NCBI GenBank assembly: GCA_030762175.1
Contig: CM060843.1
Location: forward strand, 26,979,501-27,043,500
Origin: Metallyticus violacea
Lineage: Eukaryota > Arthropoda > Insecta > Mantodea > Metallyticidae
Length of the DNA: 64,000 nucleotides
Direction: 5' to 3'
Shown here piece by piece: positions 1-64,000 of this stretch. How positions within the stretch are numbered: position 1 is the first letter of the stretch; each line of letters starts with the position of its first letter. The notes under the pieces were generated by a model that did not search any database, was not told the origin of the DNA, and saw only the letters and a list, made by a program, of their open reading frames with translations. A program made the translations under genes and the position numbers.

Positions 1-1517
1 ACTAATTATTTTACAACAACTAAACAGCATTTTGTATAAAACAATGCAATTTATAATATTCGTTTATAGTGACACCTAAATAAGCTTAATGTGAGTATAG
101 TTTTCAGTATTTTGTTTTTTGTTTTTTTTTTCTGTCAAATTAAAATTTATGGACCTGATGGTTTTGAGCACATGCCCTTCAAATAGAACACAATAAGACC
201 TCAAGAAATTAATGCAATAGAGTAGGGGAAGCAATATTTCGTGGATATGAGTTGAGGATACTCTTGTCTAAAGTATACCATTGTTACAAATTCTAACGTA
301 TCTAAGAGAAGGTATTTAATTTATATTTACGTTTACCTTACATAAAAATTTCGATGTCGAAAGAAAAACTTCTCCTACGCGCGCGAATGAAGAGACCAGA
401 AAATACATGAAAGTTCCGAACATTGTGCAATTCGGGGTGAAGTCCTCTCTTTTACTGGACCTCCCGTTCTATCAACTAAGTAGGAAAACGGGGAAGGGGA
501 AATCGCATGCATCAGGGGCTTTCAGAAAATAACCTGGCGGCTCTGAGGTGACGTACATATGACAGGTTGAAGTGCTGCGCTTATCGTGTTAGAAATAAAA
601 CCTATTTTAATTATATGGGAGAAAGTGATATAATGTGCTAACTCAATAATTTGCGAACAATCTCTCAAATGTTTAAAATATTTATATATGGTATTTGTAT
701 CGTGGTGAAAAACATCATTCAACAGACATAAATGTTTGTCTTTTTTGCTTTCTTGCCCTTGTTCTGTCTTTTTATACACTTTTGTTAACATTAACTGTAT
801 ACTGTGGTTAATTTTTTTGGATTTTAAGAGTCAGAAATTATAGGTGATACTTTTGTTAGTAGAGAACACACGAATATAGTTTTGAGACAAAATCTGAACT
901 TAATGTGTAATTAAGTTCAGATTACATATCCAAGCATTACAACATTGGAGATGAAACATGGAGGTGAAATCTGCAAATATCTCAAAATTGCTAACAACAT
1001 ATATGATTTTTGGAGAAGACTTGCAAGAATCTCTATGAGGAATAATTTTATTAAATAATTAGGATGTATAAAATGCGATAACTACCTCCATATATTAAAA
1101 GCAGTTAATATTAAAGGAAGAAAGAGCAACAGTCATTTCGAGCCTAGATGCAAGAAGTACAAGATTTAATTCAGAAATGAAGGTATAGAGGAGAGTCTCT
1201 GGATGATAATTCGGTGTGTATGAGGAGAGTTGCAATTTAACTAGGTTTAGGAAGATCTGCATACATTGAAAATAAAACAAACAAAATGGAGATTAAAGTT
1301 GTATACATTACATACACAAACTATACTAAGAAGATAAAGTTGTTCGAAACAATGAGCAACCAGCAGGTAGGTAGAAACTAAGTCTATTATTTGTAGGAAG
1401 AATAAAACCTGTTAAATGTTTGTTTCAAAGTACATTCTTTGTTACGCTGAACAAATTCTATGACGATAACTTAAGTTATTAACTTTAATATCAAGTACTG
1501 AGCTATTATAAGCACAA
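1..1517. other. AT-rich sequence without recognised gene
   Basis: Only short open frames (under 90 codons) without recognisable motifs are seen on either strand. I see no tRNA-like box, inverted repeat or long tandem repeat here. Confidence 0.6.
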
Positions 1518-1803
1518 ATGCACTTAAACGGTCACGGTATCGAGGTCGTTAAGGCTCGGGTTCGCTGGCGGAAGGTCTAGATTTCGGTACCCACAGTACC
1601 ATCCTCCCTGTCTTAGGTTTTCTTCAGATTTTTCTGTCCTTATAAACGGTAAATGTGGAGGAAGAACCCTTAAACTTAAGCCTGGAACGTTTCCTTCCTT
1701 TAAAAAACACTTTCCCCAATTTATCATTTCATCTCATGTATCATCAGTGTCCACCACCTATGATGCCTCAGCGGTAAAACCGGGCGTTAAACATGCACTT
1801 AAA
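1518..1803 (+). repeat. SINE-A, tRNA-Ser/Leu-like head, with target duplication
   Basis: The element proper is about 1529-1792. It is flanked by the perfect 11-bp direct repeat ATGCACTTAAA at 1518-1528 and 1793-1803, the signature of target-primed insertion. The head is a degraded class-II tRNA-like sequence (ATCGAGGTCGTTAAGGC). The 3' body ends in the family tail GGGCGTTAAACATG, which also appears near 7.1, 26.2 and 50.27 kb. Open frames inside it on the minus strand are incidental. Confidence 0.85.
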
Positions 1804-3237
1804 TAAGAAAAGTGTATTTAATGCAATATATTACCTCCAATGTGTCCATAAGGCAAGTAATATTTTTCCCCTCCTCTTCGTTTATAGATATCTCATTTTT
1901 CGGTGAGGACTGAATAGCTGAAGATGTAGCATTCCCGGATATTTTCACTTTGCAAACATATGCACAGAAGCAAACAGTACCGCGTTTTTATCGAGTGTTT
2001 CTAATTGTTCTGTCAGAGCCATAAACCACTGGCTTCTGATCCAGATAGCTTGGATTTATATAATCCTATTTAGTGACCGGCACTCACCTTAAGTGTTTAC
2101 TGTAAATGAAAATTTGTACCAGCTATAAAAGAAAAATAGTGATAAACAAGAAAAAGTCATAGCAAACTATGAATTTCAAAGGCTTTAGAGTGACCTCAAG
2201 ATGTGTAGATTAAAAAGAATTGACGACAGAGGGCAACTCTGTCTTAGTGACGTTTCATTTAGAGATTGCCTCTCTCAGTTTCTAATTACTGTTAATTTCA
2301 GGTTACATAACTCTTACTTAATAACTGTCAAGTCCAATTTTAACCTCTAAATTCCATAAAAAGTTGCGGTTTTCTTTCGCACGTTTTCATTTAGTCTACC
2401 AGTTCCATGTATTGGTAAAGTGAACTTCGTTAAATGGAGGATGTTAAAGATATTGTCTTTCATAAATTAATTTTGAGGTTCTAAAAGAAAGCTTTCTGTT
2501 AGGGTTGTTTCTCGCTGTGCAACAACTTTGCATAAATTTTGAGCAGTAGCTCGTTAAAGTGGCGCCTCAATATAATCGAACCTTTCATTCTTCCAACCGT
2601 CAAGTTTGTTTTCCTATATAAAGTTCATAAATATTAAATTATTTCTTTAACACATAGAGGGTCAAATTTTATATGGTACAAATACATTTTTTCGGAATAC
2701 TTTTGCTTCTAAAATTTGAAAATGATGTTTTGCAATTCTTTCTTATTTACTTCATCTATAATTGCAACATTTTTTATTAGTTAAAACAATTCTCTCTTTT
2801 GTTTGTCCATACATTTTTGAAAATAATTTATGTTTTGTTGTTGGAGCAGGATTATCAATGTTTTGTGTTTATGTTCTGTTCAAAGTTTTAACTACAGACA
2901 ACAGCTATAAAGTTTGTCTGCCCACGCGGTGTTTTTCATTGCATTTCCATTATTAAGCCTATCGCTACCGAAGGCTCGAAATCAACAATGTTGTATTATT
3001 ACAATATTATCTTAAAGAGGATTGTTGGTCCCCTCGAGGGAGAACACATTCTGATTGTGTTTAATTATTCCTATTTTCTCTTTCCTTTATATGCCATATC
3101 ATGCTTGTAGTGCTAATTTTGAGAGCGATTTTGTTGACGTAGTTTCGTCTATTTTTTTTTTTTCCTCTGTTAAAATATTAATTTTAGCTATGTTTTCTTT
3201 TGCACTAAACTAGCAGATTCTAATTTGTAAATTGAAG
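1804..3237. other. No gene recognised
   Basis: AT-rich sequence with only short unrecognised frames, the longest about 64 codons at 2762-2956. No repeat family of this window is seen in it. Confidence 0.5.
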
Positions 3238-3535
3238 TTCTGGAAGGAGGCAATTAATTAGGTGAATTCTAATAAATTTCTTATGCACATGATGATCTGC
3301 TTCTTATTTAAAATAATATTTGTACACAAAGACATTACTTTATAATCAACCGTATAACGACCTTTGCCAATTAGTGAATGTATACTACCGTGAGATCGGT
3401 AGAGAAAAGGTTCAGAAAGCATCGTGATAAATGGGACAAGGAAGTTCAACTACTTGCGCCGCAGGTGCCTATTAGTCCAGGTGTGAACAAGTGAGTCAGC
3501 GGACAAGATTTATAAATAAAGCTCCCTGTTTACCA
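3238..3535. repeat. Dispersed repeat X, copy 1
   Basis: This stretch aligns by eye to 36238-36530. Both copies begin with GGAAGGAGGCAATT followed by GTGAATTCT or GGGAATTCT. Both end with the motif GCGGACAAGATTTATAA or GCGGATAAGATTTATAA, at a similar distance of about 290 bases. The middle is diverged. It has no coding signal and no recognised superfamily; it could be a non-autonomous element or part of a larger repeat. Confidence 0.55.
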
Positions 3536-6500
3536 GGTGAACCATCTCTTTCTGGGGACTGGAATCTTGGCAAATCTGCATTTTACAGTCTGGAAATGCA
3601 AATGCCCGCCGCATTCACCAGACTGTCCTGAAAGGGAGTTATACTTTTATCTGTGTGCATTTTTACTCCAGAACTACTCCTATTTTTTCTCTTTTTTTAT
3701 ATGTAAGAATATATACAAAGAGTAAAATATCATCTAATGCCTTGTGTTTGTCACATTAATGTAAAGTTATTCGCATTTACTTATTATATTCAATAAAGCA
3801 AGATCTTGTAGTAATTTGTTATGTAATTGAAATTTACAGAATTAAGATTTTTACTTCAATTAATATCACAAAATAAGCATTACTTCCTCTTACGTGCCAG
3901 GAAACAAAACAAACAAAGTATACTTTCATGGGCCAGTATCTGAACCCCGGACCTTCACCACTAAAGCCTAGCGCGCACAGTGCAACGCGAATCAGACCTC
4001 GCCGAGAGCCAATACGGCAAAATCAATACAACACAGGGGACATTGTTTAGGGATAATCTTTAAAACGCCGGGATTGCATAACTCCCCATTCCGCAGGATG
4101 AGAGGACTTGTATATATTTCCGAATCCGGTTCATTAATCACAAGAAAAACTTTTGTCAACGAGATTATAAAAAATGCATAAGAATAATTGGCAAATTTAA
4201 AATGACATTATTTTCGGCTGTAGGCTTTCATGATTGCAAATATTATTGTTGATATATTAAAGAAAAGGTATTATTTCATACGTTTAAGCTTCTTTCACCG
4301 ATTATTAAATTTGAATTGCTCGCTAGTTTACATCTTTGGTTTCTAAAATGTAATTTGCTAGTCTGAATCTGAAATAATATTTCTTTTACATTTTAAAAGA
4401 TGTAAGAATTTTGAGTTTTGAATAATGTAAATAAAGTATAACATACATATTTTTTTTAAAAAATGTGACAATAGAGAATACATAATGAATAACAGCCAAA
4501 ATATTCATCTTTGTTGGCAGATTTCACTGCGTCAGTAACCAGTTTGCAGTGACGGATTAATAATGAAAAAGTGAGCGTCATTGAATGAAGCGTAAGTGTT
4601 TTATAATGAATTTTTATATGAATTTTGAGTGCTTTGCATGCAGTCCTTTATTTTTGTGGAAATTTTGTGATATGCATTGTCATTATGTTTTTTGTGTGCT
4701 GAATATAATTAAATTACTTTATATTTTCATGCAACATCATTTGTTTACACTGCCATTCGCACAGCTAATAATGTTACAATGCACAAGCAGTTATTCCTGT
4801 TGCCCATTTACAGCATATTCTCTTAACAGATGCGGTTATTTTGTAATATACAATAGTTTTTTTTTTTAAATAAACCATTGGATATAATTAAGAAAATTTC
4901 GCACCGCTCTTACCAGAGTAACTTCTCTGATTGATAGTCATAATGGGTAGAAGATTCTTTCCCATTTTCTATACATCCTTTCAAGCGATGCACTTCACAT
5001 ATTTCGAATCGCGAAAAATATTTGCAATATTGCACCTTCAAGACAAGTGAGTATGTTGATATAAGGCTATGGTCTTCTGTAGAACTAGCGCTAAACACTT
5101 ACTGAAAAAGTGTCCAGCAACATAGAGCAAGCTTCGCATAGATTTATAATACTTTTCTACATTTAAGCGTGAACAGAAGTAAATTTTGAATAACCTCTCT
5201 TACATTATAAGAACAGCAGAAAAATAATATATTTTTCTTTCCTTTTTTTTTCCCCCTAAAATGTGTTCAATGTGATATAAAAGTTGTTGTTACCCTCTTT
5301 GTTAAAAATTACTTGTTATTAATACAAATTGTATTTCAATAATTTTATTCTAATATTTAAATAAGTTAATTGATGAGCACTGAATTGTATCTGAACCATT
5401 TTGCTAAAATATACTATCAAAATAGTGTTAATACGTATGTGTTAATAATAATTAGAACTGTTTTTATATTGCAAATATTTAATTGCATAAAAATGCATTC
5501 ACACGTAGTAATTTATAGTGAAACATTAAAATACACAATTCTGTAGGAAATAAGATATGATGAAGCAGTCTACTGCTGTTTCACTTGTTCTCCGCCTAAG
5601 GATTTTTCTTATCACTAGAGATGGAACAATTTCTTCGGACCTTAAGCTAGGGGTACATGACGTCAGAGGGAGAAGGTTAAGTTTGTGACTGCAAAGCAGA
5701 AATCTGCCGTTGTTTACATGGAATACTAGGCAGAATTGAACTACACTATGTATGTGGTTGATACTAAGCAACATTGCGTCTGTAACAGTGAATGCTTCAT
5801 CCTTATATATAACTGTCTAACTAATAGGCGTAATTCAGTTACAGTTGATACGGATTTACCTTTGTGTATGTCCATGTGGCGTAAGTTACAGCTCCGATTT
5901 TTCCACCAAATGTTTACTTGCAGTTTTACCCAGTCCGTGGTTTTCTAAGATGCCCTTTCCCTTTCAGCATATCTTATTGGAAGAAATGTAGAAGTGTGAA
6001 GTCAGGCACTATTGGTCAGAGTCACTTATGAATGACACGATCTTCAAAGAAGAAAAAAATTTCAGTTCTCTAATATTAAAATGTGCCATATGACACCAAC
6101 CTCCTGAAGATAGCCAGTAAACGTCTTTTTCACATCATCACGGAAGAGTTCTAAGTAGTTTGTCGTCTTTGTATTAATGAAGATGGGGCAATTAATGTGT
6201 ACAGGTTTATAAATTACTATATTTATTATATTTCTATCAACACAAAGACAGCAGTCTCATATATAACACTACACCGAATAATGCAATCGACTTTTTGGTA
6301 TGCGCAACACATAGACTAGATAGTAATACCACCAGTTGCTTTTTTCTGCGTTAAGGTATGTCCGCTTAGAGAATAAAAATGTGAATTCAGAGCGAGTGAA
6401 ACCCGACACATATTAGACAAAAATGTGCTAGTTTTTGAAGCGGAAAAATACGGAGGTGTTAATTATCAGCCCCAATTAAACATGGAAGTGATTGATAGTG

Positions 6501-7100
6501 TCATAACAGAAGCTACTTATCAAGGAAATCTAGAGCATTATTGTTTTAGTTTTGGGGAGTGGGAGTGGAAGGGTTTTAATAGGTATCTCATGGTGCTTAA
6601 GGGGGATGCGGAAGAGGTCTTGTAAAGTATGAGACTTTTGGTACACCTCATGAGTTCCTTCTCCAGGCTCTGTCTTCTTCCTCGCTGTTCCCAGGAATCC
6701 TCGGAGTTCCCCGCCTCGCTGGTGTTGAAGACGAAGGAAAGGTTCCTTCCCCGCCCTGACTATGATGTAATTGACTGGTGCGTTTTGGAGTTGCCTGAGC
6801 GTCCACGGTAGGAGATGGAAAAGGACTCGTTCAGTTAGAAACACTCACATTAAAGTTGATCACTAGAAGTTACTTTATTTAACATTCAGATAAAAATGTT
6901 ATGACTCCGAATAACCACTGCGTTACATTGTTAAGTGTGCTGTGTCTTTCAACACAGTTACATCCAACTATACAACTCTCGCTCATCTGGATCACTAAGG
7001 CTGTTTCCACTTGTTAATATCCCGTACTTAATCAAACGGAAGGTAGCTGGAGCACGGCATATTTCACACTGTTCTCATGTACTCTATGGAATGAATGAGA
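3536..7100. other. Long stretch without recognised gene
   Basis: A weak tRNA B-box-like sequence on the minus strand near 3930-3960 is too degraded to call. Around 6425-6844 several short frames (60-104 codons) stay open together on both strands in slightly GC-richer DNA, but none shows a known motif. The rest is AT-rich with scattered short frames. Confidence 0.5.
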
Positions 7101-7375
7101 CGTGTTTAACCCCCGTTTTTGCTACAGAGGCACCATAGGCGATGGACACTGATGATACATGAAATGAAATGATATATTGGGAAAGGATGATTTGTTTTTA
7201 ACGAAGGAATCATTCCAGGTCTAAGTTCAGGGTACTTCCCTGGCATTTGCTATTTATGAGGACTGAGGAAAACCTGGAAAATACCTTAGTCTGGAAGGAC
7301 GGTCCTGGCGGGATTCGAACCCCAGACCTCCAGCTCATGATTCCGCCTTAATGACCTCGGCTACCCGTGGCGGTA
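7101..7375 (-). repeat. SINE-A, reverse copy
   Basis: Read on the minus strand it has the SINE-A tRNA-like head (CCGAGGTCATTAAGGCGG near 7350), the B box GGTTCGAATCCCGCC near 7320, and the conserved AGGACCGTCC block. Its 3' end contains TGATACATGAAATGAAATGA and the terminal TTAAACACG near 7101. I could not define a convincing target duplication. Confidence 0.85.
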
Positions 7376-7450
7376 CACTATCGAGGAAAGGTAATAAGAA
7401 TATCTTATTGATTTTTACTGCTACTTTCTCAAACTGTCCGCTCTGCCGAC

Positions 7451-7490
7451 ACACTGGGCAACAAAAAAATAATTTTTGAATGTTTCGAGC
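7451..7490 (+). repeat. Left terminal inverted repeat of CYICGE element
   Basis: ACACTGGGCAACAA followed by an A/T spacer and AATGTTTCGAGC. It pairs with the sequence at about 8755-8784. Confidence 0.75.
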
Positions 7491-7760
7491 ACTTCATGAG
7501 GCAATTCCTACTAATTTTGGGTTGAGAAAAACAAATATGACAAGAAAAAATTTTATTAGCTCTAGTTTCTATGATATACACAAGGTGGAAGTATTACATA
7601 TTAACGGATTGAGAGAAACGGATACATTTTAATTACATACATGCTAACAACAATGAAAGTGCATTTCATTTTTTTAACTGGTAATTACATGCTAAGAGTT
7701 CTAAATTGCTGGAAAAATACTTCGCAGATAGTCGTGTCTGAAGAGAATCATGTGGTGGGC

Positions 7761-8446
7761 CTATTGACTTCGTCGTCTTTTAGCTTGCCTCTTGTGATGG
7801 AGTTCCGCAGAATCCCTATACAAGACCAACAGTAATCCGCAAGCATTACTTAATTCCAACGGCCCTGATATCTTTGTTCCATAACAGAAATGTCCTGATG
7901 GAATCTCTCCCCATGTTCATCACTAACAGCTCGACAACTAGGAGGGAAAAAGTCTAGGTGGGAGTGGAGTAAATGGATCTTAAGGGACATGTTGCATCCA
8001 AGGTTACGGTATTTTTGCAGGACCACTGTCACCAAATGCTTGTAGTTGTCATCTCTTTTGTTGCCCAAAAATCCATGAAGAACACCCTTGAAGGCTTCCC
8101 AAGCTTCCTTTTCTTTCCCCTCCAAAACTTGGTCAAATGCAGGATCCTTTACAAGTTCTCTTATTTGTGGTCCGACAAAAATATCTTCCTTAACTTTTGC
8201 ATCACTTAATTTCGAAAATTTCTCTCTAATGTACTTAAAGGCCCGTCCTTCTCGGTTCATAGCTTTGACAATAGCTTTCATCAAACCCAGCTTGATATGC
8301 AGGGGTGGAAGAAGAACGTCTTTTGGGTTCACAAGAGGCTTGGCAGTCTTTACAAGAGGCTTCAGATTGCGTTTCTGTGAGGAAAATGTTATTTCACCAC
8401 AAATATAACAAAATTTATTCACCATATTTACACATTTTCGTGGCAT
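7761..8446 (-). pseudogene. CYICGE / DEHGERFHQD family protein, internally deleted and broken
   Basis: A 198-codon frame runs from the ATG at 8446 to a stop at 7850-7852. The N-terminus reads MPRKCVN then FCYICGE, a Cys-pair start known from a multicopy family of uncharacterised arthropod proteins. The C-terminal half carries VLLPPLHIKLGLMKAIVKAM, then FVGPQIREL, GFLGN, then NMSLKIHLLHSHLDFFP and SDEHGERFHQDI. Full-length relatives have several hundred residues between these parts, including CC...C and CYFC metal-binding-like motifs seen in the second copy at 51.6 kb. Here that middle is missing and PLVK is joined directly to PLVNPKDVLLPP. After the first stop the frame continues with MLADYCW, then shifts frame to reach SAELHHKRQAKRRRS and a final stop near 7761. 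So it has an internal deletion, a stop and a frameshift. Molecular function is unknown. Confidence 0.8.
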
Positions 8447-8754
8447 GTTTACAAATTTTACACTAAAAAAAGCACTCGCGAACCAGAAATTTTGCTTTAA
8501 TTTGAGTAGAAACTACATGTAATTCACAGTTACAGCAACAGTATCTATGTTTATGACTTACAAACAGCTGAAGAGCATTTGTGTTTTGTTATTTGACAGG
8601 TGTGCCAACTCCCAAAAAAAATTCCCCGAAATTTAAAATCTTCACTCTAAAAAATGAAATGTCACTTTATCTTCAAAACAAGAGCTAATCTATCATTTCT
8701 ATGGTGATTTTTGAATTCAGCAGATGGAAATACATGCAAATTCACTATTTTTAA

Positions 8755-8784
8755 GCCCGAAACATTTTCATTGTTGCCCAGTGT
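8755..8784 (-). repeat. Right terminal inverted repeat of CYICGE element
   Basis: The reverse complement reads ACACTGGGCAACAATGAAAA then TGTTTCGGGC, matching the left end at 7451-7490. Confidence 0.75.
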
Positions 8785-9654
8785 TATCCAAGAACTGCCT
8801 CGAATTGCTGGGGCCTCCCTGTTTTATCAAACGTTCAGTCCGAACGTCTCCTGACGCCATAAACATTAGGCGTCACAATGTTCAAGTATTATGGAAGCGA
8901 TTTCTTTTCTCCACATTGGTTTCTGGATTCGCGGCATCCCTTGTCATTGGTCGCTTATTTCGAGCTTCTGGGACTGCCGTTGCTCTTTCTGCAAAGTTCT
9001 CTCACCTAAATTTACGCAACACATAGTAATACACGTTTATATGTCCTTGAAGAAGGAGCTAGGGTTCTAACTATCACAAAAGATAAATGTTCCTCCCTTC
9101 TTCGTCTTTGGAAAATTTCCATCCGGAGTGTTTACGGTCCTTGCCTGGCAAAGAGGCCATAAATACATTCATTTGTTATTCAATCTCCCTTCCCCTCGAC
9201 ATTCCTAAGTGCACAAACTTTTTATTTTACACTTTCTCTTCCAAGGAAAATATAAAATCCTGGTTAATTCGAATATGTTAGACTTTCCAGAAATATTAGA
9301 TAATTTATCAATATATATTGCATTTAAATACTTTCAGCCGTGGTTACAATTTAAGTTGCTTGTGATAATAACATTTCGGTCTCGTTTTCAATAATAGCTA
9401 GTGATGCTTTTTTTTTTTTTCCAGTAAAGTTGTTAATGCCTCAGACTGCATATTTGGCGAAACTCTGGCTTTCACAGAACATTGCAAAGTACCAAATCTA
9501 GGAATGGCGGTATAATAAAATAGTAATAGCCGCACGGATGCTTTTATAATTCTCTTACATCTCTTACACTAGATATTTGACAGTAAAATATAATATAATA
9601 GCATAAAACATTAAATTAAATGTCAAAAAAAATAAACAGTACCAATACCACACA
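8785..9654. other. C/T-skewed sequence, no gene recognised
   Basis: The plus strand is rich in C and T and poor in G, especially 9050-9250. The same bias resumes beyond the mariner insertion at 10240-10960. Frames of 60-100 codons are present without known motifs. It may be one old repeat split by the mariner. Confidence 0.4.
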
Positions 9655-10235
9655 TGTGGTGTGTGTCAAAAGTTAAGTGAATGGTGAATGGCAACATGGC
9701 GCATGAGCATGGTTATTCAGAGACATATGGCCGACATGGGAAGAAGCAACTCCTAGTGTGGACTACATGTGAGCGGCAGTGTAAACCCGAGTCAGTGTCA
9801 CAGACAATGCAGCAGCATGGTGTGCATCGTATTCAATTCCTCCGCTTTCAATGGCAGAGTCTGGCGCCGATCTTGTGCCAGCATTTGTCGCACTTTCTCG
9901 ATCATGTCTCAGGTTCTACTTGTCGATGGCCGAACACGAACGCGGCTCGTCTCAGTCGTTTCCCTCCGCGAAAGCTTTTGAACCACTCGTAAACATATTT
10001 TCTGCTCACGGCTTCCTTTTCGTTAATTTACACCAACATTTTATGAGTCTCCGTGATCGTTTTCCCCAAATTGTTTAAACGTTGCTCCATTGAGTTGACA
10101 CTATCCCTCACACTGCCGGTAACATGTAGTCCACGCTAGGTGTTGCTTCTCCACATGTTTCTGAAGAACGATACGCATGCGCCATGTTGCCGTTTAGATA
10201 TGGCACCACTCATCGATTTTTTCAGACACACCACA
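9655..10235 (-). mobile_element. Internally deleted mariner with about 115-bp inverted repeats
   Basis: The ends 9655-9770 and 10122-10235 are inverted copies. Shared blocks include TGTGGTGTGT at the tips, GGCAACATGGCGCATG (9690-9705 and 10176-10191) and GTGGACTACATGT at the inner edges. The right end is followed by TA, the mariner target; the left flank has CA in its place. The 350-base interior encodes only the N-terminal part of a mariner transposase on the minus strand, so the element is a non-autonomous deletion derivative. Repeats this long are unusual for classical mariners, which commonly have about 30 bp. Confidence 0.8.
9785..10095 (-). pseudogene. mariner transposase, N-terminal fragment
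   Basis: On the minus strand the frame starts near 10093 with MEQRLNNLGKTITETHKML, an HTH region typical of mariner transposases. After one stop it continues with KEAVSRKYVYEWFKSFRGGK. It then changes frame to MIEKVRQMLAQDRRQTLPLK and AEELNTMH near 9860-9905, matching the second HTH segment of the family. The catalytic DDE domain is absent; the frame runs into the inverted repeat. It is inactive by deletion, stop and frameshift. Confidence 0.75.
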
Positions 10236-13200
10236 TACACACACAAATTTACTCAACTAATTTCGCTCATCCTCCCTTGTCATCAGCCTTTTCAAACTTG
10301 GGTTTTACAAAAATTCATTTATTATTCTTCTTCCCTGCCTAACAGCAGAGGACAGCATGATCATCTGCTAGTGTTTGATGTCGTAGGGTCGTGGTAGATA
10401 CTTTTCCCTCCGTACCTTTACATTCGGTCATTATATGTATTCACGATTCCTCCCTCGACTCGCAGATAGGCCAAATACTCAACTCATTTCTTCGGTGACC
10501 TTCACTTCCGCCATCCCACTCTGAGCCACACGAGCCCCTGGATAGTAAGTTTGGCCCCTGTTTTGATGTTTAGCCCAGAATACATTTCCAGCGAAAACAA
10601 CTCTCTGCATTGCGTAACTGTCTGCTGTCTTAACATATCCTTCAAGCGGTTCTTAACCTTCCTCCATACATTCATATTCTCACGTCTCTCCCATTCGTGT
10701 TCCTTCCCAACCCCAGCTGTTCATGAACTTCACTACTCTGATTTTACACTCTATGGGCTCACTATAGGTCGGGAAATACTCTTTAACACCGAAATTTTCC
10801 GCGCCCCTATCAACACCAAATTCCTTTCAAAAACTTAAAAACTGTGTTCGTCAAATTTCGCAATTAGTTCCCATAGCCAAAAATCTCCCTTATGTGATAG
10901 ATCCTTAGTACCCCATTAACAATTTACAAAAAATCTTTCCGGGATTCTGCTACGGAACAGGCAACCCTTTTACAAAATCAAGAATAATGTAGCAGTTAAT
11001 ATTTTGTAGTAAAAGTAAGAAACTATTTTAATGTGTAAGCAAATGAACCTCACACTTTTAAACATACGCAAAGTATACATTTTCCAAATTGGTTAGCAAC
11101 AAATTTAACATATTTAACTACTCAAGATATCAACAGTAACATGGACAAATACATTTCTCGACTGATCTGCATATATTATACTATAAAATAATTTTTAATA
11201 CAACATGCTGAGAGCATTTCAAACATATTGAAGATACCAATAAGTTTAATGCTGACATTCAAAACCAAAAGAGGAAAAAAATGTTATTCATTAACTTTAC
11301 ATAGTGATAAATCGTACATTAGTTTTATAGCCAAGGATGGGTCATAAACACGGGAAAAATGTATAAAAACGTTGATATTTACACAATACAAATCGCAAAA
11401 AAATAGTCCTCCAGGTGGAAAAGTATCACTTTTTAGGAATGAAAAACAAAAGGATTTTAGTGAAAATGCTGACAGTATATTGAAACAAAATTAGCTCCTT
11501 CCATTATCAAGCAGTTCGTTCTTAAACTTCCTTAATAATAAAATTAATATGATTTTCTTAAAATTTTCTTATTTTGTTAACGAACTGTATTAATTTAGTG
11601 TAATTGCAAAGAATTTGAAATATTATAAGCAGTACATTTTTAATCATTGCTTAGTATTTTATTAATATTGATTAGGTCTTACGAACTTTATTGAGAACAC
11701 AATGAAATAAATGTTAATTTTATAGGGGACAAGGTATTAATGAAATCACATTAGATAGTACACATTAATATACACAATAATTCTGAATATATGTTTTCAA
11801 AATTGTACAGTTTTAATAATATATGTGTGTTGCCTTATTATTATATTATTGCTGTATGACATATGTCATTTTTTAAAACGTACTTTAAAAGAATATTTAC
11901 GAAAATATTCATACAAGTAGTACTTTTATATATTCTTTTCTCAGAAACTACGATCAGTACACTGCTGAAAACGTTCGTGTTTTCTAGAGATTTTCATTAA
12001 GAAATGAACTATTGTAATAATGGTAGATGTTAATGTACAGCAGAAAGAAAATTAACATAAGAAGTTACGCAAAAAAATTACCTGTTTCTTTTCCATATTG
12101 CATATTTTCCTGTGGTACACATTAAAACCTATTTTCATATAAATTCTTATTCTTTATTCATTAAAATAAAACCTTATCGCGACTACACTTTCTTAGAAAA
12201 TAATATATGAAAATGTTCCAATTTTTACTGCAGTAGACTACATTCTTTCTTCAAAAAGATGTCAATCTACATTCGGTACAATACAATGGTTACATATTGC
12301 TATATTTACTGCGCATTTGATAAAAAGTATTTACTCAAAGTTTGAGATATATCAATACAACATCTAATATTTTAAGGATACACGACTAATAGCTTGTAAT
12401 CAGTGATATAAAACAGAGATGGGCACGCCGAAACAAATGCGTATTATCCATCCCCGCAAAGCACAGCAAAGAAGGATCGAAGGCATTATGCTATGACGAT
12501 AGTGGATTGCTGTTTGCCACTTAGAACAATTTTTAGTAGTAGCCTTCTTCGGAATCTGTAAAATTGAAAATACTATTAACTTATTTTTCATAGAAACAAG
12601 CTTTACATTTCATTGTCATGCTATAAAATATTATGTTTAATTATCTGTAGTAGCGTTAGATTGCTTTCCTTAGAGTAACAGTGTAAACATAGAGTTATTT
12701 TTAGCCTGCATCCGCAACTGAACGCAAGACGGACAAAGATTGCACTAGTCGTACCAGATCGGTGTCGGACAACTTTCGCTCGGGTTTCTATTTGCACAGC
12801 TTTGATCAACATAGCATCACAATATTAGTTTTATTTCATAGTACGAACCTGTGTCAGAGGTGTTGTTCGAAATGGTATCCATTCTCCATTATGACATATT
12901 TATTGAAATCTATATTCACTCGCAACAGCTTTGGTTCTTCTAATTTTTGCCATGATATTCTATGCTCCTATAACATTCATGAAGCTATTCCTTCATATTT
13001 TATTTTCTACGTTATTTCATTAACATACTGTAATTAATAGCATAACATGGGCCGACTAAATCCTCTAACTTTTATACCGACCTATTTTAATAAAAGTTGT
13101 GTATTATTTTAATTGTTTTGGTTGGGATATCTGTAACAGCGTAACTTTTCTTTTTGAATAAATGATATATGTATAAGGCTATGGAAAATATGCAATATAA

Positions 13201-14389
13201 CTACTTGAATGTTGGCAATTACCAATATCATCACTTCAATGGATATTAGCCAAAGGCTACTGTTATAAGGAATGTGCCAGTAGCACCAACATAACAAAAG
13301 ACTTAATCTCTGTAGCGTAGTCGCGATAAGCTGCAAAACACAACTAATCTGCAACAAAGAGAATTTCAGCGGTTAGACTGCTGATCCTCTACATATCACA
13401 CTGCGATTATTCTCCTGTCTCGTGTTTTCGCTTGGGATTACCGACTTTCCCTTTGTGAAGTCTTCATATGAGAACAGTGAGTAGTAGTGGCAGTTAGTAT
13501 AATACCGTGGATTTGTACCATCCCGTTTTTCGGTAGAAAAACCGCAAGAGAGGCATACTGTGATGCTTTACTCAAATTTCATAAGCGTTGTTTGCAGTCT
13601 CTCTCATAGCTACACATTCTTGAATTTGTAAAGAAAAGTGTGCGATGAGTTGACGGAATTTCTCCCATCTTACATCGGAAATTCGTTTTAGCATCATCAG
13701 AGAAAGAGCTCTTTTGTTAGTGAATGAATAAACTTTAGATACACTTCCTTCCTTAACTTTAACAGCTAATTAAGCTTGAAAACTTTTTAGACAGTAGCAA
13801 TGTTTGTGAACTGCAATGTTTTCATTATAAGCTCTATGGCAATTCTTATCATTATAAATGAAATTGAACGATTATTTTAAATTTTAAAATTTAAAGCTAT
13901 TTTGAAGTATATCTTATTAATATATTACGTAACAGTACTCCTAATTTAATACGCTAGGATACTTAAACATCTTGGTTTCTGAGCTAATTCTATCCTTCTT
14001 GTAAAATAAATTCAAAGTTACTTTTTTTATTTCCAACACGACTGGAAAAATCGACAATTGATACTGTTATATTTTACTGTGGCTAAGTATTAATTCAACC
14101 TTTTTTTTTTTAACAAGACAGCTTTTTCGTTTTACAACCAGAACATACGTCGTTTTAATCTGGGCATTTTTCTAATGTAAGTAAGATAAATTTGTTTTAT
14201 CTTTTATCATATGTTTGGCTTATTCCTGATTTTCCTTTATAAATTTTAAATCAACAGTGATATTTGATGCGGACTTATCTTGTCGTATGTGAAGCATAGA
14301 TACAGAACACAGGACTGTTTACCTCATGCGTATGCAGATTGCTGTTCTCGACATTGGTGCTACCCAATTGACTGTGCGGTTATTACTGA
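10236..14389. other. Long stretch without recognised gene
   Basis: To about 10960 the plus strand keeps a C-over-G bias with unrecognised frames of 85 codons (10140-10397, overlapping the mariner end) and 95 codons (10551-10838). From 10960 to 14390 the DNA is strongly AT-rich with only short frames. No tRNA-like head or inverted-repeat pair was found. Confidence 0.5.
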
Positions 14390-14770
14390 GTCGTCATGTT
14401 ATCTTGTTTGTGTGTTATGAACAATATAGTACGTGCAGTACAGTGTGAACCGGTACACATTATGGGCCACTTCTTTTTCCTTACAAGGTGAATACGCTGT
14501 CTAGATGCATTTCTTCCATGTTTGTGAATCAGTTGTATGAGGCGAAACTCCATATTAGTCATTTTCAGCCAAGATGGTGTCATGTGTGACATCTTCGCGG
14601 TAATTGTTTCTCGGGTCATTCCTAAAGGACTTCGGCCTGCTCCGTTGCCTCAATTTAATGAACTACATGTCACTCTCCGGGGATTGCTGAAAAGGAAAGT
14701 GTATCGCGATAAGCTACGACGCTGTGCTATATTCCAGCAAGCTAACTTCATATGCCAATACAGATAGTCT
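14390..14770 (+). pseudogene. mariner-type transposase, catalytic-domain fragment
   Basis: The plus strand keeps a mariner-like order: HYGPLLF (about 14460), then MFVNQLYEA, then SQDG near 14570 (from the usual QQDG-A/T-CH motif). After a spacer comes LHVTLRGLLKRKVYRDKL near 14660-14720, corresponding to the usual FFLWGYLK-KVY-DKP block. A frame change separates the first two motifs from SQDG. A related relic at 46.95-47.6 kb shares GAACCGGTACACATTA-like sequence with it, so they are two old copies of one family. Confidence 0.6.
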
Positions 14771-16527
14771 TGATTTTAAATTTGTATGTAAGGTGTTTCT
14801 ACAATAGCTTAAAGCAATTACGAGGTTTATATGACTAGAGTATTATTACCGTTCTAAACCATTTCTGCTATTGTTATTTAATTTGACAAGCCAGTTTCTT
14901 AGGAAAAAATATTTTTAAGCAATTTATTACTTAAAATGACGAAAACTGAGAAGTTTTGAAAAAATTGAATCTAAACTTATAAAAAATTGTTAGCTTATAA
15001 AAAACATAATTCAAATTCAGAGCATGCTATGTGATTAAAATCACTTATAATCACTTGTTTTTTCTTGGAGCAATAAATTTTGTTTATTATATTATAATAT
15101 ACTTTTATTTTTTTATAATTAATAGACCAATGGTTCAGTGAAGAAACCAAGTGCTCAACGAAAAATCTGAGAGCTGCCTTCCAAGCTATACCAATAGAAT
15201 ACAGGTGTCTTGTATTTTTCATATTGTGTTAACCATCTGCATAATGGGATAAAATATAAAACTACAGCCAAGCGTGGAACAAAAAGCAATGTTCATCAGC
15301 TGAAAGACAATAAAACGGTTACATAATGTGTTTTACTGTCTAATATATTTTATTGTTTAACTTTTGTTGAAGTAAGAAAATGCGATTTTGGTTACTTTGA
15401 AATCAACATAAGAAAACCTAAAGTGTTTTTCGCCTTGAAAGAAAGGCATCCTTTGTGCAAAATGTGACAGTGCAAACTCCGGCTAATCATCTGAATGTGG
15501 TTGTAATTGCTATTAAAAATCCATAATCATAATTACGTTAACACACAAAAACGAATGCATATGGTAACACGTAATAAACGGGGGACTTTGCTCTACTGTT
15601 ACTAAGACTGGTGTCTATGCTTTATGCCAATCAATTTTGTCGCGGGAAGGAATGAAGCTGCAATTAGAAAAAGGAGTTGTGTAGAATTTTTGTACTCGAA
15701 AGAGGCTGGATTATAGTTTTTTTTTTTTTTTTTTACTTGGAAAGCTCCAAGTTTTATATTTCAAAGACGTATCTGAACAGAATCCTATAGTTCTGGAACA
15801 AACCACCATAAAAGACTCATTTCCAAAATTCTCTACAGGTTATGTTACCATGATTTCATCTCCGTACTTCTAAGAAAATCTCAGCCATTAGTTTTCACTC
15901 GAGAACTCTTGACAGCTACATCCTTGAAACTCTCTAGAAAATGGCAAATGTTGAAAAAGTGATATCCGGTTTTAAAGGCACAGAAATATTTCTATACTCC
16001 TAGGTATTCCGCTGCCGGAGTTATTATTTATACCAAGTTATTGTGACTTTATTAAGCAGATTTAACTTAAAAATTAGTTTCACTTTTCCAAGGAAAAATT
16101 TAATAATATTTAATATCATAAAAGTTATTTCCCCTGGAATTCCAGTAGGCTGGTGCTGGAACCAGGGACTGGGGACTGATATAATTGAGTTGGAATTTTT
16201 GTATTTTGTTTAATTATTTATAATTTAGACAAATATATTAGTACTAAAATTATTATATTAAAAACTATTGTATTTGTCAGGGATTATATCTAAAATGACC
16301 TGGGCCAGATAGATGGAGGCCCTTTTGTAGTTTGTATTTATACTTTTCTTAGCATATCAATAAATTTCAAAATCGTTTAAAAACTATAGTAATGGAAGTA
16401 CATCAACCTGTAGTGTATCTGACTGAAGTAATCTACACCCCCTCTCCAGCATCAAGCGAAGAACCAACAAGGAAAGACCCTTGAGTCACCACTATATAAC
16501 TAGATGAGCCGCAGCGTGACTCGAGCT
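14771..16527. other. AT-rich sequence, no gene recognised
   Basis: Only short frames are seen. A run of 18 T occupies 15717-15734. No related repeat elsewhere in the window was noticed. Confidence 0.5.
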
Positions 16528-16736
16528 CTCTCAGAGGCCTCTTCTTTCAGGTTTGAGGTTCTTTTTCGTGCCGTAAATGTACGACACGGGACCCACAGCT
16601 TTACTTTCCTTCCGAAGGAAGCCATACTTAGAATTTTTACGCCCGAAAAAAATCCATCGATCCTGGACGGGTTCGAACCCGCGACCTTGGATTTAGAAGG
16701 CAAGTACACCCCCCCCCCTCCCAGGACCGACAGCTG
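16528..16736 (-). repeat. SINE-B, reverse copy lacking its 3' tail
   Basis: On the minus strand it has the SINE-B head with B box GGGTTCGAACCCG near 16670-16683. The conserved blocks CGTGTCGTACATTTACGGCACG and AACCTCAAACCTGAAAGA follow. It stops at GAGGCCTCTGAGAG near 16528, whereas complete copies continue another 100 bases. A run of 10 C at 16711-16720 interrupts the region between the A and B boxes. Frames of 99 (minus) and 82 (plus) codons across it are incidental. Confidence 0.8.
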
Positions 16737-16959
16737 GAAAGTAGTATGGTGAACCGTCCTTAGGCAGCCGCTCTGCCCAAACGCAGTGATAAAAGTCACA
16801 ACAACAGCAAAAAGGCTTGTCTTCCAAAGTCACGGACAAAGGACTTTTTAAAAGCGCAAAACCTTCCCTGGCCGTATGAACCAGATCTTCGCCAGAATTT
16901 CAACCGCTAGCCCGCTGAGGACATCGACCTGTGTAGCAGTCACATCTTCAAACCTCAGA

Positions 16960-17411
16960 GAGCGCGTTTATGGCCCGGCCCGTATTTTCAATAAATATTT
17001 TAGCGATTAAGAGGTTAGAAAGATTTTCGGACGGCATCCAATAGCTGACGGTTTTATGATAACGGCGGCAAAAAGTGGCATGGGCACCTAGATTGGTGTT
17101 GCCTATATAAACGAGCCTTCGCCCCGTTTTGACACGACTATTATACTCTTAATACTCCGCTTGTAGGTGTGAGTACGACTGAGATTGCAGGGAAGTTTCA
17201 GCCATGCTGTGGCAAAAGCCCCAAGTATCAATTTCAGTATTTGTTTATCAAAGCGTTATTGTATTCACATTGGCAGGCTAAGGGGCGAGGTTCACCAACC
17301 GACCATTACATGATTCAACGATTAATAAACAGCAGTTTCATCATATATCGTGTGAAGTGTTCTATTTTACCTGTTAAGTCCCATTTTATTCACGTTGAGC
17401 CCCCTCAATGA
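16960..17411 (+). other. LTR-like or promoter-bearing repeat candidate
   Basis: The stretch is moderately GC-rich and contains a good TATA box (CTATATAAACGAGCC, TATATAA at 17104-17110) and a downstream AATAAA near 17322. This is the order expected in an LTR. I see no second copy in the window and no clear TG...CA ends, so this is a weak call. An unrecognised 80-codon frame (17169-17411) lies inside. Confidence 0.3.
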
Positions 17412-17641
17412 AAATCAGCTAAAGACCCGTGAGACGGAGTCCCAGAGGAAGTGTTGGCGGTCGACGTGAAGCTCCTACGTCACCATCTCACACCGCACCA
17501 GTCGACCACCGACAACCTCAATACTTAAGGGTTCTCCTCATCTTTCGTTCCCATGTTGAACACCAGGACACACAGAGTTCCTAGTACACAATCTTCCGCT
17601 ATAACCCTCAAACTCCGCATATACCGAACATCGAGGTTTCA

Positions 17642-17917
17642 GTGAGGCAAGGGGGGCGATGGTTCAACTCTTCGGTACTTCAACGCGTCCAGAACAGAGT
17701 TCTAAGGGGTGATGTTCACTTTTCCACTCATATTCTACATGGTACCACCAACATAATCGATCTGATTAGGATCAGAACCCGGCTCTTTTACGATGATGTA
17801 GAAACCCACCCATTACCGGTTGTCGACTGCATTGGGCGGTACGGTGACTCGAAAGTGTTCATCATTCAGCTACCAAGGGTCGCCTTTGCATTGAAGAATT
17901 TGGGGAGAAAAATGTAG
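17642..17917 (+). pseudogene. Non-LTR retrotransposon ORF2, C-terminal fragment (jockey-like)
   Basis: The frame contains SSVLQRVQNRVLR followed by IIDLIRIRTRLFYDDVETHP and PLP. In jockey-type elements the end of the reverse-transcriptase ORF has LQR-QN-LR, then a spacer, then a segment ending in R-FY-----HPNPLV. The alignment in motif order and spacing is good. Just upstream (about 17615-17640) IYRT may be part of the preceding LYRT-I-P-- motif, interrupted by a frameshift. The rest of the reverse transcriptase and the endonuclease are not visible. I infer a short 5'-truncated remnant. Confidence 0.55.
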
Positions 17918-19048
17918 CAATATAAATCTATTCCCATGATATTCTATCGATCTCTTTTTCACTTCTTTAGTTAATACAAGTCCGACTAAGAAAATAAGTG
18001 TTAATATTTACTATCTTTATATATTAAATGTGCATTTTACAATTACAAAATTTGTATTATACATAAGGCTGTGAATGTCAAAATAAGTTTGATATTATTG
18101 TTTTATTAGTTAGTTCTATGTTAATTATTTTATTTTAGCCCTCAATTTTATATCGCTTATTTTGTTAACCTACACATTTGTAACATGTAAATATTTACAG
18201 TTTTTGATTAAGTATTTTGCAACTTATTTGTCTACCAATGAATAAAATATTCTTATGTTAAAAACTAGGTTAGATTCAAGTTTAGTTGATAAATGTATTT
18301 CAACAGTTATTTATAATTGTTAATACTTTTATGTACAAATATGAAAATATTATGATTATTTTTAAAAACGAAACACGTGTCCAAAATTGAGTATAAGCAT
18401 TCTAAAGTAAGTGGGATATAAATTCTATATCACATTTATGTTACTTATGCTGTATCTCAAAGTACTCAGTAATTAAAAGAAATTATTTAACTTTCTTAAT
18501 TGGAAGGAAGGGCTGTAGCAAACCCATTTCAACGCACGAACTGTCGTTTTACGATTGCGATGTCTTTAAGCACTTAACCGAAAGTAGAAGCGAAAGTAAT
18601 TCTCAGTAATCCTTTCCAGAACAGCTTCAAGGAAAGTTCTCTGTTAACCATTTAGTCCGGTTCTTTTTGTCTCCGTTTCAATTAAACACCAATTAAGACA
18701 CCATGCAAGTCCTTGTTAATCGAACACGAGCTATTGGCAGTAATGTTCCTGTTGCTAGAGTTGCTCTCAGCTTACATTTCCCAAGTGGCCTTCTCCACTC
18801 TATTCTCAAGCTTTCTTTTAAAATCCTCAAAAATTGTACCGCACACATACCGTGCTTTAATGTGCTTTAGTACAGGTGTTGGTATTAAGTACTTCCATGA
18901 TGGAGAAGTACATATGCCTACTGAATAATAACACAGCAATGGTAGTTGAGGTAATTACGAGGCTAGAAAAGAAAGTAGCGGCTACATTTTTGTAACTATC
19001 TAAGAAGGAAATTGAACTACCAGTATGTTGTTACATTTCTTCACTATA
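17918..19048. other. AT-rich sequence, no gene recognised
   Basis: Short frames only, including an unrecognised 71-codon plus-strand frame at 18713-18928. Confidence 0.5.
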
Positions 19049-19138
19049 TCGAGGATGTCAAAAAATGTATACACACTTTCACAGTAGATATATGTTAAAT
19101 ATAATTCAAAGTTGGACCGAAAAACAACAGTAATGTGT

Positions 19139-19293
19139 AATATGATATTCTATAAACAGATGTGAATCACATACATTATGAGAGTGTTGCTACGTGACAG
19201 GTAAATCAACATTGAACAAATGAAGCCAATATTATCGTATAATGTTCCGTAAACAGATGTGATTCACATTACGTTGTGCTAGCGTTGCTACAA
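19139..19293 (+). repeat. Imperfect 60-base direct repeat inside the transposon
   Basis: 19139-19199 and 19232-19293 both contain GATATTC/AATGTTCC, then TAAACAGATGTGAATCACAT (or GATTCACAT), then a variant of GTGTTGCTAC. It lies in the 5' untranslated part of the element. Subterminal repeats of this kind can bind transposase; here that is inference. Confidence 0.65.
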
Positions 19294-19296
19294 CAA

Positions 19297-19571
19297 AATG
19301 GAACCAAGATTATCGTTTGAACAGCGGAAAGCAAATTTGAAGTGGTATTGGAAAACCGAAAATGTTATTGAAGTTTCAAAGGCAATGGAGACGTTTGAAC
19401 ACAGCAGAACCGCCAACACGAGCAACAATTGCATGCAATCAAGACAAATTTGAGACGCATGGTACGGTATACCGTAGAAAACCAGCTGTACTGGCAGCAC
19501 TTCGGGAAGAAATTGAAACGGTATGGCTGCAATCGCTGAGGACCCTTTTGCAAACGTTGCTCAATCAGTAG
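19297..19571 (+). pseudogene. Transposase N-terminus, DUF4817-type HTH, frameshifted
   Basis: It begins MEPRLSFEQRKANLKWYWKT at 19297. After a frame change near 19362 it continues FQRQWRRLNTAEPPTRATIA then RRKPAVLAALREEIE, and stops at 19569-19571. The pattern (EQR, 20-odd residues, VQR-WRR, PPTR-TI) is the helix-turn-helix region called DUF4817 that starts many arthropod mariner-like transposases. The catalytic domain is missing. The gene is broken by a frameshift and by deletion. Confidence 0.65.
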
Positions 19572-19832
19572 TCAACGCACTCAGAAGTGTATCGACGCCG
19601 ATGATGGGCATTTTGGGCAACTATTGTAATTGTAAAAGTGTACGATGATTAGTGCTCATCATTTTCTGTTTGTGTGAATTCAGTTTTGTTATGTTAACAA
19701 AGTGTTTCTTTGTTTGAAGTGTGTATATATTTTTGGCTCCCTCTGTATGTAATATGCTCTCATATTTCTCACTATATTACATTTGAAATGTGCTAAATGC
19801 CAGTAGTAGCGTTTTTACCAAAGAAGAATTAG

Positions 19833-19915
19833 GGTCTCGGTCGGGATTCGAACTACGGATTTTCAGTCTTCTGCGCTGATGTTGAAACAACTCCTTCAAG
19901 CACGGAACCACGAAT
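19833..19915 (-). repeat. tRNA-like SINE head or tRNA pseudogene
   Basis: The minus strand contains a good B box (TAGTTCGAATCCC, plus positions 19843-19855) preceded at tRNA spacing by a degenerate A-box region (CGTGGTTCCGTGC). Only one copy is visible, so I cannot tell a SINE from a decayed tRNA. Confidence 0.45.
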
Positions 19916-20159
19916 CTCTCTCATTTGATTATATGTAAGAGGTAAAGGGGATTACAACTCCTTCAGATGCTCTGGACATACGAGCCTCTCCTCTTGGAAA
20001 GTGATCCGGATAGGCAGGTGTTCCCGCGACTCACAAGCAATTAAATGTACTGTGACGTAGCGTTGTAGCAGGTTGGAGCCACCTAAAAGAACTTGGGTTA
20101 GTTCACCTGCGGAGCTAAGGAAGCACCAGTTTTACTGTTAACCTCGCCTGATCTGCTTC

Positions 20160-20420
20160 CACCTCAAAGCCTTTGGGCATGAATTCTTAAGCGGGAGATC
20201 TGAGGTTTGACTCCCATCAGGACCGTCCTTCTTCTTGACTAAGAATTTCTAGAGATTTTGCTAAACCCTCATAAATGGTAAATCCCTAGAGGGAGCCCTA
20301 AACTTCACTTGGAACGTTTCCTTTCTTTAAAATAAACAAATAAATAAGTAAATAAATCCTCAATATATAATTTTATCTCATGCATCACCAGTAAGCTGAG
20401 GACATTTGGACATTAAAATG
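20160..20420 (+). repeat. SINE-A, diverged copy
   Basis: It shows TTAAGCGGGAGATCTGAGGTTT, the block AGGACCGTCCTTCTTC, then CCTCATAAATGGTAAATCCC and CTTGGAACGTTTCCTTTC as in the other copies. The 3' end is replaced by an A/T-rich (AAATAAAT) expansion and diverges after ATCTCATGCATCACCAGT, so the terminal tail is degraded. Confidence 0.8.
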
Positions 20421-22223
20421 CTGTTTTATGTACCCTAAATTCGCACTGAAAGCCTAAAAATGAGCGCTAAATTAGGTATTATCAAAATTTGTATAAATAT
20501 ATATTTACTATTTCTATATTTAAAAAGTAAATTATCAATGAGTTAACAATATAAAAGAGGGATTTTACTGTATTTGGAAGACTAAATGGAACTATGGTGT
20601 AACTATGAAAAACTTACTCTCCAGCTACAATACAATTGACTGCTGCACATTTTGAGAGATTTGTGCTTTAAATTTATGTCTCGTTTCAGTCATGATATTT
20701 CTAAATTAACAGAATAACCCGTCAACTTTACAGGAAGTGATCGGATAATAATTAAGCAAGGTCGTTTTCATTGCTAAAAACTCTAATATCGTGACTGAAG
20801 AAGTTATGCTAAAGACATCACTTGTTTCTTTTACAGCTTCTCAACCAGGAAAATTTGCTTAATCTTCCTGAATTTTGGCCATCAAGTATTTGTCCATATC
20901 TCCAGGAAAGTTTCTATATTGCACACCATTTCCATTGCCTTCAACAGCGGCAGCCCTCTTGCCTCCAGTTATGATATGTGAAGCGCTTTCTCGGTGACGA
21001 CCAGTTGGACCCTAACATGAAGCGATTATGTATAATACATTTGCTATAGCAAGTAGTAAAATTTAATAAGAGGAAAAGAGCAATAACACGGAGGGCTACT
21101 ATCAAATCGTAGATAGAATAAATGACTTACTTTATGGTGCGTGTTTGCATATATTAAAACATGCTCTCTATAAACAATTAATTGTATCTGAAAAACTGAA
21201 AAGCTAGGATTACTAGCAGAGATTGGTAGGGAAGGAGGAAGACTTTTGGTACTTCAGCCTTGCTCAAAAGCTGGCCGTTTCTGCCTATGCTCGCAATGGG
21301 GGCAGCTCTGGGAGTAAAGGATGAGGTGAGGACACCAGGACGTCATAATTCAGGGGTAGAGAAACACGGATATAGACAGGGTCAGTAACATTATTTACGA
21401 ACTGTATATCTCGACATCGGCAGAGCTTCCCCCTTCCAAGAAGTTCTTCCTTAGAAGATCCGCTTCCGTTCCAGACGCTGAAGTAGAAACCTTTCCAAAG
21501 CGCAAGTCGCCGTCACTCTTCACACAGCAGTTTATGGTATGTAACATACCCAAATAAAATGGAAGAGCGTAAAATTTGTGTAAATATCCATCCACGCACT
21601 CGCCTTAGCGGTTAAGGGAAACGACGAAAAACCCAATTTCAGAATGGGTGGAACCTTCCAAATGCGAGTACAAAGAGGTCTCCCGCTGGATTATTGATAG
21701 AGATCTAAGCAAAGAATATTTCTGGTTTCGGGTTCTTGCAAGTGCAGAGGAAGAGCAAATAGAGGTATAATCTAAGGAAAGGTTATAAATTCTTATTAGA
21801 TTAAGTGTAGGGATTGAAATTAATGCAAGGAAGTCAGTCCACACTTATAGCAAGATACTACAGACCTATTTAAAACACATAACCCAAATTATTGGATTCC
21901 ACAGGTGGAAAGAACATCATCAAGTACCAGGAAAGGTTGTAATATGCTTACTAGAACAATTAAAATATATGCACAGGGCTTAAAACATTTTTTACTTTTA
22001 GCTGTCTCCAAATTGAGGAAGAATACAACTAGTCCAATAAAACAAAATGAAGTTTTGCATACATAAACGTACGACAGTCATTATTTGCCCCTAGAGTGTC
22101 CACTTTGTTCTTGTAATTTGTTGCAACCCATTTCTGGTGAGAAAAGAATTGTTTCACATTGTTGAACGTCTCGCTTTTATTTGCATGAGCTTGAAAGATA
22201 ATTTTTTTCACAGATATCTTATC
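20421..22223. other. No gene recognised
   Basis: A slightly GC-richer part (20880-21000) has no recognisable frame. Near 21600 a tRNA-like CTTAGCGGTTAAGGGAAACG phrase is present but no B box follows. Short frames only. Confidence 0.45.
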
Positions 22224-22303
22224 ACTGAAATAGTTTTATTTTGTCAAAATAACTAGTGAGAGGCTTGGTTACTGAATTAAGCTTATTAAGTTTAATGCAA
22301 TTA
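22224..22303 (+). repeat. Direct repeat Y, copy 1
   Basis: AGTTTTATTTTGTCAAAATA then ACTAGTGAGAGGCTTGGTTA and CTGAATTAAGCTTATTAAGT is nearly identical to 23546-23612. Both copies lie at the outer side of Penelope-like fragments. Confidence 0.8.
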
Positions 22304-22639
22304 ACAAAAAGTTTCTCGTGGTTTCTCTTCAACAGAATTATATCTTACATAGCTCCTATAAGATGATCTTGTCTCAAGGTTGTGTGGTTAGTTTTGTACC
22401 ATAGTTTGTTGACAGGCCATTTCATTATTATTTATCAATAATTAATAAGAAATAAAATTGCTGTACTTATCTTTCCATTTTCGCACAGATGTTGCATGTA
22501 TTGTACCATTTCCTTATTGCTAAAAGGCGTCTGATGTCGTAAATAACGTCGTTTTCGCGGATAGAGCAAAACCGTAAGAATTTCATTTCTTTTTTGGAAT
22601 ATTCGACTTCGCGAAAGCTCCTTCAACTTTCGAAACGGT

Positions 22640-23100
22640 TAAATAGATAGGCCTGTAGTGATAGTAAAAAGTTCATCTCGATCTAACGTTTCGTCACGCA
22701 CTGTGGCTGACATCTTCAGAAGAATAAGTTATGTAGTCATCTATCTGCTTGAAGACTGTTTCTTGGCGTGAGGCTTAACTGTGAACAGTAAAGGTTAAAG
22801 GTCTGACATGAAGGAGCAAATAGGAAAGGGGTGCCAAGTTCATGTCGATATTGCTCGTCGAATGGAATGTTCCCACGTTAGGCAAAAGGTGGAATCCACG
22901 TTCGATTTTTTTCCGCTTTTTTATCAATGTTATGTGGATATTTGTGTCTTCGTAAAGCATGCAGTGATATTATCACATCTGATGAAATAATATGTTCAGT
23001 AGCACAGCTGATTTTTCTATATGTCTCAGGTGACAATTCCTTTTTATGTTTCGCAATAGTTTTAATGCCAAATTTCACTGGTTTCTACGAACACTTTCCC
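22640..23100 (-). mobile_element. Penelope-like element, 3' end, reverse copy
   Basis: On the minus strand a decayed frame (about 23078-22870) ends in AEKNRTWIPPF, the W-P---- motif that closes the GIY-YIG endonuclease domain of Penelope-like elements. The downstream untranslated part ends in a hammerhead-like motif (22688-22719). It is the inverted paralogue of 24480-25060: both share KNRTWIP / INRTWIP, QYR or DQYRHEL-like sequence and the CACAGTGCGTGACGAAAC tail. The reverse transcriptase part is absent or unrecognisable. Confidence 0.65.
22685..22722 (-). ncRNA. Hammerhead-ribozyme-like motif in Penelope 3' region
   Basis: On the minus strand CTGAAGA (22713-22719) fits the CUGANGA core. 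A 4-base stem GTCA / TGAC encloses GCCACAGTGCG, and CGAAAC (to 22688) supplies the GAAA core strand. Penelope-like elements are known to carry hammerhead motifs in their terminal repeats. Activity is not shown. Confidence 0.5.
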
Positions 23101-23374
23101 GCATACGTACGGGTTTCTGTACACACCTGCAAATAACAAGGGATAATGTAGATCGTTGACATTGTGCAGACCCTGTTGTTACAGAAAATCCATGCATACC
23201 AACCGCTATATACACAGAAATTCTAACCATCATCCACAACAAAATAGATTAAAAACTATAACTATACCCTGACAACAGTATCTACCAACTGATTTCTTCA
23301 AGAAGAGGTAAATCATTTAGAATTCACTCTCACCAAAAGCTCACCAATGGAATTTAGAAATATATACCATCACG

Positions 23375-23416
23375 ACACACACACACACACACAAATATAT
23401 ATATATATATATATAT
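23375..23416. repeat. Microsatellite (CA)n then (AT)n
   Basis: About nine CA units followed by about eleven AT units. Confidence 0.9.
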
Positions 23417-23545
23417 TTGTAATCATTTATAGTACATAGTATATATAGTATATATTTACTATGTACTAAAAATGAAAAATAAAATGAATGTTGAAGCAAT
23501 GTAGCAAATATAAAAAACACTAGATAAGCAGAAGTAGATAAAGCA

Positions 23546-23612
23546 TAGTTTTATTTCGTCAAAATAACTAGTGAGAGGCTTGGTTACTGAATAAAGGTTA
23601 TTAGGTTTAAAC
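23546..23612 (+). repeat. Direct repeat Y, copy 2
   Basis: AGTTTTATTTCGTCAAAATA then ACTAGTGAGAGGCTTGGTTA and CTGAATAAAGGTTATTAGGT matches 22224-22303 with few differences. Confidence 0.8.
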
Positions 23613-24479
23613 ACCTAACGCATCAAAATAATGCAAACATTCCAATATTTGAACCGCTTGTTTTCAAATTATTATTTGTATATCAATAATAGTAAACTAC
23701 CTCCTTGAGTGTAATAATGTGACAAACTATAGCAGGTGAGAAATAGTTTATGAATGACGTTTCTACTGCCACGTGGCCACGTCAGTACCTGTTAATATAT
23801 CCCATCATTTCCTAAAAGTCCTCAGCGGGTGCACACCAAGATCACCATCAACTTCTTCTTCTTGCTCCTCTAAGATTTAAAACATATTTTACATTCCACA
23901 TTTATCCTTGTTATAGTATATTTTTACATGTATGACAAAAACACACATGTCCTTACATAATTGAACATTTGATCTTAAATATTTTCCACGATTATGCTTT
24001 CAAAATTGTTGTAATGGTAGCAAAATTGCTTTGACTGCCGCAGAATCTAGTAGTGTCATCTAGTGGCAGAAATCATAAGGTAGACTTGGATGTAATGGCG
24101 CGAAAGAGTAGCCTATATGAAAACAACAGGTACGCGTAGGAAAATGTGCACTTTTGATAAAAAAAAAAGCCTAAAGAATCACTTTTTGTTTGATAAGTGA
24201 TAAAAGGTACCACTACTACCCTTAATAATAAACTTGCATGCAAAAAATTAGATCGGTGCACGCACTTGAAAATCCACTGGTACTTGGTAATTTTAAACCT
24301 TTTAACTTCGTAGTAGCAACATCGATGATGTCATGCTTTGGACGATAATATGTTTTTGTTACCTGATTAGACGACCCTCTAGCCAGCTTAGTAGCCGGCA
24401 TAAAATTGGCACAAGTGTCAATCACAAACTAAATTTAAGGATCAAGATTATTTTTCTGCCAAAAACAAAAATATAACAT
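23613..24479. other. No gene recognised
   Basis: AT-rich sequence upstream of the plus-strand Penelope fragment. I looked for reverse-transcriptase motifs in all frames and saw none. Confidence 0.45.
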
Positions 24480-25060
24480 AATCTGCGCAGTGTCAAGGAC
24501 TCACTGATCCCCTGATATCTACAGATGTCTACAGAATTCCGTGCAACTGCGGGAAAGTGTAAGTAGGAACCACAAAACGCAGCATTAAGACCTGTATTTC
24601 GGAACATGAAAGAATCTCGCCTGGGATTAATTTTCTATCACAGGTAGAGGAATCAGCTGTTGCTGAGCATGTTATTACACCAGATAATCTCTGAATATCT
24701 TACGAAGACACCGAAGTACTTGACAGTATCAAAAGCTACTATAGCAAACTTTATAGGGAAGCAATAGAAATATTTAAACAGTCGTATAACATTAATACAA
24801 AATAAGGACTTAAAAATAAATCGAACGTGGATTCCAGCACATTGCATAACATTCCAACTGACGATCAATATCGACATGACCTTGGCATCTATTTTCTAAT
24901 CTCACCTTCCTAAGTCACGCCTTCAATTTCGACTATTCACAGCTCAAGAAACAGTCGAAAATAGTCGAGCTGCATAATTTAATCCTCTGATGATGTCTAC
25001 CACAGTGCGTGACGAAACATTAGGTCGAGATGAACATTTTATGAATACTATACCACTGCC
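24480..25060 (+). mobile_element. Penelope-like element, 3' end with GIY-YIG domain relic
   Basis: Across frame changes the plus strand reads STEFRATAGK / VYRIPCNCGKV, then TTKRSIKTCISEHERIS, then ESAVAEHVITPDNL, then EVLDSIKSYYSKLYREAIEI and INRTWIPAH. This order (Y-I-C-CGK-Y-G-T-R----R--EH, S--AEH, REAIEI, W-P) is the GIY-YIG endonuclease of Penelope-like retroelements. It has in-frame stops and at least two frameshifts, so it is dead. The tail carries a hammerhead-like motif at 24987-25018. The fragment points away from its inverted paralogue at 22640-23100. Confidence 0.75.
24985..25020 (+). ncRNA. Hammerhead-ribozyme-like motif in Penelope 3' region
   Basis: CTGATGA (24987-24993) is a perfect hammerhead core. 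GTC / GAC can form a short stem around the ACCACAGTG region, and CGAAAC ends at 25018. It is the same motif as 22685-22722 with one stem mismatch. Known family context supports the assignment; cleavage is not shown. Confidence 0.5.
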
Positions 25061-25109
25061 TTTAAGGAAACGTATTGTTAATATTCAGAACTCTGACCGA
25101 GAAAGCTTA

Positions 25110-25480
25110 CGTACATATTTACTATGGTGGATATTCCAATGTCTGTCATCCCTACCCTTGCAAACGTGATAAAACAGTAGCTGCGTGATAGCGTGCATTA
25201 TCATGCAACACAATCGGCTGTCTTTGTAGAAGTTTGGGCATCTTGTGCTAAATTGCAGGTGGTCTGTTCTATAAAGTTCCTGTCACCACAGCATGCATGT
25301 CCAAGAGCGTCATGCAAGTTACAGGCAACAATAAGCATGATTTCCACATTGCTGAGAAACTGCCCCAATGTTTTTGAAAGTGAGGAATTTAATGTCATAG
25401 TTAGCTCGACTGGCATCAATTCATGCTCGTAGTATTGATCCCAGATTAGGTGCACTGTAATAATGCGTTGTAACAAAGAG
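25110..25480 (-). pseudogene. mariner (DD34D-type) transposase fragment
   Basis: The minus strand frame near 25476 begins LLQRIITVHLIWDQYYEHEL, corresponding to the family's QRIITGDETWIHHYEPEL block. It continues with SLSKTLGQFLSNVEIMLIVA. It then shifts frame to QPIVLHDNARYHAATVLSRL (plus positions about 25155-25217) and, after two stops, QTLEYPP near 25124-25144. LHDNARYHAA holds the second catalytic Asp. The first Asp block is mutated (GDE replaced). It is inactive through frameshift, stops and loss of the C-terminus. Confidence 0.75.
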
Positions 25481-25981
25481 GCGCCTTAATTGTTGCTATC
25501 TTGTCTCAGCTGATCGATGGCATTTTGAACTTCTAAAAATTGCTGAAGGACCCACGTGCTAGCAATTTTTCTAAATTCCGGATAGTTTTTACTATACCAT
25601 GTACTGCCTTTTGTGAAATATATAGTTCCCCTGCCAATTTAATTCAGAACATCATCGGTTGATCAATAAACCTTGCACTTGAGCAATAAACTTTTATAGT
25701 GTAGCCGAATAGTAATAGATTTCTCTTTTCAAAATGGAACACCCACTTCCTTTACCTTGAAAGGCAATGTAGCATAGCCACAAGCACAAATTACACAAGT
25801 CTCTCGTAATCTCCGATGACGCCGTACTGCATTTCTACTGCGAAGAACTTAAATTTTCTTAAAAGAAAGTTGCTGCGAGCCCGTAAATTCCATTTTAGAG
25901 CCTCGCCTGTTCTTTGTTGCATTTTACCACTGCCAACGATCAAATGGTAGACATTTCATTTATTGGTTGGAGAAGGAAAAC

Positions 25982-26256
25982 ACTATGCCTAACACCGCCA
26001 CGTGTGGCCGAGGTCGTTATGGCGCGGACTCGTGAGCGGGAGGTCTGGGGTTCGTATCCCGCCAGGACCGTCCTCATAAATGGCAAATTCCGGGGAGGTA
26101 CCCTAAACTTAGGCCTGGAACGACTCTTCCTTTAAATATAAACCCTTTCCCAATATATCATTTCTTCTCATATATTATCAGTGTCCATCGCCTGTGGTGC
26201 TTCAGTAGTAAAAACGGGCGTTAAACACCATTCATTCATTCATACTATGTCTAACA
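25982..26256 (+). repeat. SINE-A, best-preserved head, with target duplication
   Basis: The element at about 25995-26243 is flanked by ACTATGCCTAACA (25982-25994) and ACTATGTCTAACA (26244-26256). The head GTGGCCGAGGTCGTTATGGC has a class-II (Ser/Leu-like) A box, and GGGTTCGTATCCCGCC is the B box. The tail is CGGGCGTTAAACACCATT with extra CATT units. Confidence 0.9.
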
Positions 26257-27639
26257 ATAGCAGCAACAACTTTTGAAAGCTAAATAGGAAGATATTTATA
26301 TTATTGAATAATAATGGTTCTTATAGCTTTTGAATATTCCGTCAATGGAATAAATAAACTTGTACATTTCTATACCACTTTACTTCGTTAATTTACGAAA
26401 GGAATTGTTTACTGGAAAGTTGGCACCATTAGTCTCATTTAAGAATCAAGAATTTATTTCTTATTGACTTCGTTTAATACGTTTTATCCCCCCCCCCCCG
26501 TAGTATTAATATTATCTTGTATTTTTGTAACTTGAAATCTATGTTTTAATTAACAGTTTATTTTATTGCTTCATAAATGAATGCGCCATAAATTGCCGTT
26601 ATTTTAATACTCATGTGGTCATTAACACATCAATAAACTTCAATTTCAGGGCACTAATATAACTTCCAACCGAAAATCCCCAACAAACAACATTCAAGTT
26701 TTACTTTATTGGATAATTATATTAATTTCTAAAAGGCGTATTGTTTCAAGTAACTTAACCAGGAACTGTCATTCAGCATATCTCTGTATAATAAGCTAGG
26801 GCAGTAGAGGAATAAAAATAACTGGAGAACATTTAGTCTACAAACCGGTTTACAGCATATTGATTTGATATATTGCTCAAGAATGCCGTATAAATCTCTA
26901 ATAGAGATGAAAATATCACTAAATCCTGGTTAATAAACAAGAACACGTAATTGGTGTTAATTAATCTTTAATGTGATATATAAAACAATGAAGAAACTAC
27001 ACACCTTTTTATTTTGATAAAAGTTAGCATGAGAACTTTTAACCCTTCACAATTCAGCCCTTCACATGTTTGCATACCCCGCGTGAGCGATAACTTCAAT
27101 CGAACTTACATGTACTACTAATCATTGACCTTCATTATACTTAGCTGAATCTATTTGATACTTTCGAAAAACTGACTTATTTTATATGAGCAACAACGTT
27201 ATTGACATACATTTAGTATTGTACTTAGCAAACTTGTTAACCATTAATATCTGAGTATTCTACGTTTTAAAATACATCATATTTAGGCGGGATTTTCCCG
27301 GATTCAAACCCCTAGGCAATCATCATTGCCAGAGTTATATTGCATTTATATAATTAGATTAAATTTATATAAGTAATGTATGTAATATTGTTCAAACCAA
27401 GGGTAGATGTTCATTTTACATTTATGTTCGTTGCTCATGTTTCAGAGGCATCTTTGGAGATGCGAGGGTTTTATTTGTGTGTATGTTTAGAAAATTTATG
27501 ACAACCGAGGTTATAAAACCTCAGGTCTTTTAAGTTACGCAGGAAGGTAGATTTGCATGTTCTGTTATTATTTTTGTTCACAAATACCCCTGAAGGTGTT
27601 TTGTAAGGAGAATAAGCCTTAAGAAAAATTTAAAAGTGA
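26257..27639. other. No gene recognised
   Basis: AT-rich sequence; a run of 12 C at 26488-26499. A single GATTCAAACCCC near 27302 resembles a B box without an A box. Confidence 0.5.
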
Positions 27640-28720
27640 AGCCGGAACACCAGCATTTGTCAGGCGAAAAGTTAAAGGTCATTTCTAAGTGCCGGCCAGA
27701 GAAACCTATTGTGATGTTCAATCATTCTCTTAGACTCACGTCCCCATTATGAAGTAACTGTTCCTTCTAACAGTAAAAAACGCGGGGAGTAGGGCGCGAA
27801 GAGAACACCTATCAGGTAATCTCAATAACTCGATTCTCAAGCCAGTAAGGAGCCAGGAAAATAATTATAGCGCCAAGATGCACCTCAGTTCAAAAGACTT
27901 CGGAGACACTTAAACCGAGCGACTGAGGTCGAACAAAACCAGCGGGAATCTGAGGCCCGGCATCAATTGGTCAGCGAATGATTTTCGTCAGTCTTTCAGT
28001 TATCAGATATCAGTCTTTCAGTATGATTAGGCAGCAGTTGTAAGAGTTGTGATCAGTAGGTCAGCGAATCAGTGCTGCAATCAGTTCATCAGTTCTGTCA
28101 GTCTATCAATCTATTCAATTTTTCAGTCTATCGATCAGCTCTTCAGCCTTTTCGAGGAGTCGCATAAATTACTTGAGTTGCGAGAAGTTATCAGTCGAAA
28201 GAGTTGTACGAGTTTCAAGAACTACTTTATTTGAATCAGTGTATTAGTTTGCCCGAGCTTCAGTTTCAATCTGTGTAGAGGAGAGAGTCAGTTTTCACCA
28301 ATTGAATAAATTGAAAATGAACAAACAATGACGCTCGTAGTTATCATAAGATAGAGACAAATCTTTGTCCGGATCTTGTGAAGGGAATGACGGGAAACAA
28401 AATTTCCTTAACCAAGTGTTGGTGTCTAGTGACAGTTCTCAAAATTGTATGAATCCTGGGATTAGCATAATAGTTGAATAAAACCATACAGTTAACTATC
28501 ATCGAAAGTCTTTTCGTTAACAAGAACTTCTTCAGCTCATTTCCCTCGAAACAACGACCTGTCTCTAGAATACAAGCCGAGGTTCACAGACAAGGTAGTG
28601 AGGTCAGTAACTTCAATTCATCGTCAAGATAGAGGAACGAACAAGAAGAGATTCTTCGCCAAAGGACTTCACATCCCCCATAAGCACCTGATTGGGGCTT
28701 AATTAAACCACCAATCCATC
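27640..28720 (+). other. Possible LTR or other retroelement remnant
   Basis: This stretch is GC-richer than its surroundings. Between 27980 and 28150 it is packed with irregular CAGTCTTTCAG / CAGTCTATC phrases, and an AATAAA follows near 28478. A similar irregular ACATTCAGACATCCAG run occurs inside the LTR at 53.2-53.4 kb. I see no coding frame, no paired copy and no primer site, so the assignment is tentative. Confidence 0.3.
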
Positions 28721-28752
28721 ACAAGTCGTAATTAATTTACTAATCAATATCC

Positions 28753-28766
28753 CATACATACATACA

Positions 28767-28798
<32 letters not shown>

Positions 28799-28814
28799 CA
28801 TACATAAATACATA
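28753..28814. repeat. Microsatellite (CATA)n
   Basis: About fifteen CATA units with two interruptions. Confidence 0.9.
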
Positions 28815-29039
28815 CTTCCCTTTAATTTTCGTTTAATGTTTCACTCCCTTTTGGTCCCTTATTTTTCCTTACAACTTTCAAAGTAATAGATGCACTTGAG
28901 TGATATTTTACACGGACATATATTGATATATGAGAAGTTTAGTTACAGCACAAAAAGTAGCAGAGCTAATCTCTGTCCCGTGGGTCGTTTATGCCCATGA
29001 AGACCAATGTTCGCTATTCTTGACAGTATGCACAGATAA

Positions 29040-29905
29040 CATGGAACAGGATTGTTTATTATGCGCACTGTACTTAAAAATTGTATCGTTAAAGGAGCAC
29101 CAAAGACAATTTATGATACAATTTGGGGATCGAAAACCACAAACAAAATTCTTCATTCACTATCTGCTCAAGGAGACCCAAACATGTAAACTCTGCTGGA
29201 TGTCTACGAAGTAGGACGTTCGAAACGGTCAGAATTTGAAGGAATTGAAAAACTGACTGAAAGGCTTAGCCATCGAATTACTTTGATAAACGTTGGCAGG
29301 AAATGGAGTTTCTAGGTATCAAGCGAGCTACCAAAGAATAAAAGGAAGAGACACAAAGAAAGTAGGAGAGAGAGAAAATAGAAATACACAAAGAAAATGT
29401 GCATGCACAGTTACATGGGAACCCCTTGTGAGATATGAGTACGTTAATTCCCTGAGTAGCCGTATTTGGGCTAATGAAAATCCTCACACTGCATGAGACA
29501 CCTCATCACGATGAAAAAAGTGGAATGTGATGCGCTCTGTTGCGGCGCGGAGCCTCATTATTGACCGTTCACACAACGGTGGATGTTGCAGTCTACCTGT
29601 GTCCCATTCTTTTGTGAATCAGTTCAGCGGTGAAGACTTCCCTACCCACTTATTTTCAACAGGATGGTGCCACCTGCCATTCTAACGATGTCAACATGGC
29701 TGAAATCATTTACTTCTTTTTACTTTCTCAAGAGATTTGGCCAGCTAAGTCGCCTAATATAATTAATAATTTCTTTTTATGGTACATACTGTAAGGAAAA
29801 TTGTAAAGGTAGGATAGTGATGCTCTGACTGTCGACGTGTTGGTGAAAACTTCCGCACGTGCGAGGCTTGATGATAATGGCAACTTTCAACACCTGCTAT
29901 ATCAT
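29040..29905 (+). pseudogene. mariner-type transposase (DUF4817 HTH plus DDE), decayed
   Basis: The N-terminal part reads MEQDCLLCALYLKIVSLKEH then QRQFMIQFGDRKPQTKFFIH (about 29041-29160), the DUF4817-type HTH. After a degraded interval come RIWANENPH near 29460-29490 and the catalytic YFQQDGATCHSNDVNMAEI (about 29651-29707). WPAKSPNIINNFFLWY follows near 29738-29785, corresponding to WPPRSPDLTP-DFFLWG. The C-terminus LDDNGNFQHLL is near 29868-29900. Motif order is complete, but spacing is shortened and stops interrupt several parts. It is the fullest transposase relic of this type in the window. Confidence 0.75.
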
Positions 29906-30204
29906 CTTTCGCATGTAACTAGGAATATTAGTGTCAAATGTCACTGGATTATATTAACTATTTTGAACGGTATAAGCAAAGATTTGAAGCCAATAGGGAG
30001 TAAGATACACCGTGTAATAAAAATAAACGGGAAAAAACTTACGTTGAGTGGCGAACTATTCATGTTTAATGCTTTGCTGCTGGTGAGCAGGGAAAGAGTG
30101 TATACCTACAATTTATTACATTCTATTTTAGCTATTCAAGAACAAAAATCTTAAAAACGTATCTTACTAAGTATAATTTCATATTAATTTATGATTTATT
30201 CTCT

Positions 30205-30206
<2 letters not shown>

Positions 30207-30247
<41 letters not shown>
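30207..30247. repeat. Microsatellite (AT)n
   Basis: About twenty AT units. Confidence 0.95.
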
Positions 30248-30249
<2 letters not shown>

Positions 30250-31344
30250 CCACCTTCAATTGAAGTTTATCTGAATTTTATGAAGTGCTTCTTTTGCGTT
30301 GCTTGATAGTGTTAATCTTCTACGTAAAAGTTAATAATTCTAGCACAGCTTCTGTAATATGTTTAACAACTCAACGCCCCTTGCTCCCTTACAGGCAGGT
30401 TTTTTTTTGTTGTTGTTGTTTTGTTTTAGATCTCTTGAACAACCAGCTACATAACTATTGATTTACTGCGAAAGAGATAGAACAGTTCCTATAGCTATCC
30501 TTCTCTCCTCCCTAACGTTATTAATGATACAAAAACTTGAAGTTAATGCTCTCAGAGGATCTTAGTATCGTTAAGCACTGTAATAAAGTTAATTGACCGC
30601 GTAGAGATATGCTATAAATTACACGTCAATTAACTTATTCTGTGTAATTTGTTAATGTCGAATCTGCTCTAAATATATGCGCATTAAAGTATCCTAAAAC
30701 AGGTATACAAACCGTAAGCTTTTTTCCTGTTGGTATATTCTCCATGTTAATGCTATACTGTAACGTCAGTGCATCTTAAAAAATACCTGAGATAATCTGT
30801 CAGTTGTGTGTTTTATTTGAGATTTTATGGCCTTAAGCGCGGAAGTTAGTTCCTCGTTATACGTACCTTGCCAATTATTTTATGACCCGTTACATGCTCT
30901 TCCTTTTATTTTTTATTCTTCTTTGACCCTTTTATAATTATTTGAGTACTGTCTACCCCATAAAGGATTTCTTCGTATGTCCAAAATAACGTAAGGTTTT
31001 AAACAACACATTGAACATATTTCATTATCTTTTCTTCAGAAATAGCTATTACCAGTGCAATGAAAAATTTTGCATTTAGGCTATGCCTTTATAGTTAACA
31101 TGATAACATGAATATAAACATGTAACTAACGCAGCTAACAACACTGAAATTTAACCTATGAACTTATACATCTTTGTAGGAGAGTTCTTTTAAATTCAAT
31201 TGTTAAAACCCAAGAATATTTCTACAAAAAGAATGGATTCTAGATTTTCACATACTATATATAATTGGTGAAACAGAGGAAGGAAAAATCTAGGTTTTGA
31301 CATTCTCTCATAATATGGTTTAAGGACGAGGTGTCGTTCCACTC
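30248..31344. other. No gene recognised
   Basis: AT-rich; only short frames and a TTG-repeat patch near 30404-30424. Confidence 0.5.
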
Positions 31345-31850
31345 TACAGGCTAAAAATCAAAGTAAATTAGTAGAAAGTGGGCTACTGAGAATCGCAATG
31401 TTGTTCGTGAAACACCGTTGAATTCCTAAAGTGTTGGGGTATCGTTTGCGGTGTCTACGTTCCGAATTGCTGGCCTCATTTTCGACGAAATGGTGAATAC
31501 GGATGTTTACGGACACATCTTCAATGAATGTGTGGAACAACTCGACGACATCTGGTTGATTGAAGACTAGTTACAACAAATATGCCATACTCGTAACCAA
31601 TCCTTCAGCCTTATAAACTCATAACTTTCTTTGGTGATCATTTAATGTCAAAGAATCATATGTGACCCCTACAGATCACTTGACATAACCTCTCCAGACT
31701 TATTCCACTCCGAGAGACCTTCAGGATATAAAGCAACAACGCTGATGAGATTACTCGTCGGAAAATGTCACAGAATAAAGTGCGAAGGGTGCAGTTGCGT
31801 TTGGATACATGTGGAGGTAGTTCAAACATTTTCTGTGACAAAACAATTCT
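31345..31850 (+). pseudogene. mariner-type transposase, DDE-domain fragment
   Basis: The frame reads WATENRNVVRETPL (about 31379-31420), matching the usual WA-ENPHVIRE-PLH segment. It continues IAGLIFDEMVNTDVYGHIFN, matching the VIGP-FFE---N---Y--ML segment. The QQDGA block is lost. SLDITSPDLF then DEITRRKMSQNKVRRVQLRL and DTCGGSSNIF (to about 31825) give the C-terminal helix and GG end. Frameshifts and a deletion of the second catalytic block make it inactive. Confidence 0.7.
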
Positions 31851-34405
31851 CCCACAGTATACTGTATACTAACTGCACTTATTTTCTGTTATTTTTATAT
31901 CTAATTTGTTAAACTGGTTAAAGTTTACATGAATCGCCCATTACTACTCATTAATTTACCTATTATTGATGACAAAGCTTAACAGCCGTCCATCATACCA
32001 GCTCTAGCTTGCGATAAAGGTTATCAAACTTAAAAATGGACTATAATTGTCAAGGACAAGACAGTAAACACCCGGTATAATATTAGCTGTATTTCTCTTC
32101 GGAGTCTTCTGAGGAATCTATATCAACTGAAAGTATTCCCCTCTTTGAAAACTAGCTGAAGCTGTAGATATCTATCTTCAATTCTATATTTTTATGATTT
32201 TCCAATTTTCTGCGTTTACACTATTTACTGCACTATTTATTAAGTTTTTATGTTATTGTACTGGTAACCTTTTATATTTTGTGAACTGCTTTCTTTTCAT
32301 GTGTGACAGGAATATTTCGATAGGATTAATACATGGTGGCAATCTTTAACAATGAAACTGATAAGGTAGAAGTTCGTCTTATCATTTGAACAGTAGACGC
32401 ACTGTAACAATTGGGTGAGGTATGGCAAGTTTATGTTTTATGTTTAACTCCATTATTGCCACTTAACTTGAAGAGAATTTTGATTTAGGAGTCTGGATTT
32501 TACTGTGAAATGGGGCTTTATCATTGAATATTACGAATGACCCTTCCAGACAATTCTAAAACATTTGTTAAATATAGTGGAATTCTCTATATCATTTTGG
32601 TCTACTGTAGCAGTAAGTGTGTTTTTGTTTGTAATAAATAGTTCCTCTTTAACTAACCCGAGTCGGTCTCTGCAATACGTTAGTACTATACTTTCTTCCT
32701 CTTCATGACTTAGAAGCCACACAATTTATGGAACGCCTAAACTGTGCTTTATCTGACCTGTGTTGCTATCATATCAACTCTCATCTGTCTGTCACTAGCA
32801 TCGTTGAGATGTAATCCTTAATTTCTAGCAGATAAGAATATATCCAGGTAAGTGGTGTCATTAAAACTGCTCTATCTGATTTACAGTTTTCTAAGAATAA
32901 CCACATAACGAAGTAATCACTTTATTGTTTGACTGCAACAAGTTCCTACTGCCTTATCTACATTATTGTATAAGAATATGCACTGTGCGTGACAATCCTG
33001 TTTTGCATGTTCAAAAAGTAATTCACTCGTAAATAATCCGCCTTAGCAGACCGAAATTTCTTTTTCTTTTTCTTTCTTTTTTCCAAATACTATTTTACTT
33101 TTTTGGAGTGTGGCAGCTATTTGAACTTTTCATTCCGTGAATTTATTTTATTGTACATACTTCTTTTGTTAGATCAAGATTTTTATGGACAAATCACTAT
33201 CATTTTCCACTAAAATACGGAATAAAGTCTGAATATTTTTCAAAATCATTACACTTCATTTTCATAACTTTGTACCCCTACCAATCTTACTCAGTGTTCT
33301 CTGTAACAAAGGCCTGGAACCAAATTCATGGGCAGCTTATCTTAACGCTGATAAAGTAGAGCAAAACTGAATCTGGGCGTCTATTACAATAAACACAGAC
33401 ATTCAAACTGCTAGCTCATACCTTCAAGTTCGCGCATAATACTTATCGCGTGGCAGTGAGTTTGGCAGGATGAAGGAATCGTGTATACAAACTTCCTTCC
33501 AGATCGGATTATTGTCATCAAAGCACTAATGAGTGGGTCTGCAATACTTCTAAGTAAATTTTTTTCTAATAAATGTACATAACTCATTTGTTAAAAAAAA
33601 ATGCTATTAATCTTTCAGCTTCTATGGTTTTTACTTAGAAGCATTACCCTTTACATTAAAACTATTAAATGTGATGAGACATATTTAATGTTCCGCGTCC
33701 TCTCCAAGGTAAGAAAACGACGCTCATTTCATTAACAAACGTAAACATTCGCTGCTGCTGTTGCTTCGCTTCGACTTGGAGTTTCATCATATCATGTGAC
33801 ACCTGCTTACTTCTGTGAACTTGTTACGTAGCCTCTCAGGCTTTTTTCTTGCAAGGTATGAAACCCGTACTGCGATCTTAGCAAATATAAACATCCGATG
33901 CAAATACTCTTAAACTTATCTTGTGTTTCCTTGCGTCACGGTTGCCAGATTTTTTCTAAACCAGACGCTCAGTTACAATTTAGTTTTGTAGTTCATAGTT
34001 CCGAAATATATTGCAACAATGTCTAAAACGAAAGCCACTGAGAGTTATGGTTTGTAGCTTTACGTCACAGTATTTGATTTTTTTATTTTTATGCTGTTTA
34101 AGAACAGGCCGTCTCTTAATTGAATATATAGCTATAAGTTTTACAAATTTCCCTTTACACATGTAAGACATGAAACGTCAGCCTATACATGTTTTATAAA
34201 ATTAAGCACCTGCCATCACGAAAGTTTCTCACAAAATTTGGCGCTCTGTAGAGAAATTTTGAAACAGATGCGTTTACGTGTCAAAATGAAAATAATCTGG
34301 GTGAGCATAGACGAAGATTCCACTGGATGGATAGTAAGACGCGCCATTGTCGTGTATTTAAAGAAATACCATGTCAATAAATGGCTGACGCAAAACGTGT
34401 CACGA
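31851..34405. other. Long stretch without recognised gene
   Basis: AT-rich sequence with scattered short frames; a T-rich pyrimidine tract at 33055-33083. No repeat family of this window is recognised. Confidence 0.5.
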
Positions 34406-34477
34406 TTCCAAGATTAATGCAAAGCAAAGTTTACAGTTCCAAGATTAATGCAAAGCGATTTAGATGCTGGTTTACAG
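34406..34477 (+). repeat. Two-copy direct repeat
   Basis: TTCCAAGATTAATGCAAAGC occurs at 34406-34425 and again at 34437-34456, each followed by a TTTACAG phrase. Confidence 0.85.
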
Positions 34478-34659
34478 TTTACAGTTCCTACGGCCCATCC
34501 CCACTAAAATATAAATATACTACATATGTTGTAATCTTAATCACCATATTTTGTGCATTTTAATTAGTAATGTAGATATTATGTATATATGTGTGTATAT
34601 ATAATGAGATGTAACTTCAATATGTTATGTGTGTCGTCAAAAGAGAAAGTTTTCTTCTA

Positions 34660-35581
34660 TGTAGCCCAGCCAGAAACGGGACAGAACCGAGAAATCAACT
34701 GCTATACGACAGAAAAGATGTTTTATACCACTTCTTAAAATACCTCGGTTGTTAAGGGTTAATGAAGTTCAGGCTTTCGAATAGTGAGGCCAGTGAACTG
34801 CCCAGTCGTTTATACAGATAACTTTAAACCAACCAATGTAAAAATATGTTTTAACCTTCAAATAGTAGCGGGTGGCCAGCGTTAGCAGGTGAATTTGAAA
34901 ATCAGCCAATAGTAGATGTACATTTTGAATTTTCAAAGCAAAGTGCGAGACTTACGCGTGCCCCCCCCCCTCTCTCTGTGGTTTGGTGAAGCCAAAATGT
35001 AGTTAATTTGAATCGTATACATAAGAAGGCGTTTGCTCCGCTGGGGCATCTGTTGAAAAAGACCAGACGATCAGTTCAGATAATCATACGATCAGATAGT
35101 AAGACGAACAGATACTCTGTGGGTAGAGTTTGACACTTGCTCTGATATGCGAAGTATATACGCAGAATAATCTACAATCGTCGCGGGCAATACGATAAGT
35201 GCTATTTCGGTTGTCGTCTCCTTAAGAGTCGCAGCAGCTAAATTTATACTTGATATAGTTAAGTTCTACCGTACGCAGAACACCAGAGGACGTGAAAGGT
35301 GATGTGAATGATAAATTACCACATATAGTCATATCTACCCATCGTATGATTATTAGCATTGTTCATATCCTCCCCCAGTCCTGTTGAGCCCGAGTCACAA
35401 AATAGCTGAACAGAATCCTGAGAACAAAGCTATCTATAGTCAACGAAACATCGCTACAAAATAGGGCGATCAGCATCTAAATCGCTTCGTAACTGATGAC
35501 CAACTGTCCTTACCGACAAACCGTTTCTAAATAGGAGTCCAGCGTGGAGTCAACCTACCAAAGGGCTTCTAAATTGGCGCC
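34660..35581 (+). mobile_element. LTR remnant, family L, copy 1, with primer-site-like end
   Basis: It aligns in patches along its length to 39500-40490. Shared phrases include GGGTTAATRAA, CCAATG/CCAATGA with TATTTTAA, GAGACTTACGCG / GAAACTTACGCA, AGAGGACGTGAAAG and CCCAGTCCTGTTGAG. It starts near TGTAGCCC and shares AACGGGACAG with copy 3 at 52.8 kb. It ends at AAATTGGCGCCAGTGAGGC (TGGCGCC at 35575-35581), the usual form of a Gypsy-type primer-binding site after an LTR. A 46-codon frame starts at 35654, where gag would begin, and soon stops. No polyprotein is seen. Confidence 0.6.
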
Positions 35582-36237
35582 AGTGAGGCTGCAGGTTCTG
35601 TGACAATATTGCATAAATTTCGATAATGTTTTACTGATCATTTTGCTGCCAACATGAAGTACGAACAGCCGAATATCCTAAGTGATATGGTACATAGACT
35701 GCACAGACCTCGAGAAGAATTCAAAGCATTAGATCTTAATGTAGATACCAAATCGCTATTGCCATCCATGCCTACGCTAAAGAACTTGTAGCAGTATTTC
35801 AATGATTTTGCGTCTGCCTTTAATAAACCGAACAACTATAGTGTCTTTTAATTAAAATTACTTAAGACTTGTTCAAATGATATGTTAAATCTATTTTACT
35901 TACATTTCTGTCACTGTAGTTTCCGTTTGCAAAAGTACTAGGACAATTGAAACAGTAGGATTTTTTGTCAGAAACATCCAAGTAGTAAGTAATATGCAGA
36001 GAAAATTCAGTTGTTTTGCTCACAAATGGCAATGTTATGAATAAAATAATTAGAGATACTTAATTATTATCACATACCAAATCCCTTATCAGTCTAGCTG
36101 ACGGTGCTGCATTCATTTTGATATTTCATTCAAGGCTAATTTTCAGGTGATGCTGTTGGCGAACGTTCAAGATTTAGACCATTTGTTAAAACGGTACGCT
36201 TTCGCTTGTGCACTGTGCATACATATTAGTGACAATA
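35582..36237. other. Leader remnant, then no gene
   Basis: About 250 bases may be leader and gag start of the preceding LTR element, with the short unrecognised frame 35654-35791. The rest shows nothing recognisable. Confidence 0.35.
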
Positions 36238-36530
36238 TCGTGAATTGCAATTCAGGAAGGAGGCAATTGGTCAGGGGAATTCTGTGTAAAGCATACGACT
36301 AGCTAATTCCACAATTCCACAAAAATGCCTTTTTTTAGAGCCAACTAGCCAATTATCTATATTTATTGCCATAAGACCAGCAGGAAACCGTTCAAATAGT
36401 AATATTCAGGAAGATGACAAAGAAGGAAGTAGGAAGTGGTATTTAACTAAGGGTCAACGCACAGTTGAAGAAATGTGAAGCACCGTGTAGCGGATAAGAT
36501 TTATAACTAAAGCGCTAAGCGTTTATATAG
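36238..36530. repeat. Dispersed repeat X, copy 2
   Basis: Matches 3238-3535 at both ends: GGAAGGAGGCAATTGGTCAG at the left and GCGGATAAGATTTATAA at the right. Confidence 0.55.
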
Positions 36531-37208
36531 AATGTGTCCTCTCACTTAGTTAATATTCATGTAATGCTAAATAAAATAAAAAGCTCTAAATTTGAATTGT
36601 GTAATAAGGGTTGAAATAATATGGCAGGATAATGGATAATCTTGCGAAAATCTAGTTTTCTGTTATGGCCAGAAGAGCATAAAAACTGACCTTTTCAGGA
36701 GCCACTAACATACCAGATTCATTCACGTCACAGCCAATATCGATAGCAGTGCTTCTCCCTGTTTTTCCTACCATGCTGAGGCTATTTTTACAGCTACGAA
36801 GTCAAAATGTAAGCAATTATTTAATGAAACGTAATCGTCACTGTGTCAAAATTCCATGAGACAACCATCTCTTTGGCGTGTTAGTGATGCTATATTTCTA
36901 TAATGCCAGTGTTTTCTTTATTTATTTAGAAGACATTATCCACTATTTCCAAAAATATTGAATGATAGTTTTACATACCTATTACATTTTCTTGTAATAC
37001 ACTGGTATTAAAAGTTAGCTTTAACTCTCTGGCAAGATAGACCAGCAACATGATGTGGAAAATGCATAATTATCATTATTACTGACATTTTTTATATTCC
37101 CCCTTTGAGCCCCTTTTTATTGCACTTAAAATAGTGCATTATATGTACAATAGTTCTACAACAATAAATATAAGTATAGTAAGTATATCAAATAAGTTAA
37201 AAAGAAAC
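36531..37208. other. No gene recognised
   Basis: AT-rich, short frames only. Confidence 0.5.
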
Positions 37209-37430
37209 AAGACTGTTTGCTTTTTTTTTTTTTTTTTTTTTTTGAATGATTTATTTATGAACGCTCTTTAACAGCTCAGGTCATCAGCGTCCCATTCAAC
37301 TCAGGGCGTGAAACGGCCGACAAATTTTTCTCAGAGGCCTCTCTTTCAGACTTGAGGTTCTTTATCGTGCCGTAAATGTACGACACGGGACCCACGGCTT
37401 TACTTTCCTTTCGAAGGAAAGACTGTTTGC
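37209..37430 (-). repeat. SINE-B, 5'-truncated, with poly-A and target duplication
   Basis: The 12-bp repeat AAGACTGTTTGC flanks it at 37209-37220 and 37419-37430. Next to the left copy is a run of about 23 T, the poly-A tail on the minus strand. The body runs from the 3' end (GGACGCTGATGACCTGAG on the minus strand) to CTTCCTTTCGAAAGGAAAG and lacks the tRNA-like head. It is a textbook 5'-truncated insertion. Confidence 0.9.
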
Positions 37431-37568
37431 GGTATGCATAAATGTTTCAACTCGAGCTTTTCTGAGAACATCCTACTAGAGATAAATGGACACTTCATGT
37501 GATATACTGAGGAAAAGAACTGTATAGTTTGCATTATTATCCTTACATTTCCACACTTCTACTAGTAA

Positions 37569-38069
37569 TTGTTAGCAGACAGCTATGCGGAGCGATTCAA
37601 TGAACTAGTTTGCCGTGCTTTTTCCACGAGCGAGTGCACGCATTTTTCTGCCGTTGACTGGAACAAGATCACACTAGATTCTGGCTGTCAGTGTGGATCT
37701 GATAAAGTTGAGTTCAGTATAGTTTTTAAGAACAATATGTTTTGTCCTGTATTTAAAAGCGAAGCGAATTATAGCATAGTATATATGTTTCATGATTCGT
37801 GTGTGTCAACTCAATTAGCTCGTCAAGTTCAAAAACGATTTGAAGAAAGATTCCAGGTGTACAAGTTCCAAGCCGTACAACAATCCATAATCTTTATAAT
37901 AAAGTTCAGGCCACGTGTAGTGATCAGTCCAAGAAACCTAACAGACACAAAATTGGTGTTTAGTATACCAGGAAAGGAGAAAAATTATAGGGCTTTTTTC
38001 CCTGAGACAGTGGTTGTGCCTCCACATTCTCAATATAATATTATCTCTCCCTTATATTTACAAAATTAG
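37569..38069 (+). CDS. Unidentified 167-codon open frame, possibly an exon
   Basis: This is the longest open stretch I could not attribute to a transposon. It opens right after a TAA at 37566-37568 and has no ATG until codon 57 (37737). An intronless gene would therefore start late, or the stretch is an exon. The upstream TCCTTACATTTCCACACTTC and GTTAG resemble a splice acceptor. The product has five Cys in its first 60 residues (including CQC), then FHDSCVSTQLARQVQKRFEE and a basic, hydrophobic C-terminal half. I recognise no domain, signal peptide or membrane segment. By base composition a frame this long is only mildly surprising, so coding is unproven. It could also be a piece of an unrecognised mobile element. 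Confidence 0.35.
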   Translation: MLADSYAERFNELVCRAFSTSECTHFSAVDWNKITLDSGCQCGSDKVEFSIVFKNNMFCPVFKSEANYSIVYMFHDSCVSTQLARQVQKRFEERFQVYKFQAVQQSIIFIIKFRPRVVISPRNLTDTKLVFSIPGKEKNYRAFFPETVVVPPHSQYNIISPLYLQN

Positions 38070-39499
38070 CCGACAAAAAACGTTTTTTCACAAGACTTCG
38101 CCACAGCTCATACAGTGAATGTTTTTATGAGAAAAATTTAAATTGTGATTCAGTTATCAGTATAAATTTGTTTCTGCTTTGATTCCCTGATCTGACCCTT
38201 GAGATTTTTTCTCTGCAGTAAATTAAAAGATTCCATATACAGGACAAATCTGGAAGAAATTAAACAAAATATCGCTCATGAAATAGGCAGCATTATTCAA
38301 CATGAAATATGACGAGTGACGGATAGTTTTTAAAGAAGTGCCAAAAATAATACGGAGAATAACGGAGACCTATAGGCAAAACATCACAAGATGGTTAATG
38401 GTTCATTGGACCACTCTGTAGTATGAGATTGTAGCGATTGGCGAGCAAGCTGAAAGTAAGTTCACCTTCCATCTGCTTCACATGTTTCGAACTTTAGACA
38501 GACAGCTATACCGCAGTGCTATTGCATATACATTACAGAGAGTGTCTTTATTAACAAAAATATCGTAAGGTTTCCTCTCTGCACCAATCAAGATGGACGC
38601 AAACACCTGCTATACGCTCTACTGCAGATAGTTTGGTTAGTTTGTATATAAAGAACGGCATTCTCCGCACAAGACTGTTGTAGAATCACAAACGGGAATC
38701 ATAAATCAGTTAGCTGCGTTTGCTGGATTAGAGTGAGGATAAAATGGCAGGCTAATCCTAAGTCAGCCTGGACGGTGTAGCTTCGAATTAACCCCTATAT
38801 AGAGAAAATATTTATGATGCTTATTATGTGGTTGAGGAAAGTAAAGAGATGGCGTTTTAGGGGGGTCCTCGTGGTGGGAAGGATATTCAGCCAGTTCAGG
38901 TATTAATTGATGATAATTGTTGATATCGTGCGACAGAAAGGAAGCACCTTGACGACATGTTACAGCGACATCAGAGTTAAAATGTTTCTCGTATCATGAT
39001 AGCAAAACTGTAGTGGTCACGTGAAACAGCATTCTATAAAATAATTATTTAAACTCTTTTTCAGAACATCAGCAAATCTGTAATGGTAACATATACTTTC
39101 GGGGGAACACAACTAGAACCTTCGACGTGATCCAAAAATTTCTATCACAAATCATTTGATATTAGGGAATCAATAATAACTTAAGAGGAATCATTAGTTT
39201 TGATGAAGCTGATCTAGAATACTGTAGAACAGAGCAATATTTTTATATAAAAATGCAAGTTTTGTTGATTCTAGAGTTGAGGCTGCACTGGAACAGAATT
39301 TTATGCAGTTTCCATAACGTAGTAATGGGATTGATGCTGCTAAACTGCCTCTAATTTCAAGTTGCATCTCTCGTTCATTGACACAGTTATTACGTCCTAC
39401 CCGTACTGAAATATAAATATAGTATAATATTTATGTTGCAAACCTAATTATAACAGTCCATGCATTGTAGTTAGTAATGAGATATATGTATTATTCGGC
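38070..39499. other. No gene recognised
   Basis: Mixed composition and short frames. A TATATAAAG at about 38645 is a possible but unsupported TATA box. Confidence 0.45.
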
Positions 39500-40490
39500 A
39501 TAATTTTAACTTTGAATTGTACGTCTACAAAACAGAAAACCTATGGTGTTTTCTGTTACGGTAACTTGGAAAGCCAAGAAGGTCATACAATAGGGCGAGA
39601 ATATACCAGAGGGTCGAGTGTAAATGCCACATTTTAAAAGAACTGCCGTTGCAGGGTTAATAAACTGAATAAATTTTAAATTCGTTAGGGCTTTGAACCC
39701 GATACCCATTGTACTGTTAACCTTTACACTAGCCAATGACAACAAAATATTTTAAACTTTCAAAAACTGCAAATGGCACGTGTGCCATATGAACATGAAA
39801 ATGTATTTTTGAACTTTTAAAGAAATGCACGAAACTTACGCAAGCCTATGTGACCCTGCGGCATCGTTAAGCCAACAATTACTTGATTTGAATTTAATAT
39901 ATAACAAAGGGTTTGCTCGACTGGAGCGCTCATAAGTGTGCCGTTGCTGAGGCACGCAGCTCACAGAATCAGCTCAGACGCAAATAACATTTGCTTCGGA
40001 CGCGAGCTCACAGTTCCGATAAATCAGTTAGACAGTTTTTAATTTAATAGTCGGCTGAAACGCAGTTATCAATTACACCGTTTTCAGTTCACCCCGCCGC
40101 GGCATTCATCTGTAAGTTTCACACGCAGCGAGACACACTTGTTATTCTGATACTCTCAGTAGTAAGATATACATTGCGATTACCAGTTTCACTTTTAAGT
40201 TCCACTCTCGGCAGCTAAGTTTGTATTCCACGGAGTCTATTGTACGAAAAACAACAGAGGACGTGAAAGATTTTGAACACAATAAAGTACCAATATATAT
40301 ATATATATATATATTATGTCGTATCGCGTGCTTATTTACACTGTTGAACTCCTCTCCCAGTCCTGTTGAGTACGAATCAACAAAACAGCAGAATTCATCC
40401 TGGGAAATTGTTGTCGTTGAAGCGTGGGCAACAATACCGAAGCGATCAATAATCAATCTACCAAACCGGTTCAAAATTGGCATCACAACA
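39500..40490 (+). mobile_element. LTR remnant, family L, copy 2
   Basis: Homologous to 34660-35581 in order. Shared phrases include GCAGGGTTAATAAACTGAAT, ACTTACGC, AGAGGACGTGAAAG and CCCAGTCCTGTTGAG. A possible poly-A signal AATAAA lies at 40281. The end CAAAATTGGCATCACAACAT is at the same position as the AAATTGGCGCC boundary of copy 1. Frames of 114 (minus) and 90 (plus) codons across it are not recognised. An (AT)n run interrupts it at 40292-40314. Confidence 0.55.
40292..40314. repeat. Microsatellite (AT)n inside LTR copy 2
   Basis: About eleven AT units. Confidence 0.9.
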
Positions 40491-41539
40491 TGAGGCCGCT
40501 CGACAACGATAACAAATCACTTCACAATTGGTGCTTAAACTGGGGCATTTAACCGGAGTCTACTTAACCGCTCCCTTATGAAGCATTATATGGTGGTGAG
40601 GTCTGAGCAAGGAATTGGTTAAGCCACTGTACAGGTGGCTAAGTTTGGCGTCTAATTCAACGATACAGGAACGTGCCGATGAGCCAATCTGACGATAGCA
40701 GTAAAGTATGCTAGTGCTCTATCTTGTTGGAACCAAACAGTGCTCATGAAGCACTTTCTATAACTGATTACGCCCATCCTCAGATGGAAAATATCAAATA
40801 TCCTGTGGTATATTTGTAAATATATTTGTGAACCCTGAACCTTTTTAGGCCGCGATAAGATAGTCAGCTATATTTTTCGTACAGTACTTTTTTTTAAACC
40901 AGCTAGAGGTTGCACGCATTATATGACACATTTGAGGAAATGTAATGCTATCAGTCTTTTTCCTTTTCTTTATGTGTGTGCTACCTTCCTAAATATTTCA
41001 GACTATACGCCGCTCCAAATATGGCGTTCAGCAACTAAATCGCTTTATAAATGGCGACCATCAGATCACCACCGACTAAAGCTGTCTAATATATAAGGTA
41101 TTATATGATATAATTATTTGCTGCCCAATATATTCCGTTATTATTTATTTATTTATTGCAATGCTGTTTAACTGTTAATGTTCTAGTTCCTTTTTCCTTT
41201 GTCAAAGTGCTAATGGACCTTAAAACTTTAATAACGTTTGTTTTGGTAATTTTAAAAGTTAATAAAGTTATTAGTCCTATGTTAGTGATTAATGCTGGTC
41301 TGTTTAAAAATCCTCTCCTATGCTCGGTATGCAAATGAGAAGCCAACCACAGCTTTTGAAGTCTCAACGGGCTGCTCCTCTCTCATTTTCTACTTGGTAT
41401 TAACTGAGAAGCCCCTCATTTAAAAGACTGGAAGGTGCACCCTTGTGCCCAGTGACTCTCGTTCTTTACATCTAAGGAACCGGAGTCAAATGTTGTTAAT
41501 ATGAGTTGTTTAACAAGCATTCGAAGTCCCGGGAATGAG
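40491..41539. other. Possible LTR leader relics, no gene
   Basis: Near 41015-41075, CAGCAACTAAATCGCTTTAT then AATGGCGACCATCAG resembles 35470-35515 of LTR copy 1. This suggests more of the same family. A frame at 41156-41338 is not recognised. Confidence 0.35.
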
Positions 41540-41745
41540 TTGGCATGGTTCACTTCCTAATTTCTCTCAAAGTAGGCTCCTTGGGTTTTCACACACTTAA
41601 ATCAACGAGCATTCCACCTCTCTGTGTTGAAATATCTGTCGTGGAGCACAAAATATCTTTTTATTGGAGATTTTAGCTTCGGGAATAGCCAGAAGTCACG
41701 CTGAGGGTTCGGAGAGTAGGTAGCCTGACGAACAATGCCTTTCTT
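41540..41745 (-). pseudogene. mariner-type transposase, C-terminal fragment
   Basis: The minus strand reads YSPNPQRDFWLFPKLKSPIK (plus positions about 41659-41721), corresponding to YSPDLAP-DFFLFPKLK----. FNTERWNAR, one stop, then FKCVKTQGAYFER (about 41560-41610) match the C-terminal W-KCI---G-YFEG-. Spacing to the end is normal and one stop interrupts it. The N-terminal part is missing. Confidence 0.7.
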
Positions 41746-41822
41746 TTGTCACGTATATCTGCCTCATCTCAGACAAATGAAAGTGTGATATCAACCTACC
41801 TGCCTCTCAGCGGCTGAACTAC

Positions 41823-42343
41823 CGATACGGGTAGTCAAAATAGTTAAGGCATGGACTAGTGAGCGGGAGATTTGTGGTTCAATTTTGATTTTCTTTTATT
41901 TACGAATGCTATTTAACATCTCAGGTCATCAGCGTCCCATTCTATTCAGGGCGTGAAACAATCGACAAATTTTACTCAGAGGCCTCTCTTTCAGGCTTGA
42001 GGTTCTTTATCGTGTCGTAAATGTACGACACGGTTCCTACGACTTTGCTTCCCTTCCGAAGGAAGTCATACTTAGGATTTTTACTCCCGAAAAGCCGGCG
42101 ATCTGCGGTTTAGAAGGCAAGTGTGGTTACCACTACGCTACTTCACCACCAGGACCGACTTGCGGTTCGAAACTCAACAGTACGTCCTTTTCAGGTTTTC
42201 TTCGGTCTTCATAAAAGGAAATTTTCGGGAAGGTAACCTAAACATAGGCCTGGAACACTTCCTTTCCAAATTTATAATTTAATTTTATGCTTTACCAATA
42301 AACATTGCCTGTGATGTCCACAACAGTAAAAATGTGCATTAAA
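41823..42343 (+). repeat. SINE-A, split by a nested SINE-B
   Basis: The left part (to 41882) has the head GTTAAGGCATGGACTAGTGA and GCGGGAGATTTG, up to the B box. The right part resumes at 42160 with TTGCGGTTCGAAACTC and continues through AGGCCTGGAACACTTCC to the family tail near 42320-42343. The two parts together give one normal SINE-A. Confidence 0.85.
41872..42171 (-). repeat. SINE-B nested in the B box of SINE-A
   Basis: A full reverse SINE-B (about 41883-42159) ends with CCACCAGGACCGAC, the start of the SINE-B head on the minus strand. Its flanks TTGTGGTTCAA (41872-41882) and TTGCGGTTCGA (42160-42170) are a duplicated target made from the SINE-A B box. SINE-B therefore inserted after SINE-A. 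Confidence 0.85.
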
Positions 42344-45204
42344 AATCTGAAAATAAAGAATGATGAGTCCGGCAAGCCTAGCAAAATTCGTTCCAGCTCA
42401 TGAAAATTTCCCTGCAACTCTGTGTCTAGTGTTACCAATTATTTCCGTCCAAAAATATGATCCAATAATTTAAGATAAACTTCTTATAATCTTCCGTAAA
42501 AATGGTATCGAATTTTCTGCATGTTCTCATAAAGTGAGGGAGTGGTTACAGGGTTATGTTTCCTCATTGTTTCGATTTGTATTGTTAAAAATAATAAGTT
42601 ACATTAGCACATTAAGTATTTAATAGAGTAGAAGTAATTGATAAAAGAAGCTCAAACACTAATATGTGATCATTAACACAGTTTTCTACTGTACAGTTCC
42701 AACTGCTTACCAGAACAAAAGCTGTTATTGTAATTGTGCAGTCATCATGTATGACATGATTTCATTTCGTAAAGTGCTTCTGCGTTAAATCAGAGATAAA
42801 CTCTGCTACAATATCATGCAAGAATCAGATAAATTTTTAATACTGGAGATGTTCTGCAGCTGCATCCCTTCTCTTGACCGGAGTTAAAATGTCTTATAGT
42901 TGCAACAATTGAGAACTGTCTTCACGTGCGACCCACTGATCTCTGGTCAATGGAAGCAATCACAGTATGTTGTCCTATCATCAGCATCGATAGGAGGAAG
43001 TAGCCCATGGCTTGTTTTATCAAAGTAGGGGTTAGGTCATGTCGAGCTAATAGAAGCAGCGTCAATGCCGTAGCTCCAAGTGCACTCCATTCAAGGTGCC
43101 AGATTACACACGTAAGTGCATCGTCACTGATCTGTACCGGCGTTTTGAATTGGGATTACGCATTTTGGAAATGATGATGTATTATACATGTCGTATGCCT
43201 ATCAATATGTATGAAAAGCCATCCTCGCTGATGTCGAAAGGATTAACTCCATGTCATCTTAGATAATAGGAACTATACCGTCCTATTTTCAAGTGTTATT
43301 TAATAAACATTGGAAATTATACAATGGATTTACATCTCAGGTTATTTCTGCCACTGCCTCTGATGAACATTTGCTGGGAGGCTCTCTTTAATTCTATCAT
43401 AACATTTTTTTCTTGTTTGAGTTTCAAGATATCAGACATTCAGTTGTGAGTCGTAGAGAGGTTTAGCAACGGCTGTGTATAGATTTTCGCACAGAACTGT
43501 TCGTGTATTTGAATTGCAGTTAACACGCGGAATGTGTAACCAATAACATATACTGCTCGCTGTTAGTGTGTGGAATTAACAGCAATTTCTTGTTACAAAG
43601 TAAGCTTATTTTACAAAATACATTAAATACATCAATCAGATCTTAGCTTACATCTACAAGTCTGCCATAGGGTTGAATGTGTCCGTTCATATACTCTGTA
43701 TTATTATTCTTTAACTTGAAATCTCAATATTTTTGGAAATTCTGCGCTTCTGTGCTTCATCCCTCGTTTACTGAATCTGCGCGCATTTTTAAATAATATA
43801 ATTTCCTTTCCTTGCATTAGTATTTTTATTTCAATAATAATTTTAAGGCTAATAGTCATAAGCAATTTTTTTTTTTTTTTTTTTTTTACTTTACAGCATA
43901 ACAAAACTAGATTGAAGCCTCTATATTATTTTAAAAAGTTGAACATATGGAAGATAACCAGCTGGAAGCTCGAAATTTTTAGCAAAAAATGTGTTTGAAA
44001 TTATAAGACTGTAAATCAAAGTGTATTTTAATGATACATTTAAAATTTTGTAGCATACACGAATATAAAATAAAAAAGGAATACAGTTATTGTTTGATAA
44101 AATATAAATTATAAATTTAGCGCAAAAAACAGAGTTTTGCTATTTAGATATTTCTGTGTTACAAGAAGCCGTGTGTTATATCATAGCATATTTCTATTGA
44201 ACTACTAGAGCATTTTGCAAGTGGATTTTACTGCAGGAACTGTTCATTTATGAAAGTTGTTCACATTGTCTTTCTTAAACCCGCATTTTACAGTTATCTC
44301 ATGACATACTACATTCTGCACCAATTATTCAAAACAGATGGATAATTTTTACTATGATGTCTTCTGCCATCTTCTGAATTTTCTTATTCTGTTCTGCAAA
44401 GATTCTGTTTCGTTGTTAGTGTTAATTTGTTCATAAATTAAAATGCTTTATAATGCATTTGTCACTAGAATTAATAATAAATCCATTCATAGACATTTCT
44501 CCTAGAATACTAGTGCGTATTATTTTGCATATTCTTTAATTTAATTATTTGTGCGTTAAAATTATTGCAACTGTCGGCGAAAAATGTCCAATAAATTGAC
44601 CGAATTTTAATATATTGAACTAAAATTATATGGAAGTATTGGCAACAGTGCAGCAGGTACAGATAAGTGTATTCATTGGAATCATGAATATTATGCGTAA
44701 GCCGGGAAACCTCAAGATATCGCCAGAGGTAGTCGATAAGTTTACTATTAGCAGATTGCCGCCTATGATGTAGGACAAAACAGTGAGTTTAGGAAAAGTT
44801 AGCTAAGAATTGTTTCAATGAAAGGCTTAGGTATAGGAGGTTTAAGTGAGAACATGCACTTCTTCAAGATGGAGCAAAAATATTAAAATCTGCTGAAACT
44901 GACTTCAAATTCGTTCGCCGTAATGGACTTATATTAACACAAGTTTATTACACTTATTAATGACGTGTATTTTAAATCCCATTAAACTAAAAGCCTTTTC
45001 ATTACCCGTGAATCACATGGTACACACTGTGAGCTGTGCGATGCAATTTCTAAACGCTAAATGCAGCACAAAATCTACTCGTACTTTAACCACACACTGA
45101 CCCCGTCCTGCGGCCGCAGTCCCAAACGGTAGCGAAGACAGCCGATTGGTTACGATATCAACAGTAGGGATTACTTAGGCGGATAAACTATCTATGTAAA
45201 TGAA
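42344..45204. other. Long stretch without recognised gene
   Basis: AT-rich; a run of 22 T at 43866-43887 could be the poly-A end of an unrecognised reverse insertion. Frames are short. Confidence 0.5.
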
Positions 45205-45277
45205 GGTCTGTTACCTCAGTTGATTAGAGCGTCATGCTTATAACACGAGGGTCGTAAGCTGAATCCCCATATGGGCA
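45205..45277 (+). tRNA. tRNA-Ile-like pseudogene
   Basis: The 73 bases match a eukaryotic tRNA-Ile in order. They include the D arm ACCTCAGTTGATTAGAGCGT, the anticodon arm ATGCTTATAACAC (loop CTTATAA, reading TAT where the common Ile gene has AAT), then GGGTCGTAAGCTGAATCCCC and ATGGGCA. The T stem and acceptor stem have several mismatches and no internal B-box consensus survives, so it is unlikely to work. A T-rich run follows at 45283. No SINE body follows, so I call it a decayed tRNA gene or tRNA-derived insertion. Confidence 0.6.
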
Positions 45278-46949
45278 AACTTATTTTTATCTTCTAATCT
45301 TCATAATTTGTCTACACCGTTCTTAAAAGACTAAATATTACTTTCTGGGGAGCACATCACATAGGTTGCAATTTTACTTTTATTTTATGAACTGATTCTA
45401 AACGGGGAATTAAATATATTCTGTTGTTAATTTATGACTACATAAGTTGCATTTTATTGTATCTTTCTACCACTTGGTTAGAGATGATAATTTTTAGAGA
45501 GGACAACGCATAGGTTAGGTTAGGCTAGGCTAAACAAAAAATAATAAACTCCTCACTAACATTTTCTAACTCAACTCTGCCCTTCAGGACTACGGAATTC
45601 GGTTTTCTCCGCTGCCCTTCAGAAATTCGGCCACAGGATGGGTCAGCTTGTAAGGTCAAGTCAACATCTCACCCTAACAATGACTTTTGTGGAAGTTGCA
45701 TTGAACACGACATACACGTATTAGTATTTGTTAATAAATTTAACAGCAAGTCTCTCATTTTATTTGCTTGTATGTATAATTTCTGTACAAATATGTTTTA
45801 TATCGAACATATAGCTATTAATACAGTTCACGTTTATATTTTATAATTTGTTTGTTATATGTATATAAAATAGTCTCTACAACACTCGTTATTTAAAATG
45901 TCTGCATAATTTCTTATCTCCAGCTATGTGTAGGGTAATTCACTAGTTTCCTATTAATATTCAAGCATCCCTTAATGCAAAGCAAACAGTTTCTGTCATT
46001 TGTTAACAATAAAAAGGCAATCAATTTATGACCTTTCCGGTTAACTTATCGTATCTACGTATGATTGGCCTCGTGTTCTACTCTGGTCATTGGTTTGAAC
46101 ATTAAATTCCGCCTGCAATGCCACATTTTAATCATTGGTGTTGTAAGATATTGTGTTTGAAAAGTATCGGCTTTATTAGCTTAGTTTATATAAATACAAA
46201 TACAATGACTATTTTCATGCCCAACTGGTCTTGGTCATTATTAGACAATACCAGACAATATGAAATAATGGGAAAATACATTAACTTTACTCATGCTTGA
46301 GGCGGCACTCAAAACCACGCCATCAGGCGAAACAATCATATCCATTTCCATTTTCATATTTTATATCAATTAATTTTATAGCCCTAGCAATAATCTCTTA
46401 TGTAGACTGCCATTAGAATTCAAGACCTTTCAGGGATTGGTGGCGCCAGAATTTCGAAAATTGTCCTTCATTTTGATTTCATTATTTCTGAGCTGAAGTC
46501 GATAAAAAACGAAACATTAGCACAAAGCGCATGAATTCACGAGTAATCACTCCGGATTAAGGATAACAACCTTGGCCGTAGCAGAACATTACGATAAGAA
46601 ATGCTGTTGAGGAATAGCAAATAATGCATATTTTAAATACATATGTAGGCTTTCAAGGCTGGAGTCTTCAATCTAACAAACTTTAGAGCTGAGCTTGTTA
46701 AATATCTTGACGTTAAATTTGCACAAAACCAGCAGATATTGGTAAAAACATTACCATAGAATATTGCCTCGTTTGAAAAAGTAAGAGACTAAAATATTTT
46801 TGACAATAGTTATTAGCTCCATCGTCGTTTGGCAAAATCACATTCTTCTCTAAACGTATTTTATTACATTTACTACGCCATTTTTACTTACAATGATGCT
46901 TTATGAATGTAATTGAGCAACATTTGTTACTGTTATACTTTATGGTATG
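45278..46949. other. No gene recognised; short TTAGG-like run
   Basis: GGTTAGGTTAGGCTAGGCTA at 45512-45531 resembles the insect telomere unit TTAGG with two changed units. The remainder is AT-rich with short frames. Confidence 0.5.
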
Positions 46950-47600
46950 AAAAACATGGCTACGGTATGATAAGAGTGATGGCGTTGCTCTCTGTAGCCC
47001 GTGCTTCTCACATGCCCATGAACGACGATTATGTGTCGGCGGTAGCAGTAACACGTATCGGCTGTGCTGTAGCTTTGTAGTCGTGAACTGGTGTCGGTCT
47101 TTGTGTTACAAGCAATACAGCACATGCAGCACAGTCTGAACCGTTACACATTATTGATCGCATCTTCTACCAAACACATTCTATGTGCAAACATTTCTAC
47201 AAGTTGTGATTACGTTGAATGAAGAGGTCCCCGTACTGCTATTTTCAGTTAGAGCATACTATTTTCCACACCTCCAATTTCAATATGGCTGATTAATGTT
47301 TCCTCTGGTCACCACATTTGCATGAACTTACCTCTCCAGGTTTTTTTATTTGATTTATTTTATCATTTTTCCTCTTAAAGAGAACACTAATAGCAAAAGT
47401 ATCGCAACAAGCCATGGGCTCTCGAGGAACTGCAAACAGATATTCCACAAGTAATTGAGGCTGTGTCTCCCGATGTATTAATTAAATACTTTCCTTAATA
47501 AGGATAGGAATATTTAATTGTATCTCTGTCATATGTCTGACAATCGTTTCTATTAGTTTGAAGCCTATAAGTAAAAATCTGGAACCGAGAGGAAGTAAAA
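46950..47600 (+). pseudogene. mariner-type transposase, C-terminal half, second copy of the 14.4-kb family
   Basis: The region around 47090-47165 (GCAGCACAGTCTGAACCGTT then ACACATTATT) aligns to 14430-14465 of the other relic. Further on, a clean segment reads KPWALEELQTDIPQVIEAVS then PDVLIKYFP (about 47408-47490), the KP-TLEEL---I-----I-PDVL block of mariner-type transposases. Between them the catalytic region is unrecognisable. 47500-47600 resembles 29870-30000 after the other transposase's C-terminus. It is inactive. Confidence 0.6.
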
Positions 47601-48169
47601 TATCCTATATAATATGATAAGGTATGGTAAGAAGTACATATTCAGCATTTAGTACAATATAAGACTTTAGGATTCAATCTAGGAATAACATGCATCCAAA
47701 AAGGGTTATTTACTACCTGTTCAGAGGTAATTATTTTTTTAAATGAATGAACTGCTTATTTAGTATACATTGAATTATGAATTCTAATAGACCACATATA
47801 AGCATACAAAATAACTATAACTTGTCCTTTGATTTTGAAAACTTGTGACCTGAAGGTAAGGATAACGAAGATGTGAGCAACATCATGGGCAGTTATGTTT
47901 CTGATGCTGTTAATCAAACGAAACCTTTCTCGTTTCATGTTTTTTTTTTTTTGTTTTTTTTTTACTACAGTTTTCTTCTGCAACTAAAGCCAGTTGTGAA
48001 ATGAGAAATTCAACTAGGAAGATTCTAATGCATAAAGAAAAATTAAACAAACTTTTATTTTAACTTAACTATAACAATAAATACCATTACTTTTAATATC
48101 TTACAAATGAAACCTTTTTCTAAACTACCTAAATCATGTGATCCTCATGCGGTATCTCACCTTCTTAAA
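47601..48169. other. No gene recognised
   Basis: AT-rich with two T runs near 47940-47965; short frames only. Confidence 0.5.
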
Positions 48170-48860
48170 TACAGAAAAAATTTTATCCAATGCAGTTACC
48201 ACGCAGGTCTTTAATTCCTGCAAATTAACACACTACTTCCCGTCTCTATAAACTGACCTGTATAAGATTCCCCATTGGACGTAGATTCGGATTATTGGCT
48301 GGATATTCAGTGACATTAACACCTTTGTGGCGAAACCAACCTCTTGTGCATTTGACAGTGCGAATGTTGCATTGTTCTGCTGAAATATTCAATACTTTGT
48401 TCAGTCTTCTCTGTAACAGCCAAATGTGTTTTTCAAGGATTGTGCGATAGCTTTCATATGGCTTGTGGAGAAAATAAGATGCACTTTTTTCTATATCGAA
48501 ACTAATAAGAAATATTAGGAAAATCTCCTCCTTACTGCCTCTTAGAAAATCGTTCCCTCTTCTTTTCTAATATCTTGCCTGTGGTGTGACCAGCCGTCAT
48601 GATCATCTAATTTGGATGTATTTAGTTCCTGAATAGTACACATTTTCATTCCTCCATCCATACGAAATGTTTCCCAGCCCAGTCAACTTGTTCCTTTTTA
48701 TGTTGGACCGTCTTTCATTTCAGCATTTTGAGAAGTGATCACGAGCAAGTTGTCCCTGTGATGAACTACCAGCATTGAGCTTTCTGATCACTTGGCTCTC
48801 TTGCGTAGACGTCATATATCTCTCAGGCGACTTGTTCGTTCCAAAATTATTTTCTAGCTT
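48170..48860 (-). pseudogene. Tc1-like transposase, heavily decayed
   Basis: The minus strand shows, in order, VIRKLNAGSSSQGQLARDHF (about 48730-48790), then EQVDWAGKHFVW (about 48670). DGW...IRKEE...FSKR follows near 48545-48600, corresponding to GPDGW-HYWHDIRKE---FSKR. Then come FQQNNAT near 48380-48400 (from FQQDNA) and GWFRHKGVNVTEYPANNPNL then RPMGNL near 48265-48340 (from WPAQSPDLNPIENL). Many frame changes and stops are present. This lineage differs from the DUF4817-type relics elsewhere. Confidence 0.65.
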
Positions 48861-49182
48861 CAGCAAGTTATTTACCACTTCTTGTTATTTTTCGAGAAAA
48901 AAGTTGTGTTAATCCTTACTCGAAGCTAAACAGCGCTGATTTCTAATTCATACCACTTTGTCTTACACTTTTCCAAAGTACAGCACACACAATCCGATCA
49001 TTCTGATGCTGTAAGGAAGAGAAAACACATTAATGCCATGAATTAAGAAAAGCATCATGTTTTTATTTCCCAGCACCAGATGCCATTATATTGAAAGTCT
49101 GTCTTCAAATTGCATAGAGTTTACAATATTTTTGTTCATACGAGGACCGTTCCATATTTATTTAAATTTTTTTCTCGCTAAT

Positions 49183-49596
49183 TCAAAAACATTTAAACTG
49201 AATGAATATGTTCACTTTTTCAATATGGTCCTTTTTCAGCAGAAGCTCTCTGCTCACATTCTCAAGCTTTTGTGCTTGAACTGCTCTATGTATGGGTTTA
49301 AGAACCAAATCACTTTTGTAAGCTGTTGGTGTACAACGCTTTGCAGGCTCTGGTAACTCCTGTGGCCGTCTCCAGTTTTGCAAACATGCCATACTTTCAG
49401 CCGCTCCGCTGACTGACTTCGTTGTCACTTCCCTTCCGTAACTGTTTCTCTTCTCCGTTAATGTACGGCCTTTTTTCCAGCAATCTGCCCAGTTGTACGC
49501 GGTTTTTGGTGACAGTGCATGCTGCCTATGCACTGCCACCAATTCACCTGTGAGGGTTTGCTTTGAAGAGTAACAAAGTCGCCTAGCGCTGTCCAT
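49183..49596 (-). pseudogene. Possible transposase HTH region (tentative)
   Basis: A 138-codon frame has LSPKTAYNWADCWKKGRTL followed by a basic segment. This resembles the second helix-turn-helix of mariner-type transposases (-KTVY-W---FK-GR). Later segments such as YKSDLVLKPIHRAVQAQKL are not clearly matched. It lies just upstream of the Tc1-like relic in the same orientation but looks like a different lineage. No catalytic motif is visible. Confidence 0.3.
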
Positions 49597-49995
49597 GCTG
49601 CCGTGCTGCTATATGAGAGTAGACCTACCTGCTACTGTTATCACATGCCGGATTGCGAGAAATTTGAAAGTGGAAATAAAATTAAATGCGATTTTTGCGG
49701 CGCAAGCCGTATGTTAGGCTAAGATTTAGGATCATAGTGTGATAGGCTATAGCCACTGATCTCACTGGTGTATCTGGAGATTGAAGATCTTTGTAGAGCT
49801 TTTACCTCTAAGAAGCGACCCTTATGACCCCAGTCTTCATAGTCACCCAAACTTTAAGTGGATTTTTTTTTTCACACAAGCCTTGAGGTAGGAATCAGAT
49901 TCCGATGGGACATATTCGATATTTGTTCAGTTTATGCAACATTTAGTGTTATGAGAAAATATTTTTTATCTTATTAAGCAAGAGAAAATATGCCG
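49597..49995. other. No gene recognised
   Basis: Short spacer with no frame or repeat of note. Confidence 0.5.
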
Positions 49996-50290
49996 ATCTT
50001 AATATATACACCGCCACCGGTGGCCGAGATCGTTAACTCGTGAGCAGGAGGTCGGGGTTTTGAATCCCGCCAGGACCGTCCTTCCTGACTGAGGTTTTTT
50101 CCAGGTTTTCCTCAGTTCTCATAAATTGCAAATGTCGGGGAGGTACTCTAACTATGCCTGAAACGTTTCCTTCCTTAAAAAAAATCCTTTCCCAATTTAT
50201 CATTTCATCTCATGTATCATCAGTGTCCATCGCCTGTGGTGTCTCAGTAGTAAAAACGGGCGTTAAACACCATTAAAAAAATCTTAATAT
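49996..50290 (+). repeat. SINE-A with 10-bp target duplication
   Basis: ATCTTAATAT at 49996-50005 and 50281-50290 flank the element. The head GGTGGCCGAGATCGTTAAC has lost about 12 bases between the A and B boxes. B box GTTTTGAATCCCGCC, AGGACCGTCC and the tail CGGGCGTTAAACACCATT are well conserved. Confidence 0.9.
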
Positions 50291-51605
50291 GTTGCAATGG
50301 ACCTTGCGTCAGTGCACTTCCTGCAAACAAAGTCAATAAAATACAAACATTTATCCGTCATTGGTAGTCAATCAATGCAATAATACCTCAAAACGTCTTA
50401 AAACATTTGACAACGTAACCTAATTTCGTTAGCTTATCAAGTTTTTTATTATCGCCTAAAGATTCTTAATAATTTAACTAAAATGCGCCCAGGAGAAAAA
50501 ATAATCTGCAGCGATAAACTCCATGTCGGACTTAACGGATTGTCTGAATGCTGAAAAGGTATTTGGTACATAAGCTATTTAATAAAATGCTGGGATCTAG
50601 GACACTAATGCACTTGAAATAGCAAAAAGAAGTCAAGTATAATACAACCCAAGTGAAAATGCTATCCTTGGAACACTAGCAGAGAAATGTTCCCAACTGT
50701 TTAACCTACTCAGCTTAAGTGCTCGGGCGGGTGAAGAGCTGGAATCTGATGGAATAAAACGAAAATCAATAGAAGATGTTGGGTGGGGAAAGGATTTTCT
50801 CATTGCCATAAGGGAGATAGAAATTAATTCCCAGCTTTCTGCAATCTAAAACCGATTCGGAGGGGGACAGAAACAGAAGTAATTTGTTATAGGAAGGAAG
50901 AGTTGGAAAGCGGCAGACAAATGGAATGAGACTTGGGTTGGTAGTGCAGGATGAGTGCTTTTACTTGCAACTCCTGTTGTCTTCTAAGACTATGTAGGAT
51001 TGGAAAGGGTTTTCTACTTTTGCATTTTGCCTTCCCTCTTCATTCGGGAACGATTACGTCTTGCCGTCTTAATGTATGTACCTGTCATCGCCCACATAGC
51101 CGGATTTAGATGTAATGAAATTATGCACTAAAGTCGATGTTTTTTCTGTCTACCACAATAAGAAACACGATTTTTACCTCCGGGTAAACATGATTATTTG
51201 TTGTTAATTTTGATACGTAGAAACCGAATATGTCTCAGTTTTTATTTATTCTTGACTATGGCAAAAGCAATGCCATGTACGGAATATACAAGGTTTTGTT
51301 ATTATATTTTGTAGAATGGATGCTAAAACATAATTACTAGGTTTGATAATGCTTGCACTCGGCGAGCTTTGCAATCCCTAAATTGATAGTGTGGTGTGTC
51401 ACATACATCTTTATTATTAGAAGTCCCTTGCTGGGATGACGCGCCGGAGTGGATATTTGTATAAAATAAGAGTAAAACTTTGGATCTTTTAAAGTTGTTC
51501 TGAATGAAACGTTTGCTTCTAGTTTTGGTTTGATCATTTGGTCTAGTGCTGAGATTCTTTGAAGCATGGTGCAGTGCCTTTATTTGTATGTTCAGCATAG
51601 ATAAA
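50291..51605. other. No gene recognised
   Basis: Frames up to 91 codons (51323-51598, minus) show no known motif. No terminal inverted repeat for the following CYICGE-family relic is visible here. Confidence 0.5.
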
Positions 51606-53853
51606 AGTGGGAGATATCAGTGCCCTAATTATCCAGATACTAAAGTTATGATTGTGGAAAGTTCACACCAAAATCCCAAACGAAAAACAAATTACAAAAA
51701 CAGTTTACTTTCTCCACTTTGGCTGCTAAATTGTTGATCAAGATAAAAAGCGGACCCCGGAGCATTGTTACGTTGCTCGTACTTGTAGAAGTTATTTGAG
51801 ACAGTGGTTATACAGGAGATTAAATTCCTCACCATTCGCAGTACCTATGATTTGTTGGGAACATCAAAACCACGTGAAAAAGTGTTATTTTTGTACTGTA
51901 AAAAAAGTATTAGGTTTGACTAAGAAAACAAAGTTAAATGTTATTTATCTAAATGTGCTATTACCAATTAGACCAGCCTCTCATAGCGAAACTTTGCAAG
52001 TACCAGTTCTCCCAAAGTAATTTTAAAATATTGATAGTAACATAAGTGGTGCATCAAATAATAAGTTCTTCAACACATGAATCTTCCTATACTAGAAATG
52101 TGTCATTGCAGTTCAACAATAAGGCTTAGATGAGTTAGTCCCAAATTTAAATTTGGGGGAAAAAACAAGAAGAGATTTTGAGATTTTGGAGGCTGCAGCA
52201 GCGGAATATGCTTGCTGGCTATATACAGACTATAAGAACTGGTTTGTTTCCCAGTTTGATATAAGCAAATTTAAAGGAGGATATTTTCATTGGCTACAGA
52301 TAAGGAAGCGTTTAAAACACGAATTTTTTTAAAGTACGCTAACAAATGTGCAACTATTGGCCTAGGCGCATTTAAGGCTATTGTGAAAGGGTTTCTCGGC
52401 AACAGAAAAAATGAATAATATGCATCTTTAGTAGAAGCATTACTACATTTTTTAAAGCTGAAGCAGGAAATAATGCTGCCTTTATTAATTTAATAAATAA
52501 AGCCTGCAAAGTTATATTTGTAAAGGCATTAGATTTGATAAGGATAATTGTTATGTATATATATAAGAAAATCATTTTGAGATAGGTATAACAGGAATAG
52601 AAATAATTTGTAATTTGTAACATACAATAGAATTTTGTATACATTTTGTGTAAAATCTGTGAGAAAGACGAATATGTACCTGGCTCTCCACTGACTGACC
52701 GCTCCTTAGACAAGGCTGCAGAAAGGGTAAACTATCTTTTGTTAGGTCACGAACCTTCTACCCAGGAAATACTTAGGAGTTGACAATAAGAGAAACATGT
52801 GGCCGTAACGGGACAGTATTTAACAAAGTCAGAGGTAGCAATAATTTAAGAGAAAATGAAAATGTCAGAACGGAGACGGAAATGTTTTATTACAGGAAAG
52901 CCGAAAACACGTGCGTTATCTCCGGGAACATTTAGGACTACAAACTAAGGAAGGCAAAAGATTTTCAATAGAAATCAGAATGTAAGGAAAGGGCCGAAAT
53001 TTATGACAGCTTGTTCTGGGAAAATTCAAGTTCGTGGGAAGACGTTAGATCAGGGGGGAAAGAATAATTCTAGCCAATGGTCATCGGATAAAAGTTAACG
53101 AACCAGGAGAACTTAGATACCAATAAATTTTAGGATAGCCAATCACGAACATATAACACAGAAATAGATAAAATACGAGGGAATTTAATTTAGCGAAAGG
53201 CGTGGCGAGGTAGTAGAAAAACTAGAGTACAGAAGTCAGGGGACAATCGGACATTCGCACTCAGTAGACACTCAAACATTCTTACAGTCAGTCATAGATT
53301 GAGATTCAGGCATTCGGTAGAGACACATTAATAGATTCAGAGGGACATTCAGACATCCAGATATTCACTCAGGAAGCCAGTCTAAGTGTGTAGTGAGGTC
53401 AGCTACGAGCCGTCAGGAAGTAACCTGCCAAATTATTAAATAAAGTAAATGTTCAAACAGTGCCGGACGTATTAATACACCGAACAATCTCCTTCCCCCC
53501 CTAACGACTTTCAAGTCGTTAAAAACAGTCCAAATTTACCCTGAGAACACACTAATCAATCCCCCCTAATAGTGGAACCCATATTAACCGTTCCAAATTG
53601 GCGACCAACTGTGGGGGCACAATAAAATAACCGTTCCAAAGCAATGGTTATTAAGATATCACTAAAAGTGAATTTCCTCCATTCACACTCAGGCTTTTAT
53701 CCTCAAAATGTTGGTACTGTAAATGATGGACAGGAAGAGAATTTTCATCATGACATAGCAGCAATTGAAAAGCGTAATCAAGGTTGTTGGGGTTCTGCAA
53801 TTTTGGAGGATTATTATTGGTTTCTGAAGAGAGACAATAATTCTGACTAAAGA
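51606..53853 (+). pseudogene. CYICGE-family protein, second copy, split by an LTR
   Basis: Read through frame changes, the start is RYQCPNYPDTK then YDCGKFTPKSQ (compare CYICGEFT-KSQ). TKTVYFLHFGC follows, then DQDKKRTPEHCYVARTCRSY, LRQWLYRRLNSSPFAVPMIC and KKCYFCTVKK (about 51690-51905). This keeps the Cys/His motifs deleted from the 7.8-kb copy. Near 52370-52450 AFKAIVKGFLGNRKNE matches the FKGVLHGFLGN segment. About 1.2 kb of foreign DNA follows. The last part, ISLKVNFLHSHSGFYPQN then GQEENFHHDIAAIEKRNQG and YYWFLKRD (53644-53850), restores the C-terminus. Stops, frameshifts and the insertion make it dead. The middle third (known in relatives) is largely missing. Confidence 0.75.
52798..53640 (+). 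mobile_element. LTR remnant, family L-like, copy 3, inside the CYICGE copy
   Basis: It starts TGTGGCCGTAACGGGACAG, like TGTAGCCC...AACGGGACAG of the 34.7-kb copy. It ends at CCGTTCCAAATTGGCGACCA then ACTGTGGGGGC (TGG at 53599), a Gypsy-type primer-site boundary. A (T)CAG/ACATTCAGACA-rich tract lies at 53240-53390. The phrase AACCGTTCCAAA recurs 40 bases later (53629-53640), exactly where the interrupted protein resumes. It may be a solo LTR with extra leader. The 350 bases before it (52450-52797) are also foreign to the host frame. Confidence 0.6.
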
Positions 53854-54165
53854 GAGAGACACTTGGCAGCAAGCATTTTAGGGTTTATGAAGCGACGAGA
53901 TTTGTTATTTTTATTATGAATGTTTTATCCGATTATACAAATGTATTTTACTACTATTTTGACTACAAGTACCTATTATTGTCCTAAGCCCGATAGGAAA
54001 ACTCCAAAGTCCTTTTCGGTATCAGTGCATCTTTTTCCATAAGAATCAGCATTTTCCACTCTAGGAATAGACAAAAGACAAACTTTTAATGTTTTATTTA
54101 TTGCCACTTTGACTGCATTGGTCTTCCCGCCACATCTGCAGGTTGTGGACTGAATACTAAGTTAA
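53854..54165. other. No gene recognised
   Basis: AT-rich flank of the CYICGE-family relic. I searched for a match to ACACTGGGCAACAA and saw only GACACTTGGCAGCAAG at 53857-53872, too poor to call. Confidence 0.5.
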
Positions 54166-54341
54166 GTCTGTAGAGATGAATGAAATGAATTAATGATGGT
54201 GCAAATGAGCTCGGAGCCTTAAAGATATCCGACATTCACCTTTCACAGTAAGGAAGAACTCCAGAGAGCTTGATCTGACCGGGATTCGAATCCAGGATCT
54301 CCGGATCAGTAGCCGCGAACGCTACCACCAGACCACGGAAG
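54166..54341 (-). repeat. SINE-D, tRNA-derived
   Basis: On the minus strand it starts CCGTGGTCTGGTGGTAGCGT (A box GGTCTGGTGGTAGCG). At tRNA spacing comes the perfect B box GGATTCGAATCCC (plus 54280-54292). A 100-base body then ends near AATTCATTTCATTCATC. It is a single copy in the window, distinct in body from SINE-A and SINE-B. Confidence 0.65.
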
Positions 54342-56249
54342 GGATTAACTTTTATTTGTTTTTTCTTTTTTGTTCACTAGTGTAATCATAGTAACTATGA
54401 CTTGACTCATTTTTTGAAAAAATAGCTTGACTAATACCCAAAATGAATTTTATCTTTAACGGTAACTAAAATCCGGAGCTTACCACCGTGATATGGAAAA
54501 AGTGAATATTGTAACCATTTTCCTTCCCATGATCGGCTTAAGGAAACTGACGGTTTGTGGTAGGACTCTTTTTTAGCCCAAAGCCTATTTGGAAGAACGG
54601 GCTTTAAAATTAAAATTAATACATTTACTGCAAACTGTTAAAGATATATGCTCTCAATACTAGCTCTGTTTTAAGGATAAAGTGAATATAGGCATAAAAC
54701 TGCTGTTTTCCAAAAGTAGCACCTCAAAAACAAGCAAAGCGTCAATTTTATTTCCGAAAGACCCTAAATGTTTTTCCCCTTACTTGCATTATATGTCAGT
54801 TATATATTAAGTTTTAAATATATTAGATTGCATCATAAGAAATATCCATTTTTAAATTTGGGTTTATTAAGATGGTTTCCTTTTGTTTGGAAATTTTACA
54901 GCATGTTATTTGTGTACATTGTGAGAATATGTCAGTCATCAGTTGTTAACACACAGTTATAAAATGGAGGTAACAACGTTCTCTAACTTAAGACCTTCTA
55001 AGGCACCCCTGGAAATAAGATTAAAAAGTAGCTGCCGAGGCTTGGAGAAAATGTGAAAAGAAGGGAGTAGGTGTCGTTAGGGAGCATTTAGCACAATGAT
55101 TATTCCTTTGTTTCAATAATGAATAAACCCTAAATATTTACAACAAAGACGTACGTTTTGAAACTTTGGGAATACACACACAGTTTTGGAAGAAAATCTG
55201 GAAAAATACTCGTGTCACACTTAAGGCGTGAGCTAGGGGAGCATAGCTGCACATGTACTCACAGATATAATTAAAAGTGTTATTTCTTTTATTTCATACG
55301 AACTATAAGACGCACACATTAAGGTCTTCCCGATTGTTGAAGGCTTACGTTAGCACATAGGGATTTGGTAGTTAAAAGTCAGGTCATTGAGGCCAATATG
55401 GCCCTCACCTTAGGGGTGATGCCACGGAGAGCTAAGGATCTGCTACTACCTCCTAACATAGTTTCATCACCACCTAGGGGGTATACATTATGTTGTATTA
55501 TTCACAATTATGGTATACCAACGCCTTAGGTTTGAATTATAGTGACCAATGAAAAACGGAGTATGTAGGTATAGGAAGAACCTGAGTTCAATATGATTCT
55601 GCTTGTTGCTAAACGGACGATTGCGTAACGGTAAAATCCTTTATAAGTCGTCAAGGAAGAGGTAAACCAAATGGATTTAAATATAACACTTTCTGATTCA
55701 ACTAAGCTATGTAAAAGAATAAAATATTCAAGCTAATATGATTAACTGTTCTCCTAATACTTTTGACCAATTACCAATTTAATGCATCCTGCAGCCGTAC
55801 ATGTGAAAATAGGCTGTCAAAAGAACTTGTGCAACAAAATATGCCATACATTAAGACACTTAAAATCATACAAGAAGCTGTAGATGTGTACTCATGAATT
55901 GTAACCTAAGCAGACCGAGCACAGCGGATATCTGTCGTCAGTTTATCGCCTATCCCATGGATGATAGATTTATCAGAGAATTTTCGCGGATGATGAAAAA
56001 TGGATATTTTGCCGCAACTCTGACACTTCGAAACATGGCTCGATCCTCGCTAGCCTGCCAAAGTCATCGCTAAATAAAACCAGTTCGGTTTCAAAATTAT
56101 GTTATGTGTTTGGTGAAATTTTGCATATGTGATTCACTGGGAGTTTATTCCAAATGATAATGATAACAGGGATTCATGGGACATGAATACTGTCTCAATA
56201 TATAACGTATTATAGAGCCATTATCAGCAACAGAGTGTAGAACAGTTTG
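54342..56249. other. No gene recognised
   Basis: Mostly AT-rich sequence with short frames. 55380-55480 is GC-richer without recognisable content. Confidence 0.5.
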
Positions 56250-56660
56250 TTTAAAAGGTTAACCAAGTCCGTTAAAGAAAGGGAGGATAGTTATTGGTTG
56301 CTGGATAATGAGTAACGGTTGCCCTTGGTTTTTGCAAGTCAGTCGAGGATTAGAAGCAGTACTGTTAGGACGTAGAGTTCGTATGTTCCGCGATGTTTAG
56401 GACGCCACCCCGAGTTCAACGTAATGCATCGTAACCATTATTATATATTAATAAAATATGTTGATTTAACTTACCAACCAACGGTGTTTTTGATTATAAC
56501 GACTTCCCCAATTCTTTCCAATTTAACGCCAGTACTTTAATACTTTGTAAGCGAGTGCTAGTTAGAGAAATAACAGGTGTTTTAAGGTGGGTATTTTAGT
56601 GTCTTAAAGGAGTTGTCACATAATTGATGGGTAATTTGTGACATAATTGGCGCCGGTTAT
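56250..56660 (+). other. Possible LTR end with primer-site-like boundary
   Basis: A TATTAATAAAATATG poly-A-signal-like phrase at 56445-56460 is followed, 190 bases on, by TGTGACATAATTGGCGCCGG (TGGCGCC at about 56649). This is the boundary form seen at 35575. I cannot align the body to LTR family L, so this is a weak candidate. Confidence 0.3.
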
Positions 56661-57017
56661 TATATGTGGGTTATGATATAATTATGATATAATTGTTGCT
56701 GATCGGTTTTTCTTGGGATAAAGTTTTAAAACATTTTATAAATGATTTGTATGTTATAGAAAGTTAACCTGAAAAATGAATTGCACAGTCAAAACCCCTA
56801 CAACCGCAATATACAAATACTACTAAAGAACAATTGCAACCATTAAACAACAATTAGCCACTAACTCCGATGTATAGTCGGCAAGTTAGTCGGAATTTGC
56901 ACACACAACTAGCCAATGATTTCAGTGGCTGCTTGGGTAGGCGAAAGATATATAGTTATATATTCATATAGTTTAAGTGATGTCCAAGGGTGAGAAATTG
57001 AAAAGGGGGAATTGTGC

Positions 57018-57190
57018 AAGCACAGAAGAACGTCATAGATGACCAGTGGCCAAGATTCGATCCCAGAGGTCATATGTAGACGAAGAGACGTATGGAGAGT
57101 TTTTCTCTTGGTGTTTCAGTTTCTCCTGTCATTTCATTTACCTTAATCCTCATTGTCATTATCACCTTATCATTTCCTACTTCCCTTCTG
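57018..57190 (+). repeat. SINE-C, diverged copy
   Basis: GACCAGTGGCCAAGATTCGATCCC contains a B box (GATTCGATCCC). The body TCTCTTGGTGTTTCAGTTTC then TCCTGTCATTTCATTTACC matches GCCGGTACTCCGGTTTCTCC then TACCATTCATTCCGCC of the 63.2-kb copy. The 3' end is uncertain. Confidence 0.55.
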
Positions 57191-58126
57191 GTGTATACCA
57201 GCGGTAGGCGGGGGGAGTAGGTATGCTGATCGCGTGCCCCTTGCAATACTCCCTTTACCTGTAATGTCCGGAGGCGTATGAGGCAGCGGCCGTGCGGCAG
57301 GCTCTGTCTTGTGCCTTGGAAGAAGAAGAAGAAAATGGGCGTTGTCTGCTCTTTGTAGTGGCAATGCCGTGTAAATACTGGAAACTATTGTAGATAGCAA
57401 ATCACAGGATACAGGCGATATGATTTATAGAACCTTATGATGAAAATTAACAAATGTTAAACAAGCTACTATTGTCACTTTCACTTTTGTGAAGGGAAAC
57501 ATTAATCTCTTAGTAAGATAAAAATAATTTAATGTAGTTTGATAGTTCTTGCAACATAATTCATTTCCGAAACTATATTGCAAACATCCTTCCAGATGGT
57601 CGTTCTCAATTTTTGCCAATATGAATTTCCTTCGCCGCAGAGGTTGTTTATAAAAAGCTTGGCCAGGAAGCGGCCCTGTAAATGTTGACTGGTTCCTTGG
57701 AGAGTGAGATACTTAGCAACCTATCCATCACAAACTCTGAAACTTCTGCTACAAGATCGATCCATCTATTGGGAGAGAATAGTTACAGTAAACAGCCATA
57801 CATCTATAGAAACCTCTCACAATCTGTTTCACTTCCTCCCCTCTCTTCTCCCGGCCTTTAATCATAAAGGGGAATCTGGAGCGAGGTTCATTAGTAACGA
57901 CCATTTATTAAGGAGAACAGAACAAAAAGGCAATTGTGGCACCTGAGTAGAAATCCATTAATGCAGTCCCTTTAATTGCTTTCATTATGCTGCCTTTGTG
58001 CTGCAACCATTAACCACAGATGTGCTTTGCATCCGATTCAGGCATCTTCGCAACATTATATCTATACTTTATTCCTTACACTAGTTTCTGAATATTTTAA
58101 CTTTTAATACCTTTGTAGTATAGACC
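57191..58126. other. No gene recognised
   Basis: A short GC-rich patch (57195-57330) and unrecognised frames of 64-80 codons. Confidence 0.45.
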
Positions 58127-58446
58127 ACAGGAGAAATGAGTCGGTCCTGGTGGTGTAGTGGTAACCATACTTGCCTTCTAAACCCAAGATCGCGGGTTCA
58201 AACCCGGCTAAATCGATGGATTTTTTCGGGCGTAAAAATCCTAAGTATGGGCTTCCTTCGGAAGGGAAGTAAAGCCGTGGGTCCCGTGTCGTACATTTAC
58301 GGCACGATAAAGAACCTCAAGCCTGAAAGAGAGGTCTCTGAGCAAAATTTGTCGGCCGTTTTACGCCCTGAATTGAATGGGACGCTGATGTCGTGAGATG
58401 TTAAAGAGCGTCCATAAATAAATCAAATCAACAACAGGAGAAATGA
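58127..58446 (+). repeat. SINE-B, complete, tRNA-Gly-like head, 13-bp target duplication
   Basis: ACAGGAGAAATGA at 58127-58139 and 58434-58446 flank a full element. The head GGTGGTGTAGTGGTAACCAT then GCCTTCTAAACCC resembles tRNA-Gly (GGTGGTATAGTGG...GCCTTCC). B box GCGGGTTCAAACCCGGC. The body has CGTGTCGTACATTTACGGCA and the tail ends AATAAATCAAATCAACA. It is the reference copy for this family here. Confidence 0.92.
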
Positions 58447-59764
58447 AGATCCAAGAAATTGGAAATACAGCGATTACAAGTGTGACTTTCTCTTAGTGTT
58501 TTATCCATTTCTGTTTTTATAATTGCTGTTAATTTGTTACATTGTTAATAGTGTTACTTTATTTTTTATATAATATAAAAGATATGTATATATGATATCC
58601 CATAATCCCCGTACATTTCTAGTTATACTTTCTTGTACGTTCATAGCATGTATATATCATAGTGGTAACAACAGGTTTTGTGGATATATAAAATTATACT
58701 TTATATAAGTTTCTTTTCTTAATATATTTTGTAACATTTTCATTTACCGAATAACGAGCAAACGTAACATCCAATCGGTGCACCGTTTTTGATACATGCT
58801 CTTTTCCTGCTATATTTGGGTGTCTATATTAAATGTAATTTCTTTTAGCTGTTGGTATTGTGGATTGTTTAATCAACTGCTACTTTACTCAACCGTTACA
58901 GCGTAATGCGAGTTGCCTATGCTGACCCTTTTTAATAATAAATATACGTACATAAATGATATATAGGTAAACTAAAAGTTGTGTGATAATTGGTGTCAAA
59001 TGTTTTGGAGATATGTTGCCAACAACAAAACGTTTTAAAAAGTTCATATAAATATGGGCCTAAAATCCTTACTTTTAGAGTTACTATGGCTCTTTCCGTA
59101 TGTTTACCCCTGAAGACCAGTCTACTAGATTTTTAAAACCTTCTTTCTTTAAGTAGGCAATGGCGTTTATTTGCCGTTGTTTAATTGTCTTTTAGTGAGA
59201 AAATGACAAGAGTGTGTATTTGGTGAGTGAAATGGCAGATAGGGACTACATCTTTGGTATTGTAGATACGATGCATTAGAGGTACAAGAACTTTATACAG
59301 AAACGTATCCAGCTTGTGCAAGAACAGTCCAATGAATTCACCAACGTTTGTGAGAGATAAGCTCATTTTCTAGGGTTATGAATGTTCAGAAATCAAAAGA
59401 TGAAGGAATCTGTGAGCTTGAGGAGCGAGTTGTTTGTAATGTGGGCCAAAACGTATCAGATAGTACAAAAGAATTTGCATTAACGAAAGGAGTTAGTCAC
59501 ATGACTGGGAAATCTGCATTTGTTATTATCTCCAATTGGTACAAGGACTTAATGCGGCAAAATTTCGGCCATAAAGAAAACTCTACCAACGCCTACTACA
59601 GTGGTGTATTGTGCTTATGAGCATTTACCTTGTTCACTAATTGGATTAGCTTTTCACCTAACTGTATCTTCAAATATCATAACGTTAAAACCTGGACAAA
59701 TAAAAATACTAATGAAATACAATAGACAAATATTTTCAGAAATATAGTCTAGACGTTAGAGCTG
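58447..59764. other. No gene recognised
   Basis: AT-rich. An 80-codon frame at 59378-59620 lies just upstream of, and in the same direction as, the next transposase relic, but I could not match it to a transposase N-terminus. Confidence 0.45.
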
Positions 59765-60193
59765 GAATCGTTCACATAAACTTCTTGATCCCCATACCTC
59801 GTCTGATGGGGACACTTATTTGCTGTTTCTCAGGAGTGAGCTGCACCATTTAATGCACGATATATCTCTGTGCGTCATCCATGGATGTGGCTTATGCAGG
59901 ATGGTCTTTCAGCTCATTTAGTCACTTGAAAGCTCATTATTTGAATAATCACTTTCAGCAAAGCTGAATTGGTAGAGGGAAATTCATTAAAATGCCCAAT
60001 CGCCAAATTTGAAATCAATGGGTTTTATCACTGGGAACCTTCTGCAGCTCCTATACCTGATATTTGCATTCTGAGAGTGCATCAAATGTATTTGATGAAT
60101 TATGAACAGTTTTCAATAGAATATGCCAAATATTTGAACACAGACTTGGGGACATGGAAGCAGGAGGAGGCTATTTTGAACTATTTTTTGTAA
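59765..60193 (+). pseudogene. mariner-type transposase, DDE C-terminal half
   Basis: The plus strand reads GDTYLLFLRSELHHLMHDIS (about 59810-59865), like GE-YL-FLR-ELP-L-EDVPL. MWLMQDGLSAHL follows (about 59880-59915), the catalytic M/QQDGAPAHF block. A degenerate interval holds the usual WIGRGG region only as LVEGNSLKCP. The C-terminus MEAGGGYFELFF (about 60154-60190) matches C-EAGGGHFE---. At least three frame changes are needed. It is a further lineage distinct from those with CHSNDVN or LHDNARYH. Confidence 0.7.
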
Positions 60194-61149
60194 CGTATGT
60201 AATTTAATTTAGTTATTAAGTTTGTTAGAAATAAAGCAGTGTAACTCTAGAACGAAGTATTTTTAGATACTTGTTAATGTAGGCCTTTTTTAATGTTTTA
60301 CTCTCTCTAAACTATTTAACACAAACTCACACTCGTGCATTTGTAAAGAAATGTACAATTATTTTTTTCTGTCATTCTTATGTCAACAACGCGGCTCGTG
60401 GCATGTTTTTGTATGTAGATTAGCAAGCAAACAGCCACACGAAAGAAGAGAAGAGAGAAGAGAAATAAAGAGCTCTTTTTATTTTAACAATTTTAAAACA
60501 TTATAGCACTTCGTAATGCACTGCCACAAAATTGAACTTAACGAAGTGCACAATACGATAATTATTACAATGTATGAGAATCGTTGACATATACAGCATA
60601 GTAATTGTAATTTAACAACTAGAAATTAAAACAATTACATTTTACCGACATTCCCACACGATAAGGCAAATTAAATACTTCAAAATTTATGCCAAAAATA
60701 GAAAATAGCATTACATAAAAATTACATAAAGATAAAAGTTACAACATAATAATATACAATATTCTCCTCTCGGAAAGTAGGAAAAAAGATAAGTTACCAA
60801 CGTATCACTTAATAATAGTGCTTAATCAGAAACACTAAAGGAAGAGTTCCTTATTTACTTTCGCATGTTAAGAAAATAAATATTAACAACATTACAACTT
60901 TGTAAAACAGAAAAAGAATGAATATTCTCAGAGATTATACTATTTCTCTCATGTGACGTCATCTTAAAATCTACCAATGAAACGAAACAAAATTTTGAAT
61001 TTTGACCAATCACAGCTGGATTAAGACGTGAAATTATAGAGAAAAAAAATTATAAAATTCGTTTTATCATGTGATGGGAATTTGTTTTGTGGCCGTATAG
61101 TTAATTCAATACCTCTAATATATAATTCCTGAACACTCATAACTACCAG
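60194..61149. other. No gene recognised
   Basis: AT-rich with short frames; A/T-rich flank before the next SINE. Confidence 0.5.
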
Positions 61150-61440
61150 GTCGGTCTTGGTGGCGTAGTGGTAATCATACTTGCCTACTAAACCCAAGAT
61201 TGCGGGTTCAAATGCGGCCAGGATCCATGGATTTTTTCGGGGCTTAAAAATCCAAAGTATACCTTCCTTGGAAATAAAACCGTGGGTCGCATGTCGTACA
61301 TTTACGGCACGAAAAAGAATCTAAAGTCTGAAAGAGAGGCTTCTGAGCAAAATTTGTTGGCCGTTTCACGCCCTAAGTTGAACGGGACGCTAATGACCTG
61401 AGATGTTAAAGAGAGTCCATAAATAAACCAAATAAAAAAA
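61150..61440 (+). repeat. SINE-B, complete but diverged
   Basis: Head GGTGGCGTAGTGGTAATCAT then GCCTACTAAACCC; B box GCGGGTTCAAATGCGG. The body has TGTCGTACATTTACGGCACG and the tail GAGTCCATAAATAAACCAAA then TAAAAAAA. It is about 290 bases and slightly deleted near 61265. No clear target duplication. Confidence 0.88.
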
Positions 61441-61990
61441 TCACTGATGATTTTAGCTAGAGGCTGTGAGAAGCTATTGATAGCAACAAAACAATGAAAC
61501 TCGACAATCATAACGCAAAATGGAGGATTATTCGAAGCGTTTTGGTGATGGGTCAAATGTGTAAATTGATCTTATAATTAGGAATTCCAAACCACAGAAT
61601 ATAAAGAAAAATAGACACTGCATGTTATCTTTTATTTCTTTATTTTTTTTTCTCTCAGTTGATATGAAAAAATTGAACTGGTTGTAATACTTGACATTTC
61701 ATTCTCAGGTTTTCTCAAAATATTCATAACATTTTATAACAGTGTTAACATTCTATGCGCGAATTTCAAGTATACATCGTTTTTATTCTCATTATTTTCA
61801 TGAAATAGTCCCGTATTTTGATCTTCTCTATTGGCATTACTGACAATCGACATTCTTCTGTCGCAAGATTGCTTGAAAGGATTAAGTACAAATATACAAT
61901 TATTACAATTTTGGTAGCCAAGTTTAGAGGAATTATATTTAAATTCTTATTTTATGGTTGAAATGCTCCTAATAAATATCATTCAAAGGC
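61441..61990. other. No gene recognised
   Basis: AT-rich, no frame or repeat of note apart from the T runs near 61640. Confidence 0.5.
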
Positions 61991-62052
61991 CTGAGACTTC
62001 CAGATAGTAATCTCAGACCCTCTGAGACTTCCAGATTGTAATCTCAGACCTT
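61991..62052 (+). repeat. Tandem 31-base duplication with palindromic ends
   Basis: Two units of CTGAGACTTCCAGATAGTAA then TCTCAGACC (61991-62021 and 62022-62052) differ at two or so positions. Each unit has CTGAGA and TCTCAG as inverted ends, so it can form a hairpin. A short ACATAA-repeat follows at about 62063-62085. Confidence 0.9.
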
Positions 62053-62085
62053 CTAGTGATAAAACATAAACATAAACATAAACGG

Positions 62086-63232
62086 TATGATAAAACATAA
62101 ACGTACTTTTACAAGTTAATTCCCAAAATGACGATACACTTATTTCAATTCCATAGGAAGAATTTAACTATTCATAAAATTGTAAACATACTCACAAAAC
62201 TAAACTAATTAACATATGCACACATTTAAATAATTCACCCAAATACATTTCTGCTTATCATCACATCTAACATTGTAATTACCCAGTTTTAAATTTAAAG
62301 CATTGCTTGCCTAACTTTACACCGAATTACTAAATATCTGGGTCACTGGATGAATGGAAGAGAAACTAGCCCCGCTGTAACAAATTTGGCACACTCATGG
62401 CGAAACCAGCGAATCCTTTCTCTTTCTTAAGACAAATTTCAACTGGCAATGACGAACAATAGATATATACAAGGAAATAATGACGCCACTAGGCCTATTA
62501 TTCCACCTATAAGGGTCAAAAGGGAAACACCATGACTTTAAAAGCTTATTAGAACGTATAGAAAAAGAAAAGGAAAGGTAGAATTGACGTGTGGGAACAC
62601 ATACAAAATAAACGACACAATCTCTCTCACTATAAAGTATTCTGTATAAAACAAAGTTAACTGACACATTTCTTATTTTGTTTAGTTCACGTTATGCTTC
62701 TTTGAAAATACTTGCCTTATAATATTTATTATAGTAAGAGATTCTCCAAAGCTGTAATGGTTATCTTATGGTAACAAGAATATAATCTGTAACTTGGAAG
62801 ATTTTGTTAAAAACTTGTCCGCTCACAGTGTTTTTTTTATGTATCGGCCAGTAGGAGTAGCACAATCAGTATGCCCTTACTTCAAAACTGCTTCTCCTCT
62901 CCGTTTGCATGTCCATGAACGTTCTTTTCATAACCAGTACCCTGTTGGTATACATTCATTCCGAAGGCTCTAGAAAAATTCATTTTTGTGTGTAAACATT
63001 ATTTTAAAACGAATCAGCTTTTAGTGTTCATGCAAAATTTATTCAATACTTTCCTGATTCTTTTCCTCCTTGCAGAAATGCTGTTCACGATACTGTACAC
63101 AAATTATGTTTGTCCGTTCAGCGAATATAAATTTATTGGTTCAGTAAAAATAAATGGTTTAATATAGAACAAATTAGAAAAAAATTGGTGTAAAATTTGA
63201 TCGTTTGCTAACAAAATTACTCCCATTATCAG
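62086..63232. other. No gene recognised
   Basis: AT-rich; a 90-codon minus-strand frame at 62395-62667 has no known motif. Confidence 0.5.
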
Positions 63233-63430
63233 GACTGGGGGCTACGGGTAGCGACGCCATGGCGACCCAGATTCGATTCCAGTGGCCTAAGTGGGATTTG
63301 TGGCGAACGAAAAGCCACTGGAGAGATTATCTGCCGGTACTCCGGTTTCTCCTACCATTCATTCCGCCACTGCTATATCATTGTTTCATCTGCATCTTCA
63401 CCGTCATCAATCAATGTAGTCCGCCGATTC
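63233..63430 (+). repeat. SINE-C
   Basis: Head GGCTACGGGTAGCGACGCCA and B box AGATTCGATTCCAG (about 63268-63281). The body GGCGAACGAAAAGCCACTGG then CGGTACTCCGGTTTCTCCTA is shared with 57018-57190. A pyrimidine-rich segment (TTCATCTGCATCTTCACCGT) follows. It is an old arthropod-type SINE. Confidence 0.6.
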
Positions 63431-64000
63431 TTGGTGTAAAGAGTTACGCATTCATTTGATCAGCATAGTCGCTTCTCGCCATCATGCTGCGTTCTAGATA
63501 AAGAACACTACCTCTGCTCCCCAGTTACTCTCACTAGGTGTACCCCGTTTCAGATATCCCCAATTCATTTCTTAGTAGATATGGGGAATCGAAACAGAAA
63601 CATCCTGTCACACTGCCCATTAAACCAGGGAGACGTGACCATCTAGATTACTCTAGTTTAATATGTCTTATAAAATGAAACTTTGTTAGAAAAAACGGTA
63701 ATATTTAACTAATTTTATTAATTTTAACTCTTAAATAAAACGTGGTATAACATCCTCACTATAAACTATATTTATTTATTACTTTACCGTTCAGATAAGA
63801 AACAGTTGGATTTGACCAGTGCAAAAAAGGGATGTTATTTTGCATTCTATTCATCTCCACAGTTGTTGTATTTTGCGGAATAAATAAATAACTTACGGAG
63901 AAAATCATAGTGTTAGTATGAGCTAAAAAATACAAAAATAAGCAGGAATAAAAAATAACACATCAACCTTCATTCAAATAGGAGGGCAATGGATTTTACT
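63431..64000. other. No gene recognised
   Basis: AT-rich, short frames only; the window ends inside it. Confidence 0.5.

What the first reader, a model, noticed from the sequence alone, without database searches (positions are those of the whole stretch)
7451..8784. A widespread 'uncharacterised' arthropod gene family sits inside a terminal-inverted-repeat element
The MPRxCVN / CYICGE / DEHGERFHQDI protein family is common and multicopy in arthropods, but is usually annotated as host genes of unknown function. Here the gene is bracketed symmetrically by perfect 14-bp inverted repeats (ACACTGGGCAACAA) with a second inverted block inside. That is the layout of a DNA transposon, and would explain the family's copy number. 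The superfamily is not obvious to me and no target duplication is clear.
Basis: partly seen in the sequence, partly recalled or inferred. Interest (0 to 1): 0.78.

Follow-up and report, generated by a model that had tools for sequence, protein, structure and literature searches.

The report
Shortened Chapaev3-type cut-and-paste DNA transposon
The supposed arthropod gene of unknown function is the broken, shortened gene of a cut-and-paste mobile DNA element of a known group (Chapaev3) whose enzyme is built like the antibody-gene recombinase RAG1, and this shortened form has been copied recently to many places in the same genome.

Summary
The element is 7452-8783 (1,332 bp). In the same genome 150 of 150 scored candidates, the window copy among them, match the shortened protein at 92-100%. 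Of 70 of these read in DNA, 67 have both ends, and 60 of 67 have a 3-bp target duplication, TTA/TAA in 57, between A and T. The window copy has lost its left duplication. It lacks about 332 codons of the transposase and also carries a nonsense change and a 1-base deletion. Sixty-five copies form a star, 1.2% from their consensus: a burst from one source.

The parts
7452..8783 (-). whole element, 1,332 bp, given in the orientation of its gene
   Evidence: 13-bp inverted ends here and in 67 of 70 other loci of the family, 63 of the 67 with ends 1,316-1,352 bp apart
7452..7464 (+). inverted end CACTGGGCAACAA (side of the gene's 3' end)
8771..8783 (-). inverted end CACTGGGCAACAA (side of the gene's 5' end)
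7555..7576 (.). subterminal inverted block, left arm
   Evidence: I2, 82% complementary to 8668-8689; also in the alignment of the consensus ends
8668..8689 (.). subterminal inverted block, right arm
   Evidence: (I2)
8784..8786 (+). right copy of the target duplication, TTA (followed by T, as in other copies)
7449..7451 (+). place of the left copy of the target duplication; reads ACA, so the duplication is lost in this copy
7850..8446 (-). remnant transposase ORF, 198 aa: first 35 codons joined to the C-terminal part; its stop stands where the family consensus has a Glu codon
8328..8362 (-). internal deletion junction (about 8341/8342) lying between two near-identical 14-mers; about 332 codons missing relative to P0158
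   Evidence: (D3)

Best explanation
7452-8783 is one copy of a non-autonomous, internally deleted Chapaev3-type (CMC/CMCT clade) cut-and-paste transposon. Shown: 13-bp inverted ends CACTGGGCAACAA; many dispersed copies of the same shortened form in this genome; a 3-bp TWA target duplication at RATWATY; descent of the protein from a transposase whose catalytic core is predicted to fold like RAG1 and Transib; loss, in this form, of both catalytic aspartates and the C(2)C pair by internal deletion, and further damage in the window copy. Inferred: a full-length transposase (about 560 aa, from an element of about 2.33 kb) supplied in trans binds the ends, excises the element and inserts it at A|TWA|T with a 3-bp stagger; the short form arose by one internal deletion, probably interrupted repair after excision, and spread from one source copy.
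Against: No full-length copy has been seen in this genome: the search did not complete, and 0 of 78 fetched loci hold the deleted middle, which is expected because they were found with the shortened protein. No named Chapaev3 protein was aligned. The Chapa-type zinc domain is only hinted at. Seven of 67 copies lack the duplication, the window copy among them. The fold evidence rests on a predicted model.
Confidence: 0.88

Rival explanations
1. A cut-and-paste transposon of the same CMCT clade but of another lineage than Chapaev3 (EnSpm/CACTA, classical Chapaev, or an unnamed lineage).
For: CAC..GTG ends and 3-bp duplications also fit EnSpm (PMC12730594); the members scanned match no Pfam model; no Chapaev3 reference was aligned here.
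Against: TWA between A and T, the LH motif, the size of about 560 aa and a single ORF match the Chapaev3 description closely.
Confidence: 0.09
2. A host gene that merely lies between chance inverted repeats.
For: Exact 14-mer inverted pairs occur at 13 other places in this window.
Against: The same ends at nearly the same distance with a 3-bp target duplication recur on many contigs, and uninterrupted sites exist.
Confidence: 0.005
3. The shortened protein is kept by the host or the element as a functional (for example regulatory) protein.
For: The consensus of 65 copies has an open 228-aa frame and 32 of 65 copies keep it; nonsynonymous changes are fewer than expected from the non-coding parts (224 against 334).
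Against: Stop codons are as common as expected without selection (22 against 24.7), and the nonsynonymous deficit is confounded because copies were picked by protein similarity. At 1.2% divergence a recent burst explains open frames. The window copy is broken.
Confidence: 0.05

Closest known systems
Chapaev3 transposons (Merrow, Garfield, Conan; PMC4079192, passages and one section read)
   Same: CAC..GTG ends, TWA duplication between A and T, C(2)C / LH / H(4)H motifs, transposase of about 556 aa, mostly single exon, internally deleted derivatives amplified, wide animal range with horizontal transfer
   Different: No sequence of a named Chapaev3 family was available to align, so closeness to any one of them is untested. 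The derivative here is 1.33 kb and keeps a 228-aa frame in the consensus, longer than the under-600-bp MITEs described there
RAG1 and Transib (HzTransib)
   Different: Transib duplicates 5 bp (recalled; 0 of 67 copies here). First to second D is 54 residues here against about 108 in RAG1 (recalled). Sequence identity is only 10-14%
P element and hAT (Hermes) transposases
   Different: Clearly weaker fold match, and their 8-bp duplications (recalled) are found in 0 of 67 copies

Membership tests
Chapaev3 | termini 5'-CAC..GTG-3' | tested here: met
   CACTGGGCAACAA ends, within 2 mismatches, in 67 of 70 loci
Chapaev3 | 3-bp TWA target duplication between A and T | tested here: met
   60 of 67 have a 3-bp duplication, 57 of them TTA/TAA; in those 57, A on the left in 98% and T on the right in 95%
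Chapaev3 | C(2)C, LH and H(4)H motifs with a DDE triad | tested here: met
   C333, C336, L381, H382, H490, D314, E509, E512 invariant; D260 and H495 nearly invariant in 81 sequences. Which of E509 and E512 is catalytic is inferred
Chapaev3 | transposase of about 556 aa, mostly a single exon | tested here: met
   relatives of 534-589 aa read as one ORF (120 of 3,286 listed); this applies to relatives, no intact copy was read in this genome
Chapaev3 | element of about 2.3 kb | tested here: inconclusive
Chapaev3 | groups with named Chapaev3 transposases in a tree | not testable with these tools
   no reference sequence found in the collections used
Chapaev3 | Chapa-type N-terminal zinc domain (PMC4411706, passages) | tested here: inconclusive
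   hhalign of the N-terminal profile against one RAG1 fragment: score 21.4 local, 20.1 global, probability 6-10%; best of 30 shuffles 18.0
CMCT clade (PMC12730594) | C(2)C and H(3-4)H between second D and E; CA..TG ends; 2-5 bp duplication | tested here: met
   predicted RAG1-type fold
Transib | 5-bp target duplication (recalled) | tested here: not met
   0 of 67 copies
hAT / P element | 8-bp target duplication (recalled) | tested here: not met
   0 of 67 copies
EnSpm/CACTA | CAC..GTG ends with 3-bp duplication | tested here: met
   these two features do not separate EnSpm from Chapaev3, and no EnSpm protein was aligned. The proteins scanned matched no Pfam model at all at E <= 10

The most novel reading that the evidence does not exclude
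The amplified 1.33-kb form is not passive: its 228-aa product, lacking the catalytic aspartates but keeping the C-terminal part, acts in trans on the full transposase (dominant-negative or targeting role, as recalled for the KP form of the P element), and so shaped its own burst.
Probability: 0.06. Interest if true: 0.5.

Novelty: new member of a known kind. Interest (0 to 1): 0.3.

Why it matters
A common 'uncharacterised protein' family of animals (3,286 protein matches at E <= 0.001; no Pfam match for the window protein and 6 relatives) can be re-labelled as transposase. Gene sets that count it as host genes are inflated, and its end and target signals (CACTGGGCAACAA, RATWATY) would let a genome be masked for it. 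It also adds an abundant animal relative, by predicted fold, to the RAG1/Transib group.

Tried and rejected
L017, with ends 2,328 bp apart, looked like a full-length copy but is two shortened copies joined. A 1,128-aa open frame (C16:82811751) is a run of N, not a fusion gene. None of 78 fetched loci holds the deleted middle of the transposase; expected, because they were found with the shortened protein. Viral contigs, prokaryote contigs and phage records gave no relative with the queries used. The PDB profile search gave only four chance-level hits, best E 0.088; NCBIfam only two weak hits below cut-off. The Foldseek search with the full-length model had no match at E <= 0.001; the core alone was decisive. 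Purifying selection on the short ORF is not shown, because the sampling is biased. Contig-length clustering (83 of 96 hand-picked near-full-length clusters, out of 120 listed, on contigs of 1.9-2.9 kb) has no control and is only a hint. Eight paper searches listed no paper whose title or abstract start names this family; that is all those searches of an open-licence library show.

Full report
Observation. Between them is a minus-strand ORF of 198 aa (7850-8446) and a second inverted block (7555-7576 / 8668-8689, 82%). Taken alone this is weak: the window holds exact 14-mer inverted pairs at 200-4000 bp in 13 other places, and 5 of 2000 random placements reached the alignment score of these ends.

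Other copies. The window lies in a 2.32-Gb genome (G000, contig C14). A translated search with the 198-aa protein scored 150 of 13,092 first-look candidates; all 150, one of them the window copy, match at 92-100% over residues 1-198 or nearly so. So the shortened form itself is amplified; 150 is a lower bound. I read 70 of the 150 in DNA, the top of the list (L001-L070). Both ends, within 2 mismatches, are present in 67 (L024, L026 and L070 lack one by this test), 63 of them 1,316-1,352 bp apart. With the repeat taken as the 13-mer CACTGGGCAACAA, 60 of 67 show the same 3 bp on both sides: 33 TAA, 24 TTA, 2 TAT, 1 ATA. Shuffling right flanks among copies gave a mean of 27.7 and a maximum of 42 in 2000 shuffles; 2-bp and 4-bp matches occur in 1 and 2 copies, 5 to 10 bp in none. 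Seven copies, the window's among them, have no duplication. In the 57 TTA/TAA sites the flanks are A on the left (98%) and T on the right (95%), extending to a palindromic RATWATY. The window copy keeps TTAT on the right but reads ACA on the left. For two copies, L066 and L015, the joined flanks align across the junction to copies of the same repeat that lack the element there, including the window at 58442-58577 (115 of 144 for L066, no gap at the junction; 103 of 132 for L015, with 1-base gaps near it); these are paralogous empty sites.

History of the short form. Sixty-five copies (67 less L017 and L020, dropped for length) align to a 1,332-bp consensus at a mean of 1.2% divergence (0.5-2.1%; window copy 1.8%). 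Pairwise divergence averages 2.35%, twice that, the mark of a burst from one source; copies were picked as the most similar, so older ones may exist. The consensus has an open 228-aa frame; 32 of 65 copies keep it, 13 are frameshifted, 17 have a premature stop and 3 fail otherwise. Compared with the non-coding parts, stop codons are as common as expected without selection (22 against 24.7). The shortage of nonsynonymous changes (224 against 334) and of indels in the ORF (0.38 against 3.71 per kb) cannot be read, because copies were chosen by protein similarity. The window copy has a stop in place of a Glu codon and a one-base deletion after it. Relative to the closest full-length relative (P0158, 96% identical to the consensus over 193 aa), 332 codons are missing. 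The junction lies between two near-identical 14-mers. Two of the three catalytic residues and the C(2)C pair are in the missing part.

Comparison with known systems. PMC12730594 (passages; section 3.1.6) defines a CMCT clade by C(2)C and H(3-4)H between the second D and E, CA..TG ends in most cases and 2-5 bp duplications. PMC4079192 (passages; section on Merrow, Garfield and Conan) gives the Chapaev3 marks: CAC..GTG, TWA between A and T in all Chapaev3 examined there, C(2)C, LH and H(4)H, a 2,289-bp / 556-aa example, mostly single exon, internal-deletion MITEs, and repeated horizontal transfer. The marks that could be tested here are met. Three points stay open: no named Chapaev3 protein could be aligned, the length of a full element is only inferred, and the Chapa-type zinc domain (PMC4411706, passages) is only hinted at. 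CAC..GTG with 3 bp also fits EnSpm, so the label rests on TWA, LH and size.

Mechanism. Shown: ends, target choice, duplication length, amplification, ancestry of the protein. Inferred: an intact transposase acts in trans on the ends and inserts with a 3-bp stagger; the short form arose by one internal deletion, probably interrupted repair after excision. The search for autonomous copies in this genome was sent 24 times and never answered, so their presence is unknown.

Distribution. In a 22-sequence tree of the shared C-terminal part (191 columns) the leech sequence falls inside the starred seven-row clade of the window family and Periplaneta copies (100/99), and is 84% identical to the consensus over 178 aa, about as close as the Periplaneta sequences (80-86%). 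This suggests horizontal transfer, already documented for Chapaev3 (PMC4079192), but contamination of the leech record was not excluded and no DNA of it was read.

Verdict. The kind of element is known; the gain is the identity of a common unlabelled protein family and a well-defined recent burst.

Noticed in passing
window 51691-53838 (+): A second, much older relic of the same transposase family: P0158 residues 24-131 at 51691-52017 (41%), 443-468 at 52368-52445, 478-538 at 53656-53838 (51%), interrupted in between; no clear inverted ends were found.
   Followed up: partly
window 22657-25057: Long imperfect inverted repeat about 2.4 kb across with arms of some 340 bp (an outer exact stretch GTTTCGTCACGCACTGTGG) and no long ORF; possibly another non-autonomous inverted-repeat element.
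   Followed up: partly
window 7089-7374, with copies near 1541-1793, 20190-20392, 25994-26241, 50010-50292: A dispersed repeat beside the element, SINE-like by a tRNA B-box-like stretch near 7310 (that label is by eye, not from a call; copies).
   Followed up: no
window 16530-16706, 37237-37419, 41885-42160, 58139-58434, 61150-61440: A second dispersed repeat of about 300 bp, 79-94% alike between copies. The repeat entered by L066 and L015 matches the window just beside one copy, at 58442-58577.
   Followed up: no
L072, L073 (G000:C19:1360000-1377000): Three copies of the element about 5 kb apart in alternating orientation, each lacking its first 224 bp and alike to 98.3% of the consensus, suggesting local duplication of one copy.
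   Followed up: no
L017 (G000:C14:14663710-14667303): Two shortened copies fused head to tail between one pair of ends with a TAA duplication on both sides; the second has a slightly different deletion junction.
   Followed up: partly
P0218 (Helobdella robusta) against the family consensus: A leech protein is 84% identical to the window family over 178 aa and nests with cockroach copies, suggesting horizontal transfer or contamination.
   Followed up: partly
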